A stretch of 64,000 nucleotides of DNA from Halobaculum halobium (lineage in GTDB: Archaea > Halobacteriota > Halobacteria > Halobacteriales > Haloferacaceae): positions 1,054,001 to 1,118,000 of the forward strand of contig NZ_CP126158.1 of NCBI RefSeq assembly GCF_030127145.1, read 5' to 3'. Position numbers and translations under genes: made by a program. This document shows, piece after piece, positions 1-64,000 of this stretch (its first letter is position 1; each line of letters starts with the position of its first letter). The notes below the pieces were generated by a model. That model was not told the origin of the DNA. It worked only from the letters and a program-made list of their open reading frames with translations, and searched no databases.

Positions 1-380
1 GCGATGCCCAGCGCGACGGGCTTGAGCGGGAGATCGAACAACAGGAGGAGGTACGGAACGCCGCCGACGAGCGCGAGCGCGCCCTTGAACGACAGCGAGA
101 ACCACGTGCCGACGCCGGCGATCGTGCCCAGCAGCGGGCCCATCCCGCGCTCGATGTAGATGTACGTGCCGCCGGCCTCGGGCATCGCCGTCGCCATCTC
201 CGACTTCGACAGCGCCGCCGGGACCACCAGCAGCCCGGCGAGCGCGTACGCGAGAATCACCGCGGGCCCGGCGATCTCAAGCGCCAGCGCCGGCAGGATG
301 AAGATGCCGCTGCCGATCATGGCGCCGATGCTGATCGCGAGGACGGACGGGAGACCGAGGTCTCGTTCGAGTTCCTTCAT
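1..380 (-). CDS. APC-family amino-acid permease, N-terminal part (runs off the window)
   Basis: Reading leftwards from the ATG at 380, an open frame of about 126 codons continues past base 1 with no stop. It begins MKELERDLGLPSVLAISIG and soon shows GAMIGSGIF, the conserved first-helix motif of the APC (amino acid-polyamine-organocation) transporter superfamily, followed by further hydrophobic segments and an EAGGTYIYIERG stretch typical of these carriers. The role is therefore probably uptake of an amino acid across the cytoplasmic membrane; the substrate cannot be told. The gene diverges from an Lrp-type regulator at 572 and shares its upstream region, so regulation by that protein is plausible. 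A TATA-like tttatg lies at about 424-429 on the minus strand. Only the N-terminal quarter or so is visible. Confidence 0.85.
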   Translation of the reverse strand, partial: MKELERDLGLPSVLAISIGAMIGSGIFILPALALEIAGPAVILAYALAGLLVVPAALSKSEMATAMPEAGGTYIYIERGMGPLLGTIAGVGTWFSLSFKGALALVGGVPYLLLLFDLPLKPVALGI

Positions 381-447
381 TGTGAGAGACCGGGGAGTGC
401 GCGTACATACATGTCGGAACCGCATAAATGGGGCGTTTCTATTGACG

Positions 448-461
448 GATCGTCAACGATC
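448..461. promoter_or_regulatory. 14-bp palindrome between permease and Lrp-type regulator (candidate operator)
   Basis: The sequence gatcgtcaacgatc is a perfect inverted repeat with 6-bp arms and a 2-bp centre. It lies between the divergent permease (start 380) and Lrp-type regulator (start 572) and upstream of the likely TATA elements of both. Lrp/AsnC proteins bind short palindromes, so this is a reasonable operator candidate. The assignment to this regulator is inference. Confidence 0.4.
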
Positions 462-571
462 GGGATACATAGAACAGCTTCCGTCCGCGACAGCCCCTGC
501 GCCATCGGGAGCGAGGAGACCGGCGTGACGAACGAAGACTAATGACCCTCCCGCGGCACGCCACGATAGGA

Positions 572-1063
572 ATGAAGAACGGCGAGTTGGATTCGGTCGA
601 CAGACACATCCTCTATTACCTTCAGCAGGACGCGCGAGGGACCTCATCGAGCGACATCGCCGAGAAGCTCGACCTCTCGGCGAGCACGGTTCGAACCCGG
701 TTGAACAAGCTCGAAGCGTCGGGGATCGTCCGCGGCTACCACATCGACATCGACTACGACCTCGCGGGCTACCCGCTGTACACGAAGATCGTCTGTACGG
801 CGACCATCCCCGAGCGCGACGAGCTGGGTCGGAAAGCCAGGGAGATCCGCGGAGTGACCGCCGTGCGAGAGATCATGACCGGCGAGCGGAACGTGTACGT
901 GAACGCGATCGGCCGCGACCACGACGACCTCGACCGCATCAACCGAGAACTCGACGAACTTGGCCTGGATATCATCGACGAGCAACTCATCCGCGACGAA
1001 CACGTCTGCCCCTATCGGGGATTCCTCGATCCCGAGGAGGATCCCGACAGCGACGGGGCGTGA
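572..1063 (+). CDS. Lrp/AsnC-family transcriptional regulator
   Basis: The product is about 163 aa with the classic Lrp/AsnC layout. An N-terminal winged helix-turn-helix runs from LDSVDRHILYYLQQDARG through STVRTRLNKLEASGIVRGY. It is followed by a RAM/AsnC ligand-binding alpha-beta domain containing the GVTAVREIMTGERNVYV strand region. Such proteins oligomerise and regulate amino-acid metabolism or transport in response to a bound amino acid. The frame opens at 542 (ATG), but 572 (ATG, MKNGELDS) is preferred because family members usually begin just before the HTH and the ten extra residues look non-coding. It diverges from an amino-acid permease, a common regulator-target arrangement. The effector is not predictable from sequence. 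Confidence 0.85.
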   Translation: MKNGELDSVDRHILYYLQQDARGTSSSDIAEKLDLSASTVRTRLNKLEASGIVRGYHIDIDYDLAGYPLYTKIVCTATIPERDELGRKAREIRGVTAVREIMTGERNVYVNAIGRDHDDLDRINRELDELGLDIIDEQLIRDEHVCPYRGFLDPEEDPDSDGA

Positions 1064-1195
1064 TCGTGGGACTCACCCGGATCCCGCGGAGTCGCCGCCG
1101 TGGTTCCGACGGGTCCGAGGATCATCACGGCACGCCCGAGCGTCGCCGTCGCGATGGCGACACCCTCAGGGAGCGCCGGGCAGATCCGTCCTGAC

Positions 1196-1483
1196 ATGCC
1201 CGCCGATCTCGACGAGAAGACGACCCGGTACGGAGAGATGCTCGCGGACGCGCTCGAGGAGGCGGAGGTGTGTGTTCCCGCGGGGACGCCCCTGTACGAG
1301 ATGGCGTTGGAGTGTGAGGAGATGGCCGTTTCCTACCTGGACGACGGCCGCCACTTCCGCGAGCGCGACGACCCGGTGAACGCGCTGGCGTCGTACTCCT
1401 ACGGCTACGGCTGGCTCGACTGCGGCGTCCGCATGGGGCTGTTCGCGATCCCCGACGACACCCGCTTGTTCACCACCGAGTGA
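1196..1483 (+). CDS. DUF357 family protein
   Basis: This is a 95-residue soluble, acidic, largely helical protein starting MPADLDEKTTRYGEML. Its length and the pattern AxxSYSYGYGWLDCGVRMGLF match the archaeal DUF357 family, whose function is not established. An open frame extends upstream to 1100, but the preceding 32 residues are Pro/Arg/Ala-rich and look like non-coding shadow, so the ATG at 1196 is chosen. It lies between the Lrp regulator and the universal stress protein on the same strand; the downstream gene has its own TATA-like element, so an operon is not required. Confidence 0.75.
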   Translation: MPADLDEKTTRYGEMLADALEEAEVCVPAGTPLYEMALECEEMAVSYLDDGRHFRERDDPVNALASYSYGYGWLDCGVRMGLFAIPDDTRLFTTE

Positions 1484-1523
1484 CGTGCTCAAAGGGCCTG
1501 CCTGAACATGGGAGACAGCGGCG

Positions 1524-1531
1524 GATTTATC
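1524..1531 (+). promoter_or_regulatory. TATA-like box of the universal stress protein gene
   Basis: The octamer gatttatc sits about 28 nt before the ATG at 1556. This is the haloarchaeal leaderless spacing and supports 1556 as the start over the in-frame ATG at 1508, which lies upstream of this element. Confidence 0.55.
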
Positions 1532-1555
1532 GCCCGATCCGTACAACGTCCGACC

Positions 1556-2491
1556 ATGGACGACCACGAGTTCACCGAGATCGTCGTCGCGACCGACGGA
1601 AGCGATCCGGCAGACGCGGCCGTCGAGACCGGGCTCGCGCTCTCGGGCGCCCTCGGCGCCCGACTTCACGCGTGTACGGTAGTCGATCCATTCGCCACCG
1701 GCCAGCGGGTGACCGACCTCCGAGCGGCCCGCGAGGACGCCGACGACCGCGTCACGGCGATCGCCGAACTCGCCCGCGACGCCGGCATCGACGCCGAGCC
1801 GGTCGTCCGAGAGGGAACCCCACACCGTGAGCTGTCCGCGTATCTGAACGACGCCGGCGCAGACCTGCTCGTGATCGGTACCCACGGCCGCGGCGGGGCG
1901 CGGCGCGCGCTGCTCGGAAGCGTCGCGGAGAAGCTCGTTCGGACCGTCGACGTGCCCGTGCTCGTGGTTCACGGGGGCGACCTGCCCGGTGAGGACGGCC
2001 CACGCTGGAGTGCCGACGCCGAGATCCTGCTCGCAACTGACGGCAGCGACGCCGCGGCGACCGCCGAGCGAACCGGCGTCGCACTCGCGGGAGCGCTGGG
2101 GGCGCACCTGAGCGCCGTCAGCGTCGTCAACGAGGCGGGAGCCGTGGCGAACGTCGGCGGCGGACTGCTCACAGACGAGACGGTCTCCGCTGTCAGGCGC
2201 GCGCTCGACGAGCGGGCGAGCGACGCCGTTGACGCCGTGGTAGCCCGGGCCCGCGAGACGGGCATCGACGCCGACGGCGAGGTGATCGGCGGGGAGCCGA
2301 GCCGCGCAATCTGCGGGTACGCGAGCGACGCCGGCGCCGACGTGATCGTCGTCGGCACGCACGGCCGCGGCGGCATCCGCCGGGTCGTCCTCGGCAGCGT
2401 CGCCGAGCGAGTGATCCGCGGCGCCGACCGGCCCGTACTGGTCGTACCGGCGGCTGCCGGTGCGTTCGCCGAAGAAGAGGCCGAGGAGTAA
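1556..2491 (+). CDS. Tandem universal stress protein (two UspA domains)
   Basis: The product is 311 aa and consists of two consecutive UspA folds. Domain 1 (about residues 6-140) opens with EIVVATDGSDPA and ends with VIGTHGRGG...GSV. Domain 2 (about 160-305) opens with EILLATDGSDAA and ends with VVGTHGRGG...GSV. Both copies keep the G-x2-G-x9-G-S/T nucleotide-binding signature, so each half should bind ATP. A fused pair mimics the usual Usp homodimer. The cytoplasmic role is general stress adaptation; in haloarchaea Usp proteins are often encoded near amino-acid transporters, and one begins at the left edge here. The gene is monocistronic, with a leaderless-type promoter at 1524-1531. Confidence 0.9.
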   Translation: MDDHEFTEIVVATDGSDPADAAVETGLALSGALGARLHACTVVDPFATGQRVTDLRAAREDADDRVTAIAELARDAGIDAEPVVREGTPHRELSAYLNDAGADLLVIGTHGRGGARRALLGSVAEKLVRTVDVPVLVVHGGDLPGEDGPRWSADAEILLATDGSDAAATAERTGVALAGALGAHLSAVSVVNEAGAVANVGGGLLTDETVSAVRRALDERASDAVDAVVARARETGIDADGEVIGGEPSRAICGYASDAGADVIVVGTHGRGGIRRVVLGSVAERVIRGADRPVLVVPAAAGAFAEEEAEE

Positions 2492-2505
2492 GCGCGTCCG
2501 CGGCC

Positions 2506-4026
2506 CTACTCGAACCGGACTTCCGGTCCGTCATCACCGTCTTCGACCGACAGGCCGAGCGCCTCCAGGTCGTCGCGGAGGCGGTCGGCGCGCTCGTAGT
2601 TACCGGCCTCGCGCTCGGCCTCGCGCACGTCGAGCACCAGGTCCGCGAGATCGCCGACCAGTTCCACGTCGCCGCCGGCCTCGCGCCCGAGTTCGAGCCC
2701 GAACACGTCGCCGCCGAACGTCTCGAAGGCCTCGACGGCGCGGTGCAGTCCCCGGTAGTCGTACGCGACGGCACCGTCGGCGCCGTCCTCGCCCCCGGCG
2801 TCGACGCGCTCGACGTGACGGTTGACTGCCGTCCCCAGGTCGAGCAACGCGCCGAACGCCTCGCGGACGTTCAGGTCGTCGTTCATCGCCTCGACGGCCG
2901 TCTCACGGGCGTCGTCGACTGCCGTGCGGAGGTCGTCGTCGGTCGCCTTCGCTCGGGCGTCGACGGAGTCGCAGGCGTCGACCGCGGCCTCGTAGGCGCG
3001 TTCCAGGCGGTCCCACCGTTCCTCGGCCTCGGTCATCGCCTCCGTCGAGAACACCTGATCGCCGCGGTACTGCGCGCCGAGATAGAACGTGCGGAGGACG
3101 TTCACCCCGAACTCCTCGAGCGCGTCCGAGACCGTGAAGAAGTTGCCCAGACTGGAGGACATCTTGTCCTCGGTCGTCTCCAACAGGCCGTTGTGGAGCC
3201 AGTAGCGCGCGAACGTGTGGCCGGTGGCGGCCTCGCTCTGGGCGATCTCGTTCTCGTGGTGGGGGAACACCAGATCGCGCCCGCCCATGTGGATGTCGAG
3301 GGTGTCTCCGAGGTGGGTGGTGGACATCGCCGAGCACTCGATGTGCCAGCCGGGGCGCCCCTCGCCCCAGGGCGACTCCCACGTCTGGCCGGCGGGGAGG
3401 TCGCCGTCGTGGTCGTGCTTGCGGTGCTCGCGGACCGCCGCCTCGCTCACGCCGTCGGCCTTCCACAGCGCGAAGTCCCCGGGGTGGCGCTTCTCCGCGA
3501 GCACGTCGTCGTCCTCCGCCTCGTCGGCCTCCAGATCCTCGGGGCGCTGGTTCGAGAGGTGACCGTAGCCGTCGAAGCCGGTCACGTCGAAGTAGACGGA
3601 ACCGTTCGCCTCGTAGGCGTGACCCGACTCGATCAGGCGTTCGACGAGCGCGATGATCTCCGGGACGTGCTCGGAGACGCGGGGGTACACCGCCGCGCGC
3701 TTGAGGTTCAGCCCGCGCATGTCGTCGATCACCTGTTCGGTGAAGTGGCGAGCCACGTCGGCCTCGCTGTCCCACCCCTCTCGCTCGCCGACGCGGGCGG
3801 CGATCTTCTCGTTCACGTCGGTGACGTTCTCGACGTGGCGCACGTCGTAGCCGAGATGATCGAGCCAGCGGTGGAGCACGTCGGCGTGGAACCACAGGCG
3901 GGCGTGCCCGAGGTGCGCGTCGTCCGAGACCGTCAGCCCACAGACGTACAGCAGGACCTCGTCGTCGCTCGCCGGCTCGAACGCCTCCCGTTCGCCCGTC
4001 AGGGTGTTGGTCACGGACAGACCCAT
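2506..4026 (-). CDS. cysS: Cysteinyl-tRNA synthetase
   Basis: This 506-aa class I aminoacyl-tRNA synthetase charges tRNA-Cys with cysteine in the cytoplasm. The HIGH signature appears as HLGH in [16 protein letters not shown], followed by the family-specific NVTDVNEKI segment. Zinc-site and active-site elements include [10 protein letters not shown] and [11 protein letters not shown]. The KMSKS loop reads [10 protein letters not shown], with serine replacing the second lysine. The C-terminal anticodon-binding helical region ends in EVRFE. The frame can be opened at 4095, but the ATG at 4026 ([11 protein letters not shown]) is preferred: it matches the family N-terminus and has a TATA-like gttaaac at 4054-4060, about 30 nt upstream. 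The gene is convergent with the Usp gene. Confidence 0.95.
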
Positions 4027-4116
4027 ATCGGGCGCCGCTACGCGGTCCTCCGTGTTAAACGGTCGAAGATCGAGTCGGCGATCGGGGCTGGCCATCGAAG
4101 CGAGAGACCGACGGGT

Positions 4117-4602
4117 TCAGCCGTCAAGCGCCGCCTCGACGGCCCGGAGCGCGTCGGCGCCGGCGCGACGCCCGACGACCACGACCAGCCCCGTCGGCGT
4201 CACTCCGGCCGCCTCGACGGCGACCCCGGCGGTGCGGAGTCGCCCGAGCACGCGTTCGAGCGCGCGCGGACCCGCGTCGCCGGCGGCGACGACCGCGGTC
4301 GAGTTCCCCGCGCCGCCGGCGTAGGCAGTCCCGCCGGCGGCGAGCAGCGGTTCAGGAGCGTCTGTGTCCCCCTCAACTGCGCCGACCCCGCGCTCCAGTC
4401 GGACTCTCGCGTCCGCGTCGTCGCCGACCTCCCCGTCGAGTTCGTCCGCGAAGCGTCGCAGCGCCGTCGCTACGGCGTCGCGGTCGGCGTCGATGTCGAG
4501 CGTCGCCGCGGCGGCGGCGTAGTTCACCACGCCCGCGCGGAGGGCGTCGTACAGGAACGGTCGCTCGCGGACGGCGGCCCGGGTCTCCTCGGCGACGGTC
4601 AT
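4117..4602 (-). CDS. Conserved haloarchaeal hypothetical protein (alpha/beta, unknown function)
   Basis: This 161-residue acidic soluble protein starts MTVAEETRAAVRERPFLYDAL. The N-terminal half is helical and resembles a small HTH-like unit (VRERPFLYDALRAGVVNYAAAA). The C-terminal half has alternating hydrophobic strands and a Gly-rich stretch (AGGAGNSTAVVAAGD) that could be an ACT-like or ligand-binding fold. I do not recognise a named family with certainty. It lies upstream of and co-directional with cysS, with a 90-nt gap. A TATA-like gttatct at about 4626-4633 suits a leaderless start at 4602, so a much longer frame that runs through this region is not the real gene. Confidence 0.6.
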   Translation of the reverse strand: MTVAEETRAAVRERPFLYDALRAGVVNYAAAAATLDIDADRDAVATALRRFADELDGEVGDDADARVRLERGVGAVEGDTDAPEPLLAAGGTAYAGGAGNSTAVVAAGDAGPRALERVLGRLRTAGVAVEAAGVTPTGLVVVVGRRAGADALRAVEAALDG

Positions 4603-4742
4603 GGACGGGAGCGCGGCGGCGACGGAGATAACGCCGACGATTCGCGAGATGGCCACCTCCCTGAATTGGATTTCAGTAACCGGACGGACAGAAATATCAT
4701 TCAGAATACTATTTTGTGCGCGGGGGTCCACGGTTCTCGTGT

Positions 4743-4994
4743 ATGAGACGACCCGCACACGGGAGGCAGGGAGTCCCCGAACCGGACGCATCGATCGGTC
4801 CGACAGTCGCGCTCGGCGTGCTCGCGCTCGCGGCGGTGTTCGCGTCTGCGGTCCCGCTGGTCGCCGCCGGGGCGGCCGGGGCGGCGGTCGCACTCGCGGG
4901 GCGTCGACTGCTGCCAGTGGCTCGAGCGTGGGCGCAACGGCGTCGCCGGCAACGGCTGTGTCTCCCCGGCACGCGCGCCTGCGTCGAAGTCTGA
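4743..4994 (+). CDS. Small haloarchaeal membrane protein, unknown function
   Basis: This is an 83-residue protein starting MRRPAHGRQGVPEPDASIG. After a polar N-terminus come two closely spaced hydrophobic segments (about residues 23-58) and then an Arg-rich tail ending CLPGTRACVEV with two cysteines. The topology suggests a two-helix membrane protein with a basic cytoplasmic tail. No function can be assigned. The frame could open at 4716, but that ATG lies in AT-rich promoter-like DNA. The gene is divergent from the one at 4602 and is followed by cbiX. Confidence 0.5.
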   Translation: MRRPAHGRQGVPEPDASIGPTVALGVLALAAVFASAVPLVAAGAAGAAVALAGRRLLPVARAWAQRRRRQRLCLPGTRACVEV

Positions 4995-5091
4995 ACCGCT
5001 CCCCGCTGAGGCGCTTCGCGCGCGCTCCCGACGCCCGCCACCCTCCGCTCCTGCCGAAGGCGATAAGGTCGCTCCGGCCCTCGATTCGCTC

Positions 5092-5970
5092 ATGAGTCAG
5101 GCGCTGGTCATCGTCGCCCACGGGTCGCATCTCAACCCAGGATCGAGCGCGCCCACCTACGACCACGCGGACACCATCCGCGCGGCGGGCGCGTTCGACG
5201 AGGTCCGAACCGGATTCTGGAAGGAGGAACCGAGCCTTCGAGAGGTGCTGCGCACCTGCGAGGCCGACGAGGTGTACGTCGTCCCGATGTTCATCTCGGA
5301 GGGGTACTTCACCGAACAGGTGATCCCCCGGGAACTCAGGCTCGACGACTGGGACGTGACCGACTGGGACTCCGACGGCCTCTCGGCGGACGTGGCCACG
5401 TACACCGCTGAGGACACCGGCCAGACGGTCCACTACTGCGGCCCGGTCGGCACCCACGAGTCGATGACGGACGTGCTCGTTCGCCGCGCGGAGAGCGTGA
5501 CGAACGACCCCGACGTGGGCGAGGGATTCGGCTTCGCCGTCGTCGGCCACGGCACCGAGCGCAACGAGAACTCCGCGAAGGCGATCGAGTATCACGCCGA
5601 CCGCGTCCGCGACATGGACCGCTTCGACGAGGTGCAGGCGCTGTACATGGACGAGGAGCCCGAGGTCGACGACGTGACCGACCACTTCACCGTCGAGGAC
5701 GTGGTCGTCGTCCCGCTGTTCATCTCGGACGGCTTCCACACCCAGGAGGACATCCCCGAGGACATGGGGCTGACCGACGACTACCGCACCGGCTACGACG
5801 TGCCCGCCGCGGTCGACGGCCACCGCATCTGGTACGCGGGCGCCGTCGGGACGGAGTCGCTGATGGCCGACGTGGTGCTGGAGCGCGCGGCCGACGCCGG
5901 CGCCGACGTGACCGCCGCCATCGAGTCCGTCCGTGAGACGACCCGCGTCGCCCCGGGGGCGGACGACTGA
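5092..5970 (+). CDS. cbiX: CbiX-type sirohydrochlorin (cobalt/iron) chelatase, two-domain form
   Basis: This 292-aa protein is made of two CbiX-like chelatase domains. The first begins LVIVAHGSHLNP with the catalytic His and contains VYVVPMFISEGYFT. The second begins FAVVVGHGTERNENS-like (AVVGHGTERN) and contains VVVVPLFISDGFHTQ. CbiX proteins insert Co2+ or Fe2+ into sirohydrochlorin on the way to cobalamin or siroheme, in the cytoplasm. The ATG at 5092 has a gataagg element about 30 nt upstream. The stop codon is followed directly by the ATG of the DR2241-like gene (TGA-ATG, zero spacing), so the two are almost certainly co-transcribed and translationally coupled. Which metal is inserted cannot be read from sequence. 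Confidence 0.85.
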   Translation: MSQALVIVAHGSHLNPGSSAPTYDHADTIRAAGAFDEVRTGFWKEEPSLREVLRTCEADEVYVVPMFISEGYFTEQVIPRELRLDDWDVTDWDSDGLSADVATYTAEDTGQTVHYCGPVGTHESMTDVLVRRAESVTNDPDVGEGFGFAVVGHGTERNENSAKAIEYHADRVRDMDRFDEVQALYMDEEPEVDDVTDHFTVEDVVVVPLFISDGFHTQEDIPEDMGLTDDYRTGYDVPAAVDGHRIWYAGAVGTESLMADVVLERAADAGADVTAAIESVRETTRVAPGADD

Positions 5971-7092
5971 ATGCTCGCGCGACAGTTCGACGCGCTGCTG
6001 TCGGCCGCTGGGTCCGACGGCGGAATCGACTTCGACGGCCTCCGCGTCGCCCGTGAGGGCACCGGGGACGACCGCGACGCGACCGCCGACGCCGGCGGCT
6101 ACGCCTTCGCCACCCCCGAGCACGAGGCGACCGGACTCTCGGAATCCGAGTTGCACGCCCATGCGGACGGGAGCGCGTACGTCACCAACTGGTACTTCTG
6201 GGAGCGGGAAGTGCAGCGACACGACTCCCCGCGTCGGGCGTTCCTCCGACACGCCGAGGCGGCCGAGGACCACGGCGTTCACGACCGATACGACGCCCTC
6301 GCCGACGGGATGGTCACCGAGTGGGGACAGCTTCGAATCGAGGCGACGCTGTCCGACGACGGCGACGGGTATCGGCGGTACGACGTGCGCCACGTCGACG
6401 ACGCCGACCGCCCGCTTGCGGACCTGGAATCGTACCACGACCCCCTGGAGGCCCGCGAGCTCTCCAAGCACGACGACGACGGGATGTACCGCCCGCTGAA
6501 GACCGGCACGAACATGCCGACCGGCTGGGCGTTCTCCGACCTCGACTGGCGCGACGCCGTCGAAACCGTGGAGACGCTGTACCCCGCGACGGTCGCGAAC
6601 TGGTACCGCGAGCAGCGGGGAACCCTCGACGTCGACCACTGGACGGACACGACCGATCGACAGACGGGCATCTACGGCGTCGTCTCGGAGCTGCCGCGCG
6701 AGGCTGTCGAGTGGGTCGCGGAAGCCGCCTGTGACGATTCGCAGTGCGTGAAGCGCCGAGAGTGGCAGTACAGCGAGGACGACGAGCTCGCCGCCGACGG
6801 CGGCGTCGGGGCGTTCCCGTGTCGCGAGCCGTGTTCGCTGGTGATCGCTGCCGGCCGGAAATGGACGAAACTCGAGGAGGAGGAGTCGCGAGAGTACACG
6901 TTCCACCTCACGCCCAGCGAAAAGGAGCAACTGGAGGGGATCGTCGACGCCGTCGCCGACGGCCGCGTCGACGAGATCCGCGAGGCCGACGTGTACAAGG
7001 ACGCCAATCGCTACCGGACGCGCTACCTCCGCGCGAAGCTGTTCGACGACCACGGCGCACTCGGCGGCGTCCCGACCGACCACGAGGAGTAG
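5971..7092 (+). CDS. DR2241-family Fe-S protein, chelatase partner
   Basis: This 373-aa protein follows cbiX with no intergenic base. It matches the region that in Deinococcus DR2241 accompanies the CbiX domains: a central stabilising domain (about residues 100-230, including DLESYHDPLEARELSKHDDD) and a C-terminal Fe-S domain. Four cysteines at 254, 259, 284 and 288 (C-x4-C ... C-x3-C) are positioned to bind a [4Fe-4S] cluster. The inferred role is a redox or structural partner of the chelatase. The split into a separate gene, rather than a single fused polypeptide, is the notable point. Function in tetrapyrrole metalation is inference from the family and the gene coupling. Confidence 0.75.
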   Translation: MLARQFDALLSAAGSDGGIDFDGLRVAREGTGDDRDATADAGGYAFATPEHEATGLSESELHAHADGSAYVTNWYFWEREVQRHDSPRRAFLRHAEAAEDHGVHDRYDALADGMVTEWGQLRIEATLSDDGDGYRRYDVRHVDDADRPLADLESYHDPLEARELSKHDDDGMYRPLKTGTNMPTGWAFSDLDWRDAVETVETLYPATVANWYREQRGTLDVDHWTDTTDRQTGIYGVVSELPREAVEWVAEAACDDSQCVKRREWQYSEDDELAADGGVGAFPCREPCSLVIAAGRKWTKLEEEESREYTFHLTPSEKEQLEGIVDAVADGRVDEIREADVYKDANRYRTRYLRAKLFDDHGALGGVPTDHEE

Positions 7093-7205
7093 CGGTCCAC
7101 CGCAGCACGTCGATCCGACGCGCTGTCGCTCCACCGCGACCGCCGTATCACGCTGCCCGTCTCACCGTGTCCGCCTCTTCACTGCGCACGACTCGCTGTT
7201 CGCGT

Positions 7206-7901
7206 CTACTCGACCAGGAGGAACCCCGCGACCAGCACTGCGATGCACACCGCAACCACCCCCAGCGTGACCGCGAGCCCGTCGAGCGTGACGGCGACCA
7301 CCCCCGCGCCGACGAGCGCCGCCCCCGCCAGCGCCACGACTGCGATCGTTCCGGTGTCGAGCGGAGAACCCTCGTCGCCTTTCGCCGCTGACGCGGCGCC
7401 GCGAGCGCGCTCGAGCCACTCGTCGACCCGCCGACGAACGGGCGACGGTTCCCGCGACCCGTCCTCGGCAGCCGGTTTCGCCAGCGGTGACTCCCGTGAC
7501 CCGTCGCTGCCGATACTGCCGTCGCCGCCGAGATCGCCGTCCTCCCGGACGGTACTGTCCTCCTCCTCAGGCTCCGGCGGCTCGATCCGGAGCTGCACGG
7601 TCGTTTTCTCGGCGCCGTGGCCCACGATGATGTCCAGCGTCCCCGTCACCGCGTCCGCAACGGGCGCGACCGACACGCGAACCGTACGAGTCGACCCCTC
7701 GTCCACGTAGTGGTTGGGCGGCGCGACAGCGGCGACCCCCGCCAGCGGCCCGTCGAACCGCAGGTGGACGTGGACCGGCTCGCCCTCGTTTCTGAGCGCG
7801 ACGGCGAACTCGCCGTCAGCCGCGAACGACTCCGGCGCGGCCACCTCGTTGAGTCGCTCGCGGTTCAGCGTTACCCCCAGGACAGCTGCCTCTGACGACA
7901 C
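7206..7901 (-). CDS. Haloarchaeal membrane-anchored protein with beta-rich N-terminal domain
   Basis: This 231-aa protein starts with GTG (MSSEAAVLGVTLNRERL). Residues 1-110 form a beta-rich domain resembling an Ig/CARDB-like fold (FAVALRNEGEPVHVHLRF; VRVSVAPVADAVTG). A low-complexity Glu/Asp/Ser/Gly segment follows (about 110-165), then two C-terminal hydrophobic helices (about 180-230) ending in FLLVE. There is no obvious signal peptide, so the soluble domain may be cytoplasmic. A T-rich element at about 7922-7935 fits a leaderless GTG start. The gene is convergent with the DR2241-like gene. Function unknown. Confidence 0.6.
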   Translation of the reverse strand: MSSEAAVLGVTLNRERLNEVAAPESFAADGEFAVALRNEGEPVHVHLRFDGPLAGVAAVAPPNHYVDEGSTRTVRVSVAPVADAVTGTLDIIVGHGAEKTTVQLRIEPPEPEEEDSTVREDGDLGGDGSIGSDGSRESPLAKPAAEDGSREPSPVRRRVDEWLERARGAASAAKGDEGSPLDTGTIAVVALAGAALVGAGVVAVTLDGLAVTLGVVAVCIAVLVAGFLLVE

Positions 7902-7983
7902 AGGTACCCGTCCCGCGGAGACGAGAAAAAAGTTCGTCGCCGCGGTGGCGATCGGACGGCGATCCGAAACTGATCAGAACGCG

Positions 7984-8175
7984 TTACTCGCGCATGTCCG
8001 GCGGTAACAGGTTCGGGATCCCGTCCTCGATGGGGTACGTCTCGCCGCAGTCCGTGCAGGTGAGCGTTCCCGCGATGATCTCGCCGTCGTCGCCCTCCTC
8101 GCGCTCGGTCACGTCGAGGTCGAGGTCGTGCTTGTCGAGCGGACAGCAGACGATGTCCAACAGGGACGCTTTCAT
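7984..8175 (-). CDS. Trm112-family methyltransferase activator
   Basis: This 63-residue zinc-ribbon-like protein begins MKASLLDIVCCPLDKHDL and ends EDGIPNLLPPDMRE, which is diagnostic of the Trm112/YcaR family. In archaea and eukaryotes Trm112 binds and stabilises several SAM-dependent methyltransferases that modify tRNA, rRNA and release factor. The cysteine pairs (CC near residue 10; CTDC near residue 40) would hold zinc. A TATA-like gcttttga at about 8200-8207 is correctly spaced from the ATG. The gene sits downstream of purA on the same strand, but that promoter suggests separate transcription. Confidence 0.85.
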   Translation of the reverse strand: MKASLLDIVCCPLDKHDLDLDVTEREEGDDGEIIAGTLTCTDCGETYPIEDGIPNLLPPDMRE

Positions 8176-8287
8176 TAGCCGATTCGTGGCGCGGGTCGGT
8201 CAAAAGCGTGCGGGTTCGCTGTCGGGCGACGGCGCGCGGACGCGCCACCACGCCGCACAGCGGGGGTTCGCGGGTCCCCGCGACCCC

Positions 8288-9622
8288 TTACTCCCAGGGG
8301 TTCGACCGCACGATCGTCTGCTCGCGATCGGGGCCGACGCCGACGGCGTAGACGGGGGTGTCGAGTTGCGCCTCGAGGTACTCCAAGTAGTCGCGAGCCG
8401 CGTTCGGGAGCGCCTCGTATCCCTCCTCGGCGACGGCCTCGGGGTCGAACGCCGCCCACGGCTCGAACTCGCGCAGCACCGGCTCGCACTCGGCCCAGCG
8501 CTCGGTCGTCGCGGGCAGCGACAGTCGTTCCGCACCGTCGAGGTCGTAGGCGTGGCCGACCTTCAGCTCGTCCAGCCCGGCGAGCACGTCGAGGTGGTTG
8601 ACGGCGACCCCGGTGTAGCCGTTGACGCGGGCCGCGTGCCGGAGCATCGGCACGTCGAGCCAGCCGATCCGGCGGGGACGACCGGTGACGGTGCCGAACT
8701 CACCACCCTTCTCGCGGATGTCGCTGGCGAGCGTCTCTTCGCGCTCGTCGCCGTCCAGTTCGGTCGGCATCGGTCCCTCGCCGACGCGAGAGAGGTACGC
8801 CTTCACGACGCCGACGACCTCGCCGCGGCCGGTGACCGTCGGCCCCGTCCCCGAGCCGGTCGCGGCGCCCCCGGCGGTCGGGTTCGAGGAGGTGACGTAC
8901 GGGTAGCTCCCGTGGTCGATGTCGATGAGCGTGCCCTGCGCGCCCTCGAACATCACGTTGTCCCCGGCGGCGCGGCGCTCGTGCAGGAAGTCCGAGCAGT
9001 TGACGACCATCTCCGCCTGGCGGAGCCGGCGCCCGATCTCGGCGTACTCCTCGTGGAGCGCGTCGATGTCGCACTCCTCGCCCGCATCGAGGCCGTACAC
9101 GTCCTCGATGACCGCGCGCTTGTACGGGACGACGTACTCCAGACGCTCGCGCAACACCTCGGGGTCGAGCAGGTCGCCGACGCGGATCCCGCGGCGGCCG
9201 GCCTTGTCCTCGTAGGTGGGGCCGATACCGCGCCCGGTGGTGCCGACCTCGACGCCGGAGTCGGAGTCGGCTTTCGCCTCCTCTTCGATCCCGTCGAGGC
9301 GCCGGTGGTACGGCATGATGACGTGTGCGCGCTTGGCGACGCGCACGTCGGGGTCCAGCCCGCGCTCGCGGAGCGTCTCAGTCTCCTCGAACAACGTCCG
9401 GGGGTTCACGACGCAGCCGTTCCCGAGTACGCCGATCTTGTCGCGGACGGCGCCGGAGGGAACCAGCGAGAGCGCGTACTCCTCACCGCCTTCGACGACG
9501 GTGTGGCCGGCGTTGTCGCCGCCCTGATACCGCACGACGACGTCGGCGTCCCCGCCCCACAGGTCGACGAGGGCGCCCTTGCCCTCGTCGCCGAGCTGGG
9601 ATCCGACGATGGTGACAGTCAT
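8288..9622 (-). CDS. purA: Adenylosuccinate synthetase
   Basis: This 444-aa enzyme catalyses the GTP-dependent joining of IMP and aspartate to adenylosuccinate, the first committed step to AMP. Diagnostic motifs are GSQLGDEGKGALVD near the N-terminus (catalytic Asp, P-loop-like), GGDNAGHTVV with the catalytic His, GTTGRGIGPTYEDK for IMP binding, and GAQGTLIDIDHGSYPYVTSSN. The frame can be extended to 9700, but the ATG at 9622 (MTVTIVGSQLG) matches the family and has ggtaaacc at 9648-9655 about 29 nt upstream. Other purine genes in the window (purK and purE at 50-52 kb) are far away, so the pathway is dispersed. Confidence 0.95.
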   Translation of the reverse strand: MTVTIVGSQLGDEGKGALVDLWGGDADVVVRYQGGDNAGHTVVEGGEEYALSLVPSGAVRDKIGVLGNGCVVNPRTLFEETETLRERGLDPDVRVAKRAHVIMPYHRRLDGIEEEAKADSDSGVEVGTTGRGIGPTYEDKAGRRGIRVGDLLDPEVLRERLEYVVPYKRAVIEDVYGLDAGEECDIDALHEEYAEIGRRLRQAEMVVNCSDFLHERRAAGDNVMFEGAQGTLIDIDHGSYPYVTSSNPTAGGAATGSGTGPTVTGRGEVVGVVKAYLSRVGEGPMPTELDGDEREETLASDIREKGGEFGTVTGRPRRIGWLDVPMLRHAARVNGYTGVAVNHLDVLAGLDELKVGHAYDLDGAERLSLPATTERWAECEPVLREFEPWAAFDPEAVAEEGYEALPNAARDYLEYLEAQLDTPVYAVGVGPDREQTIVRSNPWE

Positions 9623-9846
9623 ACCGAACGCTGGTTCCGCGCCGCGCGGTAAACCGATTACGGTCCGCTTGCGATGACGATCCACAGCCATGGATATCAC
9701 TCGGCGTCAGCCAGTGACGGTATCCGAGTCCACGCATCACCGTGGCGGCCGCGGGCGTAACCGTTAACCACACACACACACGAGATCCGGTCGAGATCGC
9801 CCGACATCGTGACGGCCGGGCAACCCGATCCCGGCCGGGAGGAGAA

Positions 9847-9854
9847 CTTTTAAA
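9847..9854 (+). promoter_or_regulatory. TATA box of small HTH gene
   Basis: The octamer cttttaaa lies about 30 nt before the ATG at 9882, giving a leaderless-type archaeal promoter. Confidence 0.6.
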
Positions 9855-9881
9855 GGGGCCACGGACGAGTTAACACGTGCC

Positions 9882-10187
9882 ATGATAGACAGACTGGAGA
9901 AGGAGGTCGATATGCTGGAGCGGCACCTCCAAGTCCTCCGAATGGTCATCGAGAACGAGCCGATCGGGATCGTGAAGATGTCCAACGAGACGGGCTACCC
10001 ACACCACAAAGTCCGCTACTCGCTGCGCGTGCTCGAGGAGGAGAACCTCATCGAGCCGTCCAGCCAGGGCGCGATCACGACCGAGCGGACCGCCGAGTTC
10101 GTCGACGAACTCGACGGCAAGATCGACGAGATCGTCGAGAAGATCGGCGGCATGCGGATCGAGGACGCACCGGAACTCGAAAGCTGA
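9882..10187 (+). CDS. Small winged-HTH transcriptional regulator
   Basis: This 101-aa protein starts MIDRLEKEVDMLERHLQVL. The first 20 residues can form a short coiled coil for dimerisation. A winged helix-turn-helix follows (VIENEPIGIVKMSNETGYP...YSLRVLEEENLIEPS), then an acidic helical tail. This architecture is conserved among haloarchaeal predicted regulators, but the target genes are unknown. It is divergent from purA, with about 260 nt between the start codons, so it could act on itself or purA; that is only inference. Confidence 0.7.
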   Translation: MIDRLEKEVDMLERHLQVLRMVIENEPIGIVKMSNETGYPHHKVRYSLRVLEEENLIEPSSQGAITTERTAEFVDELDGKIDEIVEKIGGMRIEDAPELES

Positions 10188-10341
10188 GCAGGGCTCGGCG
10201 ACGGTTCTCGCGGTCGCACCGCTGCGGCCACGTAGCGCTGCGATTGTCCCCGTAGCAGTGGGTCTCTTCTCGTCGATCGAACAAACTGGGGACGGTGAGT
10301 GGCCGAAGAACCAGTCGACGCCCGTCCGAATCGCGGTTCGC

Positions 10342-12756
10342 TTACAGCTCGGGGACGTTCACGTGGAACTCGCCCTCGCGCGACTCGACCAGACAGAGGT
10401 GAAAGCCCTGCTTGCGCGAGAGCTTCACGAAGCTCTTGCGCTTGCCCCGTGAGAGCAGTCCGCCGCCGGTCGCGTCGGCGGCCGCCTCCAGCGCCCCCGG
10501 GTCGAAGAACGACGCGGTGACGTAGAAGCCGGCCGCGAGGTGGTCGTCCGCGTCGGCGACGGCGCTCGCGTCGCCGACGAGCCCGTCGAGCATCGACTCG
10601 GTCGTCGCGTCGCGGCCCTCCGTCACGTCGGCCACCAGCAGCGGGTTGCCCATGCGGTCTCGCAACACCACGTCGAAGGTGTGCTCGGTCGCGCCGCCGT
10701 CGGCGTCGTCGACCGCGACCGTCCCGTCGAGTTCGGCGCGGTCGATCTCCGGGATGGCGTCGAACAGGTCACGCAGCGCCGATTCGTTGCCCGTGCTTTG
10801 GATCTCGTACAGGAGCTCGCGGACCGCCCACTCGACGAACCCGTACTCGATGGTCTCGGTGAGGTACTCCCGGAACGGCCGGCCGTCGACGGCCGCGTCT
10901 TCCGCCTCGAAGTCGGTGTGTACCTCCAGCCGGAGGTTGTCGTTCACGTCCGAGCGTCCCGAGCCGCCCGCGTGGGCCTTCTCCAGCGTCGCACCGCCCT
11001 TCGAGTCGTAGCGGACGAACAGATTCGTCCCCGCCAGCGCCCGGTCGGCGGAAATCGTCCGCGCGGGCGCGTCGCCGTCGCTGCCGGAGGACGCCCGATC
11101 GCGGGCCGTCTCCAGTTCCTCGCGCGCCTCGGCCAACTGCGTCTCCAGCTCCTCGACTCGCTCGGCGAGGCGGTCGTTCTCCTCGCGGAGTCGATCGAGC
11201 TCGTCCTCGTTCGATTCGAGCTGCTCGCGCGCCTCCCGGGCGCCTTCGATGGCGCGGTCTCGTTCGGCGCGCGCCGTCGCGAGCGCCTCCCGGGCGGCCG
11301 CGAGTTCCTCGCCGGCGTCCGCGGATCCCGCTGTGCGGTCCTGTCGGTCGTCGCCGCGGTCGCTCGACCCCCTGTCGTCCGCATCGCTGGCGGGGGACTC
11401 CACCGGCCGATCGGCGTTTGCCGTCGCGGAAGTTGACCCGTTCGGCTCTTGGGCGGTGGGTCCGCTCGGTTCTCGGGTAGCCCCGTTCGGCTCCTGCTCC
11501 GATCGGGCCTGCTGGCGACGACCTTCGGCGGCGGTCGCCCCGTTCGTTCGTGCGCCCTCCGCCTCCCGCGTCGACGTCCGCGACGGGTCGAGCGACGGGA
11601 TCGACCGAGTCTCGCGCCACTGTTCCTCCGCGGAGAACGGGTCCCCGTCCCCGCTCGGCTCCTCGCCGTCGGCGCCGTCCCGCGGTCGCGCGTCCGAGCG
11701 TGACGCCGAGGAGCGGTCGGACTCGACCTCCCGCGACGGACCCGGGGTCTCACGGTCCGGGTCGGCGGCGGCTCGCACCTCGTCGTCGCTCGGCGACGGC
11801 GCTGTCGAGGAGACCGGCGATTCGGACTCGAGTTCTGCCCTGGACGCCGCGGCCTCGCCCGAACCGGCCGGTTCCCTCGATGCGGCCGTCTCCGACTCGG
11901 CCTCGTCGACTGCACCGTCGGCGGCCGCGGTCGGCGCGGACGCGTCGCTCGGCTCTGACGCGGCGGCCGGACGGGTGGTTTCGCTCGGTTCGTCCGACGC
12001 AGCCGCGCCGTCCGGTCCGCCCGGTTCGCCCGGTTCGCCCGGTTCGCCCGGTTCGCCCGGTTCGCCCGGTTCGCTCGATTCGCCGGCGTCGCTCGACTCG
12101 CCGGCCCCGCCGAACGTGATGCTCGTCGGCGAGTCGTCCGCGGGCGACTCGGCGTCGGCTTCCGGTTCGGATCCCGGTCCCGGTTCTGCCGCCGGTGTCG
12201 GTTCGGGTTCCGGGTCGGGGATGTCGACGACGTCGACGTCGACGTCGACGACTTCGTAGATGCCGACCTCGTCGTCGGCCGCCTCGAACGCCTCGTCGCC
12301 GGTGAGCACCTGCTTCTGCTCGCCCGTGCCGACGAACGCGCACGCGAGCCGGCGACCACCGTAGTAGACCGCGTAGTAATCGCCCGAGAGGACGTTCTCC
12401 GAGAGTTCGATGTAGCCGGTGAACTTCCCGGAGGAGAGCTTCGAGTCCGCGGCCGACAGGGCCGTGTCGTTCGTGTAGTAGCGCGCCTTCGTCTCGCCGC
12501 CGCGCTCTCGCATCGCGTACAAGAGCGGCAGCGAGGGGTCCGGCGCGGCGTATGCGGTGCCGTCGGCGTCCGCGAACGAGTCCAGCGACCCGTCGAACAC
12601 GCCGACCACGCGGCCGTTCAACATGAACAGCCACGCGTGTCCCTCGGTGACCGCCCCGGTGAAGTCGCGGGACTGCAAGGTTCGGAGCCCGTCGATCCCC
12701 CCCGAGAGCGGCTCGGACTCCCATCCGGTCACCGTTTCGACTGTTTCGCCGTCCAT
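10342..12756 (-). CDS. Large haloarchaeal protein: N-terminal sensor-like domain, low-complexity linker, coiled coil, C-terminal domain
   Basis: This 804-aa cytoplasmic protein is of unknown function. Residues 1-170 form a folded N-terminal domain (SRDFTGAVTEGHAWLFMLNG; VFDGSLDSF; KFTGYIELSENVLSGDYY) that resembles the DUF4388-like domains of signalling proteins. A long Glu/Pro/Ser/Ala-rich linker follows (about 180-490), including six perfect 9-bp units encoding Gly-Glu-Pro. A coiled coil (about 500-575) runs through QLESNEDELDRLREENDRLA. A conserved C-terminal domain (about 590-804) begins with TISADRALAGTNLFVRYDSK and ends EFHVNVPEL. There is no membrane segment. The ATG at 12756 is chosen because the upstream in-frame codons lie across a TATA-like ggtattt at about 12783-12791. 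Confidence 0.65.
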   Translation of the reverse strand: MDGETVETVTGWESEPLSGGIDGLRTLQSRDFTGAVTEGHAWLFMLNGRVVGVFDGSLDSFADADGTAYAAPDPSLPLLYAMRERGGETKARYYTNDTALSAADSKLSSGKFTGYIELSENVLSGDYYAVYYGGRRLACAFVGTGEQKQVLTGDEAFEAADDEVGIYEVVDVDVDVVDIPDPEPEPTPAAEPGPGSEPEADAESPADDSPTSITFGGAGESSDAGESSEPGEPGEPGEPGEPGEPGGPDGAAASDEPSETTRPAAASEPSDASAPTAAADGAVDEAESETAASREPAGSGEAAASRAELESESPVSSTAPSPSDDEVRAAADPDRETPGPSREVESDRSSASRSDARPRDGADGEEPSGDGDPFSAEEQWRETRSIPSLDPSRTSTREAEGARTNGATAAEGRRQQARSEQEPNGATREPSGPTAQEPNGSTSATANADRPVESPASDADDRGSSDRGDDRQDRTAGSADAGEELAAAREALATARAERDRAIEGAREAREQLESNEDELDRLREENDRLAERVEELETQLAEAREELETARDRASSGSDGDAPARTISADRALAGTNLFVRYDSKGGATLEKAHAGGSGRSDVNDNLRLEVHTDFEAEDAAVDGRPFREYLTETIEYGFVEWAVRELLYEIQSTGNESALRDLFDAIPEIDRAELDGTVAVDDADGGATEHTFDVVLRDRMGNPLLVADVTEGRDATTESMLDGLVGDASAVADADDHLAAGFYVTASFFDPGALEAAADATGGGLLSRGKRKSFVKLSRKQGFHLCLVESREGEFHVNVPEL
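12019..12072. repeat. Tandem 9-bp coding repeat (six perfect units)
   Basis: Six uninterrupted copies of gcccggttc run from 12019 to 12072, and a diverged seventh follows. On the minus strand they encode repeated Gly-Glu-Pro in the linker of the coiled-coil protein. As the unit is a multiple of three, copy-number change would lengthen or shorten the linker without breaking the frame. Confidence 0.9.
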
Positions 12757-12866
12757 CGGCGGTACATCGCTGCGTCCGATGCAAATACCTTCCGCCTGGT
12801 CGGACGGCCGTCGGACAGTGGGTTCACCGGTTGACAGCTTCGGGCGCCGCAAGCCGCCACCGCCGG

Positions 12867-13214
12867 TCAACCGGCGACGGCGTACAAGAGCAGGAACCCG
12901 AAGTACAGGAGCACCAGCAGCCCCAACGAGACGATCCGAAATCGCCTGAGGTTGTCGGTCTCACCGTCGCGGGCGGCCTCGTATGCCGCGCGTTCGTCGG
13001 GCCCGAGGTCGCCGTGGTCCTGTCCGAGGTGAAGGTCGCGGTGGCGCTCGCGGGCGAACGGACGACCGCAGCGCGGGCACGCGAACGCGGTCGCCTCGGG
13101 CGGCACCTCGTAGCGGTCGGCGATCGGGTCGCGCGCGTCCGTAGTCGTCGCGGTGTCGAGGCGGCGGACTTCGTCCGTACCGGCGTCGCCGCCGGCTCCG
13201 TTTTCGCCCCTCAT
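12867..13214 (-). CDS. C2H2-type zinc-finger protein with C-terminal membrane helix
   Basis: This 115-aa protein contains one C2H2-like finger (CPRCGRPFARERHRDLHLGQDH, shown here as C-x2-C ... H-x4-H within residues 47-68). A charged helix follows, then one hydrophobic C-terminal segment (IVSLGLLVLLYFGFLLLYAV). It is thus likely a tail-anchored membrane protein with a cytoplasmic zinc finger. The ATG overlaps the stop of the upstream polytopic membrane protein by four bases (ATGA), which indicates translational coupling and a shared job. I cannot say what the finger binds; it may recognise protein rather than DNA. Confidence 0.75.
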   Translation of the reverse strand: MRGENGAGGDAGTDEVRRLDTATTTDARDPIADRYEVPPEATAFACPRCGRPFARERHRDLHLGQDHGDLGPDERAAYEAARDGETDNLRRFRIVSLGLLVLLYFGFLLLYAVAG

Positions 13215-14605
13215 ACGAAGGGGGGTGCACCTCCGGGTCGCGAGACGATCCACAGGCTCGCCATCGTGTACGCCACCATCGCGACGGTGACGCCGTACTG
13301 GCTCCGGACCGCCTGGAGTCGGTCGGGGAACAGGTCGTAGGCGGCCGAGTGCGCCACCCAGACGGCCAGGAGGTGTCCCGCCAACACAGCGGCGACGCCG
13401 ACCCCGCCGACCCACCCCGGCACGAGCAACACCGGGAGCGACGACGGCGGCGACAGCGGCGACGTGAGCACGACCGCGAGCGTCGGCGACAGCGACAGCG
13501 CCGTGGCCAGGTTGTGCGCGAGGTGGTAGCCGGCGGCGATTGCAAGCAGCGACGGCGCGAACCGCCGGGCGAGCACGCCGGGGGCGAGGTACGTGTCGGC
13601 CGTCCGGCGGGCCGCGCGGGCGGACGCGAGATACAGCGCGAGGAACAGGGCGTAGCCGACCAGCATCGCCGCCAGGTAGACGAGCAGCGCGGGGACCCCA
13701 GCCTCGACCAGCGGGCGCGCGATGTCGGCCCACGCGGCGGTGCCGACGAATCCGTCGTAGGTGGTGACGAACACGATCGCGACGACGAAGCCGACGTCGT
13801 CGCGGCCGTCGACCCACGCGGCGTCGGTGAGGCCCATCCCTGGAATCCGGAGGCGCAGGCCCTCGTCGGTGCGCGCGACGGGAGCGACCCGCCCGTACGC
13901 CGCCAGCAGCCGCGACACCGGGTCGGCGGTACCGAACCAGTCGTCGACGCCGAACGCGACGCTGCCGGCGACGGAGACGGTGAGGTAGCCGACCACGAGG
14001 CCCGTGAGCAGCCGCGGATCGTCCGCCATCGGCGTCACGACCTCGAGATACACGAGCGCGAGCAGGCCGACGGTCGCCGGCCACGACCCGAGCCGTTCGG
14101 GGTACGAGCGGTCGAGCGACGGGAGCGCGCCGGCGACCGCACGGAAGGGGTCGACCGCCGGCCACGCGTTGCCGAGGAGGTACGACGAGAGGACGAACAC
14201 GGCCCACCAGCCGACCCACACGATCAGGACGGCCGCGCTGTCGCCCGCGGTTTCGGGGCCGAACACGCCGGCAACGACCGTGATCGCAAGCCCGGCAATC
14301 CCGACAGCTCTCGCGAGTAGCCGGGCGACTCGGCCGGCGTCGGGGAGGGCCCGTCCCCACGTGTCGATCTGTCGGATGAACGCTCGGTCGGTGACCGCCG
14401 ACGCGAGGAGGAACGACGCGCCGACGACGGCGCCACCGGTCCCGAGAAACAGCCAGGTGGGCACCGTCACCGTCTCGCGCGTCGCGCTGCGGACGCCGCC
14501 CGCGTGGGCGGCGGCGCGCGACGCGCTCGCGATCACTGCGAGCATCGCGAGCATGACCGGGGTCGCGCGCCGCGCGAGCCGGCCGGTTCGTGAGTGGCGA
14601 TCCAT
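13211..14605 (-). CDS. Polytopic membrane protein with a signal peptide and conserved membrane histidines
   Basis: This 464-aa integral membrane protein begins MDRHSRTGRLARRATPV, followed by a likely signal sequence ending in AAAHAGG, and has about ten further hydrophobic segments. Histidines in or next to membrane helices (SRAAAHAGG, AGYHLAHNLA, AVWVAHSAAYDLF) could ligate heme or copper; this is inference. It is coupled by a 4-base overlap to the zinc-finger/tail-anchor gene downstream, and cytochrome oxidase subunit III lies about 1 kb away on the opposite strand. A role in respiratory-chain assembly is possible but unproven. The ATG at 14605 is preferred to the frame opening at 14671 because the signal-like segment follows it directly. 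Confidence 0.65.
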   Translation of the reverse strand: MDRHSRTGRLARRATPVMLAMLAVIASASRAAAHAGGVRSATRETVTVPTWLFLGTGGAVVGASFLLASAVTDRAFIRQIDTWGRALPDAGRVARLLARAVGIAGLAITVVAGVFGPETAGDSAAVLIVWVGWWAVFVLSSYLLGNAWPAVDPFRAVAGALPSLDRSYPERLGSWPATVGLLALVYLEVVTPMADDPRLLTGLVVGYLTVSVAGSVAFGVDDWFGTADPVSRLLAAYGRVAPVARTDEGLRLRIPGMGLTDAAWVDGRDDVGFVVAIVFVTTYDGFVGTAAWADIARPLVEAGVPALLVYLAAMLVGYALFLALYLASARAARRTADTYLAPGVLARRFAPSLLAIAAGYHLAHNLATALSLSPTLAVVLTSPLSPPSSLPVLLVPGWVGGVGVAAVLAGHLLAVWVAHSAAYDLFPDRLQAVRSQYGVTVAMVAYTMASLWIVSRPGGAPPFV

Positions 14606-14701
14606 CACCGACGGTTGGAAGCGGGCGGCCGAGTAGCTTGCGAAACACCGGTGGGAGACCGGAGCGGTCATACGGGGTCCGCGGATCGCCCGGTCTCCCG
14701 A

Positions 14702-15196
14702 TCAGTCGTTCCTGTCGGCGCTGTCGGGGTCCGCGTGCTCAACGGCGCCGCCGCCGGCGCCGCGGTGCGCGCGTCCCGCTCGGTCTGCGAGCACCTCCCG
14801 GAGAACTGTCCGGTGGCTCCGGACCTCGCCGGAGCGCTCGTCGCCCACGAGCGTCAGGTCCGTGCCGGCCGCCAGCGTCTCGCACAGCGACTCGACCGCC
14901 GCGCGGGCGTCCGAGTCGGATGCGAGGTGCGCGCGGTACCGGTCGGCGAAGTCGACGCGGTCCCACGCCGCGTTGTGCGCGCCGGACTCGCACAGGCCGT
15001 CGATCCGGAACGACGCCGCGGCCTCGGCGTGGTCCGCTCGGAGAGGTTCAGGCGGTGCCAACCCTGGGCGGACTTCGTCGACGAGCGCGCGCAGGCGACG
15101 CGACGGCGACGCTGCGACACCGATCAACCGGGTTGCCCGCGGGAGCTCGTCGCGCTCGCGGTCGAGTTCGGCGACGTACGTGTCGGACAGCACCAC
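14702..15196 (-). CDS. DUF488-like protein
   Basis: This 164-aa soluble protein starts MVLSDTYVAELDRERDELP. The order of motifs is that of DUF488: an N-terminal YVAELD strand, a central WDRVDFADRYRAHL helix and LAAGTDLTLVGDERSGEVRSHRTVL near the C-terminus. The cysteine and ExxCHR-type end seen in some family members is absent, the corresponding residues here being SHR. Function of the family is unknown. The C-terminal 25 residues are Gly/Ala/Asp-rich and probably disordered. It lies just downstream of the small zinc protein at 15265-15420 (68-nt gap) and may share its transcript. Confidence 0.6.
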   Translation of the reverse strand: MVLSDTYVAELDRERDELPRATRLIGVAASPSRRLRALVDEVRPGLAPPEPLRADHAEAAASFRIDGLCESGAHNAAWDRVDFADRYRAHLASDSDARAAVESLCETLAAGTDLTLVGDERSGEVRSHRTVLREVLADRAGRAHRGAGGGAVEHADPDSADRND

Positions 15197-15264
15197 AGCC
15201 GAAGGGAGCGCTCGGCGGTCAAAAAACGCACCGCCGACAGATCGGCCCCGTCGTTCGCGACGGG

Positions 15265-15420
15265 TTACACGCGCTTGGACCGCGCCTCTCGAACGCTGGC
15301 GCCCTCGCGGACCATGTCCTCACAGGAGGGACACACGCGGACGTTGTTCATCCCTTCCGGGGCGAACACTCGGACGTACCGCTCGGTGACGAACGAACTA
15401 CAGTTCCTGCACTCCGGCAT
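15265..15420 (-). CDS. Small haloarchaeal zinc-finger protein
   Basis: This 51-residue protein begins MPECRNCSSFVTERYVRVF and contains a second Cys pair in VRVCPSCEDMVREGA. Two CxxC knuckles spaced about 30 residues apart make a compact zinc ribbon typical of a widespread haloarchaeal family of tiny proteins. The family role is unclear; several haloarchaeal two-CxxC microproteins are linked to biofilm, motility or transcription. An in-frame ATG at 15435 would add five residues; the shorter form is chosen because relatives usually begin MPEC. The gene is divergent from coxC at 15577. Confidence 0.75.
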   Translation of the reverse strand: MPECRNCSSFVTERYVRVFAPEGMNNVRVCPSCEDMVREGASVREARSKRV

Positions 15421-15576
15421 ACGGTTGCTTGTCATCGCCTATCGTAGTATGTGTATCGGCCGCTCACGGAAACTACCGCAAGGCGAACTGCGGGTCGGGC
15501 CGGTGCGGCGCCCTCGCGTGAGCGGCGGCCGGCGCAGGTGGGAGGATTTTTGTCTCCGCGTCGGCTACCGGCGCGC

Positions 15577-16443
15577 ATGGCTACAGAAACGGAAGACGCC
15601 CACGACGACGGGCACCACCTCCCCGCGGTCGAGGACTGGCCGCGCGGGTTCGGGGAGGCCTCGTGGTGGCCGTTCCTCACGGCGCTGGGCGGTGCGGGCA
15701 TCTACGTCGGCGCGGCGCTGTACCTCATGGCGGTCGGCGACCGGAACATCGTCGGTCCGATGGTCGGCCCCGGCGTGCTGGTCGGGAGCATCGGGCTGTT
15801 CCTCGTCGGCATCTACGGGTGGATGTACCACGCGTTCGTCACGCACTTCTGGGAGCGCGGCGCCGACGAGCACAGCGCGAGCAAGCTCAGGTGGGGGATG
15901 TTGGCGTTCCTCGGCTCTGAGATCGCCACCTTCAGCGCCGGCTTCACGTACTTCTTCTTCATCCGCTCGAACGACGCGTGGGCGGAGATCGCGAGCGACC
16001 TGCCGACGCTGCTCGGGTCGCTGGTCATCATCAACACCGCGATACTCATCGTCTCGTCGGTGACGCTGCACTTCGCGCACGGCGCCATCCGGCGGGACGA
16101 CCGCGGGAAGTTCCTCGGCTGGCTCGCGGTCACGCTGTTGCTCGGAGTCGTGTTCATCGGCGGGCAGGTGTACGAGTACTACGAGTTCATCATCCACGAG
16201 GAGTTCACCCTCACTTCCGGGCTGTTCGGCTCGGCGTTCTACGGCCTCACCGGCCTCCACGGACTCCACGTCAGCATGGGCGCGGTCCTGCTGGCTATCG
16301 TGTTCGTGCGCGCGCTCATGGGGCAGTACTCGGCCGACCGCCACGTCTCCGTGACGACCGCCTCGATGTACTGGCACTTCGTCGACGCCGTCTGGATCTT
16401 CCTCGTCGTCGCGCTGTACGTCGGCGCCGCAGTCGGCGCGTAA
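15577..16443 (+). CDS. coxC: Heme-copper oxidase subunit III family protein
   Basis: This 288-aa membrane protein has seven predicted helices and the subunit III pattern. Key stretches are WGMLAFLGSEIATFSAGFTYFF (about residue 105; the Glu is conserved), FIGGQVYEYYEFI, LTGLHGLHVSMGA and YWHFVDAVWIFLV. It is an accessory subunit of a cytochrome c or quinol oxidase in the cytoplasmic membrane and helps maintain turnover and oxygen access. No subunit I or II gene is adjacent, so the catalytic subunits must lie elsewhere. A T-rich element at about 15546-15551 lies some 27 nt before the ATG at 15577, supporting that start over upstream in-frame codons. Confidence 0.9.
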   Translation: MATETEDAHDDGHHLPAVEDWPRGFGEASWWPFLTALGGAGIYVGAALYLMAVGDRNIVGPMVGPGVLVGSIGLFLVGIYGWMYHAFVTHFWERGADEHSASKLRWGMLAFLGSEIATFSAGFTYFFFIRSNDAWAEIASDLPTLLGSLVIINTAILIVSSVTLHFAHGAIRRDDRGKFLGWLAVTLLLGVVFIGGQVYEYYEFIIHEEFTLTSGLFGSAFYGLTGLHGLHVSMGAVLLAIVFVRALMGQYSADRHVSVTTASMYWHFVDAVWIFLVVALYVGAAVGA

Positions 16444-16449
16444 CGACCG

Positions 16450-16728
16450 CTACTCCTTCTCCTCCGCGTTCTCCGCCCTCTCGTCACCGCCGGGAGCGAG
16501 CGCGTCGCCGTCGGCGAGCCGGACCTCCTCGACGACGCGTCGCTCCCCGTCGACGTACGTGTACAGGACGCCCGATTCCTCTTCGGCGGTCTGCGCGTGC
16601 GAGCCGTCGCAGAACGGGAACTCGTCGCTGAGCCCGCAGCGGCACACGGCGATGTCGCCGTACTCGTCGTCGATGTCGTCCTCGTCAAGTCGGATCGGGC
16701 CGGTCGCATCGAGCGTGACTTCGCGCAT
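16450..16728 (-). CDS. CDGSH-type iron-sulfur protein
   Basis: This 92-aa protein carries the full CDGSH signature C-x-C-x2-S-x3-P-x-CDGSH (CRCGLSDEFPFCDGSH), which binds a [2Fe-2S] cluster through three Cys and one His. It is cytoplasmic, with acidic N- and C-terminal arms (ending AEEKE). Family members act in redox sensing, electron transfer or Fe-S transfer; which applies here is unknown. The ATG at 16728 directly precedes REVTLDATGPIRL. The gene is convergent with coxC, with only six bases between the stops. Confidence 0.9.
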   Translation of the reverse strand: MREVTLDATGPIRLDEDDIDDEYGDIAVCRCGLSDEFPFCDGSHAQTAEEESGVLYTYVDGERRVVEEVRLADGDALAPGGDERAENAEEKE

Positions 16729-16792
16729 ACCGGGCCTGTGGCGTTCCCGCGATATTACTCCAGTCCCTCGAACCGACGCTCGGCTCACGAAC

Positions 16793-17189
16793 TCACTCCC
16801 GGTTCTCGAACCACGTCTCCGGCGGTGCGAGCGCGCCAGACACCACCCCCGCGAGCAGCACGAAATAGGCGGCCAGCCCGCCCAGCAGTGCTGCGACGAC
16901 GTACACGGCGAGGGGTGAACCGCCGACCGCGACCGCGGTCGGGACGGCGACGACGACGAGCGCCGTCCCGCCCCAGCGCACTCTGCGGTCCGCCCACAGC
17001 AGTCGCGCCGCGTCGGGGCGTCGAGCCATCGCGAGTTCGAGCGCGAGGGCGCCGGCGCCCCCGGCGACGGCGAATGCCACCCCGGGAGGCGACGAGCGAC
17101 GCCGCGGTGACGCCCGCCGAGCCGCCAGCTGCGACGACTGCGACGGTCGCTGCCACCGCGAGCAGTCCGTCCCGGCGTCGGTCGTTCAT
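16793..17189 (-). pseudogene. Small multi-helix membrane protein split by a frameshift
   Basis: Two overlapping frames together read like one membrane protein. From the ATG at 17189 the first reads MNDRRRDGLLAVAATVAVV and a hydrophobic helix up to SLVAS, then runs into Arg-rich nonsense. The second frame picks up at about 17080 with VAFAVAGGAGALALELAMA and continues through two more helices to PPETWFENRE at 16793. Removing one base from the short C/G run around 17079-17086 would join them into about 131 residues with roughly four membrane helices. Either this is a sequencing error or the gene is broken. Function unknown. If the second frame is expressed alone it would start at the GTG at 17080 (95 aa). 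Confidence 0.5.
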
Positions 17190-17268
17190 GTGCGTCGGTC
17201 TCGCTCCACCGTGTTCATCGGTTCGACGCATCCGCACCCGTTAACACGGTTCCCCCGCACGGTAGGGT

Positions 17269-18906
17269 ATGGGTAAGTGGCGACGACGGACCGCGGCGTA
17301 CCTGCTCGCCATCACGGTCGTCGTCCTGCTGTTCGCGGTCGCGTACGACTACGGGATGCGAACGTTCGAGGGGAGCGAGCGGTCGTTCATCCACCACCTC
17401 CGGGTGGTCATCGAGACGTTCACGACGACCGGCTACGGCTCGGACGCGCCGTGGGAGACCGACGTGATGAACGCCTTCGTCATCGTCATGGACATCACCG
17501 GAGTCGTCCTGATTTTCATGGCGCTGCCGGCGTTCGTCTTCCCGCTGTTCGAGGAGACGCTGTCGACGACGACGCCGACCGCCGTCGACGACCTCGCCGG
17601 CCACGTCGTCGTCTGCGGTCACACGTCGAGAGGTCGCGTGCTCCGCGACGAACTCGCCGCACGCGACGTGCCGCACCTGTTCGTCGTCGCCGACGAGAAC
17701 GAGGCGGCGACCGTTTACGACGGCGGCGAGGAACGGGTGATCCACGGCGACCCCGAGGCGGTCGAGACGATGCGTGCAGCGAACGTCGATTCCGCCCGGG
17801 CGCTCGTCGCCGACGCCGACGACGAGACGAACGCGAGCATCGTCCTCTCGGCGCGGGAGGTGTGCGACGACGCCACCGACCTCCGGGTCGTCAGCTTCGT
17901 CGAGAACGAGGCCGTTGCGGACTATCACCGCTACGCCGGCGCCGATCGCGTGCTGTCACCGCGGCGGCTACTCGGGGAGAGCCTCGGGTCGAAGGCGACC
18001 GCGAGCGTCGCCGACGAACTGGGCGACGGCGTCGAGATCGGTGAGGACTTCCAGATCGCCGAGCTGCTCGTCCACCACGGCAGCCCGCTGGTCGGCGAGA
18101 CGATCGCCGAGTCGCGGATCGCCGAACAGACCGGTGCGAACGTCCTCGGCGCGTGGGACGACGGCGAGTTCGAGTCGCCGCCGCGTCCCGGCCGCGTCAT
18201 CGACGAACACACCGTGTTGCTCGTCGTCGGGACGGAGTCCGAACTGGAGGCGCTAAAGGACCTCACCCTCTCTGAGACGCGGCGCCGCCGCCGCGGCTCG
18301 GTCGTCGTCGCGGGGTACGGGATGGTTGGCCACAGCGCCGCCGCGGAGGTGCGCCCCAGCGAGGACGTGGTGGTCGTCGACGAGCGCGACGCGCCGGGCG
18401 TCGACGTGGTCGGGGACGCCACCGACCGCGAGACGCTGGAGGCGGCCGGCGTCGACGAGGCGCGGGCGGTGGTGATCGCGCTCGACTCCGACACGACGAC
18501 CATCTTCGCCGCGCTCGCCGTGAAGCAGGTCGCGCCCCACGCCGAGGTGATCGCCCGGGCGAACGACGCCGAGTCGGTCCCGAAGCTGTACCGCGCCGGC
18601 GCCGACTACGTGCTCTCGCTGTCGACCGTCTCGGGCCGCCTGCTCGCGTCGCACCTGCTCGACGAGGAGGTGCTGCGTCCCGAGACCCAGGTCGACCTGG
18701 TCAAAGCCGCCGCGCCGAGGCTGGAGGGGCGGACGCTGGCGGAGGCGGACGTGCGCGCCGAGACCGGCGTCACCGTCGTCGCCGTCGAGCGGAACGGCGA
18801 GCTGATCACGAACGTCGGCCCGGACACGAAACTCGTCGACGGCGACAGGCTCGTCGTCGCCGGCACCGACGACGCCGTCAACCGGTTCAACGAGCGGTTC
18901 TGTTAG
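17269..18906 (+). CDS. Two-TM potassium channel with two RCK (TrkA-N/TrkA-C) modules
   Basis: This 545-aa protein has two membrane helices (about residues 8-28 and 66-92) flanking a pore loop whose filter reads TTTGYGSD. Two complete regulator-of-K+-conductance modules follow: a Rossmann domain starting VVVCGHTSRGRVL (about 108), a TrkA-C domain (about 240-325), a second Rossmann domain starting VVVAGYGMVGHSA (about 345), and a second TrkA-C ending VVAGTDDAVNRF. The MthK-like design implies gating by bound nucleotides or ions. Haloarchaea hold molar KCl, so K+ channels are central to osmotic balance. The filter has Ser where the canonical TVGYGD motif has Asp. A gttaaca element lies about 33 nt before the ATG. 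Confidence 0.85.
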   Translation: MGKWRRRTAAYLLAITVVVLLFAVAYDYGMRTFEGSERSFIHHLRVVIETFTTTGYGSDAPWETDVMNAFVIVMDITGVVLIFMALPAFVFPLFEETLSTTTPTAVDDLAGHVVVCGHTSRGRVLRDELAARDVPHLFVVADENEAATVYDGGEERVIHGDPEAVETMRAANVDSARALVADADDETNASIVLSAREVCDDATDLRVVSFVENEAVADYHRYAGADRVLSPRRLLGESLGSKATASVADELGDGVEIGEDFQIAELLVHHGSPLVGETIAESRIAEQTGANVLGAWDDGEFESPPRPGRVIDEHTVLLVVGTESELEALKDLTLSETRRRRRGSVVVAGYGMVGHSAAAEVRPSEDVVVVDERDAPGVDVVGDATDRETLEAAGVDEARAVVIALDSDTTTIFAALAVKQVAPHAEVIARANDAESVPKLYRAGADYVLSLSTVSGRLLASHLLDEEVLRPETQVDLVKAAAPRLEGRTLAEADVRAETGVTVVAVERNGELITNVGPDTKLVDGDRLVVAGTDDAVNRFNERFC

Positions 18907-18934
18907 CGGTCCCCGGGGGTCGCCGCTCCGTCCG

Positions 18935-21553
18935 TCACCGCTCCGCCGATTCGGCGACGAACACGACCGCCTCGCCGTTCGCGAGTTCGATCGGGGCGTC
19001 GACGGTCGGGGAGTCCTCGCGGCGCTTTGCAACCCCGGGCGCGACGAGCGCGGGGGCGAACGCTGCCGGATCGGGGGACGCGTCGTCGAACAGTTCCGCC
19101 GGCGTCACCGTCGTTGACGCACCCTCCATGTTGCCCGCGAACAGCACGCGCACGTCGCCCGCAGGCGACTTCCGAAGCCCGTAGTAGACGACCGAGCCGT
19201 CCGCTGGGTGGCGGTAGCCGAACCGGTCGGGCGCGTCGCCCTCCTGGCTCTCTCCCTCCGCTCTCTCGCTCGCGGCGGCTCCGCCGGCGGCCACGTGGGC
19301 TTCGGCAACGGTTTCCTCCGCCGGTGGATCGGGTAGCCGCATCGACTCCCGAAGCCACGGGTGTGCCTGCCGGAACTCGCGGACTCGCCGGGCGAATCCG
19401 GTGCGCTCGGGGTCCTGTGCGTCGCGCCAGTGCCCGAGGTTGGCGAAGTCGGCCACGTCGCGCATCCACGCGTCGGCGAAGCGATCGAGGAACTCGGGGT
19501 CGGGATCCGCCGCGAGATCGAGCACAGACAGCATCGCCGCCATCGCCTCGCGGTCGTAGTCGGTCGGCTCGACGGTCGTCGCCAGTGCCTTCACGAAGCC
19601 GTCGAGTTCCTCGCGCGTCTCGAATCCCAACTGCTTCAGGCGACAGAAATGTCCGTCCTCCGCGTACTGGTCGGCCGTGACCTGCCAGTCGAGGAGGTTG
19701 TGCTCGTCGGCGACGACTTTCACGTTCCACTCGGCGTCGGTGTCGCGGACAAACCCCCACGGCCCGCGCGCGTTCGCGTTGAGGAAGTCCATCGGAACGC
19801 CCGGAAGCAGGCAGTGCAGGAGGGCGTTCGTCGCGGGGTTGTCGTACGCGCGGTCGATGATCTCCGGCGCCGAGTCGCCCAGATAGCGGTTGATCGGGTC
19901 GCCCTCCCACGACTCGGGCACGTCGACCTGGGTCCCTCGGCGTACCGTGTCGTGGTTTGCGACGCCGGTGATCCAGTTGCGACCCATGTCGGCCACCTCG
20001 CGCACCCGCCACCACTTGCTCGCCCAGAAGGTGAGCATCGCGGGCTTGTTGTGCGCGAACGTGATCGGCGACCACTGGAACGCGTGGGGGTGCTGCTGGA
20101 TGAGCGTCCGGTAGGTGGAGGCCAGTTCCCAGTCGTGGCGCGGCCACGGCCGGCCGTCCTCGTAGATCAGCCACGGGCGGTACTCCGCGCCGGCTACCTC
20201 CTGCGTGACGGCGTCCATCTCCGCGAGGAGCGCGTCGTCGTGCACCATCTCCTCGGTCTCTGGATCCCAGTTGCGGAAGTCCTGTGCGCCGTCGACGCGG
20301 ATGCCGTCGGCGCCCCAGTCCATCTTCCGGCGCTGGAGGTCGAGCACGTGCGCGCGAACCCACGGGTCGAGGTAGTCGAGGTGCTGGCCGTACATCCCCG
20401 GCCCGTGGAAGAACCGGTCGGGGAGCACCCGCAGCCCGCCGTCGTCGGCGTGGCCCAGCGCCACGTCGAACACCACCTTCACCGGGTCGGGGAGGGTGTG
20501 GAAGGCGGCGATGACGTCGACCAGCTCGTCCGGCCGTCCCGTCTCCAGGATCGACGGGTTCGGCGCAGAGAACGCGCGCACAACCACGTCGTACCCCCAA
20601 TTCACCTTGTCGGGCCGGGCGACGGACGCGGTCGCCGCGTCGCCGTCGCGGGCGAGTCCGCGCCAGTAACCCGGGTCGTCGGTGCGCTCGGTGAGCGGCT
20701 CGACCGGCATCAGCTGCACCGCGTCGTAGCCAGCGATCGTCTCCTGGAACGGCGTCAGCGACCCGCCCGTGCGCTCCGCCTCGCCGACGCCCGCGACGAA
20801 GTCGGCGAGTCCGGCGAGCGACCCCCGCCCGGTCGCGGTCCCCGGGTGGATCTCCACCATGCTCGTCGCCGGGTCGACCCGCGGGAGGCCGTCGTCGTCG
20901 CTGGTGGCGACGCGCTCGTCGTCGGTGCCCAGCGCCGCGAAGTAAGCGCGGTCCGCGCGCTCGCGGTTCAGCCGCGCGCGGTCGTACAGCTCCGCGGGCG
21001 CGAACGCGCCGAACGGCACCGAGTCCGCGAGCGGGTCCTGCACGGTCGCGAGGCCGTCGGCGCCGACCTCGCCCGGGAGGTCCGGCCGGTCCGCGTCGCC
21101 GCCGGCGTCGGGTCCGGCATGGCCCGCGGTCGCGGTGTGCTCGACCGCTTCCGGGTCGTACACGAGCTGGTACAGCGACCCGAGCCGCTCGCGCGTCCCG
21201 GGGACCATCCCCTCGACGGCGGCGTACGTCACCTCGCCCGCGCGGCGCGTCTCGACGAGCGAGCGGGCGAACGCGACCTCCCGCACGTCAGTCTCACCGG
21301 GGTCGATATCCGCTGGCGGCGTCAGTACCTCCAGGTAGACGGCGTCAGGGTCGACGCCGCGGTCCACGAGCCCTGGGGTCCAGATTCCGACGGTCGCGTG
21401 CCCGTCACGGACGTGTGCGCCCAACTCCGGGACGAGCGCTCTCGCGGCCGCCGTGTCGTCGTCGTGTTCGGACCAGATTCGGTCGTGTCGCTCCGCCAGC
21501 GCCGCCGTCCGGTCGGCGAGCAGCGTCGCTTCCCCGATCGCGTCGAGCGTCAT
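18935..21553 (-). CDS. gghA: GH13-family glycoside hydrolase, probable glucosylglycerol hydrolase
   Basis: This 872-aa protein contains an alpha-amylase-type (GH13) catalytic barrel. Region II is GIRVDGAQDF with the nucleophile at D421, the acid/base lies in LIYEDGRPW at E465, and region IV is GVANHDT with the stabiliser at D535. The long N-terminal part (about 1-250) and a C-terminal beta domain ending VVFVAESAER match the large haloarchaeal proteins annotated as glucosylglycerol hydrolase, which cleave the compatible solute glucosylglycerol to glucose and glycerol. Specificity is inferred from overall resemblance, not from a diagnostic residue. No signal peptide is seen, so it should act in the cytoplasm. 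It is convergent with the K+ channel gene. The ATG at 21553 (MTLDAIGEAT) is the first plausible start. Confidence 0.65.
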   Translation of the reverse strand: MTLDAIGEATLLADRTAALAERHDRIWSEHDDDTAAARALVPELGAHVRDGHATVGIWTPGLVDRGVDPDAVYLEVLTPPADIDPGETDVREVAFARSLVETRRAGEVTYAAVEGMVPGTRERLGSLYQLVYDPEAVEHTATAGHAGPDAGGDADRPDLPGEVGADGLATVQDPLADSVPFGAFAPAELYDRARLNRERADRAYFAALGTDDERVATSDDDGLPRVDPATSMVEIHPGTATGRGSLAGLADFVAGVGEAERTGGSLTPFQETIAGYDAVQLMPVEPLTERTDDPGYWRGLARDGDAATASVARPDKVNWGYDVVVRAFSAPNPSILETGRPDELVDVIAAFHTLPDPVKVVFDVALGHADDGGLRVLPDRFFHGPGMYGQHLDYLDPWVRAHVLDLQRRKMDWGADGIRVDGAQDFRNWDPETEEMVHDDALLAEMDAVTQEVAGAEYRPWLIYEDGRPWPRHDWELASTYRTLIQQHPHAFQWSPITFAHNKPAMLTFWASKWWRVREVADMGRNWITGVANHDTVRRGTQVDVPESWEGDPINRYLGDSAPEIIDRAYDNPATNALLHCLLPGVPMDFLNANARGPWGFVRDTDAEWNVKVVADEHNLLDWQVTADQYAEDGHFCRLKQLGFETREELDGFVKALATTVEPTDYDREAMAAMLSVLDLAADPDPEFLDRFADAWMRDVADFANLGHWRDAQDPERTGFARRVREFRQAHPWLRESMRLPDPPAEETVAEAHVAAGGAAASERAEGESQEGDAPDRFGYRHPADGSVVYYGLRKSPAGDVRVLFAGNMEGASTTVTPAELFDDASPDPAAFAPALVAPGVAKRREDSPTVDAPIELANGEAVVFVAESAER

Positions 21554-21642
21554 TATCGGCCGCACGGCAGCCACCGGCTTGACTGCTCGGGAGCGCGTCA
21601 CGGGAGGAGCAAGCACGCGCGGCCCGAGCGAACTCAGCGGCG

Positions 21643-22244
21643 CTAGGCCCGTGAATCGACCGTCTTCAGCGGCGCGACCGGCGACAGCGCAAGCACCCAC
21701 GCCGCGAGCAGGAGCGCCCCGACCAACTCCGGAAGCGCGATACCGTCGCCGAGCGACGCCACGGCGAGCCAGCCGTACCACGCGCCGACGTGGAGGACCG
21801 GCGCAGCGAGCAGGAGCCGTCCGGCGGTCGTGTCGCGACGGCGGATCCCGTCGGCCCCAAGCACGACCGTAACCCCGAGGAAGAAGCCGAGCGCGACCGG
21901 GACGTGGAGCGCGGTGTCGGCGGGAAAGCCGCCGACGCCGGCCATGAGGAGCGCGGTGAGACCGAACAGCGCCGCGACGAGGCGGCCCCCGAATCGCGGG
22001 CGGTCGTCCACGCGACCCACGCGTACGGGAGGGCGGCGACACCGCCGAGCAGCAGTCCGCCGTTGAACAGCACACGGACGAGGGGGTCGCCCGCGACGCC
22101 CAGGTCCGAGAGGGCGTTCCCCGTCCACGAGAACCACGGCGCGGCGAGGACCGCGAGCGCGATCCCGCCGAGGGAGATCCCCGTTGAGGCGACGCCGAAG
22201 GCGGCGGCGGTCCGGCGCGAGGAGGTAGGCACGAACGGATCCAC
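21643..22244 (-). pseudogene. DUF998-type membrane protein split by a frameshift
   Basis: The N-terminal frame starts at a GTG at 22244 (MDPFVPTSSRRTAAAFG) and reads three membrane segments, including WTGNALSDLGV and LFNGGLLLGG, which are typical of DUF998 proteins. It degenerates into Ser/Arg-rich sequence after about 85 residues. The remaining helices (FGGRLVAALFGLTALLMAG to the stop at 21643, with LHVPVALGFFLGVTVVLG) continue in another frame. Adding one base to the run of five C at 21986-21990 restores a single protein of about 200 aa with six helices. It may be a sequencing artefact or a true inactivation. Function of the family is unknown. Confidence 0.65.
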
Positions 22245-22322
22245 CGCCCGGGGAGCCTTGGCCGTTGCCCAATCGCCGGAAACGGGCCGCGCGTGGGAAC
22301 AAGCGGTCTGCGCGCGCGAGAG

Positions 22323-22649
22323 TTACTCCCCGTCGCCGAGGTGTTGCCCCCAGAAGCCGGGGAACTTCGTGACGGTCGCGTCGCCCTCGACGGTCGTTTG
22401 ACACGAGAGTCGCAGCCCCGAGTCGGGGTCGTGCGGCGGAACCCGCAGTCGGAGGCGTTCGCGCCGGGTCGGTTCCGAGACCGCGCCGTCGACGTGGACC
22501 GCGCAGGTGCCGCAGGTGCCGTGACCGCGGCAGTTCGCCGTCGCCGCGCGGCCGTTGTGGGGCGACAGTCCCGCCGCCAGCAACACGTCGCGGAGCGTGT
22601 CGCCGCGCTCGCACTCGATCTCGGCGCCTTCGAATCGGACGGTCGGCAT
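22323..22649 (-). CDS. 2Fe-2S ferredoxin
   Basis: This 108-aa plant-type ferredoxin domain protein starts MPTVRFEGAEIECERGDTL. The cluster ligands sit in NCRGHGTCGTC (C-x5-C-x2-C, about residues 40-48), with a fourth Cys in LRLSCQTTVEGD near residue 85. It should carry a [2Fe-2S] cluster for cytoplasmic electron transfer. It is shorter than the large halophilic ferredoxins, which carry an extra acidic N-terminal domain, so it is a distinct paralogue. A ctatttg element at about 22675-22681 suits the ATG at 22649. No obvious redox partner is adjacent apart from the divergent aldo/keto reductase. Confidence 0.9.
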   Translation of the reverse strand: MPTVRFEGAEIECERGDTLRDVLLAAGLSPHNGRAATANCRGHGTCGTCAVHVDGAVSEPTRRERLRLRVPPHDPDSGLRLSCQTTVEGDATVTKFPGFWGQHLGDGE

Positions 22650-22806
22650 GGACTGCGATACGCGCCGGAGGGACAAATAGCCGTGGCGCCGCGCGTGCGC
22701 GGGTCGCGAGCGGGACCCACCGTCACAGACCCCCACCCCCGCCCGCTCGGCACCGGCGCCTTCCGCCTCCCGAACGCTTTCGGTCGCGACGCGCGCACCT
22801 CCGACG

Positions 22807-23610
22807 ATGACCGACTTCGACCTCCCGGCGCTGGGCCTCGGTACCTCCGCGAACGACGACTTCGAGGAGTGCGCCGAGACGGTGAAAACGGCGCTCGACC
22901 TCGGCTACCGCCACGTCGACACCGCGCAGATGTACGACAACGAGGACGCCGTCGGCGAGGGGATCCGCCGCGCCGACGTGCCACGCGAGGACGTGGTGGT
23001 GGCGACGAAGGTCCATCCCGACAACCTCGCGTACGACGACGCCAAGCGCACCGCCCGGGAGTCGCTGGAACGACTCGGCCTCACGTCCGTGGACCTGCTG
23101 TACGTCCACTGGCCGATCTCGGCGTACGACCCCGAGGCGACGCTGCGTGCGATGGACGAACTCCGCGAGGAGGGACTGTGCGATCACGTCGGCCTCTCGA
23201 ATTTTACCCCCGACCTGCTCGACGAGGCGCGAGCGATCCTCGACTCGCCGGTCGTCGCTCACCAAGTCGAGTGCCACCCGCTGTTCCCGCAAGAGGAGTT
23301 GCGGGCGTACGCTGTCGAGCACGGCCACTACCTCGTCGGCTACTCGCCGCTCGGGCGCGGCGAGGCGCTGGACGACCCGCTGCTGACCGAGATCGCCGAG
23401 AAACACGACACGAGTACCGCCGCGGTCTGTCTCGCGTGGGCGTTCGCGCAGGAGGCGCTCGTGCCCATCCCGAAGGCGACCGGCGACCACGTCCGCGCGA
23501 ACTATGAGGCGCGGGAGTTGGAACTGGACGAGGCGGACCTGGCGCGCATCGCCGACTACGACGTGCGCGAGCGCGTCATCGACCCCGACGACGCGGCGTG
23601 GAACCGGTAG
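22807..23610 (+). CDS. Aldo/keto reductase
   Basis: This 267-aa (beta/alpha)8 oxidoreductase uses NADPH to reduce aldehydes or ketones. The catalytic tetrad is visible: Asp and Tyr in YRHVDTAQMYDNE, Lys in VVVATKVHPD and His in LLYVHWPIS. The NADPH phosphate-binding region near the C-terminus is VPIPKATGDHV. It resembles the 2,5-diketo-D-gluconate reductase-like group, but the substrate is not predictable. It is the shorter of two aldo/keto reductases in the window (the other is at 33704) and is unlikely to be a recent duplicate, as the proteins differ in length and motif context. Divergent from the ferredoxin gene. Confidence 0.9.
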   Translation: MTDFDLPALGLGTSANDDFEECAETVKTALDLGYRHVDTAQMYDNEDAVGEGIRRADVPREDVVVATKVHPDNLAYDDAKRTARESLERLGLTSVDLLYVHWPISAYDPEATLRAMDELREEGLCDHVGLSNFTPDLLDEARAILDSPVVAHQVECHPLFPQEELRAYAVEHGHYLVGYSPLGRGEALDDPLLTEIAEKHDTSTAAVCLAWAFAQEALVPIPKATGDHVRANYEARELELDEADLARIADYDVRERVIDPDDAAWNR

Positions 23611-23637
23611 GTACCGCCGGCGGCGAGCAGCCGGGGG

Positions 23638-24780
23638 TCACCGCTCGACGTCCGCGTCGGCGGCGGACCCGCTGGCGCCGTCGCCGCCGGCTGTCTCGCT
23701 CGCGGGCGACGGCTGGGGCGTCGCATTCGCCGGGTCCGCCCCGGTGACTGACACGTCCCGCTGCGGGTACGGGATCTCGATCCCCGCGGTCGCGAACTCG
23801 TCGTGGATCGAACGGTTGAGGCGGTGGACTGCCTTCGCGCGTCGCGTCGGCGACGACACCCAGCAGAGCAGTTCGTACTCCAGCGCCGAGTCGCCGAACC
23901 GCCGGAAGCGACACCGCGGTTTCGGGGAGTCCAGCACCAGCTTCTCGGCGACCGCGATGTCGACAAGCAGGGCTTCGAGGCGGTCGAGGTCGGTCCCGTA
24001 GGCGACGCCCACGGGAACCCGAACCCGCCGGCGACGCGACGGCGCCGACTGGTTGATCACCTTCGTGGCGTTGAGCACGGAGTTGGGGACGGTGACGAGC
24101 ACCTCGTCGCGCGTCAGGAGCGTGGTCGATCGCACGCCGACTTTCACCACCGTACCGGTTTCGCCGGAGTCGAGTTCGACGAAGTCGCCGACGCGGTAGG
24201 TGTCGTCGAAGTACAACGCCACTCCGCCGAAGAAGTTGGCGACGGTGTCCTTCGCGGCGAAGCCGACCGCGATGCCGGCGACGCCCGCGCCCGCCAACAG
24301 CGGCGTCACGTCGATCGACCAGATGTACAGGACCGTGCCGACGGTGCCGACGGCGACGACGAGCGTCCACACGTTGGAGAAGACGGGCGCGAAGTCGTAG
24401 CGCGCGCCCTGTTCCTGGAGGTAGTCGACGCCGCGGTTCACCGTCTCGTTGAGCGCCCACGCCCACAGGAGGACGACGAGCGTGAGCGCCGGATCGCCGA
24501 AGAACGCCTCGAGCGCGGCCTGGGAGACGGGGACGGCCGCGACGACCCCATCGATCCGGGTGAGGACGAACACGCCCGCAAGCGCCAGCGAGGTGACCAG
24601 CGGGACGCGAAGTTCGGCGAGGGCGATCTCGTCGAGGCCGGTCTCGGTGCGGGTGACGAACCGCCGGGCCGCCCGGAGCACGACGAACTCCGCGACGACC
24701 GCGGCGCCCAGCGAGACGGCGAGCACGACCGCCGCAGCCTGCCACGGCGGGAGCCCATCGAGGGAAGCGAGGACATCCAT
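23638..24780 (-). CDS. mscS: MscS-family mechanosensitive channel
   Basis: This 380-aa membrane protein has about five N-terminal helices, the last being the Gly/Ala-rich pore helix LLAGAGVAGIAVGFAAKDTVA (split here as LLAGAGVAGIAV and GFAAKDTVANFFGG). The MscS beta domain follows (YFDDTYRVGDFVEL; LVTVPNSVLNATKVINQS), then an alpha-beta vestibule region and a disordered Ala/Ser tail. MscS channels open on membrane tension to release solutes during hypo-osmotic shock, a key need for a salt-lake organism. A TATA-like element at 24803-24810 (minus strand) is about 26 nt upstream and fits a leaderless ATG at 24780. A long upstream extension of the frame to 25080 is rejected as shadow. Confidence 0.9.
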   Translation of the reverse strand: MDVLASLDGLPPWQAAAVVLAVSLGAAVVAEFVVLRAARRFVTRTETGLDEIALAELRVPLVTSLALAGVFVLTRIDGVVAAVPVSQAALEAFFGDPALTLVVLLWAWALNETVNRGVDYLQEQGARYDFAPVFSNVWTLVVAVGTVGTVLYIWSIDVTPLLAGAGVAGIAVGFAAKDTVANFFGGVALYFDDTYRVGDFVELDSGETGTVVKVGVRSTTLLTRDEVLVTVPNSVLNATKVINQSAPSRRRRVRVPVGVAYGTDLDRLEALLVDIAVAEKLVLDSPKPRCRFRRFGDSALEYELLCWVSSPTRRAKAVHRLNRSIHDEFATAGIEIPYPQRDVSVTGADPANATPQPSPASETAGGDGASGSAADADVER

Positions 24781-24802
24781 GCCCTCCAGAGCGCAGTCGC
24801 CC

Positions 24803-24810
24803 AATATACC
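24803..24810 (-). promoter_or_regulatory. TATA-like box of the MscS gene
   Basis: On the minus strand ggtatatt lies about 26 nt before the ATG at 24780, consistent with leaderless transcription of the MscS gene. Confidence 0.5.
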
Positions 24811-24900
24811 TTCGTCGGTGGCGACCCACTCTGGATCGCCGTCGCCGGCGACTGGCGCCGATCCCGAGCGTTCTTCCGTAGGGGCGCCACACTCCTCTGC

Positions 24901-25401
24901 GTGTACAAACGGGGGCATCTCGGCGTCGCAATGGTGACGCTCGCGCCGATCACCTTCTGGCTGCTCACCGACGGCTACCCGGTGTTCGCCGTCCTCGTCG
25001 CCGGCACCGTGCTGTACCTCGCGATGTTGCCCGACATGGACCACCGCGTGCCGGGGATCCCCCACCGCGGGCCGACGCACTCGCTGCTGTTCGCGGGCCT
25101 AGTCGGTGCCGTCTTCGCGGGCGCCGCCTCCGTCCTCGAGCCCGTGCTCTCGGTCGCGGTGCCCGGCGGCGTCTCGATGGTCGCCTTCGGCTTCCTGCTC
25201 GGGTTCGGATCCGTCGTCGCGCACCTGCTCGGGGACGTGATCACCCCGATGGGCGTGAACTTCCTGTGGCCGTACCCCAGGGAGTGGTCGCTGTCTCTGA
25301 CGACCGCCGACTCGACGCTGTGGAACTGGGGGCTGTTCGTGTTCGGCGTGTTCGCGATGGCGGCGGCGGTCGTGCTGGCGGTGCGGGGGCTGCCGGTCTG
25401 A
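24901..25401 (+). CDS. YdjM-like (DUF457) membrane-bound metal-dependent hydrolase
   Basis: This is a 166-aa, four-helix membrane protein with the YdjM/DUF457 signature. The motif DMDHRVPGIPHRGPTHS (Asp and His metal ligands) is followed by AHLLGDVITPMGV and WPYPREWSLSL. Family members are predicted metal-dependent hydrolases in the membrane; the substrate is unknown. The start is taken as the GTG at 24901 because YKRGHLGVA matches the conserved N-terminus of the family; the next ATG at 24931 would remove it. Divergent from the MscS gene. Confidence 0.75.
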   Translation: MYKRGHLGVAMVTLAPITFWLLTDGYPVFAVLVAGTVLYLAMLPDMDHRVPGIPHRGPTHSLLFAGLVGAVFAGAASVLEPVLSVAVPGGVSMVAFGFLLGFGSVVAHLLGDVITPMGVNFLWPYPREWSLSLTTADSTLWNWGLFVFGVFAMAAAVVLAVRGLPV

Positions 25402-25417
25402 TCGGAGCGGGGGCAGC

Positions 25418-25425
25418 GATTATAC
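25418..25425 (+). promoter_or_regulatory. TATA-like box of the AhpD-like gene
   Basis: The octamer gattatac lies about 27 nt before the ATG at 25449 and indicates a leaderless transcript. Confidence 0.55.
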
Positions 25426-25448
25426 CCGGGGTCGTCGAACGACGACAC

Positions 25449-26042
25449 ATGAGCGAGGAGTCCACGCGACCCGACCTGCTCGACGACGCACAGCGCCGCT
25501 TCCCGGTCCCCGACTACGACGAGGTTCCCGCGGACATCGGCGAGCGCCTCGACGAGGAGACCGAGCGCGCCGGGTTCACGCCGAACGTCATGTCGGCGCT
25601 GGCGTACAAGCCGAGCCACTTCCGGGCGTTCATGGCGTTCCACGACGCCTTAGTGGAAGACACCACCCTCGACCGCGAGGAGGTGGAGATGATCGTCGTC
25701 GTCGTCTCCGGGCGGAACAACTGCCTGTACTGCAACGTCGCCCACGGCGCGCTCGTGCGCATCTACGCGGAGGACCCGCACTTGGCGGACCAACTGGTGA
25801 GCAACCACCGAACCGCCGACGTGAGCGACGAACGCATGGCGATGCTGGAAGTGGCGGTGAAACTGACGGAGGAACCGGACGGCGTGACCAGCGATGATCT
25901 GGACCTGCTGTACGACGCCGGCTACTCCGAGGAGGAAGTGTGGGACATCGGGATGGTCGCCGCCTTCTTCAACCTCTCTAATCGGATGGCGACGTTCGCC
26001 GACTGGCGGCCGAACGATGAGTTCTACACGATGGGTCGGTAG
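25449..26042 (+). CDS. Peroxidase-related AhpD-like (carboxymuconolactone decarboxylase family) protein
   Basis: This 197-aa all-helical protein has the AhpD-type active site: CLYCNVAHG, i.e. C-x2-C followed by His at about residue 96, with an upstream Glu in EEVEMIVVVVS. The family includes alkylhydroperoxidases that reduce peroxides by a Cys-Cys mechanism. The length and C-terminal WRPNDEFYTMGR fit the peroxidase-related subgroup. Likely a cytoplasmic antioxidant enzyme; its electron donor is unknown. The ATG at 25449 has a well-placed TATA-like element, and the frame upstream is shadow. Confidence 0.85.
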   Translation: MSEESTRPDLLDDAQRRFPVPDYDEVPADIGERLDEETERAGFTPNVMSALAYKPSHFRAFMAFHDALVEDTTLDREEVEMIVVVVSGRNNCLYCNVAHGALVRIYAEDPHLADQLVSNHRTADVSDERMAMLEVAVKLTEEPDGVTSDDLDLLYDAGYSEEEVWDIGMVAAFFNLSNRMATFADWRPNDEFYTMGR

Positions 26043-26081
26043 CAGCGAGAGCGCCGCCTCCGGACCGGGCAGTCGACCGCG

Positions 26082-26279
26082 TTACGACGCGGAGTCGACG
26101 TCGTACGCCTCGGGCACGGCTGCGATGAGGTCCAGCGGGTCAGCGTCGCCCTCGACGACCGCCTCGTTCGCCTCGTGGTCGGCGGTCGCCTCGTCGACGC
26201 CGTCGACGTCTTCGAGCGCCTCTACGACGTTCGCCTCGCAGCCGCCGCAGGTCATGCCGGAGATGTGCATCGTCGTCAC
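26082..26279 (-). CDS. Small HMA-domain heavy-metal-binding protein (candidate copper chaperone)
   Basis: This 65-aa protein consists of a single heavy-metal-associated domain. It begins MTTMHISGMTCGGCEANVV, and the MTCGGC knuckle binds Cu(I) or a similar soft ion. It is divergent from the CopA ATPase, with 171 nt between the start codons, so it is likely the cytoplasmic copper chaperone delivering to CopA. It is strongly acidic, as expected for a halophile. A TATA-like aatatcg (minus strand) at about 26303-26310 is well placed for a leaderless start. Confidence 0.9.
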   Translation of the reverse strand: MTTMHISGMTCGGCEANVVEALEDVDGVDEATADHEANEAVVEGDADPLDLIAAVPEAYDVDSAS

Positions 26280-26369
26280 GGGTCGGCGTAGCGGTCGGGT
26301 CGATATTCGTGTTTCGGTCGAGGAACGACTGGTGGTTTTACTCGCAAGCGTTTCGATTCGATCTGCTTT

Positions 26370-26386
26370 ACGATCCGAAGTATCGT
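26370..26386. promoter_or_regulatory. Inverted repeat in the HMA/copA divergent promoter region
   Basis: The sequence acgatccgaagtatcgt has 5-bp inverted arms (acgat/atcgt) around a 7-bp spacer. It ends five bases before the TATA-like ctataagc of copA, a position suited to an activator or metal-responsive regulator. No regulator gene is adjacent on either side apart from the NikR-like gene at 29264. Confidence 0.4.
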
Positions 26387-26390
26387 TCCG

Positions 26391-26398
26391 CTATAAGC
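26391..26398 (+). promoter_or_regulatory. TATA-like box upstream of copA
   Basis: The octamer ctataagc lies about 55 nt before the copA ATG at 26451, which would give a leader of about 25-30 nt. A ggtaa sequence just before the ATG may help ribosome binding. Confidence 0.4.
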
Positions 26399-26450
26399 AC
26401 CGGTATCGAAGGCACAAGTCGCATGAATATGGCCCCCGTAGTATGAGGTA

Positions 26451-29069
26451 ATGAGTGATCAACGGACCGTCCGGATAGACATCGGCGGCATGACCTGTGC
26501 CAACTGCGCCGCCACCATCGAGGACGCCGTCAGCGACATCGACGGCGTCGGCGAGGTGAGCGCGAACTACGCCACCGACGAGGCGACCGTGGCGTACGAC
26601 CCCGAGCGCGTCTCGGTGTCTGCGGTGTTCGACGCGGTCGAGTCCGCCGGCTACGACCCGATCGCCGAGACCGTCACCGTCGGCATCACCGGGATGACGT
26701 GCGCGAACTGTTCGGCGACCATCGAGGACGCCGTCGGCGGCCTCCCCGGCGTCGTGAGCGTCGATGCGAACTACGCGACCGACGAAGCGACCGTCCGGTA
26801 CGCGCCGTCCGTGACGACGCGCGAGGAGATCAACGGCGCAGTCGAGGACGCCGGCTACGAGCCGATCCGCGACGACGGCACCAGCGACGGCGGCGAGTCG
26901 GCGAAAGACGCCGCGCGGGCGGCGGAGTTACAGCGCCAGCGCCGGCTGACGCTGTTCGGCGCGGCGCTGTCTGCGCCGCTTTTGGCGATGCTCGTGCTCG
27001 AACTGTTCGCGCCCGGCACCCTCTCGGAGGAGATCCCCGGGACCGGGCTGCACATCGGCTGGGTCGCGTTCGCGCTCGCGACGCCGGTGCAGGTGGTCCT
27101 CGGCCGCGAGTTCTACGAGAACTCCTACAAGGCGCTCGTCGTCAACCGCCGCGCGAACATGGACGTGCTCATCGCGCTGGGGTCGTCCACGGCGTACGGC
27201 TACTCCGTGATAGCGCTGCTCGGCGTCCTCCCGCAGGCGGGGCTGTACTTCGACACGGCCGCGCTCATCCTCGTGTTCATCACGCTCGGCAACTACCTCG
27301 AGGCGCGCTCGAAGTCGCAGGCCGGCGAGGCGATCCGCTCGCTGCTGGAGCTGGAGGCCGAGACGGCGACCGTCGTCCGAGACGACGGCACCGAGGAGGA
27401 CGTGCCGCTTGAGGACGTGACGGCCGGCGACCGCCTGAAGGTGCGACCGGGCGAGCGCATCCCGACGGACGGCGTCGTTCGCGAGGGCGAGTCCGCCGTC
27501 GACGAGTCGATGGTGACCGGCGAGTCCGTCCCCGTCTCGAAGGAGGCTGGCGACGAGGTGATCGGCTCGACGGTCAACGAGAACGGCGTGCTCGTGATCG
27601 AGGCGACGAAGGTCGGCGAGGAGACGGCCATCCAGCAGATCGTCCAGCGCGTGAAGGAGGCGCAGTCGCGCCAGCCGGACATCCAGCGCGTCGCCGACCG
27701 GATCTCGGCGTACTTCGTCCCCGCGGTGATCGCCAACGCCCTCTTGTGGGGGGCGGTGTGGTTCCTCGCGCCCGAGACGCTCGCCGGCGTCGTCACCGCG
27801 CTGCCGCTGTGGGGGCTTGCGGCCGGCGGCCCCGCCGCAGTCGGTGTGACGGAGTTCGCGGTGCTGGTGTTCGCGTCCGCCGTCCTCATCGCCTGTCCCT
27901 GTGCGCTCGGGCTGGCGACGCCGGCGGCGACGATGGTCGGGACGAGCATCGGCGCCCAGCACGGTGTCCTCTTCGAGGGCGGCGACGTCCTCGAACGCGT
28001 CAAGGAGGTCGACACGGTCGTCTTCGATAAGACGGGCACGCTGACCGAGGGCGAGATGCATCTCACCGACGCCCGCCCGGTCACCCCTGCCGCCGACGGT
28101 GCGGTGGCCGGCGAGGAGGGTGACGAGCGGGACAGCGAGGAAGGCGGAGTAGCGCCCGAGGCGGCCGAATACGATGACGCGACCGAACGCCTGCTCGCGG
28201 CCGCAGCGACCGCCGAGGGCGGGAGCGAGCACCCGATAGCCGAGGCGGTCGTCGCCGGCGCCCGCGAGCGCGGCGTCGAGCCGGGCGACCTGCAGGTGCT
28301 TCAGAACGTCTCCGGGAAGGGGATCCGCGCGCGCACCGAGCACGGCACCGTCGTCGTCGGGAAGCCCGAGCTGTTGCGCGAGGAGGACGTCGACCCCGAC
28401 CCCGCGCTGGACGCGATGCGCGAGCTTGAGACTGAGGGGAAGACGGCGATGCTCGTCGCCGCCGACGGCGAACTGTTGGGCGTGCTCGCGGTCGCCGACG
28501 AGGTGCGCGAGTCGGCCGTCGACGCGGTCGCGGCGCTCCGCGATCGCGGGATCGTCGTTCACATGATCACCGGCGACAACGAGCGCACCGCCCGCGCGGT
28601 CGCCGAGCAGGTCGGTATCGACCCCGACAACGTCCGCGCGGGCGTCCTCCCCGAGGACAAAGCCGACGCCGTCGAGTCGATCCAGGCGGACGGCTCGCGG
28701 GCGATGATGGTCGGCGACGGTGTCAACGACGCGCCCGCGCTGGCCTCGGCGTTCGTCGGCGTCGCCATCGGGTCGGGCACCGACGTCGCCATCGAGGCGG
28801 CCGACGTGACGCTGATGCGCTCGGACCCGTTCGACGTGGTGAAGGCGATCAACGTCTCGGAGGGGACGCTCGCGAAGATCAAGCAGAACCTCTTCTGGGC
28901 GCTCGGCTACAACACCGCGATGATCCCCCTGGCGTCGCTTGGGCTGCTCCAGCCCGTGCTGGCGGCCGGCGCGATGGCGTTCTCCAGCGTCTCCGTGCTG
29001 GCGAACAGCCTGCTGTTCCGGGCGTACGACCCCGACGAGCGCTACCGCCTGTTCGGCCGGCTCCGGTGA
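26451..29069 (+). CDS. copA: Copper-exporting P1B-type ATPase
   Basis: This 872-aa ATP-driven pump moves Cu(I) out of the cytoplasm. Two N-terminal HMA domains carry GMTCANC (C16/C19 and C84/C87). The transmembrane metal site is the CPC motif at C482-C484 (IACPCALGLATP). The phosphorylated aspartate is D526 in FDKTGTLTEGE. Later motifs are TGES in the actuator domain, SEHPIAEAVV in the nucleotide-binding domain, and MVGDGVNDAPAL. Eight membrane helices are expected. An acidic insertion (about residues 545-575) sits in the cytoplasmic loop. The gene diverges from a small HMA chaperone, and the shared region holds an inverted repeat next to the TATA element. Copper specificity over silver cannot be told apart. 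Confidence 0.95.
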   Translation: MSDQRTVRIDIGGMTCANCAATIEDAVSDIDGVGEVSANYATDEATVAYDPERVSVSAVFDAVESAGYDPIAETVTVGITGMTCANCSATIEDAVGGLPGVVSVDANYATDEATVRYAPSVTTREEINGAVEDAGYEPIRDDGTSDGGESAKDAARAAELQRQRRLTLFGAALSAPLLAMLVLELFAPGTLSEEIPGTGLHIGWVAFALATPVQVVLGREFYENSYKALVVNRRANMDVLIALGSSTAYGYSVIALLGVLPQAGLYFDTAALILVFITLGNYLEARSKSQAGEAIRSLLELEAETATVVRDDGTEEDVPLEDVTAGDRLKVRPGERIPTDGVVREGESAVDESMVTGESVPVSKEAGDEVIGSTVNENGVLVIEATKVGEETAIQQIVQRVKEAQSRQPDIQRVADRISAYFVPAVIANALLWGAVWFLAPETLAGVVTALPLWGLAAGGPAAVGVTEFAVLVFASAVLIACPCALGLATPAATMVGTSIGAQHGVLFEGGDVLERVKEVDTVVFDKTGTLTEGEMHLTDARPVTPAADGAVAGEEGDERDSEEGGVAPEAAEYDDATERLLAAAATAEGGSEHPIAEAVVAGARERGVEPGDLQVLQNVSGKGIRARTEHGTVVVGKPELLREEDVDPDPALDAMRELETEGKTAMLVAADGELLGVLAVADEVRESAVDAVAALRDRGIVVHMITGDNERTARAVAEQVGIDPDNVRAGVLPEDKADAVESIQADGSRAMMVGDGVNDAPALASAFVGVAIGSGTDVAIEAADVTLMRSDPFDVVKAINVSEGTLAKIKQNLFWALGYNTAMIPLASLGLLQPVLAAGAMAFSSVSVLANSLLFRAYDPDERYRLFGRLR

Positions 29070-29263
29070 ACCGAGAGGGCTGACCGCTCTCCCGCCGGCG
29101 TCTCGCTTCCCGCCACGCTACACCACCCCGACCAGGAAGCCGAGCCCCATCGCGGCGAGCACGACCGACGGTGGATGACGCCGGGCGAAAACGCCTGTTA
29201 TGACACGACCGGTGCGGCCGTAATACCGAAACGCCGAACCGGCGGGGGCGACGACTCCGGGGT
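29070..29263. other. Intergenic stretch after copA: no convincing gene
   Basis: The 194 bases between copA and the NikR-like gene contain no complete start-to-stop gene that I trust. On the minus strand a reading frame ending at 29118 translates as RRHPPSVVLAAMGLGFLVGVV, broken here as RRHPPSVVL and AAMGLGFLVGVV. It is hydrophobic and could be the tail of a membrane protein, but no suitable start codon precedes it. Confidence 0.3.
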
Positions 29264-29662
29264 ATGCGGACGAGCCTGAACGTCCCCGACGACGCGCTCG
29301 CCGAGTTCGACGCGGTCGCAGACGCCGAGGGGTTCGACTCCCGCTCGCGGGCCGTCCGCGAGGCGATGGCCGAGTACGTCGAGCGTCACACCCGCCTGGA
29401 GGACGCCGCTGGCGAGGTCGCCGCCGTCGTCGCCTTCGATTACGTTCACGACGAGGTGATCCGCGCGCTCCACGGCGTCCAACACGACTACCAGGACGTG
29501 ATCACGACCACCTCGCACGTCCACCAGGGCGAGTGGTGTCTGGAGACCGTCTTCTGCCGCGGCGACGCCGCCCGCGTGCGCGAGTTGGTCTACCGCCTCC
29601 GCGACTTCGACGCCGTCCGTCGGGTGCGGGTGCTGTCGCTCGTCGGCGGCGGCGACCGCTGA
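29264..29662 (+). CDS. nikR: NikR-like ribbon-helix-helix metal-responsive regulator
   Basis: This 132-aa protein has an N-terminal ribbon-helix-helix DNA-binding domain (MRTSLNVPDDALAEFDAVAD...SRSRAVREAM) and a C-terminal ACT-like metal-binding domain. The NikR high-affinity nickel ligands appear to be conserved as H74 from one subunit and H85, H87 and C92 (SHVHQGEWC) from the other. The loop between the last His and the Cys is one residue shorter than in E. coli NikR (His-x4-Cys rather than His-x5-Cys). It should bind DNA as a tetramer and respond to nickel or a similar ion. Its neighbour is copA rather than a nickel transporter, so the metal and targets are uncertain. Confidence 0.8.
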   Translation: MRTSLNVPDDALAEFDAVADAEGFDSRSRAVREAMAEYVERHTRLEDAAGEVAAVVAFDYVHDEVIRALHGVQHDYQDVITTTSHVHQGEWCLETVFCRGDAARVRELVYRLRDFDAVRRVRVLSLVGGGDR

Positions 29663-29684
29663 ATCGCCGAATCGCCGAATCGTC
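29661..29684. repeat. Three tandem 8-bp units at the end of the NikR-like gene
   Basis: The units gaatcgcc, gaatcgcc and gaatcgtc follow one another and overlap the stop codon. They lie between convergent genes and are probably simple slippage repeats; a downstream gattc could pair with gaatc in the transcript. Confidence 0.6.
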
Positions 29685-29713
29685 GAATCAGTAAACCGTC
29701 GAACCGATTCACC

Positions 29714-31252
29714 CTACAGGGTCCCGTCGTCTCCCATCTCGCGGATCTCGGCGGCCCGCTCTTGGATCGCCGCCCACTCCTCGTCGTCCTTGTCGTCGAC
29801 GTGCGAGTACATCAGCCCCATCCGACCCGTCCCCCGTAGGATCGCCTCGTTGTCCTTCAGGAAGTCCCAGTAGAGGGCGTTGAACGGACACGACCCCTCG
29901 CCCGTGGTCTTGGTGTGGTAGTAGGGGCACGACGAGCAGTAGTCGCTCATGCGGTTCACGTAGTTCGCCGACGAGGCGTACGGCTTCGAGGAGACCGCGT
30001 CCGTCGCGAACGTGCCCATCCCGACCACGTTCGGTGTCGTCACCCAGTGGAACGCGTCGACGAATCCGAGGTGAAACCAGCGGTTCAGCTCGTGGGGGTC
30101 CGCGCCGTAGATCAGCGCGAAGTTCGAGAGGACCATCAGCCGCTCGATGTGGTGGGCGTACCCGCGGTCGCGGACGTGTTTCACCGCCTCCGAGAGGCAG
30201 GTCATCTCCGTCTCGCCGGTCCAGTACGCCTCGGGGAGGTCGCGGGTCTGATCGAGTTGGTTCGCCTCGTCCATCCCGGGCATCGACTCGCGGTACACGT
30301 GCCGCATGAACTCCCGCCAGCCGATCACCTGCCGGACGAACCCCTCGACGGCGTTGATCGGAGCGTCGGCGTCGGGGTCCCGGTAGGCGTCGACCACGGC
30401 GTCGACGACTTCCCGCGGGCGCAACAGCCCGAGGTTGATCGCCGGCGACAGCAGCGAGTGTGACAGCGCCCACTCCCCTTCGACCATCGCGTCCTGATAC
30501 GGCCCGAACTCGGGGAGCCGCACCTCGACGAACTGCTCCAGCGCGTGCAGCGCCTGCTCGCGCGTCACCGGCCACGCGAAGTCCGCGAGGTCGGCGCCGC
30601 CCCAGTGGTCGTCGTATCGGTCGGTCACGAATTCGTGGACCTCGCGGGTGATCGCGTCCGGTTCGAACTCGGGGATTCTCGGGGGGGACCAGTCGTCCGG
30701 CGGCGTCTCGCGGTTCGCGTCGTCGTAGTTCCACTCGCCGCCCGCCGGGTCGTCGCCGTCCATCAAGACGCCCGTCTCCCGGCGGACGTGACGGTACCAG
30801 TGCTCCTGTCGGTAGGTTCCGTCGCCGCCGTCACCCGCGGTCGACCCGCCGCGGGAATCGACCCACTCGTCCCAGTCTTCGTGGCTGGTGAGGAAGCCGT
30901 CGTTGTCGACGAGCGTGCAGTGGCCGCCGCGGTCGACGACCATGTCGCGCAGGCGCTCGCCGGCGCCGTGGCTCGCCGGGCGCTGGAGCACGAGCGCGTC
31001 TCCCTGATTCGCCTCGAAGTACCGGTCGAGCCCCTCCCCGAACGACTCGGCCTCGACGTAGGTCACCTCGTAGCCGGCCTCGCGGAGGGAATCGCGGGCG
31101 TGGCGCATCGCCGAGAACACGAGCGTGAGTTTCTGCGGGTGGTACGGCATACGCTCGGCGAAGCCGTGGGCCTCGATCATGAGGACGTGGTCGTCGTGCT
31201 GGAGCGGTGCGGCGTTCGGGTTCAACTGGTCGCCGAGGAGCCAGACGGTCAT
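29714..31252 (-). CDS. Fe-S cluster-containing cryptochrome/photolyase (PhrB-like)
   Basis: This 512-aa protein belongs to the bacterial cryptochrome/(6-4) photolyase group that carries a [4Fe-4S] cluster. Cysteines at 352, 439, 442 and 455 match the four ligands known from Agrobacterium PhrB in spacing (about 87-2-12 residues between). The N-terminal Rossmann-like antenna domain begins TVWLLGDQLNPNAAPL, and the C-terminal helical FAD domain contains FVRQVIGWREFMRHVYR. It should repair UV-induced (6-4) photoproducts or sense blue light in the cytoplasm, a sensible need for an organism under strong sun. The ATG at 31252 precedes the antenna domain directly. Confidence 0.9.
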   Translation of the reverse strand: MTVWLLGDQLNPNAAPLQHDDHVLMIEAHGFAERMPYHPQKLTLVFSAMRHARDSLREAGYEVTYVEAESFGEGLDRYFEANQGDALVLQRPASHGAGERLRDMVVDRGGHCTLVDNDGFLTSHEDWDEWVDSRGGSTAGDGGDGTYRQEHWYRHVRRETGVLMDGDDPAGGEWNYDDANRETPPDDWSPPRIPEFEPDAITREVHEFVTDRYDDHWGGADLADFAWPVTREQALHALEQFVEVRLPEFGPYQDAMVEGEWALSHSLLSPAINLGLLRPREVVDAVVDAYRDPDADAPINAVEGFVRQVIGWREFMRHVYRESMPGMDEANQLDQTRDLPEAYWTGETEMTCLSEAVKHVRDRGYAHHIERLMVLSNFALIYGADPHELNRWFHLGFVDAFHWVTTPNVVGMGTFATDAVSSKPYASSANYVNRMSDYCSSCPYYHTKTTGEGSCPFNALYWDFLKDNEAILRGTGRMGLMYSHVDDKDDEEWAAIQERAAEIREMGDDGTL

Positions 31253-31390
31253 GGATGGGTGAGCGCGACGGACCGATCCACGACCGCCCGACGCAAGGGT
31301 GTTGCGACGGGGGGGGGTCGCGTCTCCGCCGGCCCGATTCGCCTGCCCTGGACGCGATCGCCGACCGTGCACGATCGCCTCCCGCTCGAC

Positions 31391-31555
31391 TCAGTCCTCG
31401 GGTGTGTCGCGGCGGGCGGCCCGCTCGGCAGCCTCGCGGTCCGCGACGTTCGCCGCGTCGCGCTCGCGTTCGTCGCGGACCAGCACGTAGAGCACGAGCG
31501 GTGCCGCCAGCGCGAGCAGGAGGAAGAGGACGAACAGGACGCCGACGCCCGCCAT
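31391..31555 (-). CDS. Small single-helix membrane protein
   Basis: This 54-residue protein starts MAGVGVLFVLFLLLALAAPL, a strong N-terminal membrane helix, followed by a charged cytoplasmic tail rich in Arg, Asp and Glu ending DTPED. Its ATG follows the TAG stop of the zinc-ribbon gene with no spacer (TAG-ATG), which indicates translational coupling. It may anchor or modulate the coupled zinc protein, but the function is unknown. Confidence 0.6.
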   Translation of the reverse strand: MAGVGVLFVLFLLLALAAPLVLYVLVRDERERDAANVADREAAERAARRDTPED

Positions 31556-31780
31556 CTACCCGAAGAAGACGTCCACGATGTCGCTCCCGGCGGAACCCGT
31601 GTCGCGGTACAGCTCCGAGTAGCCGCAGTTCGTACACGAGACCACCCGAAAGGAGTTGGTCTGGATGTCGAACATCTTGCTCAGTCCGCCGCCGGTGGTC
31701 GATATCTTCCCGACCTCGGCGTCGGTGTGACCGCACTTGGGACAACCGTCGTCGCTATCGGTGGAGGGCGCGGATGCCAT
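31556..31780 (-). CDS. Small zinc-ribbon protein
   Basis: This 74-aa protein has two CxxC knuckles: CPKCGHTDAEVG near residue 13 and CTNCGYSELY near residue 49. The KISTTGGGLSKMFDIQ segment between them is typical of the Zn-ribbon nucleic-acid-binding-like proteins found across bacteria and archaea (YpzJ-type). The presumed function is zinc-dependent protein or nucleic-acid binding; no direct role is known. It is directly coupled to the small membrane protein downstream. Confidence 0.75.
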   Translation of the reverse strand: MASAPSTDSDDGCPKCGHTDAEVGKISTTGGGLSKMFDIQTNSFRVVSCTNCGYSELYRDTGSAGSDIVDVFFG

Positions 31781-31901
31781 ACGCCGGCGTTCTCCGGGGG
31801 ACAGAATAAGTCTTGGGCGGGTAAGATGCGGGAGACAGTGGACCGGAAGCCGGGACCGTGAGCGTCGGATCGTCCGCGACGGCTGCCGCCCCGTCGACGG
31901 A

Positions 31902-33560
31902 TTACTCTCCGAACTTCTCCTTCTCGCGCTCGCGCAGTTCGATCCGCCGCGTCTTGCCCGAGGAGGTCTTCGGCAACTCGTCGACGTACTCGATCCGGCG
32001 GGGGTACTTGTAGGGCGCAGTCTGCTCTTTCATGTAGTTCTGGAGCTCCTCGGTCAGCTCGTCGCTCCCCTCGTCGCCGTCGGCCAGGACGACGTACGCC
32101 TTCACCACGTCGCCGCGCTCCTCGTGTGGCGACCCGACAGCCGCGGCTTCCGCGACCGCCTCGTGGGAGACGAGCGCGTCTTCGACCTCGAACGGGCCGA
32201 TGCGGTAGCCCGCCGAGAGGATGATGTCGTCGGCGCGGCCCTCGAAGAAGAAGTAGCCCTCCTCGTCCTCGCGCGCGAGGTCGCCGGTGCGGTAGTAGTC
32301 GCCAGAGAACGTCCGATCGTCGAGAGCGGGCTTCTCGTAGTAACTGTCGAAGGTTCCGGGATTGCCGACCGGGACCGCGATCTCGCCGATCTCGCCCGGC
32401 TCGACCTCCTGTTCCGCTTGGGTGTCGATGATGGTGGTGCCGAGGCCGGGCGTCGGCTTGCCCATCGACCCCTCCTTCACGTCGATCCCGGGGTAGTTGG
32501 AGACGAGACACACCGTCTCCGTCTGACCGTAGCCGTCGCGCGGCGTGATTCCGTAGGCATCCTGTATCGCCTCGATCGGCTCGCGGTTGAGCGGCTCACC
32601 GGCCGACAGCGCCTCCTGCAGATCCAGGTCGTACCGGCTCAGATCGGTCTGAGTGAACATTCGGTACTGCGTCGGCACCGCGCACAGCCGGGTCACGCCC
32701 TCCTCCTCCATCACGGAGAGGAAGTCGTCGGCCTCGAAATCGCCCTCGTACAGTAGCTGGCGCGCGCCGGTAGTGATCCCGACACCGACGGGCGACCAGA
32801 ACCACTTCGCCCAGCCCGTTCCCGTCGTCGCCCACAGCAACTCCTCGTCGAGGTCGACGTCGTCGTCGGTGACGCCGGGTGCGTCGGCGCCCTCGGCGGT
32901 GACGCCCCACCAGTACGGGGCGTTGACTAACTCGAACGCGCGCATCCAGCGGTGGCGGTGGAGGACGGGCTTCGGCTGGCCCGTCGTCCCCGAGGTGTAG
33001 TTGATGCTCATCGGGTCCTGTGCGCCCACGTCGGGGCCGTCGTGTTCGGTCTCGCGGCCGTCGATCAGGTCGTCGAACGCGTGCCAGCCGTCTGGACCCG
33101 ATCCGCCGACTGCGATCAGGGTGTCGACCGGGGTCTCATCGACGATCGGTTCGACCATGTCCACGAGCGACTCGTGAGCGACGACGGTGGTCGCCTCACA
33201 GTCGTTCGCGCGGAACGCCAGATCCTTCGGCTTTAGCATCTCCGAGCAGGGGACGACCAGCGCGCCGCGCTTGAGCACGCCCAACTGGACGGCGAACACG
33301 TCCGGATGGCGTGGAAGGAGGTGCATCACGCGGTCGCCCTCGCCGACGCCCAGGGACTCGAGGGCGTTTGCAAACCGGTTCATGTCGCCGTGGATGTCTG
33401 AATATGTCCGCTCGGCGCGCGTCCCCTCGTCGTCGAGGAACGTGACCGCAACCCGGTCGCCGTACGCCTCCGCGTGGCCCTCGACGACCGACGGGAGGGT
33501 GTAGTCGTCGGGGATATCCCACTCGAAGTCGTCTACTGCGGCCTCGTAATCGACTGGCAT
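31902..33560 (-). CDS. Acyl-CoA synthetase (AMP-forming)
   Basis: This 552-aa adenylate-forming enzyme activates a carboxylic acid with ATP and joins it to CoA. Motifs are SINYTSGTTGQPKPV (ATP loop), WATTGTGWAKW, GYGQTETVCLV, YYRTGDLAREDEEGY and the C-terminal PKTSSGKTRR with the catalytic Lys. The N-terminus, with FEWDIPDDYTLP, and the overall length fit the medium-chain/ACSM-like branch rather than true acetyl-CoA synthetase. The likely substrate is a short- to medium-chain or aromatic acid; it cannot be narrowed further. A TATA-like attattt at about 33582-33590 suits the ATG at 33560. Confidence 0.9.
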   Translation of the reverse strand: MPVDYEAAVDDFEWDIPDDYTLPSVVEGHAEAYGDRVAVTFLDDEGTRAERTYSDIHGDMNRFANALESLGVGEGDRVMHLLPRHPDVFAVQLGVLKRGALVVPCSEMLKPKDLAFRANDCEATTVVAHESLVDMVEPIVDETPVDTLIAVGGSGPDGWHAFDDLIDGRETEHDGPDVGAQDPMSINYTSGTTGQPKPVLHRHRWMRAFELVNAPYWWGVTAEGADAPGVTDDDVDLDEELLWATTGTGWAKWFWSPVGVGITTGARQLLYEGDFEADDFLSVMEEEGVTRLCAVPTQYRMFTQTDLSRYDLDLQEALSAGEPLNREPIEAIQDAYGITPRDGYGQTETVCLVSNYPGIDVKEGSMGKPTPGLGTTIIDTQAEQEVEPGEIGEIAVPVGNPGTFDSYYEKPALDDRTFSGDYYRTGDLAREDEEGYFFFEGRADDIILSAGYRIGPFEVEDALVSHEAVAEAAAVGSPHEERGDVVKAYVVLADGDEGSDELTEELQNYMKEQTAPYKYPRRIEYVDELPKTSSGKTRRIELREREKEKFGE

Positions 33561-33673
33561 ACGCGGACGGTGGATAGTATACGAAATAATCGTTTGGGTA
33601 GCCCCGTCGGGTGTGGTGAACTGACCCGGAAACCGCCGGCAAACGGGGACCTACGTCGCGGCCGCCACCTGAA

Positions 33674-33681
33674 CTTTTATC
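33674..33681 (+). promoter_or_regulatory. TATA-like box of the second aldo/keto reductase gene
   Basis: The octamer cttttatc lies about 26 nt upstream of the ATG at 33704, giving a leaderless promoter. Confidence 0.55.
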
Positions 33682-33703
33682 GCCCGCGGTCGACCCCCCG
33701 AGT

Positions 33704-34681
33704 ATGGAGTACACCACCCTCGGTGACACGGGCATGACCGTCTCGCGGATCTGCCTGGGCTGTATGAGCTTCGGCGACCCCGACTGGCGCGACTGGGTCC
33801 TCGACGAGGAGGAGGGGACCGAACTCGTCGAGCGCGCGATCGACCTCGGGGTGAACTTCTTCGACACCGCTAATATGTACTCCAACGGCGAGTCCGAGCG
33901 GGTCCTCGGCGACGCGCTCGCGGGGTACGACCGCGACGAGTTCGTCGTCGCGACGAAGGGCTACTTCCAGATGCGCGAGGGCGACCCGAACTCCGGCGGT
34001 CTCTCCCGGAAAGCGGTCCAGCAGGAGTTGGACAACTCGCTCGACCGACTGGGGATGGACACCGTCGACCTGTATCAGACGCACCGATGGGACGGCGAGA
34101 CCCCGATCGAGGGGACGGTTCGAGCCCTCGACGAGGCGGTTCGCGACCGCAAGGCGCGCTACGTCGGTGCCTCCTCGATGTGGGCCCACCAGTTCGCCGA
34201 GGCGCTGCACACGGCCGACCGCCTCGGACTGGAGCGGTACGTAACGATGCAGAACCACTACAACCTGCTGTATCGCGAGGAAGAGCGCGAGATGCTCCCG
34301 CTGTGCGAGCGCGAGGGCGTCGGCGTGATCCCGTGGTCGCCGCTGGCCCGCGGGTGGCTCGCCCGCCCGGTCGACGAACTCGACGCGACGACGCGCGGCG
34401 AGAGCGAGGAGCACGCCCGCCGCCACCCGTACCTGGAGGGCGGCGGCGAGGAGATCAACGCCCGCGTCGCCGAGTTGGCCGACGATCGGGGCGTGAAGAT
34501 GGCCCAGATCGCCCTCGCGTGGCTGTTCGAACAGGACGCCGTCGACGCCCCCATCGTGGGGACGACGAGCGTCGAACACCTCGAAGACGCCGTCGAAGCG
34601 CTCGACATCTCGCTGTCTTCGTCGGAGATGACGTATCTGGAGGAGCCGTACGAGCCGGTCCGGGTGTCGGGTCACGAATAG
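33704..34681 (+). CDS. Aldo/keto reductase (long form)
   Basis: This 325-aa (beta/alpha)8 NADPH-dependent oxidoreductase begins MEYTTLGDTGMTVSRICLG, typical of the YajO/potassium-channel beta-subunit-like branch. The catalytic tetrad is in FFDTANMYSNGESE (Asp, Tyr), VVATKGYF (Lys) and LYQTHRWDGE (His). WSPLARGWLARP and VGTTSVEHLEDAV complete the cofactor site. The substrate is unknown. It is divergent from the acyl-CoA synthetase gene and monocistronic. Confidence 0.9.
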   Translation: MEYTTLGDTGMTVSRICLGCMSFGDPDWRDWVLDEEEGTELVERAIDLGVNFFDTANMYSNGESERVLGDALAGYDRDEFVVATKGYFQMREGDPNSGGLSRKAVQQELDNSLDRLGMDTVDLYQTHRWDGETPIEGTVRALDEAVRDRKARYVGASSMWAHQFAEALHTADRLGLERYVTMQNHYNLLYREEEREMLPLCEREGVGVIPWSPLARGWLARPVDELDATTRGESEEHARRHPYLEGGGEEINARVAELADDRGVKMAQIALAWLFEQDAVDAPIVGTTSVEHLEDAVEALDISLSSSEMTYLEEPYEPVRVSGHE

Positions 34682-34784
34682 GCGCCCACGACGCGGACTG
34701 GGTGGTTGACCGCGGACGAGTACTGGCGATATATTCACAATCCTCGTGCGAAAACGTTCTTATGAGGTAGTAAAGTTCACAAAT

Positions 34785-34792
34785 ACTTATTT
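34785..34792 (+). promoter_or_regulatory. TATA-like box of the secreted protease gene
   Basis: The sequence acttattt, inside an unusually AT-rich stretch, is about 27 nt before the ATG at 34816. It favours that codon over the in-frame ATG at 34807. Confidence 0.5.
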
Positions 34793-34815
34793 GATATTAT
34801 CCCACTATGTGTGGT

Positions 34816-36165
34816 ATGTCTCGACATAGACGTCGGACGTTCCTGAAGCTGAGCGGTGGCGTATTGGGCGGCATCTTCGCCGGCACGACCGTGACGGCGG
34901 CCGAGCGGACGGACCGGTTCATCGTGAAGACCAACGGTGGCGGGGTGCCGGCCGACCTCGATGTCGTCCACGAGCTGCCCGGTGTGGACTTCGCCGTCGT
35001 CGCGGATAGCGAACAAGCGGTGCGCAAATCGGCGGCCGTAACGGGATACGCGGCCGACCTAGAGGTTCGCCTCGCCGACCCGGAGGTAAATCAGCGGAGT
35101 CCGGACGTCGAAGAGGCGGGAGTAGCGGACGAGCCGCTGTACCCGCTCCAGTGGGACAAACAGGCTCAAGACATTCCGGCCGCACACGACGTGACGAAAG
35201 GGGAGGGCACACGCGTCGCGATCATCGATTCAGGTGTGTACGCGGACCACCCGGACCTGGACGTGAACATGGAGCTCTCCCGGAACTTCACCGACGACGG
35301 GGAAGGAGCGGGAGTGCCCGCGGGCGACGACCACGGGACGCACGTCGCCGGGACGGTCGCGGCGGTCGATAACGACGAGGGAGTCGTCGGAACCGCTCCC
35401 GCGACGGATCTGGTCGACTGCCGCGTGTTCTCGTACGCACCGGGGGCGTCCTTCGGCGACATCCTGGCCGCGGTGGTGTACAGCGCCGCGATCGACGCCG
35501 ACGTCGCGAACCTCTCCCTGGGCGCGTACCCGATCCCGCGACAGGGACAGGGGTCGTTCTACGGGAAGGTCCTCAACAGCGCGATGACGTACGCGAACAA
35601 GCAGGGCACCTTGCTGGTGATCGCCGCCGGCAACGACGCCGCGGACCTCCAGCGCGACAAGAACTTCATCAGCCTGCCAAACGAGGGCGCACAGGCGGTG
35701 TCGGTCGCAGCGACCGGTCCGATCGGGTTCGGCTGGGGTGACGACGGACTCGACGCCCCGCCCGAGAGCCCGTCGTTCTTCACGAACTACGGCACGAACG
35801 CGATCACCCTTGGAGCGCCCGGCGGCGACGCGGATCTGTCCGCGATCGGCTCCGGCGTTCCGTGGTACAACGACCTCGTTCTCAGTACGACCGCAGACGT
35901 CGAGTACGTGTACGAGGACGTAGACGGGGACGGAGAGGAGGAGCCCGTCGACTATCTCGGCGCCGAGCCCACGTACGGCTGGAAGGCCGGCACGTCGATG
36001 GCGGCGCCGAACGTCGCCGGGGCGGCCGCGCTCGTCAAAAGCGCCAACCCAGACTACAACGCCAATCAGATCGAAAGCGCCCTCAAGCAGGCCGCCGATG
36101 TCCCCGACGGCTACGACAAGACGTACTACGGGTCCGGCTTCCTGAACGTCGTCGACGCGTTGTGA
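34816..36165 (+). CDS. Tat-exported subtilisin-like serine protease (S8 family, halolysin-like)
   Basis: This 449-aa protease has an N-terminal twin-arginine signal (MSRHRRRTFLKLSGGVLGG), so it should be folded in the cytoplasm and exported by Tat, the usual haloarchaeal route. A prodomain of about 75 residues (FIVKTNGGGVPADLD...) precedes the catalytic domain. The catalytic triad is D138 (IIDSGVYADHPDL), H173 (DDHGTHVAGT) and S394 (GTSMAAPNVAG), with the oxyanion Asn in VIAAGNDA. An acidic, Ca-binding-like DVDGDGEEE loop lies near residue 375. There is no C-terminal halolysin extension of the kind seen in some family members; the protein ends soon after the catalytic domain. Nutrient acquisition from extracellular protein is the likely role. 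Confidence 0.9.
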   Translation: MSRHRRRTFLKLSGGVLGGIFAGTTVTAAERTDRFIVKTNGGGVPADLDVVHELPGVDFAVVADSEQAVRKSAAVTGYAADLEVRLADPEVNQRSPDVEEAGVADEPLYPLQWDKQAQDIPAAHDVTKGEGTRVAIIDSGVYADHPDLDVNMELSRNFTDDGEGAGVPAGDDHGTHVAGTVAAVDNDEGVVGTAPATDLVDCRVFSYAPGASFGDILAAVVYSAAIDADVANLSLGAYPIPRQGQGSFYGKVLNSAMTYANKQGTLLVIAAGNDAADLQRDKNFISLPNEGAQAVSVAATGPIGFGWGDDGLDAPPESPSFFTNYGTNAITLGAPGGDADLSAIGSGVPWYNDLVLSTTADVEYVYEDVDGDGEEEPVDYLGAEPTYGWKAGTSMAAPNVAGAAALVKSANPDYNANQIESALKQAADVPDGYDKTYYGSGFLNVVDAL

Positions 36166-36329
36166 GCGTCGCGATGGCGAGATAGAAGGGCGGACCTGAG
36201 AACAGACAGTCACCGATTTTTCCCATCACCGCCGGCCTACCCGGAAGCGACCGGTACCGCCCGGGAGATCCGCCGCACGGTGGACGGGTCAGTGGAACCA
36301 GTTCACGGGCCGGAACACACCGGTCAAGC

Positions 36330-36339
36330 GTTGTACAAC
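36330..36339. promoter_or_regulatory. 10-bp palindrome upstream of the small zinc-finger gene
   Basis: The sequence gttgtacaac is a perfect palindrome ending 29 bases before the ATG at 36369, next to a TATA-like actaact. It could be an operator for the small downstream gene; there is no further support. Confidence 0.3.
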
Positions 36340-36368
36340 TAACTGGTATCCACTGTGACACCATCGCC

Positions 36369-36503
36369 ATGGCGCTTGTAGAGACGGCGACGTTCGAGTG
36401 TGGGGGCTGTGGCACCTGTGCACCGTCGACGTGGATCGACTACGACCGGCTCTTGTACCCGGTCTGCCCCGAGTACGGTCGGGCCACCGGCCCGCTCGCC
36501 TGA
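36369..36503 (+). CDS. Small zinc-finger-like protein, partly degenerate
   Basis: This 44-residue open frame starts MALVETATFECGGCGTCAPS and ends ATGPLA. It resembles the tiny haloarchaeal CPxCG-type zinc-finger proteins: an N-terminal CxxC pair and a C-terminal CPE-x-G knuckle after DYDRLLYPV. In this copy the second knuckle reads CPEYG instead of CPECG, so one expected zinc ligand is missing, though an extra Cys occurs in the first cluster (CGGCGTC). It may be a drifting or non-functional member. The frame is too short to prove coding by length alone. Confidence 0.5.
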   Translation: MALVETATFECGGCGTCAPSTWIDYDRLLYPVCPEYGRATGPLA

Positions 36504-36597
36504 CAGGTTCGGTCCTGAGGGTGTCGGCGTCCGCGTGCCACCCACTTGAACCGGGTCGGCCGCTGCGTTGACGACGGGGGGCTCCGAAGGACTACAC

Positions 36598-36831
36598 ATG
36601 CCCTGGAAGGAGGCCGAGACGCCCGAGCGGTACGACGAGTGGGAACGCGAGGACGGGTACGCGACGCTTCGGGTCCGCGAGCGCCGCGACGGCAGCTACG
36701 TCGTCCGGCTGGACCGCCTCGAACAGGCGCCCGACGGCCGTGGCTACCGGCGCGAGCGCGTCGCCGATCGCGAGCGCGCGGACGAACTGATCGAGGAGTG
36801 GAAAACGGCGTTCGACCGCTACGGGGAGTGA
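36598..36831 (+). CDS. Small conserved haloarchaeal protein, unknown function
   Basis: This 77-residue protein starts MPWKEAETPERYDEWEREDG. It has a beta-rich centre (ATLRVRERRDGSYVVRLDRLE) and a C-terminal helix ending AFDRYGE. The mixed charge pattern and the conserved WExEDGYATLRV-type core suggest a real haloarchaeal family. It has no cysteines or membrane segment, and the function is unknown. It is convergent with the CBS-domain gene, with 18 bases between the stops. Confidence 0.65.
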   Translation: MPWKEAETPERYDEWEREDGYATLRVRERRDGSYVVRLDRLEQAPDGRGYRRERVADRERADELIEEWKTAFDRYGE

Positions 36832-36849
36832 GAGACCGGACCGGTCGCC

Positions 36850-37686
36850 TCACTCGTCGTCGCTTTGGAACCGTCTCGTCGTTTCGACCAGCGGGTGGCG
36901 CGCGTAGTCCACCACCTCGATGTCGGTGATCGACTGCAGGCCCTCCTTGCGCGCCGTGCGCTCCATGCCGAGTTCGACGTGGTCGGCGATCACGATGACG
37001 TACGCGTCCATCTCGTCGATCCCGAGCCGGTGAGCCGCCATCACGCGGTGATGGCCGTCCGCGAGCACGAGCGTGCCGTCGTCTTCGATCTCGCCGCTGG
37101 CGCTCGGATTGTCGATGACGACCAGCGGTTCAGCGAGGCCGCGTTCGAGTTCGTAGCGGCGTCCCTCTAGCTCGTCGGCGTACACCCGGGCTTGGGTCGG
37201 GAGGAGGTCGTCAAGGCGGACGTCCCGCCGATCCTCGCTGGTGGAGATGCCGTGGATCTCCTCGAGTGTGCGCATCAGCTTCCCCACCTTCTCGGGGGTC
37301 GCCCGCTCGATCTGCGAGCGGATCACGTCCGTGTTGGAGATGATGCCGACGAGGTGGCCAGCGTCGTCGACCACCGGGAGCTTCTGGATGCCCGAACGGA
37401 GGATCACCCGGGCGGCGTCGTTGATATCCATCTCCGGGTGGGCGACGATGATGTCGTCGCTCATCACGGTGAACACCGGCGCGTCGCCGTCGGCCGACAG
37501 CAGGTCGCGCGCGGAGATGAACCCCACCACGGTGCGCCCGTCGGTGACGGGGAACCCGTTGTGGTTGCTGTCGATGATCCGCTCGACGGCCTCTTTGACC
37601 GTGTCGTCGGGCGACACCGTCGCCACGTCCCGGGTCATGTACGCCTTGACCGCCGCGCTCGACAGCTCGGTTGTGCCCTCGCTCAT
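36850..37686 (-). CDS. CBS-domain pair with C-terminal ParB/sulfiredoxin-like domain
   Basis: This 278-aa protein has two CBS motifs: VKAYMTRDVATVSPDDTVKE (about 13-65) and FTVMSDDIIVAHPEMDINDA (about 73-130). CBS pairs bind adenosine nucleotides. A ParB/Srx-like domain follows (about 155-275), with the hallmark LADGHHRVMAAHRLG. Some ParB-like domains bind CTP and others cleave DNA or transfer phosphate; none of these can be assigned here. It is cytoplasmic. The gene is downstream of the DHH phosphoesterase, on the same strand, with 136 bp between stop and start. Either separate or joint transcription is possible. Confidence 0.8.
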   Translation of the reverse strand: MSEGTTELSSAAVKAYMTRDVATVSPDDTVKEAVERIIDSNHNGFPVTDGRTVVGFISARDLLSADGDAPVFTVMSDDIIVAHPEMDINDAARVILRSGIQKLPVVDDAGHLVGIISNTDVIRSQIERATPEKVGKLMRTLEEIHGISTSEDRRDVRLDDLLPTQARVYADELEGRRYELERGLAEPLVVIDNPSASGEIEDDGTLVLADGHHRVMAAHRLGIDEMDAYVIVIADHVELGMERTARKEGLQSITDIEVVDYARHPLVETTRRFQSDDE

Positions 37687-37770
37687 TCGTCGTGCGATTC
37701 GGTGGGGCTCCGGGTAAGCGTTCCTCTCGCCCGGGCTGACCGCACTGCGTCTCCGTACCGCCGATCGTGG

Positions 37771-37842
37771 CCCGTCCCCGGTCCCGTCGGTCCTCGTCGG
37801 GGAACGCCCGTCCCCGGTCCCGTCAGTCCTCGTCGGGGAACG
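37771..37842. repeat. 36-bp tandem duplication at the 3' end of the DHH gene
   Basis: Two adjacent 36-bp copies (37771-37806 and 37807-37842) differ at a single base. The copy inside the DHH gene carries tca (TGA on the minus strand), which is the gene's stop codon. The outer copy carries tcg there and would read Arg. The duplication is a multiple of three, so the two copies keep the same reading frame. Confidence 0.9.
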
Positions 37843-39280
37843 CGACCGCCCGGTCGGTGGACCGACGGGGGGCCTTCGGCGCGTCCTCGAGCGTTTCGAA
37901 GAACCTGCCGGCGACCGTGTCGCGGACGATCTCCGTGAGCGACTCGGCCGAGTCGTCGCCCACGTCCGCGAGGATCCCGAGCGAGAGCTGTGCGCCAGCC
38001 ATGTCGGCGTGACCGCCGGCGGATCCCATTTGGTCGAGGGCGTCGCGCAGCGTCTCGCCGAGGTCGAGGTCCGCGCCGCGCGCGCGGCCCGAGGCGTAGA
38101 CGACGCCGTCGCGGTAGCCGTACACCAGCGTCGTGTCGACGCCCTCCATGTCGAGCAGCCGTTCGGCGGCCTGCGCGAGGGCGTCGCGGTCAGCGATCTT
38201 CCCCACGCAGGAGGCGACGACGGACCCCCGCTGTTCGCGCGCCTCGATAGCGCGGGCGAGCACGTCCAACACTCCGGGGGTGAGACTCGGCGACTCCACG
38301 CGATCGAGGACCTCCGTGTCCGCGTGCGACAGCAGCGACGCTGCGGCGTCAAAGTCCGCTTCGCTCACCTCCCGGGTGAAGTCCTTCGTGTCGATTCGAA
38401 TGCCGTACAGCAGGGCGGTCGCCACCTCCGCCCCCGGGGTCAGCCCGAAGCGGTCGAGGTACTCGACCATGAGCGTGGAGGTGGCGCCGACGTCGTCGCG
38501 CAGGTCGACGAACCTGGCGTCGATCGGCTCTCGCGGCGGGTGGTGGTCGACGACGACGACCGGCTCGACGTCGGTCGGAAGCGAGTCGTTGACGCCCGGG
38601 CGCGAGTGGTCGACGAGCGCGAAGCCCGCGAACTCCTCGCGGGGGTCGACCTCGGGGTCGAGCTGGCGCATATTGATGTTGAGGAGGTTCACGAGCGCGC
38701 GGTTCTCCTGGTGGGAGATGTCCCCGTAGTAGCAGGCCTCGGCGTCGGTGCCGGCGAACTGTGCGATCCGGACCAGCGCGACCGCCGAGGCGATGGCGTC
38801 TGGATCGGGGTTGTCGTGGGCGACGACCGCGAGTTTCCCGTCGACCGAGCGGAGGGTGCGGACCAGTTCGCGGAGTCGGTCTGCGGTCTCGCCCGTCGCC
38901 ACCTCGAGCACGCGGTCGGCAGCGACGCCGATGGGATCGATGACGCGATCGGCCAGCTCCCGGAGCGCTCGGAGGTCCGCCTCGGTCGCGTCGTCGCCCG
39001 CGTACGCGACGAGCATCGCGTGAGGAAACCGATCGCGGGCGCGATCGGCCGCAGTGAGGTTCGCCGTGGCGGACGCGCCCGCGACGACGACCAGATCGGC
39101 GTGGTCCGGGTAGTTGTCGGGATCGCGCGGGTCGGCTTCCAGCGCGGCGACGTGTTCGTCGCGCAGCGCGGAGACCCGACCGCTGTCGTCGGTGATCACG
39201 TGAAGGTCGCCAGACCGGTCGGTCAGCGACTCGACGATGTCGTTGCCGACGGTTCCGCAGCCGAGCACCAGCCGACGCAT
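37823..39280 (-). CDS. DHH/DHHA1 phosphoesterase with N-terminal Rossmann (TrkA-N-like) domain
   Basis: This 485-aa cytoplasmic protein has three parts. Residues 1-130 form a Rossmann domain beginning RRLVLGCGTVGNDIVE, as in RCK/TrkA-N domains that bind NAD or a nucleotide. Residues 145-300 form the DHH catalytic domain with VAHDNPDPDAIASA, FALVDHSRPG and VVVDHHPPRE, whose Asp and His residues bind Mn ions. Residues 355-460 are the DHHA1 substrate domain ending GSAGGHADMAGAQL. Such proteins hydrolyse small nucleotides: nano-RNA, pAp or cyclic dinucleotides. No N-terminal membrane or PAS domain is present. The CBS protein lies just downstream. The 3' end carries a 36-bp tandem duplication. Confidence 0.85.
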   Translation of the reverse strand: MRRLVLGCGTVGNDIVESLTDRSGDLHVITDDSGRVSALRDEHVAALEADPRDPDNYPDHADLVVVAGASATANLTAADRARDRFPHAMLVAYAGDDATEADLRALRELADRVIDPIGVAADRVLEVATGETADRLRELVRTLRSVDGKLAVVAHDNPDPDAIASAVALVRIAQFAGTDAEACYYGDISHQENRALVNLLNINMRQLDPEVDPREEFAGFALVDHSRPGVNDSLPTDVEPVVVVDHHPPREPIDARFVDLRDDVGATSTLMVEYLDRFGLTPGAEVATALLYGIRIDTKDFTREVSEADFDAAASLLSHADTEVLDRVESPSLTPGVLDVLARAIEAREQRGSVVASCVGKIADRDALAQAAERLLDMEGVDTTLVYGYRDGVVYASGRARGADLDLGETLRDALDQMGSAGGHADMAGAQLSLGILADVGDDSAESLTEIVRDTVAGRFFETLEDAPKAPRRSTDRAVAFPDED

Positions 39281-39456
39281 TACAGGGGACGGTCGGTCTG
39301 GACCGGCAAAACCCTGCCGTCATTCGTCGGTCGGGGACCGCGGTCACCGTGACCGAGAACGACAGCGACTCGAGTCGAACGGGATCGTCTCGAGTGAGCG
39401 CGGATCGGCAACGCAGCGGTCCGCGAAGAACGAGCGCGAATCGGAGTTCCCCTCAG

Positions 39457-40965
39457 TCAGGGGACGATCGTCGTCGCGACCGACTGCGCCGTCTCGATGA
39501 CGGGTGCAAAGCCGGGCAGCAGCAGCACCGTCGCGACGGCGGCGAACACGATCGCGGCGTACAGCGCCGTCGGCGTCGAGCCGAGTTCGAACTCGCCGAC
39601 GACGTCGTCGAGCCACAGCGCCTTCACGACGCGGCTGTAGTAGAACAGCGACAGCGCGCTGTTGACTGCGCCGACGGCCGCGAGCCACCAGAAGCCGGCG
39701 TCGATGGCGCCCATGAACAGGAAGTACTTCGAGAAGAACCCGCCGAACGGGGGCAGCCCCGCCAGCGAGAACATGAACACGGACATCGCGACAGACGCCA
39801 TCGGCGCCTTGCTCGCCAGCCCCGCGTAGTCGTCGAAGGTGCGGCCGACGCCCCAGTGTTCTGCGAGCGCGACGAACAGGAACGCGCCGGTGTTCATGAA
39901 CCCGTACACGAGCAGGTGCGCCATCGACGCGCCGAGCACGTCACCCCCGGCGCCGCCGGTGAAGGCGGCGAGACCGATGAGCGCGTAGCCCGCGTGGCCG
40001 ATCGAGGAGTACGCGAGCATCCGCTTGACCTCCTCTTGGGTCGCGGCGGCGAAGTTCCCGAGCGTCATCGTGACGACCGCGAGCACCTGGAACAGGAGCA
40101 CCCAGTCGATGCCAGCGTCCAGCGGGAAGCCGACGACGAACACGCGGAACGCGACCGCGAAGCCGGCCGCCTTCGAGGCGGACGAGAGGAACGCCGAGAC
40201 GGGCGCGGGCGCGCCCTCGTACGCCTCCGGCGCCCAGAAGTGGAACGGGACGGAGGCCGTCTTGAACGCGAAGCCGCCTGCGACCATCAGGATGCCGACG
40301 GCCGCAACGCCGGTGAGTCCCTCCGGACCGCCGGCGAGCGCGTCGTACACGTCGGGCAGCAGGAGGCTCCCGGTCGCGGCGTACACCAGCGAGATACCGA
40401 ACGCGAACACCGACGACGACAGCGCGCCGATGAGGAAGTACTTCAGCCCCGCCTCGACGCTGCCGGCGTCGCGCTTCAAGAATGCGACCAGCGCGTACGA
40501 CGGCAGCGAGGCGAGTTCGAGCGCGATGAACGCCACGGCCAGGGAGTTGGCCGCCGCCATCAGCGCCATCCCGGTCGCCGCGAACAGCACCAGCGAGTAG
40601 AACTCCGCTTGGTGCGGGTTATCGCTGAGGTAGTCGTAGCTCGCCACCACGACGAGCGCGGTCACGGAGGCGAACAGCGCTTGGAAGAACAGCGCCATCC
40701 CGTCGACGACGAGCGCGTCGCCGAACAGCGCGATAGCGCCGCCGGTGCCAGGCTGTCCGGTCCCCGCCGAGAGGAACCAGCCAGCGAGCCCGAGCGAGGT
40801 CAGCGACCCGACGGTCGCGATGCCCGCCAGCAGGGCCGGCTGGGAGTCGTCCGGGTTGATGCTGTCGACGGCGACCAGCAGGAGGCCGGTCACCGCGAGC
40901 GCCAGCGCCGGCGCGAGCGCGGCCCACTGCGGGAGCTGATCGGCCTGGAGAAGCGCGGGCTCCAT
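39457..40965 (-). CDS. nuoN: NADH dehydrogenase-like complex subunit N
   Basis: This 502-aa antiporter-like membrane subunit has about 14 helices. Conserved features include FIALELASLPSYALVA (Glu in helix 5), FKTASVPFHFWAPEAYEGAP with the conserved Lys, and KRMLAYSSIGHAGYALIG. It forms part of the proton-pumping membrane arm. It is the last gene of the cluster and its ATG shares one base with the nuoM stop (TGATG). The N-terminus is MEPALLQADQLPQW. Confidence 0.95.
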   Translation of the reverse strand: MEPALLQADQLPQWAALAPALALAVTGLLLVAVDSINPDDSQPALLAGIATVGSLTSLGLAGWFLSAGTGQPGTGGAIALFGDALVVDGMALFFQALFASVTALVVVASYDYLSDNPHQAEFYSLVLFAATGMALMAAANSLAVAFIALELASLPSYALVAFLKRDAGSVEAGLKYFLIGALSSSVFAFGISLVYAATGSLLLPDVYDALAGGPEGLTGVAAVGILMVAGGFAFKTASVPFHFWAPEAYEGAPAPVSAFLSSASKAAGFAVAFRVFVVGFPLDAGIDWVLLFQVLAVVTMTLGNFAAATQEEVKRMLAYSSIGHAGYALIGLAAFTGGAGGDVLGASMAHLLVYGFMNTGAFLFVALAEHWGVGRTFDDYAGLASKAPMASVAMSVFMFSLAGLPPFGGFFSKYFLFMGAIDAGFWWLAAVGAVNSALSLFYYSRVVKALWLDDVVGEFELGSTPTALYAAIVFAAVATVLLLPGFAPVIETAQSVATTIVP

Positions 40966-42503
40966 CAGGCACCACCCCCGACGACCGCGACGACCGGCTC
41001 GATCGCGTCAGTGATCATCTCGAAGAAGATGTTCGGTGCGACGCCGAGCGCGATGGTGCAAAGCAGCAGCACCGCCAGCGGCGCCACGTCGTGGAAGTAC
41101 GCGCGGCGAACCTCGTAGTCGGTTTCGAGGGAGAACTCCCCGAACAGCGTCCGCTGCATCGCGAACAGGAGGTACCCCGCCACGATGACGATGCCGAACA
41201 TCGACGCCGCGGTGAACAGCGGCGCAGACGGGATCACCGTGGACGCGAACGCCCCCTGGAAGATGAAGTACTCGGCGGCGAACCCGGCCATGAGCGGGAG
41301 GCCCATGTACCCGAACGCGCCGGCGATGAGGATGCCGACCGTGATAGGCATCTTGTCCGCCATCCCGGACATGTCGCCCACCATTCGCGTGTGCGTGACG
41401 TTGTAGATGACGCCGACCGCCATGAACATCAGCCCCGAGATGAGGCCGTGGGCGACCATCTGGAACGTCGCGCCGCCGATCCCGAGCCCCGTGTACGCGA
41501 TGAGGCCGAGGATGACGTATCCCATCGAGGAGACTGAAGAGTACGCGACGATGCGCTTCAGGTCCTGCTGGGCCAGCGCGAGCATCGCACCGTAGATGAC
41601 GGATATCACCGCGATCGCCGCGATGACTGTTGCCACCAACGGGCGAGTCGCCACGTCGGGGAGCATGGTGAAGTTGAACCGCAGCAGCGCGTAAGTCCCC
41701 ATCTTCAGGAGCACGCCCGCCAGCATCACCGACACCGGCGTCGGCGCCTCGACGTGAGCGTCGGGCAGCCAGGTGTGGAACGGAACCACGGGCACCTTCA
41801 CCGCGAAGCCGGCGAACATGGCCGCGAACGCCGCGAGCTTCAGCGTGTCGGCGGAGAGCCCGAGGTAGTTCAGATCGGCCAGCCCGCCGTTCTGCAGCGA
41901 CTGGGTGATCTCCGGCAGCCCGAAGGAGCTGACGGGGAGGTTGAACACCAGCGCCATGAACCCGATGAACATGACGAGACTGGCGATGTTCGTGTAGACG
42001 AAGAACTTGATCGCGGCGTACTTCCGGCGCGGGCCGCCCCACACGCCGATGAGGAAGTACATCGGGACCAGCACGGCCTCCCAGAACACGAACCACAGGA
42101 AGAAGTCGAGGGCGGTGAACACGCCCAGGAGGTTCGCCTCCATGAACAGCATGAGGCCGTAGAACTGCGACTGACGCGCGTCGATGGGCGTCCACGCAGA
42201 CACGATGGCCAGCGAGGACAGCACCGTCGACAGCACCACCAGCGGGAGGCTGATCCCGTCGACGCCGACGAACCACTGGAGGTCGTAGCCGGCGACCGTC
42301 AGCCATTCGAACTGCGTTTCGTAGGCGATGCTCCCGGCCATGAGCGCGTTCCCGCCGGCGTCGAAGCCGGCCCACATGTACAGGCTCCCGACGACCGGCA
42401 GGAGGCTCAGCGCGAACGCGAGCTTCCCGGCGTACTTGTCGGGCGCCAGCATGACGACCAGCGCAGCGAGGAACGTGACTCCGATGAGTGCTTCAATAAT
42501 CAC
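40965..42503 (-). CDS. nuoM: NADH dehydrogenase-like complex subunit M
   Basis: This 512-aa antiporter-like membrane subunit has 14 helices. Key stretches are DFFLWFVFWEAVLVPMYFLI with the conserved Glu, FAVKVPVVPFHTWLPDAHVE with the conserved Lys, and KRIVAYSSVSSMGYVILG. The start is taken as the GTG at 42503 because it overlaps the nuoL stop as GTGA; the frame could open three codons earlier at 42512. It ends by sharing a base with nuoN. It carries out proton translocation together with subunits L and N. Confidence 0.95.
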   Translation of the reverse strand: MIIEALIGVTFLAALVVMLAPDKYAGKLAFALSLLPVVGSLYMWAGFDAGGNALMAGSIAYETQFEWLTVAGYDLQWFVGVDGISLPLVVLSTVLSSLAIVSAWTPIDARQSQFYGLMLFMEANLLGVFTALDFFLWFVFWEAVLVPMYFLIGVWGGPRRKYAAIKFFVYTNIASLVMFIGFMALVFNLPVSSFGLPEITQSLQNGGLADLNYLGLSADTLKLAAFAAMFAGFAVKVPVVPFHTWLPDAHVEAPTPVSVMLAGVLLKMGTYALLRFNFTMLPDVATRPLVATVIAAIAVISVIYGAMLALAQQDLKRIVAYSSVSSMGYVILGLIAYTGLGIGGATFQMVAHGLISGLMFMAVGVIYNVTHTRMVGDMSGMADKMPITVGILIAGAFGYMGLPLMAGFAAEYFIFQGAFASTVIPSAPLFTAASMFGIVIVAGYLLFAMQRTLFGEFSLETDYEVRRAYFHDVAPLAVLLLCTIALGVAPNIFFEMITDAIEPVVAVVGGGA

Positions 42504-44551
42504 AGTAACCACCCCCCGAGGACCCCGAAGACGACGAGCAGCGCCGTCAGCCCCAGCGTCACCAGCGCGGCGTAGTTACTCACGACGCCGGTCTGGATGC
42601 GGCGGATACGCGAGCCAGAGAACAGGCTCACGCTCGAGACGGCGTTGACGGTGCCGTCGATGACGCCCTGATCGAAGGTGTCCGCGGCGCGGGCGAGGGG
42701 GAGCACGACCCGCTCTGCGAGGTACACCTGATACTCGTCTTGGTAGTAGTTATCGTACAGCAGGTTCTTGGCCGAGCCGAGCTTGTCGGTGTGCTCGACG
42801 GGTTCGGGCACCGCGTACAGGCGGTAGGCAAGCCCCAGGCCCAGCAGCGCCAGCCCGAGCGACACGGCCGCGCCCAGCAGGACCGTCGTCAGCTCGGTGC
42901 CGATGTACGCCGAGGAGTACGGATCGATTTCGGCGTAGTGGTGGACGGTCAGGTCCGAGAAGCCGCCGTCGAGCCACGCGTGGAGGAAGTCCACGTGCGC
43001 GCCCGTGAGGACGCGGATCGGCGCGAGATTGACCGCGCCCGCGATCGTCGCGAGCACTCCCAACACCGCGAGCGGCAGCTTCACGTTCCAGCGCACCGAC
43101 TCCGGCGACTCCGCCTGCTCGGTCCGAGCGTCACCGTGGAAGGTGAGGAACACCATCCGGAACGTGTAGAACGCGGTGACCGGAACCGCGAGCAGGCCGA
43201 AGAGGTACCCAACCAACAGGAGCGGCTGGCCGTCCAGCCCGTGGATGAGGGTTTCGAAGAGGATCTCGTCTTTCGACCAGAAGCCGGCGAAGGGGAAGAT
43301 CCCCGCCAGCGCCAGCGACCCGGCGAGGAACGAGTAGTAGGTGACGGGCATCTTGTCCTTGAGCCCGCCCATGTCCCACATGTTCTCGTTGTGGTGCATC
43401 GCGAGGATGACCGACCCGGCGCCCAGGAACAGCAGCGCCTTGAAGAACGCGTGGGTGAGCAGGTGGAACGTCGCGGCCACGTAGCCGCCCGCGCCCAGCG
43501 CGAGCATCATGTAGCCGTACTGCGAGATGGTGGAGTACGCGAGCACCTGCTTGAGCTCGCGTTTCACGATCCCCATCGTCCCGGCGAACAGCGCCGTGAA
43601 TCCGCCGACGAGCGCGATGACGCCCAGCGCCGTCGGCGACACCGCGTAGAACCCGTACATCCGCGCGACGAGGTAGACGCCGGCGGCGACCATCGTGGCC
43701 GCGTGGATGAGCGCGGAGACCGGCGTCGGGCCCTCCATCGCATCGGGGAGCCACGTGTGCAGCGGGAACTGCGCGGACTTACCGATCACGCCGCCGAGCA
43801 CCAGCAGGCCGACGACGGTGAACCACGCCTCGGAACCGAGCCCGAGGAAGGTGTTGGCCGTGTACTCGCCCGCCAGCGCCTGTTCGGCCAGCACCGGGAA
43901 GCCGGGCGCGGCCTCGGTGCCGACGAACTGCGCGGTGCCGAACGTCGCGAACACGGCGACGACGCCGACGAGGAAGAAGTAGTCACCGAAGCGGGTGACC
44001 AGGAACGCCTTCTTCGCGGCCGACGGCGGCCCGGGCTCGCGGAAGTGGAAACCGATGAGGAGATACGAGCACAGCCCCACCAGCTCGAAGAACATGAACG
44101 CCATGAGCAGGTTGTCGGCGACGACGAACCCCAGCATCGAGGCCGTGAACAGGCCAAGCCCGGCGTAGTACCGCGGGAGGCCCGTCTGGCCGTCGTCGTT
44201 CATGTATCCCAGCGAAAACACGTGGACGAGCAACGCGACCAGCGTCACGATGACGAGCATCATCGATGACAGCGGGTCGATGAGCAGGCCGAAGGTGAGT
44301 TCGATCCCCTCCGTCCCCGGCACGGCGCCGGCGGCCCACGTGTAGATCGTTTCGTCGTAGACCTCGCCGCCCGCCACGGCCGCGGCCATCGCGACCGAAA
44401 GCACCAGCGACCCGGCGGTCGCCGCGATGCCGGGGATGGCGCCGCCCTTCGGCAGCAGGTCGCGCCCCGAGAGCGCGGTCCCGACCGCGATCAGGAACGA
44501 GAGGAACGGGAGCAGTACGATGGCCGGCCCGAAGTCGAAGATTCCTGCCAT
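42500..44551 (-). CDS. nuoL: NADH dehydrogenase-like complex subunit L
   Basis: This 683-aa protein is the most distal antiporter-like subunit of the membrane arm. It shows FFELVGLCSYLLIGFHF, KSAQFPLHTWLPDAMEGPTPVSA (quoted in two parts: KSAQFPLHTWLP and DAMEGPTPVSA) and KRELKQVLAYSTISQYGYM. The C-terminal extension after about residue 480 includes the long lateral helix region. The start at 44551 lies three bases after the nuoK stop. All features of a proton channel are intact. Confidence 0.95.
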   Translation of the reverse strand: MAGIFDFGPAIVLLPFLSFLIAVGTALSGRDLLPKGGAIPGIAATAGSLVLSVAMAAAVAGGEVYDETIYTWAAGAVPGTEGIELTFGLLIDPLSSMMLVIVTLVALLVHVFSLGYMNDDGQTGLPRYYAGLGLFTASMLGFVVADNLLMAFMFFELVGLCSYLLIGFHFREPGPPSAAKKAFLVTRFGDYFFLVGVVAVFATFGTAQFVGTEAAPGFPVLAEQALAGEYTANTFLGLGSEAWFTVVGLLVLGGVIGKSAQFPLHTWLPDAMEGPTPVSALIHAATMVAAGVYLVARMYGFYAVSPTALGVIALVGGFTALFAGTMGIVKRELKQVLAYSTISQYGYMMLALGAGGYVAATFHLLTHAFFKALLFLGAGSVILAMHHNENMWDMGGLKDKMPVTYYSFLAGSLALAGIFPFAGFWSKDEILFETLIHGLDGQPLLLVGYLFGLLAVPVTAFYTFRMVFLTFHGDARTEQAESPESVRWNVKLPLAVLGVLATIAGAVNLAPIRVLTGAHVDFLHAWLDGGFSDLTVHHYAEIDPYSSAYIGTELTTVLLGAAVSLGLALLGLGLAYRLYAVPEPVEHTDKLGSAKNLLYDNYYQDEYQVYLAERVVLPLARAADTFDQGVIDGTVNAVSSVSLFSGSRIRRIQTGVVSNYAALVTLGLTALLVVFGVLGGWLL

Positions 44552-44554
44552 ATG

Positions 44555-44857
44555 TTACCACCTCATCGTCGTCGCTTCCGTCACGTCGATCTCCTTGAAA
44601 TTGCGGTACAGCACGAGGATGATCCCGATGCCGATCGCGACCTCCGCGGCCGCCAGCGCCATCGTGAACAGGCCGAACGTCTGGCCCGTCACGTTCCCCC
44701 AGTAGTAGGAGAACGCGACGAGATTGATGTTGGCCGCGTTGAGCATCAGCTCGACCGACATCAAGAACAGCAGCGCGTTCCGTCGGGTCAACAGCCCGAA
44801 CACGCCGATACAGAAGACGGCTGCCGCCAAGAGCAGGTAGTACTGCGGCGGCACCAT
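44555..44857 (-). CDS. nuoK: NADH dehydrogenase-like complex subunit K
   Basis: This 100-aa, three-helix membrane subunit has the two conserved glutamates in LMSVELMLNAANINLVAF and MALAAAEVAIGIGI, which form part of the proton path. Its start shares one base with the stop of nuoJ2, and nuoL follows after three bases. Confidence 0.95.
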   Translation of the reverse strand: MVPPQYYLLLAAAVFCIGVFGLLTRRNALLFLMSVELMLNAANINLVAFSYYWGNVTGQTFGLFTMALAAAEVAIGIGIILVLYRNFKEIDVTEATTMRW

Positions 44858-45237
44858 CAGTCGTCACCTCCGCGGAGCCGGTCGCGGATCTCGCGTCCGC
44901 CGTCGGTGAGCACGCCGCCGATACTGCCGTCCTCCTCGCGCTTCGCGAGGAACACGGCCCCGTCGATCGCGACGTCGAGCACGATCGCGATGAGGACGAA
45001 CGCCACGACGAAGCCCTCGCCCGAGACGACCGTCTCGGAGATGATCTCCGTATCGACGTTGAACATCGCGTAGCCGATGCTCGCGGTGATCGACGCGCCC
45101 TCGGCGAAGCCGGCAGGTTCGCCGAACGAGGCCTGCAGGAACACCGCGGCGAACACGGCGAACAGCGCGACCGCCGCGAGCCCCGGGACGAGGTGCCCCC
45201 CGAGCTTCAGGCGCGGTCGCGATCCGGCGTCGCTCAC
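44857..45237 (-). CDS. nuoJ2: NADH dehydrogenase-like complex subunit J, C-terminal half
   Basis: This 126-aa protein corresponds to the second half of a canonical NuoJ. It has two or three helices (VPGLAAVALFAVFAAVFL and FVVAFVLIAIVLDVAIDGA) and a charged C-terminal tail. It starts at a GTG overlapping the stop of nuoJ1 (GTGA). Splitting of nuoJ into two genes is seen in other haloarchaeal Nuo clusters. The pieces presumably assemble side by side in the membrane arm. Confidence 0.85.
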   Translation of the reverse strand: MSDAGSRPRLKLGGHLVPGLAAVALFAVFAAVFLQASFGEPAGFAEGASITASIGYAMFNVDTEIISETVVSGEGFVVAFVLIAIVLDVAIDGAVFLAKREEDGSIGGVLTDGGREIRDRLRGGDD

Positions 45238-45509
45238 GCGTCGAGCACCTCCATTGCCTCCGGTTCACCCTCCCTGCGTACCAGCATCACGGCGAACGTG
45301 ATGAGGATCAGGACCCCGCCCACGTAGACGAGGATCTGCATGGCGGCCAGCAGCTCCGCCTGCAACATCACGTAGTGCACCGCGACGCTGAGCAGCGCGG
45401 CCCCGAGGAGGAGTGCGGAGTGCCACACGTCCTCGACGAGCACCACGCCCAAACTGCTCCCCACGGTGACGAGGGCGAACAGCGCGAACGCGATAGTCTC
45501 TACAACCAT
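45234..45509 (-). CDS. nuoJ1: NADH dehydrogenase-like complex subunit J, N-terminal half
   Basis: This 91-aa, three-helix protein is the first half of NuoJ: VETIAFALFALVTVGSSLGVV, quoted as VETIAFALFALV and TVGSSLGVV, then HYVMLQAELLAAMQILVYVG, which contains the conserved pi-bulge helix region. It begins the second half of the nuo cluster and has its own TATA-like element about 100 nt upstream, so it may start a separate transcript. It overlaps nuoJ2 by four bases. Confidence 0.85.
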   Translation of the reverse strand: MVVETIAFALFALVTVGSSLGVVLVEDVWHSALLLGAALLSVAVHYVMLQAELLAAMQILVYVGGVLILITFAVMLVRREGEPEAMEVLDA

Positions 45510-45818
45510 TATGCGACACTCCCGTCGGAGTCCGTTTGAAGGTTTCGAGAACGTTTGCGCGTGTGGGTGCGCGTGTGCGAGTCGCTGGCGAGTTGGCCGA
45601 ATCGTTTTTATATACGATCGACTGGCGCGCCGAACCCGGGTCGCGATCGCCGTGCGGCCCCCGCGATCGGGGGGGTGGTCGACTCGAACACCGCCGGGGT
45701 GACGGCGGCGAAACGGTCGGTTCGGCTGGCGCGCGGACGGGCTCGACGGGTCCCAGCGAACGTACCCGCGGGTGACGGGGAACACAAACGAGTGAGTGGA
45801 GAACCCGGAGAACGCCGA
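45510..45818. other. 309-nt intergenic region splitting the nuo cluster, with a TATA element
   Basis: The nuo genes are otherwise tightly packed or overlapping, yet here 309 bases separate nuoI from nuoJ1. I see no credible gene on either strand. A strong TATA-like sequence, tatataaaaa on the minus strand (45604-45613), is flanked by short inverted arms (atcgt at 45601-45605 and acgat at 45614-45618). It lies about 100 nt before the nuoJ1 start and would give a leader of about 70 nt. This suggests a second promoter for the J-N half of the complex. Confidence 0.6.
45604..45613 (-). promoter_or_regulatory. Probable promoter of nuoJ1-J2-K-L-M-N
   Basis: The minus-strand TATA-like decamer tatataaaaa lies inside an inverted repeat upstream of nuoJ1. 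It is the best TATA match in the nuo region. Confidence 0.5.
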
Positions 45819-46280
45819 CTACTGGTAGTCGATCTCGCCGTCGCCCTCGCCGACCCACGCGTTGCGGTCGGGGTTGCGCGAGTTGAGCGGGTCGATCCCC
45901 TTGTACCAGGGGACGTTCTTCAGCTGCTCTTTGTTGTAGACGAACTCGTCTTTCGTGTCGGCGGTGAACTCGAAGTTCTGCGTCAGCAAGATGGCGTCCA
46001 CCGGACACACCTCCTCACACAGCCGGCAGTAGATGCACTGCCCGATGTGGAGGTTGTACTGTTCGCCGTTGCGCTGGTCGTCCTGCACGATCTGGATCGT
46101 GTCGTTCGGACAGACGTTCTCACACTGGCGGCACCAGATGCACCGCTCTTGGGAGAACTTGTGGACCCCGCGGAACCGCGGGCTCACCTCGGGCGCGACG
46201 TCCGGGTACTCGACCGTGAACGTCTTGCCGTCCAGCGCGTGCTTCATCGTCGTCGCCATTCCTTTCAGGATTCCGATCAT
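45819..46280 (-). CDS. nuoI: NADH dehydrogenase-like complex subunit I
   Basis: This 153-aa peripheral subunit carries two [4Fe-4S] clusters (N6a/N6b). Ligands lie in CIWCRQCENVCP and CIYCRLCEEVCP, each of the form C-x2-C-x2-C-x3-CP. It conducts electrons toward subunit B. The ATG at 46280 (MIGILKGMATTMKHAL) is chosen because it lies two bases after the nuoH stop; a frame opening at 46409 lies inside nuoH. Confidence 0.95.
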   Translation of the reverse strand: MIGILKGMATTMKHALDGKTFTVEYPDVAPEVSPRFRGVHKFSQERCIWCRQCENVCPNDTIQIVQDDQRNGEQYNLHIGQCIYCRLCEEVCPVDAILLTQNFEFTADTKDEFVYNKEQLKNVPWYKGIDPLNSRNPDRNAWVGEGDGEIDYQ

Positions 46281-46282
46281 TG

Positions 46283-47359
46283 TTACGCGAGCACCCCCAC
46301 GATGACCGCGGTGAGGACGAGGTTCGCAAACGCGAGCACGAGCATGCCCTTCCAGCCGATCTCGATGAACTGATCCACGCGCAGCCGCGGCACCGCCGAG
46401 CGGAGCCACTGCGTGAACAGGAAGAACGCCCAGATCTTCGCGGTGAACCAGACGATCCCCAGCGCCGCCGGGCCGGGCCCGGCCGGGCCGCCGAGGAACA
46501 GCGTCGCCGCGATGGCGCCGCCGAGGAAGATGTGGATGAACTCACCCAGGTAGATGAGCACGAAGTAGACCGAGGAGTACTCGGTCTGGTAGCCGGCGAC
46601 GATCTCAGTGGGCGCCTCCGGGATGTCGAACGGGTTGCGCCCGACCTCCGCGACGTTCGCGACCACGAACAGCACGAACGCGAACGGGTTGACGAACGCG
46701 AACCACTGCGGGATCGCGATCCCGGCGACGCTGATGAACGTCGCCTGCTGGGCCTCGACGATCGCGCTCATCTGGAGCGTCCCCGTGAACAGGACGACGG
46801 AGACGCCGGTGACGATGAGCGGGATCTCATAGGCGATGTTCGAGGCCACCGCGCGCAGGCCGCCGAGCAGGCTGTACTTGTTGTTCGACGCGTATCCCAT
46901 CATGATCAGCCCGAGCGACGCGATGGACGAGGCGGCGAACGCGAACGCCAGCCCCGTCTCGGGGTCGGCCAACTGCAGGCCGCTGCCCATCGGGATGACC
47001 GCGAAGCCGAGCAGCGCCGAGAACGGGATGAGGAGCGGACCGAGATCCCACGCGGGGCGGTCTGCGCCCTCGGGAACGATCAGCTCCTTCGAGAGGAGCC
47101 GGACCGCGTCCGCGACGATGACGAACAGGCCGAACGGGCCGATCCGGTTGACCGCGATGCGGTCGGTGAACGCCGCCGTGATCTTCCGTTTCGCCCACGG
47201 GCCCGCGAAGGCCGTGTTGATGAGCAGGAAGTTGGCGATGAGGAACGCGCCCAGCAGCGCCGCGACGATCTCGCCGGCGATCCCGAACGCGTTCAGTCCC
47301 AGCAGGTTCGCGATCGTGTCGGGGAGCATCCCCTGTTGGAGCGGGACCGCCCCGGTCAT
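46283..47359 (-). CDS. nuoH: NADH dehydrogenase-like complex subunit H
   Basis: This 358-aa, eight-helix membrane subunit links the hydrophilic arm to the membrane arm and helps form the quinone site. Typical stretches are AFAGPWAKRKITAAFTDRIAVNRIGPFG (about residues 50-78; conserved Arg and Gly-Pro) and GRNPFDIPEAPTEIVAGYQTEY (split as GRNPFDIPEAPTE and IVAGYQTEY), with the acidic quinone-tunnel residues. The ATG overlaps the nuoCD stop by four bases. It ends with VLTAVIVGVLA. Confidence 0.95.
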   Translation of the reverse strand: MTGAVPLQQGMLPDTIANLLGLNAFGIAGEIVAALLGAFLIANFLLINTAFAGPWAKRKITAAFTDRIAVNRIGPFGLFVIVADAVRLLSKELIVPEGADRPAWDLGPLLIPFSALLGFAVIPMGSGLQLADPETGLAFAFAASSIASLGLIMMGYASNNKYSLLGGLRAVASNIAYEIPLIVTGVSVVLFTGTLQMSAIVEAQQATFISVAGIAIPQWFAFVNPFAFVLFVVANVAEVGRNPFDIPEAPTEIVAGYQTEYSSVYFVLIYLGEFIHIFLGGAIAATLFLGGPAGPGPAALGIVWFTAKIWAFFLFTQWLRSAVPRLRVDQFIEIGWKGMLVLAFANLVLTAVIVGVLA

Positions 47360-49026
47360 CTGTCCACCTCGCCGAGGACGATGTCCAGGCTACCGAGCGC
47401 GGCGACGAGGTCGGGCACGTACTCGCCCTCAGCCATCTCCGGCAGCGTCTGGAGGTTCGAGAAGCACGGCGACCGAATCTTGAATCGGGCCGGCTTGTCC
47501 GTCCCGTCCGAGCGCATGTAGATGCCGAGTTCGCCCTTGGCGCCCTCGACCGCGCGGTAGATCTCGGTGTCGTCGTCCGGCTTCAGCGTCCGCGGGACGT
47601 TGGCCTGGATGGTGCGGTCCTCCTCGGGCCAGTCCTCGAGCAGGTCGATGCACTGCTCGATGATCTTCGCGGATTCCTCGACCTCCCGCAGACGCACGAG
47701 CAGGCGGCTGTAGTTGTCGCAGCCGTCCTCGGTGACGACGTCCCAGTCGAGTTCGTCGTAGTAGCCGTACGGGTCGTCGCGACGGAGGTCGTAGTCGACG
47801 CCCGACCCGCGAGCGACCGGGCCGGTGGCGCCGTAGTTCTTCGCGACCTCCGGCGGCAGCACGCCCGTGTCGATCGTCCGCATCTGGAGGATCTCGTTGC
47901 CCGAGATGAGGTCGTGGTACTCCTCCAGCGCCTCCGGCAGGTCCTCGAGGAAGTCTCGAGTCTTCTCGAAGAACTCCTCGCGGGGTTCGGGCAGGTCCCA
48001 GACGACCCCGCCGAGCCGGAAGTAGTTGAACATGAGCCGCTGGCCCGTCAGATCCTCTAAGATGTTCTGGGTCTTCTCGCGGTCCCGGATCGCGTACATG
48101 AAAATGGCGGTGAAGTCGCCGTACACGTCGAGCGCGAACGTGCCGACCGCGAGCATGTGCGCGGCGATCCGGCACAGTTCGGCGCCCATGGTCCGGATGA
48201 CCTGCGCGTACTCGGGCACCTCGATGTCGGCCATGTCCTCGGCCGCTCGCGCGTACGCCCACTCGTTGAGCAGCCCCGCCGAGATGTAGTCCCAGCGGTC
48301 GGGGTACGGCATGATCTGGTGGCGGTAGGTGCCGTTCTGACAGATCTGCTCCTCGCAGCGGTGGAGGTAGCCGATGTCGCTTTCGACGTCGGCGACCTGC
48401 TCGCCGTCCAGCGTCGTCTTCAAGTGAAGAACGCCGTGGGTCGCCGGGTGGTGGGGACCGATGTTGAGGAACATCGTGTCCGTGTCGTCCTCTCCGCGGT
48501 GGTCATCCTGAAGCGGGTTGGCGTTCTCGCGCAGGGGGACGACCTGCGGGCGGTCTTGGTCGTAGTCCTTCGCGAGCGGGTGTCCCTGCCAGGTTTCGGG
48601 GAGGAGGATGCGGCGGAGGTCGGGGTGGTCGTCGTAGTCGATGCCGATCAGGTCGTACGCCTCGCGCTCGTGCCAGTCGGCCGTTCGGAAGACGGGCTCG
48701 GCCGACTCGCTGACCGGATTCTCACGGTCGGCAGGGACGACGACGCTGACCTCCTGGGTCGGGTCGTCGAACTTTTTCAGGTGGTAGATGGACTCGTAGC
48801 GGTCCTCGTACTCCTGGGCGGTGACACACGAGAGGTGGTCGTAGCCCGCCTCGGTTTTCAGCGTCGAGAGTACGTCCTGGACTGCGTCCGGTCGGATCAC
48901 GTACCCCGGCGCGTTCAGGTGCTCCTCGCGACCGATGACGTGATCGCCCAGCAGCTCCGCGAGCTCGTCGGGGGACTGTTCCTCGACCGGTGCCGGAACG
49001 TCCGGCTCGGGTTCTTCCAGACTCAT
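47356..49026 (-). CDS. nuoCD: Fused NADH dehydrogenase-like complex subunits C and D
   Basis: This 556-aa fused subunit has a C part (about residues 40-175; YDHLSCVTAQEYEDRYES and WHEREAYDLIGIDYDDHPDLRRIL, the latter spanning residues 120-145) and a D part (about 185-556; FLNIGPHHPATHGVLHL, DIGYLHR, CRIAAHMLAVGTFALD and MRSDGTDKPARFKIRSP). The D part lines the quinone cavity. Fusion of C and D occurs in several bacterial and archaeal lineages. The ATG at 49026 lies just after the nuoB stop, with a two-base gap. It ends in LGEVDR and overlaps nuoH. Confidence 0.95.
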   Translation of the reverse strand: MSLEEPEPDVPAPVEEQSPDELAELLGDHVIGREEHLNAPGYVIRPDAVQDVLSTLKTEAGYDHLSCVTAQEYEDRYESIYHLKKFDDPTQEVSVVVPADRENPVSESAEPVFRTADWHEREAYDLIGIDYDDHPDLRRILLPETWQGHPLAKDYDQDRPQVVPLRENANPLQDDHRGEDDTDTMFLNIGPHHPATHGVLHLKTTLDGEQVADVESDIGYLHRCEEQICQNGTYRHQIMPYPDRWDYISAGLLNEWAYARAAEDMADIEVPEYAQVIRTMGAELCRIAAHMLAVGTFALDVYGDFTAIFMYAIRDREKTQNILEDLTGQRLMFNYFRLGGVVWDLPEPREEFFEKTRDFLEDLPEALEEYHDLISGNEILQMRTIDTGVLPPEVAKNYGATGPVARGSGVDYDLRRDDPYGYYDELDWDVVTEDGCDNYSRLLVRLREVEESAKIIEQCIDLLEDWPEEDRTIQANVPRTLKPDDDTEIYRAVEGAKGELGIYMRSDGTDKPARFKIRSPCFSNLQTLPEMAEGEYVPDLVAALGSLDIVLGEVDR

Positions 49027-49028
49027 GG

Positions 49029-49730
49029 TTAGGGGGAGTCCGCCCAGTTGTACCGCATGACGAGGTCCTCCTCGTCGATCTCCTGTGCGAGCTGGTCGAC
49101 GATCTCGTCGCGGTCGAGGTCGCCGAACTGCTCGAGTTCGTAGGGCTTCACCGTCACCGGCGAGGACTCGCCGTTGGCGATGCGCTCCTGGAGCTTCGCG
49201 ACGCCGTACACCAGCGCCTCGGGCCGGGGCGGGCAGCCGGGGACGTGGATGTCGACCGGGATGACCTCCTCGGCTCCCTTGATCACGTTGTACCCCTCCT
49301 GGAACGGGCCGCCGGAAATCGTGCACGAGCCCATGCCGATGACGAACTTCGGCTCGGGCATCTGGTCGTACACGCGCTTCATCCGCGGGGCGAACTTCGA
49401 GACGATCGTCCCGGGAACGATGATCACGTCCGCCTGTCGCGGCGACGCGCGCGGCACGCCCGCGCCGAAGCGGTCAAGGTCGTGCTTCACGGCGTAGGTG
49501 TGCATCATCTCGATGCTGCAGCAGGCGATACCGAACTGCAGCATGAACATCGAGGAGCCCCGCACCCAGTTCATGAACTTGTCGAACTTGGTGAGGATGA
49601 ACGGCGAGGAGCCGAACGCCTCGCGCAGCTTCGAGTTGAAGCGGTTGTCCTCGCCCGTCATCCGGGCGTCCCGGGTGTCGGTCAGTACCTGGCTGTCGTC
49701 CGTGACGAACGGTCTGTTGTCGCTGCTCAT
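49029..49730 (-). CDS. nuoB: NADH dehydrogenase-like complex subunit B
   Basis: This 233-aa peripheral subunit holds the terminal [4Fe-4S] cluster N2 next to the quinone. Ligands are the tandem cysteines in FGIACCSIEMMHTYA, the Cys in IGMGSCTISGG and the Cys in VDIHVPGCPPRPEAL. The acidic N-terminal 45 residues are an archaeal extension. The ATG at 49730 (MSSDNRPF) sits one base after the nuoA stop and is preferred to a frame opening at 49763 inside nuoA. Confidence 0.95.
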   Translation of the reverse strand: MSSDNRPFVTDDSQVLTDTRDARMTGEDNRFNSKLREAFGSSPFILTKFDKFMNWVRGSSMFMLQFGIACCSIEMMHTYAVKHDLDRFGAGVPRASPRQADVIIVPGTIVSKFAPRMKRVYDQMPEPKFVIGMGSCTISGGPFQEGYNVIKGAEEVIPVDIHVPGCPPRPEALVYGVAKLQERIANGESSPVTVKPYELEQFGDLDRDEIVDQLAQEIDEEDLVMRYNWADSP

Positions 49731-49731
49731 A

Positions 49732-50145
49732 TCAGGAACGCTCCGTCTTCTGTCTCGCCGCACGCGGGCTGGAAACCCACTTCACGGCGCCCTGTCGCCA
49801 CGCCCACACGAGTCCGACGACGAGTACCCCGATGAAGATCAACATCGGAAGCAGCACCGTCGTCAGGCCGGCTCCCGCCTCCAGCGCGGGCTGGTAGATG
49901 ACGGCCCACGGGAAGATCAGAACGGTCTCGATGTCGAACACGACGAACAGCAGCGCAACCATATAGTACTGGATGTTGAACTGAATGCCCGTCGCCGACC
50001 CCGTCGGGATCTCACCGGACTCGTAGGTGGCGCTCTTGCCCTGTTCTGGCACGCTGGGGCGGAGGATCGCGGACACCGCCATCATCCCGAGGGGGATGCC
50101 CACGCCCATCACCGCCAACGCGCCGATCGCTATCCATGCATTCAT
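49732..50145 (-). CDS. nuoA: NADH dehydrogenase-like complex subunit A
   Basis: This 137-aa, three-helix membrane subunit contains YESGEIPTGSATGIQFNIQYY, quoted as YESGEIPTGSA and TGIQFNIQYY, followed by ALLFVVFDIETVLIFPWAV with the conserved Asp-Glu pair. It is the first gene of the cluster. A TATA-like cacttatct lies about 45 nt upstream on the minus strand. No nuoE, nuoF or nuoG is present, in keeping with the haloarchaeal complex, which must take electrons from a donor other than NADH. Confidence 0.95.
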   Translation of the reverse strand: MNAWIAIGALAVMGVGIPLGMMAVSAILRPSVPEQGKSATYESGEIPTGSATGIQFNIQYYMVALLFVVFDIETVLIFPWAVIYQPALEAGAGLTTVLLPMLIFIGVLVVGLVWAWRQGAVKWVSSPRAARQKTERS

Positions 50146-50311
50146 ACCGGGTTCTCCGTATCGTACGTCGGTTTGGAGCGCCCACAGATAAGTGCTTCAC
50201 TTACGCGTGCACGCGCGATACCGGCCCGAGCAACCCAATCAGGGCGCATCAGAGACGAGACACCTCTGAAGCGGGTCGTGTGGGCGACACCTTCGGTCGG
50301 ATCGTCGAGTC

Positions 50312-50935
50312 CTACTCTCCGTCTGCACGCGACGCGCGGAACCCCTCGACTCCGAGGTCGTGGAGGTCCGCGGACACGTCGGCGACGCCCCCCTGCAGGT
50401 CATCGTGGTACTCGACGAGTCGCTGTTCGATCTCGCCGTGTTCCCGGGCGAGGATCTGTGCGGCCGACAGCGCCGCGTTGAACGACTTACCGGCGTCGAC
50501 GGCGACGATGGGCGCGCCCGTCGGCATCCCGATCACCGAGTCGACGGACTTCTCTTGCACCGGCACGCCGATCACCGGGATCGGGTAGGCGATGCTCGCG
50601 GTCATGTTCGGCAGGTCGGCGGACTTCCCGCCGGCCCCGGCGACGATCACGTCGAGGCCGCGGTCGGCGGCGGTCTCCCCGTACACGTACATGAGTTCGG
50701 GCGTCCGATGCGCGGAGACGACGTACGTCTCGTAGGTGAATCGCGTATCGGGCGGGTCGTGGAAGTCGGTCTGCTCTGTGAACCCCAACTCGTCGAGGGC
50801 GTCGAACGCCCCCTGCATCACGTCGAGGTCCGAGTCCGACCCCATGATCACGCCCACGTCGGGCGTCGAGTCCGGGTCGGCGTCGCTGTTCGCGTCCGAT
50901 TCGAGTCGGTCGATGAGGTCCTGAACGGTTGGCAT
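50312..50935 (-). CDS. purE: N5-carboxyaminoimidazole ribonucleotide mutase
   Basis: This 207-aa class I PurE converts N5-CAIR to CAIR in purine synthesis. Motifs are VGVIMGSDSDLDVM near residue 27, YVVSAHRTPELMYVY with the catalytic His, and VIVAGAGGKSADLPNMTAS. The N-terminal 25 residues are an acidic Asp/Ser-rich extension of halophilic type, and the C-terminal 20 residues extend past the typical end. It lies 40 nt downstream of purK, which makes the substrate, and they form a two-gene operon. Confidence 0.95.
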   Translation of the reverse strand: MPTVQDLIDRLESDANSDADPDSTPDVGVIMGSDSDLDVMQGAFDALDELGFTEQTDFHDPPDTRFTYETYVVSAHRTPELMYVYGETAADRGLDVIVAGAGGKSADLPNMTASIAYPIPVIGVPVQEKSVDSVIGMPTGAPIVAVDAGKSFNAALSAAQILAREHGEIEQRLVEYHDDLQGGVADVSADLHDLGVEGFRASRADGE

Positions 50936-50975
50936 AGTTCGGTGTGGGCGTCCGTGGGTGTGTCGCGTGCGGCAG

Positions 50976-52154
50976 TCACTCGAAGGTGAGCCCGTCGCGC
51001 AGGTCGCGGGCGCGGGCGAGCAGGTCGTCGCGGGCGGCCGGGTCCTCGGCCGCGGCGTCGCCGTCGGCGTCGACGAGCGTGAGGTGGCCCAGCTTGCGCA
51101 GCGGGCGGGCCTCCCGCTTCCCGTACCAGTGGAGGTTCGCGTTCGGCGCCGCAAGGACGGCACCGACGCCCGACAGCGACGCCGGACGCGGTTCGGATAC
51201 GTCGCCGAGGACGTTCGCCATCACGGTCGGCGCGCGCGCCTCCGCGGTCCCGAGGGGCCACCCGAGGGCCGCGCGGACGTGCTGTTCGAACTGGGAGGTC
51301 GTCGCCCCCTCGATGCTCCAGTGACCGGAGTTGTGGGGGCGCGGGGCGACCTCGTTGACCGAGACCGTCCCGTCCGACTCCTCGAAGAGTTCCATCGCGA
51401 ACACGCCGCGCCCGTCGAGCGTCTCCAGCGTGTCGAGCGCGACCTCGTGGGCGCGCTCGGCGACCGCCTCCGAGCACCGTGCGGGCGCGACCGTCTCGCG
51501 GAGGATCTCCTCGCGGTGGACGTTCTCGACCACGGGAAACGCGCGTCGCTCGCCGTCGCCGCGGACCGCGACCACCGAGAGTTCCCGCTCGAAGTCGATC
51601 AGCTCCTCGGCCATCGCGCCGTCGTCGCCGGCGCCCACCTCGGCCAACTTGGCCCCGTAGTCGTCGCCGGGTTCGACGGGAACGTTGCCGCGGCCGTCGT
51701 AGCCGCCGGTCCGGGCCTTCAGCATGCAACCGCCGAAGCGCTCGACCGCGTCGGCGAGGTCGGCGGCGCCGTCCACGGCGACGAACTCGGGGACCGGAAT
51801 TCCGGCGTCGGCGAACGCCCGCTTCTGGACGAGCTTGTCTTGGATCGTGCGCAGCGCGTCCGGCGAGGGGTGAACGGGCACGTCGTACTCCTCGCCGACC
51901 GCCTCCAGCACGTCGGGGTCGGCGAGTTCGATCTCCAGCGTCAGCGCGTCGGCCCGATCGGCGAGTTCGCGGACCGCGTCGGGATCGTCGAACGATCCCT
52001 CGATCTGTTCGGCGACGCGCGCCGCGGGGCAGTCCGGCGTCGGGTCCAGCACGACCACGTCGACGCCGAGCGGCGAGGCGGCCTCCGCGAGCATGCGGCC
52101 GAGTTGACCCCCGCCGACGACGCCCAGCGTCGGTCCGGGACAGGTCGGTGTCAC
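50976..52154 (-). CDS. purK: N5-carboxyaminoimidazole ribonucleotide synthase
   Basis: This 392-aa ATP-grasp enzyme makes N5-CAIR from AIR, ATP and bicarbonate. The N-terminal fold begins LGVVGGGQLGRMLAEAASPLG. ATP-grasp elements include MLKARTGGYDGRGNVPV and VFAMELFEESDGTVSVNEVA, and HNSGHWSIEGATTSQFEQH marks the substrate loop. It starts with GTG at 52154, supported by the TATA-like element at 52179-52186. It heads a purK-purE pair. Confidence 0.95.
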   Translation of the reverse strand: MTPTCPGPTLGVVGGGQLGRMLAEAASPLGVDVVVLDPTPDCPAARVAEQIEGSFDDPDAVRELADRADALTLEIELADPDVLEAVGEEYDVPVHPSPDALRTIQDKLVQKRAFADAGIPVPEFVAVDGAADLADAVERFGGCMLKARTGGYDGRGNVPVEPGDDYGAKLAEVGAGDDGAMAEELIDFERELSVVAVRGDGERRAFPVVENVHREEILRETVAPARCSEAVAERAHEVALDTLETLDGRGVFAMELFEESDGTVSVNEVAPRPHNSGHWSIEGATTSQFEQHVRAALGWPLGTAEARAPTVMANVLGDVSEPRPASLSGVGAVLAAPNANLHWYGKREARPLRKLGHLTLVDADGDAAAEDPAARDDLLARARDLRDGLTFE

Positions 52155-52178
52155 GGGCGACGGTTCGGCAGGTCCGCG

Positions 52179-52186
52179 AATAAATC
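52179..52186 (-). promoter_or_regulatory. TATA-like box of purK-purE
   Basis: On the minus strand gatttatt lies about 28 nt before the GTG at 52154, a good leaderless spacing that supports that start. Confidence 0.55.
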
Positions 52187-52289
52187 TTGCCTCACGATGC
52201 GATAACTATTCACGATCGTGGGTATATACTCGCCGATCCGGCTGTCGTCGCGGTCGGTCCGGCGTCCGCTCCCGAGCGTTGTCTCCCGT

Positions 52290-54307
52290 TCACTCTCGGG
52301 CGTCGGCGAGCGCCGCCTCGTCGATGAACACGACGATGCGTTCGGTCCACAGCCGGAAGGCGTATTCCCGCGACTCGTAGCCGTCGAGGCGGGTCTCCAA
52401 CTCCTCGGCGTCGCTCGGCTTGGCGATGACGACCGGTGGCATCTCCTCGGCCGGCGGGAGCCCCTCGAAGCGCGCCTCTGGCGGCGTCGACGTGACGTTC
52501 GCGTCGTGGAGTTCGAGGTACCAGGGGGTCGGCAGTCGGGAGTGCCAACTCGGCCCGCCGGGCGGCATTCGGTCGACGCTTGACTCGTCGGAGACGTACA
52601 GCCGCGTCCCGCGCGGCGTGCTCGTGCCCACCCACAGCACGTCTGTCCCCTCGTTGTCTCGGGCGACGGCGCCGGCGTCCTCTAGCGCGTGCTTGTAGTC
52701 GTTCTCGGGCTGGGCCCACTGGAGCACCTGCTTGTCTTCGGCCGACGCCGAGTTCCAGTAGTCAGCGTTGGGTGCGGCAACGCCGCCGACGGCAGCGAGG
52801 ACGATCAGCCCCGCGAGCCCCGCCGTGACCGCGTCCCCTGTTTCGACCGCGTCCCGCATCGAGTCGCCGATGGAGGCGAGTCCGACGGCCGCCGGGATCG
52901 ACAGCGGGAGCACGATGTGGACCGCCGCCCACGGCGCCTGGATGTCAGTCGCGACCGGGTAGCCGACCAGCGACGCCGCACCCCAGTACGTCGCGTACGC
53001 GACGACCGAACGGGTGCCACGGGCCTCACCATAGCCGTCGGCGAGGAAGCCCACGACCGCGAGCACGACGAGCACGCCGGACCCGTACGCCAGCGTCTCG
53101 ACGATGTCCCAGACGTACGGGACGTACGGGTGCCCCGAGTGGGTGCCGGCGGCCCACGTGCCCCAGAACTTCTCGCCGGCGCCCCACGTCGCCTCGTACA
53201 GCACCGAGCCGAGCGTCGGCGCCGCGGCGTCCGCCCCGGCGGACGCAGACGCGGACGCGACGCCGAGCGCCTGCCACAGGTCGGGACGCGGCGCATAAAG
53301 AACGCGACGGCGCCGAGGAACGTCGCGGCGACGCCGACGGCGCCCAGCGGCACCCAGATCACGAGGTGGCCGAGGAAGCCTGCCTCGCCCGTCCAGTGTG
53401 CGCCGGGTGCGCGCTCGCGGACCCGGCGCTCGATCCGCCGTCTCGTTCGCGATCCGGCGGTCCAGTCGTCGAGGAAGTGACCGAGGGCGACGGCCTCGAC
53501 GAACAGGGCGTCCAGCGGCGAGCCGGTTCGTCGGGCGGTCCGCACCACGCGGTGATCCAGCAGGAGGAACCCGGCGCCGAGGAAGCACGCGACGTAGACC
53601 AGCGCGTTCTCCTTTGCTGCGAAACCCAGCGCGAGGAGGACGGCCGATCCGAACAGCGGGAGCGTCCGGCGCGTGTCGATCGCGTACACGACGAGCGCGA
53701 ACGCGGCGACGGCGAAGCTCCCGACCAGCACGTCGCCGCGCATGAACCGACCGTAGTAGACGAGCAGCGGGTCGGCCGCCAGCAGCAGCGCGAGCGCGAC
53801 GACCTCGCGGTCGCGCAGGCGGTGGCGAAGCAACAGCGCGACCAGCGGGAGGAGTCCGCCGACGACCGCGACCGGGAGCCGCGCGGCGAAGTCGGACGCG
53901 CCGATCAGATCGAAGAGGGCGTTGTTGACGACCGGGAGGAACGGGCCGTGGATGATCGGCCGATAAAAGAACTCGCCGGTGGCGTCGAACCGGAGGATCC
54001 AGTAGCCGACGCGGCCTTCGTCCCAGTGGAAGATCCGTTGACCGAGCTGGACCGTCCGTACGAGCAGCGAGCCGACGACGATCAAGAGGACGGCGACCGT
54101 CGCCGGGTCGCCGACGCGATCGGCGAGCGCGTCGATCGGCGAGGCGTCGGAGTCAGGAACATAATCGGGGGCGGAGTCGGAGGCGGAGTCATCGCCGTCG
54201 GCGGAGTCGTCCGCCGCGGGCCCATCAGCGTCGCCCGCGGGAGGGTCCGGGTCGCCGTCAGCGGCGGGCCCGTCGGGGGCGTCGGCTCCGCCGGCGGGGT
54301 CGCTCAT
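52290..54307 (-). pseudogene. agl23: Agl23-like (TIGR03663-type) membrane protein, frameshifted
   Basis: The frame from the ATG at 54307 (MSDPAGGADAPDG) covers a disordered acidic N-terminus (about 65 aa) and the first helices of a GT-C-like polytopic protein, including IFHWDEGRVGYWILRF and YYGRFMRGDVLVGSF, up to VAFFMRRVP. The rest (YAPRPDLWQALG ... EKFWGTWAAGTHSGHPYVPY, ending in ALADARE at 52290) is in another frame. One extra T in the TTT run at 53297-53299 (minus strand) would join VAFF directly to YAPRPD, giving about 671 aa. The family is the haloarchaeal flippase-activity-associated protein Agl23, linked to N-glycosylation or polyprenol-glycan export. No other agl genes are nearby. 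Confidence 0.75.
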
Positions 54308-54497
54308 TGGGGTGCGGTCGCACGTCGGCGGTTACAACTCTTGTGATCCCTCGTGATCCGCCGAACGCGGCCCGGACCGTGCCGGATCCGATCCGGTTCG
54401 GTGGCTGCTCGGCCCCAACACGACTCCGCCGTCGGCGGGCCGGACACATCCGCCCAGAGCGGTACGCATTTCTGCCGGCCGGCCGTCGACTCGCATA

Positions 54498-54926
54498 ATG
54501 ACCGAGACGACACTCGGCCTGGTGGTCGCGCGCTACTACGCGTCCATCGCCGAGGCCATGGAGGAGTCCGCCCGCGAGGCGGTCGCCGAGCGCAGCGCGA
54601 CCGTCGCAGAGACCGTCGACGTCCCCGGCGCGTACGACACGCCGCTGGCGGCCGACCGGCTCGCCCGCCGCGACGACATCGACGCCGTCGCCGTCGTCGG
54701 CACCATCGTCTCCGGCGACACCGATCACGACCAGGTGATCGGCCAGGCCATCGCCGCGAAGCTCGCCGACGTGAGCCTCGACCGCGACACGCCCGTCACG
54801 TTCGGCGTGTCCGGCCCCGGACAGAGCGGGGCGGAGGCCCGGGAACGCGCCGAAAAAGGCGCGGAGGCCGCGTCGTCCGCCGTGGATCTGGCCGAGGGGC
54901 TACCGGCCGCGGAGGTGGCCGCGTGA
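54498..54926 (+). CDS. ribH: 6,7-dimethyl-8-ribityllumazine synthase
   Basis: This 142-aa enzyme carries out the penultimate step of riboflavin synthesis, joining a pyrimidine and a four-carbon phosphate. It shows LGLVVARYYASIAEAM, VDVPGAYDTPLAADRL, VAVVGTIVSGDTDHDQVIG (conserved His) and VSGPGQSGAEARERA. The short archaeal form lacks long extensions. Its stop overlaps the GTG of the aminotransferase (GTGA), so the pair is an operon. A gcatttct element about 30 nt upstream suits the ATG. Confidence 0.9.
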   Translation: MTETTLGLVVARYYASIAEAMEESAREAVAERSATVAETVDVPGAYDTPLAADRLARRDDIDAVAVVGTIVSGDTDHDQVIGQAIAAKLADVSLDRDTPVTFGVSGPGQSGAEARERAEKGAEAASSAVDLAEGLPAAEVAA

Positions 54927-56092
54927 GCGACGACTTCGCGTACGAGTTCGCCGAGCGCGTCGAACGCGTCGAGCCGTCGGCGACGCTGGCGATCTCCAAC
55001 GCCGCGAACGAACTGGAGGCCGAGGGCCACGACGTGGTCGACCTGTCGGTCGGCGCGCCCGACTTCCCCACCCCCGAGAACGTCGTCGAGGCCGGTAAGG
55101 CCGCGATGGACGCGGGGCACACGGGCTACACCTCCTCGAACGGCGTTCCCGAACTGAAGGAGGCGATCGCCGAGAAGCTCCGCGCCGACGACATCGACGC
55201 CGACGCCGGCGACGTGATCGTCACCCCCGGCGCCAAGCAGGCGCTGTACGAGACCGTCCAGACGCTCGTCGACGACGGGGACGAAGTCGTCCTCCTCGAC
55301 CCGGCGTGGGTGTCTTACGAGGCGATGGTGAAGCTCGCCGGCGGCGACCTTGCCCGCGTCGATCTCGCGCCCCACGACTTCTCGCTTGCCGACGGACTCG
55401 ACGACCTCGCGGAGACGGTCTCCGACGACACGGAACTGCTGATCGTCAACTCCCCGTCGAATCCGACGGGCGCCGTCTACTCCGACGAGGGACTGGAGGG
55501 TGTCCGCGACCTCGCGGTCGAGCACGACTTCGCAGTCATCTCAGACGAGATCTACGACGAGATCGTCTACGGCGTCGAGCAGACCAGCCTCGCAAGCCTG
55601 GACGGGATGGCCGACCGCACGGTCACGATCAACGGGTTCTCGAAGGCGTACTCGATGACCGGCTGGCGGTTGGGCTACCTGCACGCCACGGGCGACCTGA
55701 TCTCGCAGGCGGGGAAGCTCCACAGCCACTCGGTCTCCTGTGCGACGAACTTCGTTCAGCGCGCCGGCGTCGAGGCCCTGCGCAACACCGACGAGTCGGT
55801 CGAGGAGATGCGCGCGGCCTTCGAGTCCCGCCGCGACATGCTCGTCGACCTGTTCGACGACCACGCTGTCGACGTGACGGTCCCCGACGGCGCGTTCTAC
55901 ATGATGCTTCCCGTCGACGACGACGACTCGGCGTGGGCCGAGGAGGCGATCCAGGAGGCGCACGTCGCGACCGTCCCCGGGTCGGCGTTCGGCGCGCCCG
56001 GCTACGCCCGCATCAGCTACGCCGCCAGCGAGGAGCGCCTGAAGGAGGGCATGGAGCGCCTCTTCGACGCGGGCCTCCTCGGCGACGACTGA
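54923..56092 (+). CDS. aspC: Class I/II pyridoxal-phosphate aminotransferase (aspartate-type)
   Basis: This 389-aa fold type I enzyme starts with GTG (MSDDFAYEFAERVERV). Motifs are VDLSVGAPDFPTPENVV, GHTGYTSSNGVPELKEAI, LLIVNSPSNPTGAVYS and the PLP-binding Lys in NGFSKAYSMTGWRLGY. The likely reaction is amino transfer between an amino acid and 2-oxoglutarate; aspartate is the best guess, though related archaeal enzymes also act on aromatic or branched-chain substrates. It is coupled to ribH, perhaps only by transcription. It ends 260 nt before the nitrile hydratase beta gene. Confidence 0.9.
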   Translation: MSDDFAYEFAERVERVEPSATLAISNAANELEAEGHDVVDLSVGAPDFPTPENVVEAGKAAMDAGHTGYTSSNGVPELKEAIAEKLRADDIDADAGDVIVTPGAKQALYETVQTLVDDGDEVVLLDPAWVSYEAMVKLAGGDLARVDLAPHDFSLADGLDDLAETVSDDTELLIVNSPSNPTGAVYSDEGLEGVRDLAVEHDFAVISDEIYDEIVYGVEQTSLASLDGMADRTVTINGFSKAYSMTGWRLGYLHATGDLISQAGKLHSHSVSCATNFVQRAGVEALRNTDESVEEMRAAFESRRDMLVDLFDDHAVDVTVPDGAFYMMLPVDDDDSAWAEEAIQEAHVATVPGSAFGAPGYARISYAASEERLKEGMERLFDAGLLGDD

Positions 56093-56257
56093 GGGAACGA
56101 TCGGCGACGAAGCGACACGACGACGCCACACCGACTCCCCGCGGCGGCTTCTCGCGGGAGTCCGGGTTCGGCGGTCGGTGTTCAACAGCCGAGCGTCCGC
56201 GCCCGTCCGAACCTCGTGCGGGGCTTTCGCTGTCGTGTTTGCGGTGTCGGTCAGCCC

Positions 56258-56317
56258 GTCGACCGCGGGTCCCATGTCACCACGTGCGTCGACCGCGGAT
56301 GCTATGTCACTACGTGG
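56258..56317. repeat. Two tandem 30-bp direct repeats upstream of the nitrile hydratase beta gene
   Basis: Unit 1 (56258-56287) and unit 2 (56288-56317) are identical at 25 of 30 positions. Both contain gtcgaccgcgg, then atgtcac, then acgtg. They abut without a spacer and end four to five bases before the TATA-like element. A 30-bp period is close to three helical turns, so bound proteins would face the same side. Confidence 0.8.
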
Positions 56318-56321
56318 CGAG

Positions 56322-56329
56322 AATTTATC
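56322..56329 (+). promoter_or_regulatory. TATA-like box of the nitrile hydratase beta gene
   Basis: The octamer aatttatc lies about 27 nt before the ATG at 56353, giving a leaderless-type promoter directly downstream of the 30-bp repeats. Confidence 0.6.
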
Positions 56330-56352
56330 AGCCGCGGCGATGTCGTCCGCGT

Positions 56353-57054
56353 ATGGACGGGATACACGATCTCGGCGGGATGGACTCCTTCCACGATCTC
56401 CCGCCGGACCAGCCCGACGACGCCAGCCCGTTCCACCACGAGTGGGAGGGCGTCGTCCAATCGCTGTACATCACCGGCCTCGGCTCCGACACGTTCGAAC
56501 TCGACCGCTTCCGGTACACGCTGGAGGGCGACGATCCCGAGCGTTATCTGACGGTTCCCTACTACGAGCGCTGGCTGGGCGCGATCGAGACGCTGTTCGT
56601 CGAGGCGGGCGTCGTCGACGCCGACGAGCTTCGCGAGCGGGCCGAGTCGTTCGCCGCGGGGGAGGCCGAGGTGCCCGACGAGACGGACCCCAACCGGCTC
56701 CCCGCGCTGCTTGAGGGCACCCGCGAGAAGTACCTGAGCCGACGCGGCGACGGCGACCCTGAGTTCGCCGTCGGCGACCGCGTCCACGTTCGCAAACGCC
56801 ACCCCGCGGGCCACACGCGCTGCCCGCGGTACGTCCGCGGCGCCGAGGGCGAGGTCGTCGCCGACCGCGGCGCGCACGTGTACCCCGACGAGAACGCACT
56901 CGACGGGCGGGAAGGCGCCGACGGCGAGCGCGCCGAGCAACTGTACAACGTCCGCTTCGACGCCGAGGACCTCTGGGGCGACGACTGTACCGACGCCGAC
57001 GGCCTCCACATCGAGCTGTGGGAGCCGTACTTGGTCGCGTCCGACGCCGCGTAG
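56353..57054 (+). CDS. nthB: Nitrile hydratase subunit beta
   Basis: This 233-aa subunit begins MDGIHDLGGMDSFHDLP, the hallmark N-terminus of nitrile hydratase beta. An all-helical middle region (YLTVPYYERWLGAIETLF) follows. From about residue 138 there is the SH3-like barrel (FAVGDRVHVRKRHPAGHTRC, PRYVRGAEGEVV, LHIELWEPYLV). With subunit alpha it hydrates nitriles to amides in the cytoplasm. The order beta-then-alpha is that of cobalt-type enzymes. It has a clear promoter with two 30-bp repeats. A 78-nt gap separates it from the alpha gene. No frameshift or missing segment is visible. Confidence 0.9.
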   Translation: MDGIHDLGGMDSFHDLPPDQPDDASPFHHEWEGVVQSLYITGLGSDTFELDRFRYTLEGDDPERYLTVPYYERWLGAIETLFVEAGVVDADELRERAESFAAGEAEVPDETDPNRLPALLEGTREKYLSRRGDGDPEFAVGDRVHVRKRHPAGHTRCPRYVRGAEGEVVADRGAHVYPDENALDGREGADGERAEQLYNVRFDAEDLWGDDCTDADGLHIELWEPYLVASDAA

Positions 57055-57132
57055 CCGACGAGCGACATCGACGCGGTCGGGTCGGCTCGACCGGGGCGAA
57101 CGCCTAAGCCTCCACACGCGTCACCACTTCTC

Positions 57133-58305
57133 ATGACCGACGACCACAGGAGTTCCGACGGTCCGCCGTCGCACCCCGATCCCGAGCTCCGCGACGAAAT
57201 CGATCCGCAGTCCAGGGCCCGCGCGCTCCAGTCGCTGTTGACCGAGAAGGGCGTCTTGAGCACGGACGCCGTCGACGAGGTGATCGCGACCTACGAGGGC
57301 GACGTGGGGCCGATGAACGGCGCCCGGGTCGTCGCGCGGGCGTGGACCGACCCCGAGTACCGCGAGTGGCTGCTCGAGGACGGCATCGAGGCCGTCACCG
57401 AACTGGACGTCTCGGTGAACGACGAGGTGATGGAGCTTCGGGTGGTCGAGAACACCGACGAGACGCACAACGTCGTCGTCTGCACGCTCTGCTCGTGTTA
57501 CCCGTGGGCGGTGTTGGGACTGCCGCCGACGTGGTACAAGTCGCCCGCGTACCGCTCGCGCGTCGTCGACGAGCCGCGCGCGCTGCTGCGCGATGAGTTC
57601 GACACAGAACTGGACGACAGCGTCGACGTGGAGGTGTGGGACTCCAACTCCGAGGTGCGCTACATGGTGCTCCCGCAGCGACCAGAGGGGACCGAGGAAC
57701 TCAGCGAGGCCGAGCTCGCGGAGCTGGTCTCGCGCAACGCGATGATCGGCGTCGAACGCCTCGGCGACGGGGGCTCTATCGCTTCCGACGGCGGCGCGCG
57801 GGCGGCAGACGCAGCCGGGGCCCCGGACGCGAAAACGGACGCTCCGACCGCCGACATCGACACCGCTGCCAAGCCGGTCCCCCGCGCCGACGCCGACGGG
57901 CCGACGTTCGCCGAGCCGTGGATGGCGCGCTCGTTCGCGCTCGCAGTCGCGCTCACCGACGAGGACGACCCCGGCCGCACCTGGGACGACTTCCAGTCGG
58001 AATTGGTCACCGCGCTCGACGCGAACCCCGGCGCCGAGGCCGGGAGCGATGCGGACTACTACGGTGCGTGGCTGGCCGCCTTAGAGCGGTTCCTGACCGA
58101 CCGCGACCTCGTCGACGACGCGGCGTTCGTCGCCCGTACGACCGCCTTCGCGGACGGCGATCGCAGCGCCCACGAGTTCGTCGAGGGCGATCCGCACGCC
58201 CACGCCGACCGACTGCCCGAGGGCCACGCTGACGGGGCACACCACCACCACGGCGACGGAGACGGGCACAGCCACGGTCACGGCGACGGAGCCAACCACC
58301 GCTAA
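57133..58305 (+). CDS. nthA: Nitrile hydratase subunit alpha fused to an activator-like domain and a His-rich tail
   Basis: This 390-aa protein is about 180 aa longer than a normal alpha subunit. Residues 15-210 are the alpha domain. The metal site VVVCTLCSCYPW (C117, C120, C122) is the cobalt-type motif; iron-type enzymes have CSLCSC. A linker of about 45 residues follows (Ala/Asp/Gly-rich). Residues 259-350 (FAEPWMARSFALAVALTDED; YYGAWLAALERFLTDRDLV) resemble the separate activator protein (P14K/NhlE type), itself similar to the beta N-terminus. From residue 353 a tail carries many His, including AHHHHGDGDGHSHGH. The gene therefore joins the catalytic subunit, its metallochaperone and a probable metal-storage tail. 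It is co-directional with nthB, 78 nt after it; a cctaagcc element about 27 nt upstream may also promote it. Confidence 0.85.
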   Translation: MTDDHRSSDGPPSHPDPELRDEIDPQSRARALQSLLTEKGVLSTDAVDEVIATYEGDVGPMNGARVVARAWTDPEYREWLLEDGIEAVTELDVSVNDEVMELRVVENTDETHNVVVCTLCSCYPWAVLGLPPTWYKSPAYRSRVVDEPRALLRDEFDTELDDSVDVEVWDSNSEVRYMVLPQRPEGTEELSEAELAELVSRNAMIGVERLGDGGSIASDGGARAADAAGAPDAKTDAPTADIDTAAKPVPRADADGPTFAEPWMARSFALAVALTDEDDPGRTWDDFQSELVTALDANPGAEAGSDADYYGAWLAALERFLTDRDLVDDAAFVARTTAFADGDRSAHEFVEGDPHAHADRLPEGHADGAHHHHGDGDGHSHGHGDGANHR

Positions 58306-58326
58306 TCCCGCCCGACGCGCACGGAG

Positions 58327-58334
58327 GTTTATAC
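58327..58334 (+). promoter_or_regulatory. TATA-like box of the Hel308-like helicase gene
   Basis: The octamer gtttatac lies about 28 nt before the ATG at 58362, indicating transcription separate from nthA. Confidence 0.55.
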
Positions 58335-58361
58335 CCGAGAAGGACCCAGCACCGCCATCGA

Positions 58362-60332
58362 ATGCGCGTCGCCGACCTCCCGCTGGCTGCCGAGTACGTC
58401 GACCACTTCGAGGGGGAGGGGATCGAGTCGCTGTACCCGCCACAGGTCGCGGCCGTGGAGGCGGGCGTCTGCGCCGGCGACAACGTCGTCGCGGCGGTCC
58501 CCACGGCGTCTGGCAAGACGTTCGTCGCCGAACTCGCGTTCCTGACAGCCGACGGTCCGGGGCTGTACGTCTGCCCCCTCCGCGCGCTCGCCCGCGAGAA
58601 GTACGAGGAGTTCGATCGGCTCCCCGGCGTCGAAGCGGGCATCTCGACGGGCGATTACGACTCGGCCGCGAGCGACCTCGCCGGCAACGACGTGATCGTC
58701 GCTACCAGCGAGAAGGTCGACTCCGCCATCCGTAACGGCGCCGAGTGGGTCGACGACCTCGCGTGCGTCGTCGTCGACGAGGTCCACCTGCTCGGCTCGC
58801 CGGGCCGGGGGCCGACGCTGGAGGTGACGCTCGCGACGCTGCGGCGTCGGGCACCCGACGTGCAGATCGTCGCGCTGTCGGCGACTGTCGACAACCCCGA
58901 GGACATCGCGGCGTGGCTCGACGCCGAGTTGGTGGAGTCGACGTGGCGGCCGGTCGACCTCCGGGTCGGCGTCCACGCCGAGGGGACCGTCAGGTTCGAC
59001 GACGGCACCGACCTGTCGGTGCCCGTCGACGCCGCCGACCCCGCGCGCGACGCCGACACCGAAGTGACGGCGGAGTTGGTCGCGGGCGCCGTCGACGACG
59101 GCGGGCAGGCGTTGGCGTTCGTCGCCTCGCGCCGGGAGGCCGAGTCGCTCGCCGACAGACTGGCCGAGGAGGGGTTCGACCGCGACGGCGATGACGGCGA
59201 CGAACGCACCGATGTCGCCGCCGGCGACGGGGCCACGGTCGCCGAAGGACTGCGCGACGCCGGCGCCACCGGGACGGGCCAGCGCCTCACCGAGGTCGCC
59301 GCGCGCGGCGTCGCGTTCCACCACGCCGGGCTCTCCTCGGACCATCGCGCGCTCGTTGAGCGGGCGTTCCGCGAGCGGAAGTTGGCTGTCATCTGCGCGA
59401 CGCCGACGCTCGCCGCCGGCGTGAACGTCCCCGCGCGGCGGGTAGTCGTGCGCGATCAGCGGCGCTACACGGGCGAAGGGACCGAGTGGCTCCCCGTGCT
59501 GGAGGTCCACCAGATGTGCGGCCGTGCTGGCCGACCGCACCTCGACCCGTACGGCGAAGCGGTGCTCGTCGCCGACGACGCCGACGGGAGAGCGGAGCTG
59601 TGGGAGCGGTATGTCACGGCCGACCCCGAGCGCGTGGAGTCGAAACTTCGGGACCCCGCAGCGCTGCGAACGCACACGCTCGCGCTCGTCGCCACGGGCA
59701 TCGCCGGCTCGCAGGCGGGGGTGCTCGACGCGCTCGCGGGGACGTTCTACGCGTCGCGCACGTCGAACCCGAACCTGGGGGGCGTCGTCGGCGACGCCGT
59801 CGCGAGCCTCATCGACGACGGGTTGCTGGCGGCGACCGAGGGTCCCGACGGCGGCATCGAGGCGACGCCGGTCGGCGAACAAGTGTCCAGACAGTACGTC
59901 ACACCGGACACTGGCGTCCGGATCGTCGACGGACTCCGGACGGTCGCAGGGATGGCCTCCGACGACGTGACCGAGCTGACGGCCTTCGAGATCGTCTGCG
60001 ACACGCCAGACATGGACGATACCTACCTCGGCAACGCCGAGCGCGCCGAGATCTATCAGTTCGCGCGCTCGCGGTCGGCGGAGCTGACGACCGGGATGGT
60101 GGACGCGGACGATTTCGAGGGATGGCTCGAATCCGTGAAGACCGCCCGGATCCTGACGGAGTGGGTCGACGGCGCAAGCGTCGAAGAACTGGTCGACGCA
60201 TACCGCATCGGCCCCGGCGATCTTGAGTCGCGGATCGAGCGGGCCGAGTGGCTGCTGGGCGCGGCCGACGCGCTCGCTGACGTGGTCGGCGTTGAGCTAC
60301 CGGCGATCGGGTCCGCGCGGTCGAAACTGTGA
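58362..60332 (+). CDS. Superfamily 2 Ski2-type DNA helicase (Hel308-like)
   Basis: This 656-aa ATP-dependent helicase has the Walker A motif AVPTASGKT (K52), the DEVH box at D139-H142 (VVVDEVHLLG), motif III VALSATVDN, and the motif V/VI regions ICATPTLAAGVNVPA and EVHQMCGRAGRP. The Q-motif region SLYPPQVAAVEAG is as in Hel308. A winged-helix and ratchet domain follow to the end, but the C-terminal part is shorter than in canonical Hel308 (about 700-750 aa), so this may be a second paralogue. It would unwind forked or lagging-strand DNA in replication restart or repair. Acidic insertions lie at about 250-300. Confidence 0.85.
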   Translation: MRVADLPLAAEYVDHFEGEGIESLYPPQVAAVEAGVCAGDNVVAAVPTASGKTFVAELAFLTADGPGLYVCPLRALAREKYEEFDRLPGVEAGISTGDYDSAASDLAGNDVIVATSEKVDSAIRNGAEWVDDLACVVVDEVHLLGSPGRGPTLEVTLATLRRRAPDVQIVALSATVDNPEDIAAWLDAELVESTWRPVDLRVGVHAEGTVRFDDGTDLSVPVDAADPARDADTEVTAELVAGAVDDGGQALAFVASRREAESLADRLAEEGFDRDGDDGDERTDVAAGDGATVAEGLRDAGATGTGQRLTEVAARGVAFHHAGLSSDHRALVERAFRERKLAVICATPTLAAGVNVPARRVVVRDQRRYTGEGTEWLPVLEVHQMCGRAGRPHLDPYGEAVLVADDADGRAELWERYVTADPERVESKLRDPAALRTHTLALVATGIAGSQAGVLDALAGTFYASRTSNPNLGGVVGDAVASLIDDGLLAATEGPDGGIEATPVGEQVSRQYVTPDTGVRIVDGLRTVAGMASDDVTELTAFEIVCDTPDMDDTYLGNAERAEIYQFARSRSAELTTGMVDADDFEGWLESVKTARILTEWVDGASVEELVDAYRIGPGDLESRIERAEWLLGAADALADVVGVELPAIGSARSKL

Positions 60333-60341
60333 TCGGGCGTA

Positions 60342-61682
60342 TCACTCCCGCTCGTAGGCCCCCGCCTTTCGGTGTTCGCCGGCGCGCTCCAGTACCGCCG
60401 GCGTCCGGCAAACGCCCGGCTCGCCGGCCGCCTGCGGGACGACGCAGTTGTTGCAGTCCTCGCAAACGACCGCGGTTCCGTCTGCGGCCGCGTCCGGGCG
60501 GAGCAGCCGCGCCGGGAGTTCCGGCTCGGCGTAGAACGGTCGGGCCATCCCCACGGCGTCTGCGGACGGCGACCCGCCGCCGAGCAGGCGCTCGATCGTC
60601 CCCCGATCCCTGATGCCGCCCTCACAGAGCACCGGCACGTCCACGCGCTCGCACACCCGCCGGCACAGGTCCTCGTTCCACGCTGACTCCCGGGAGTAGA
60701 CCAGCGACTCGGCCCAGTTCGCGGCGGCGACCAACGCCGCCCGCGGGCGCGAGCCGAACGCGTCGAGGTAGCCCTCGCGGAAGCGCTCGTCGCGCCAGGA
60801 GCGGCTGGGGAATGCCCCGCGGATCACGCTCATGTCCCAGAAGACGGAGCCGTTCACGGGGACGAGCGCGTCGTAGCCCGCGGCGTCGAGGCGCTGGCAC
60901 AGCCGGACGCAGTCGGCGGTTGACAGCGTCGGCCCGATCCCGGGCGGCGCCTCGGTCTCGGCGGGCACCTTCGTCAGGACGGGAACGTCGTCGGCGCGGT
61001 CGCGGATCGCCGCGAGCACGACCTCGAAGAAGCGCGCCGGGTCGCCGAACTCGTCGTCGCGGTGGTTGTAGAAGGGAGAGGCGAACTGATGGAGGATCCC
61101 CATGTTCGCGCCCGCGAGGTGGATCAGGTCGTAGCCGGCGTCGGCCGCGGCCGCAGCCGCGCGACCGAAGTCCGCAGCGAGGTCGTAGCACTCCTCGGTC
61201 GTGAGGACGTGTGCGTCGTAGTCGAGAAAGCCGAGGCGGTCGAAGAGCCGAAGCGGTCGCGGGGGAGGCGACACCGCGAGCTGTTCGAGTCCCGGATTGC
61301 GGTCGCGGAAGCCGCGGTGCCACGCCTCCATCGAGCGCAATCCGCCGTGTTCGAGCTGGATCGCGATCCGGCCGCCGTGGGCGTGGATCGCGTCAGTGAG
61401 GCGGTCGAGGTCGGCGACGAAGTCGGGGTCGTGCACGCGGGTCATCCCCGGCGCGGCGCAGCCGCCCTCGCCTCGGACGATGGTGGCGCCCTGACAGACG
61501 AGCCCGGCACCGGCCGCGGCCGCCGGCTCCAGCTCCGCGGTCAGCGTCTCCACCGCCTCGGGGCCGTTGCCCGCGTGTTCGAGCAGCGGCGCGCGGTAGA
61601 GCCGGTTCGGGAGCGTGACGCCCCCGACGTCGAGGGGATCCGTGAGTTCCGGCACGGACGAAGGCTGGCGCTCCGGACGCAT
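60342..61682 (-). CDS. Old yellow enzyme-family flavin oxidoreductase with C-terminal cysteine cluster
   Basis: This 446-aa TIM-barrel flavoprotein has VGGVTLPNRLYRAPLLEHAG (FMN-binding start), IAIQLEHGGL, GYDLIHLAGANMGILHQFA (substrate-side His/Asn region) and VLCEGGIRDRGTIERLL plus AVGMARPFYAEPEL for FMN phosphate binding. At the C-terminus CEDCNNCVVPQAAGEPGVC (C-x2-C-x2-C-x11-C) could hold a [4Fe-4S] cluster, as in the 2,4-dienoyl-CoA reductase subfamily. The NAD/FAD domain of full-length dienoyl-CoA reductases is absent, so electrons must come from another protein. It probably reduces an activated C=C bond. The gene is convergent with the helicase gene, with nine bases between stops. Confidence 0.85.
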   Translation of the reverse strand: MRPERQPSSVPELTDPLDVGGVTLPNRLYRAPLLEHAGNGPEAVETLTAELEPAAAAGAGLVCQGATIVRGEGGCAAPGMTRVHDPDFVADLDRLTDAIHAHGGRIAIQLEHGGLRSMEAWHRGFRDRNPGLEQLAVSPPPRPLRLFDRLGFLDYDAHVLTTEECYDLAADFGRAAAAAADAGYDLIHLAGANMGILHQFASPFYNHRDDEFGDPARFFEVVLAAIRDRADDVPVLTKVPAETEAPPGIGPTLSTADCVRLCQRLDAAGYDALVPVNGSVFWDMSVIRGAFPSRSWRDERFREGYLDAFGSRPRAALVAAANWAESLVYSRESAWNEDLCRRVCERVDVPVLCEGGIRDRGTIERLLGGGSPSADAVGMARPFYAEPELPARLLRPDAAADGTAVVCEDCNNCVVPQAAGEPGVCRTPAVLERAGEHRKAGAYERE

Positions 61683-61746
61683 GAACGCTCGGCCCGGCCG
61701 CGCGGGAGCGACTGAGGTCGCCGTCGGCCGCGATGCCGTCGGCGAC

Positions 61747-62373
61747 TCAGACGCGCCGCTCGCTGATCTCCTCGGCGACGCGTTCGCCCGGGCGCCGGAG
61801 TTCGCCGGACTCGACCTCGTACACGTAGCCCGAGACGGTCACGTCGTCGGGGAGGAGTTCGTGGTCCTCCAAGTACTGGACCTGGGCGGCGCACGCCTCG
61901 TCGATGTTATCGGTCATGCGGACCCACTCCTCGACGCTCGCGTCGCCGATGTCGAGTTCGGGGAGTGCCGGGTCCAGGTCTACGTCGTCGAAGTCGACGC
62001 CGGCGGCCTCCGCCTGCGCCTCGAGCCCGGCGGCGACGTCCGCGTCGCTCGCTGACATCATCCCGCAGTCGGTGTGGTTCACGACGACGATCTCGTCGGT
62101 GTCGAAGAAGTTCGTCGTCAGCGCGGCCGAGCGGATCACGTCGTCAGTGACCTTCCCGCCGGCGTTGCGGTAGATCTGGGCGTCACCCAGTTCGAGCCCC
62201 AGCGCCTCCTCCACGGGGATGCGTTCGTCCATGCAGGCGACGACGAGGAGGTTCTCGTCGGTGGGGATCCCCTTCCGTCGCCGTCGCGCCCAGTCGTCGC
62301 GGGCGTCGACCGACTCGTCGACTCGCTCGTGGACGTGGCCGTGCTCGTGGTCGTGGTCGTCGGTGTCAGACAT
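61747..62373 (-). CDS. Beta-class carbonic anhydrase with His-rich N-terminus
   Basis: This 208-aa zinc enzyme interconverts CO2 and bicarbonate. Zinc ligands are C47 (VVACMDERIP), H100 and C103 (VVNHTDCGMM), with the D49/R51 dyad and IYRNAGGKV. The N-terminal 20 residues hold DHDHEHGHVHERV, a short His-rich stretch that could bind metal. The ATG at 62373 is preferred to an upstream opening at 62457. It might supply bicarbonate for purK (AIR carboxylation) or other carboxylases. No promoter is obvious. Confidence 0.9.
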   Translation of the reverse strand: MSDTDDHDHEHGHVHERVDESVDARDDWARRRRKGIPTDENLLVVACMDERIPVEEALGLELGDAQIYRNAGGKVTDDVIRSAALTTNFFDTDEIVVVNHTDCGMMSASDADVAAGLEAQAEAAGVDFDDVDLDPALPELDIGDASVEEWVRMTDNIDEACAAQVQYLEDHELLPDDVTVSGYVYEVESGELRRPGERVAEEISERRV

Positions 62374-62615
62374 CGTCGGATCACACGTGCCGCATCGGGG
62401 GGATCGTTGTGCCATGCGAGAGAGCGACCGGTGCTCCGAAGAACCGGCAATTTTCACGCCTTCCCCGCAGAAGGGTTCATGCCACTACCCGTCGGTACCC
62501 CGGTGAACGGCGGCGACAGGAACCAGGCACGCTGGAACGACGGCACGAGGACGGCGGTGACTCGGGAGCGAACGGCGACTCGGGGACGAACGACGAACCG
62601 CGTCCGCTAGGGTGT

Positions 62616-62828
62616 CTAGCTCTCCGCCGCGTCGACCTGCTCGTGCGTGTGGTGGTAGAACTCCACCAGCGGCGTCCCGTCGTCGCCCGCAACCGGCTCG
62701 AAGCACACCCGGCGATAGCGCTCGTTGTCGAGGAGGTTCACCAGCAGCCCGGCGTCGTGAACCGAGACGGAGTCGTAGGCGGCCCCGCAGGCCGGACACG
62801 TCGCCGGTGGGTCGGCAGGAACGCGCAC
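62616..62828 (-). CDS. Small protein with one CxxC knuckle
   Basis: This 70-aa protein starts MRVPADPPATCPACGAAYDS. It has one CxxC pair (CPAC) and then VHDAGLLVNLLDNERYRRVC and a C-terminal FYHHTHEQVDAAES; the two His and the third Cys could complete a zinc site. The pattern is of a small haloarchaeal metal-binding protein of unknown function. It is upstream of and co-directional with the carbonic anhydrase gene, with a 242-nt gap. Confidence 0.6.
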   Translation of the reverse strand: MRVPADPPATCPACGAAYDSVSVHDAGLLVNLLDNERYRRVCFEPVAGDDGTPLVEFYHHTHEQVDAAES

Positions 62829-63080
62829 GCCCGATCGTCGGACGCGACGGCCAAAGCGGTGGCGCCGCCGGCGGCGGACCGTGTGAGTGCGTCACGTTCT
62901 CGGACCACGCTTTTTGTGTCCACCCACAGACGTGTTGTCGTGTTGATTTCAGTGTTCGACCCACGCCACGCGCGGTAGACCGTCCGTCCCCCGGCGTCGT
63001 TCCGGCGATCCCGGCGTGATGGCGGGCGGTCCCGCGCTCGTTCGCGCACCGCTCATCGACCGCCTTCCACCCACGCCACT
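62829..63080. other. 252-nt stretch without a convincing gene
   Basis: Between the small CxxC protein and the membrane protein at 63081 I find no reading frame with a credible composition. It contains a run of T (about 62911-62915) and a stretch of lower GC around 62900-62960, which may be promoter DNA for the flanking genes. Confidence 0.4.
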
Positions 63081-63317
63081 ATGTACACGCAACACGCACG
63101 CACGCAGTCATCGCACGAACGACACCGACACGACCCCTCGCTCGCGGTCGCGCTCGCGCTCGCCCTGCTCCCGCTGGTCGCACTCGCGGCTCTCCATCGT
63201 CCGATGCTCGCGCTCGGCGTCCTCGCCGGCGCCCTCGGCCCCCGGCTGCTCCGCGCGATCGGTCGACGGCTCCGCACGCACGCCGCCGCCCGGCTCGCGG
63301 TCCGACGGCCGGCGTAG
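63081..63317 (+). CDS. Small membrane protein, unknown function
   Basis: This 78-aa protein starts MYTQHARTQSSHERHRHDPS. A His/Arg-rich cytoplasmic N-terminus is followed by one long hydrophobic stretch (about residues 20-55: SLAVALALALLPLVALAAL and LALGVLAGALGPRLL) that could form two short helices, then an Arg-rich tail. The arrangement resembles the small protein at 4743-4994, which has the same two-helix-plus-basic-tail design, but there is no clear sequence identity. A hypothetical assignment. Confidence 0.45.
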   Translation: MYTQHARTQSSHERHRHDPSLAVALALALLPLVALAALHRPMLALGVLAGALGPRLLRAIGRRLRTHAAARLAVRRPA

Positions 63318-63374
63318 CCCGTCGGTCGGATGACCCAGCCACGACCGTCGCCGACGGCCGACGTCGTCGGTTGA

Positions 63375-63875
63375 TCACGACGGCGCTGCCGCATCCGCTA
63401 CCGTCTCGTACTCCTCCTGAGAGTAGGCGATAAACCGGACGTCTCGCAGCGACTGGGGATCGAACGCGCGGATCTCCTCGACGATGATCTCGGCTCCGTC
63501 ACGGAGGCCAAATCCCGCGACGCCGCACCCGAGCGCGGGGATCACGAGCGACTCACAGCCCCGCTCGTCGGCGGCCGCGAGGGCGTTCCGGGTCGCGTCG
63601 CGGATGCTTTCTTCGGTGGCCCGCCCGTCGCCGTAGTGGGGCATCGCGGCCGCGTGGATCACGTACTCCGCGTCGAGGTCGTACGCGTCGGTGACGGCGA
63701 CCGCGCCGAGTTCGACCGGTCCCATCGACATCGCCTCCTCGTTCAGGCCGACCCCCGCCGCCCGGCGGAGCGCGCCGGCGACGCCGCTCCCCATCTTCAG
63801 GCTCGTGCCGGCGGCGTTCACCAACGCGTCGGCCGACTGGCCGGCGATGTCGCCCCGGATCACCTCGAACTCCAT
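63375..63875 (-). CDS. Macro-domain protein (ADP-ribose-binding)
   Basis: This 166-aa single macro domain begins MEFEVIRGDIAGQSADALVN. Key motifs are ADALVNAAGTSLKMGSGVAGALRRAAG (about residues 15-41, the ADP-ribose distal site), VIHAAAMPHYGDG and VIPALGCGVAGFGLRDGA. The family removes ADP-ribose or acetyl groups from O-acetyl-ADP-ribose and ADP-ribosylated proteins. The substrate here is unknown. The frame opens at 63902, but the ATG at 63875 matches the family start and has cgatttga about 27 nt upstream. Confidence 0.9.
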   Translation of the reverse strand: MEFEVIRGDIAGQSADALVNAAGTSLKMGSGVAGALRRAAGVGLNEEAMSMGPVELGAVAVTDAYDLDAEYVIHAAAMPHYGDGRATEESIRDATRNALAAADERGCESLVIPALGCGVAGFGLRDGAEIIVEEIRAFDPQSLRDVRFIAYSQEEYETVADAAAPS

Positions 63876-63948
63876 GTTCGGGCGATCCGCGTCGACCCTC
63901 AAATCGTTTGTCCGGCCGCGGTGGCGGCGTGTCCCGCTTGTACCGGCC

Positions 63949-64000
63949 CTACTCCCCGTCGTCGCGCCCGTGGGGGTCGTCGGCGTCGGGGTTGTCGACG
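63949..64000 (-). CDS. C-terminal end of a gene running off the right edge
   Basis: A minus-strand frame enters at the right edge and ends with TAG at 63949-63951. The visible residues are VDNPDADDPHGRDDGE, a very acidic tail typical of haloarchaeal proteins. Only 17 codons are seen, so no function can be given. Confidence 0.4.
   Translation of the reverse strand, partial: VDNPDADDPHGRDDGE

Follow-up and report, generated by a model that had tools for sequence, protein, structure and literature searches.

A probable 30-bp tandem duplication upstream of the nitrile hydratase genes of Halobaculum halobium, in a promoter with a candidate conserved cis-element

The DNA upstream of nthB in the window (the whole stretch of 64,000 nucleotides of Halobaculum halobium DNA that was analysed; the repeat, its elements, nthB and nthA lie on its + strand) carries two abutting direct units of 30 bp, at 56257-56286 and 56287-56316, which are identical at 26 of 30 positions. 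Comparison with related promoters makes it probable that one tandem duplication of 30 bp produced the pair in this Halobaculum lineage, within an nthB promoter holding a conserved cis-element, CRTGYYACC. The two abutting units had been recognized in a preliminary description of this DNA, which counted 25 of 30 identities and set the start at 56258; these two figures are corrected here. The repeat is beyond chance. When the intergenic region of 260 nt was subjected to dinucleotide shuffling 2000 times, an abutting repeat of period 25-40 with at least 26 of 30 matches never arose (the best shuffle reached 0.73), and the number of matches to the 30-mer consensus expected in the window is 0.

The repeat ends 6 nt before a TATA-like element, ATTTATC (56323-56329). 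These six nucleotides form GCGAGA (56317-56322), which is BRE-like as judged from its sequence and from the alignment of orthologous promoters. The gap had earlier been put at four to five bases. ATTTATC starts 30 nt before the ATG of nthB at 56353, a distance that would fit a leaderless haloarchaeal transcript.

The promoter closest to that of the window is found in H. saliterrae (G004). It has one unit, CGTCGACCGCGAGCCACATGTCACCACGTG, at the equivalent place. This unit agrees at 27 of 30 positions with copy 1, the TATA-distal and ancestral-like copy of the window (56257-56286; CGTCGACCGCGGGTCCCATGTCACCACGTG), and at 23 of 30 with copy 2, the TATA-proximal one (56287-56316; CGTCGACCGCGGATGCTATGTCACTACGTG). 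If both copies are kept, the alignment of the two promoters has a 30-nt gap; with copy 2 removed, 110 nt align without a gap, and the score rises from 107.5 to 124. The single-copy version of the window also scores higher against G005, G006, G007 and G010. The upstream DNA of G002 (H. gomorrense) and G009 is unlike that of the window and is little informative, the scores leaning toward a single copy, and two promoters from other genera (G025 and G059, the latter with just 53 nt upstream) show no preference for the single-unit model. When the 150 nt upstream of nthB were scanned for abutting repeats of period 20-45, the window gave an identity of 0.87 and each of 37 other regions one of 0.67 or less (L009 having 53 nt only, and the start in L008 being possibly misplaced), so that the pair occurs in none of the 37. 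The single unit of H. saliterrae, the exact 30-bp step and the lack of a pair in the 37 other regions together point to a lineage-specific 30-bp tandem duplication. The preliminary description had proposed a comparison of orthologous nthB promoters for the repeat, and had placed both sites on one face of the DNA. The repeat is lacking in the orthologues, and two same-face sites are thus not a conserved regulatory design.

At the four sites that distinguish the copies, G004 and G005 match copy 1 throughout. The four changes are therefore taken to be derived in copy 2. Four proximal against no distal substitutions give a two-sided value of 0.125 by coin-toss reasoning, which is not significant alone. 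With 4 of 30 positions different between the copies, the duplication is not a very recent event, and it has persisted; selection for two sites would be compatible with this. Short tandem duplications arise by replication slippage or unequal recombination. The repeat shares with other short lineage-specific tandem duplications the head-to-tail copy, the exact length step relative to a relative and the later divergence, and it shows no difference from them; it is an instance of the class. It would appear to be mostly a local copying accident inside a conserved promoter, and not a built-in pair of switches. The general caution is that a repeat pair seen in a single genome does not count as evidence for a paired operator before its relatives have been compared.

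Duplications of this size and score are ordinary in the genome of the window. In a sample of 20 stretches of 20 kb (400 kb of the 3.46-Mb genome), TRF detected 42 arrays of period 20-80 with a score of at least 50, three of which score at least 92, the score of the nthB repeat. Two of the sampled arrays that were inspected lie in high-GC3 reading frames and others have no clear coding frame, GC3 settling the coding state for a minority of the repeats. The window itself holds two arrays with a score of at least 92, the nthB repeat among them. A further tandem duplication, with a unit of 36 bp (2.1 copies, 97%), lies at 37770-37843. The arrangement at nthB had been called the only one of its kind in the window; this is right for the motif, and not for tandem duplications as a class, given the 36-bp one. 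In the same genome, L054 carries 6.7 copies of a 23-bp unit at 17879-18032, with no clear coding frame.

Within each unit lies a 9-nt element, with the consensus CRTGYYACC as read by eye, and nthB promoters of other genera carry one such element. The distal copy, CATGTCACC (56273-56281), matches the consensus in full and is displaced 30 bp upstream. The proximal copy, TATGTCACT (56303-56311), occupies the orthologous position and departs from the consensus at the first and last base. Among the relatives, CATGTCACC is found in G004 and G002 and CATGCTACC in G005-G007; G009 and G025 have CGTGCCA, G302 and G332 TGTTACC, and G171 AGTTACC. The element is poorly matched in G010 and G324, and the core promoters of G002 and G009 are of a different kind. 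The best nine columns upstream of the core promoter are those from -21 to -13 relative to the TATA box. Their conservation was tested in sets of representatives chosen among the promoters closest to that of the window. In TATA-anchored random-shift controls, it was matched in 0, 0 and 1 of 2000 cases for sets of 10, 7 and 8 promoters, the anchors having been picked by eye. Anchoring at the ATG, which needs no such choice, places the best columns within -52 to -43 and the element at about -51 to -43, and the controls matching were 0, 0, 1 and 12 of 5000 in four sets. The footprint is weaker without G000 and G004, 12 of 5000 controls then reaching the observed conservation.

The surroundings have diverged. 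Between -110 and -67 the window cannot be aligned to G002 (0.32 identity) or to G009 (0.36), and identity at four-fold sites of nthB is 0.71-0.81 when G000 is compared with members of its genus. The block thus keeps both its sequence and its position where the flanking DNA has changed, and is read as a moderate footprint. The earlier suggestion that the unit lies where archaeal activators bind is supported to this extent: the BRE adjoins the unit, as it does known haloarchaeal activator sites, and the conserved element within the unit recurs at the same place in other genera. Nine more distant nthB promoters stood outside the footprint test (G249, G384, G286, G430, G331, G377, G365, G358 and G247), and in these CRTGYYACC was not seen by eye. 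An inverted-repeat reading of the region, CAYGT-N4-ACRTG, as would suit a dimer, was also considered. Copy 1 and G004 show the pattern, as do G005-G007 if paired changes are allowed for; it fails in G002, G009 and G010, and was dropped for that reason.

Gas-vesicle promoters of haloarchaea offer the closest described case. According to PMC4390858, the upstream activating sequence of GvpE (UASA/UASD) consists of two 8-nt parts set 4 nt apart, 20 nt in total; it adjoins the BRE, and its distance to the BRE matters. The GvpE sites and the nthB element are alike as short cis-elements directly upstream of a haloarchaeal BRE. They differ in that the former are two-part and have a known activator, whereas each 30-bp unit of the nthB promoter holds a single 9-nt element, and the two were compared by position, not by sequence. 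The 22-bp insertion at the c-vac gvpD promoter, described in the same paper, likewise alters the length of the DNA immediately preceding a haloarchaeal BRE. That insertion removed activation, whereas the nthB duplication leaves a copy of the element beside the BRE. With a copy in place, the nthB promoter is expected to keep working with little change.

If the element is used elsewhere, the sites are not apparent. A search of the rest of the genome for the motif, also put forward in the preliminary description, confined the 30-mer to the nthB promoter: with up to 3 mismatches, only the two nthB copies were found in the whole genome. An operator shared by a regulon was therefore rejected, as the same site was not met before other genes of the genome. 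The 20-mer CATGTCACCACGTGSCGAGA, with up to 3 mismatches, has nine matches in the 11 genomes of the genus. Six are at nthB promoters, two of them being the copies of the window; the other three each have 3 mismatches and are read as chance. An 8-mer combined with a TATA box gave no other site in the 464 kb of this genome that were scanned for it; the element is thus not a general promoter feature. In the genome as a whole, the combination has one further match, at C3:106287, with a different spacing. Genus-wide, it is not commoner than a reversed control, and for lack of such an excess a wider use of the element is not apparent. No pertinent paper on direct repeats in promoters of haloarchaea was found.

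The course of events that the comparisons favour would be the following. One 30-bp tandem duplication took place in the nthB promoter of this Halobaculum lineage, and the duplicated segment included CRTGYYACC, next to the BRE on its upstream side; orthologues keep one such element at a fixed distance from the TATA box. The likeliest role of the element would be that of a site for a transcription regulator, or of an upstream aid to TFB/TBP binding. One element would have stayed in its original place beside the BRE, with the second 30 bp further out, so that the basic promoter presumably still works. All four substitutions since then have fallen in the proximal copy. By default, the extra copy would have little or no effect on expression.

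An explanation that goes less far denies the copies and the element any regulatory role: the duplication would be neutral, and the 9-nt conservation would reflect shared descent or core-promoter context. This is possible, if somewhat doubtful. This genome has many tandem duplications, and the short motif with a TATA box does not exceed its reversed control across the genus, as such an explanation would have it; yet the conserved block keeps one position in several genera, in contrast to the unconserved DNA upstream of it, and the failure to meet a second 8-mer with TATA box in the 464 kb speaks against a general promoter feature. It is very unlikely that activation was weakened because the duplication put a distance between the BRE and the ancestral element. 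The precedent would be the 22-bp insertion at c-vac gvpD, which abolishes activation by GvpE when placed beside the BRE (PMC4390858), and the proximal copy is indeed off consensus at two positions; a near-complete copy remains, however, at the original distance from the TATA box.

More elaborate is the proposal that the two units work as a tandem operator: a dedicated activator would bind both sites on one helix face and induce nthB-nthA cooperatively and specifically in this organism. The position beside the BRE, the conserved element in each unit, the 30-bp spacing and the confinement of the 30-mer to this promoter all suit it, as does the fact that known haloarchaeal activator sites, those of GvpE, adjoin the BRE (PMC4390858, as cited above). 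Against this, the pair is absent from all 37 of the other regions upstream of nthB, 2 of 9 positions of the element have drifted in the proximal copy, no regulator is adjacent and no second target was found in the genome. A tandem operator is therefore improbable, and what leaves a paired activator possible is the position and the element inside the unit, not the pairing. A related proposal, to which we likewise give little credence, is that nthB promoters of the family, and some of those of the order, hold an undescribed activator site, CRTGYYACC, about 48 nt before the start codon, which happens to be doubled here. Were a doubled activator site true, the promoter would be a natural experiment on how a second site raises archaeal promoter output. 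The footprint upstream of the BRE, seen in several genera, would in any case be a concrete candidate site for the regulation of haloarchaeal nitrile hydratase.

The gene downstream of this promoter, nthB (56353-57054), encodes the beta subunit of nitrile hydratase (Pfam PF02211 and PF21006; NCBIfam TIGR03888 above cut-off). It is present in 8 of 11 genomes of the genus, 18 of 170 of the family and 39 of 392 sampled genomes of the order. It is flanked upstream by genes for lumazine synthase and an aminotransferase, and downstream by those for a DEAD-box archaeal helicase and an FMN oxidoreductase. The neighbours tested (these four, PurK and a PMT-family glycosyltransferase) include no regulator, in agreement with the earlier remark that a dedicated regulator is not adjacent. 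In the literature searched, no paper was found that joins 'nitrile hydratase' with 'haloarchaea' or with 'Halobaculum'.

The alpha subunit is encoded by nthA (57133-58305; PF02979, with TIGR01323 above cut-off). In its product, as in that of L035 3757-4923, the alpha subunit is fused at the C-terminus to the accessory-protein (activator) domain (PF21006, with TIGR03889 above cut-off) and ends in a His-rich tail. The activator of nitrile hydratase is as a rule encoded by a separate gene. H. saliterrae has an nthA-like frame of similar length and tail, the two features by which, rather than by domains, it was compared. Over residues 138-197 of nthA, TIGR03793, a model of NHLP leader peptides, also scores above its cut-off. 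NHLP leaders are akin to the alpha subunit of nitrile hydratase, and this match is therefore expected.

The intergenic region has further features of its own. A dispersed GC-rich intergenic element ending in GCGGGGGCTTTCGCGGTC lies between the aminotransferase gene and nthB in G002, G004, G005, G006, G007, G009 and G010, and has up to 17 matches per genome at no more than 1 mismatch. In several of these genomes its first bases read, by eye, GGGACTGAAAGGGGCC, and the element could form a fold-back structure. Just a decayed end of such an element is present in the window, at about 56216-56237. Finally, G006 (L077) and G007 (L078) have an identical 110-nt promoter and are 73% identical at four-fold sites of nthB, while G006 and G009 (L079) share 97% of these sites and have unlike promoters. 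The histories of promoter and gene disagree in these three genomes, which looks like recombination within the intergenic region.
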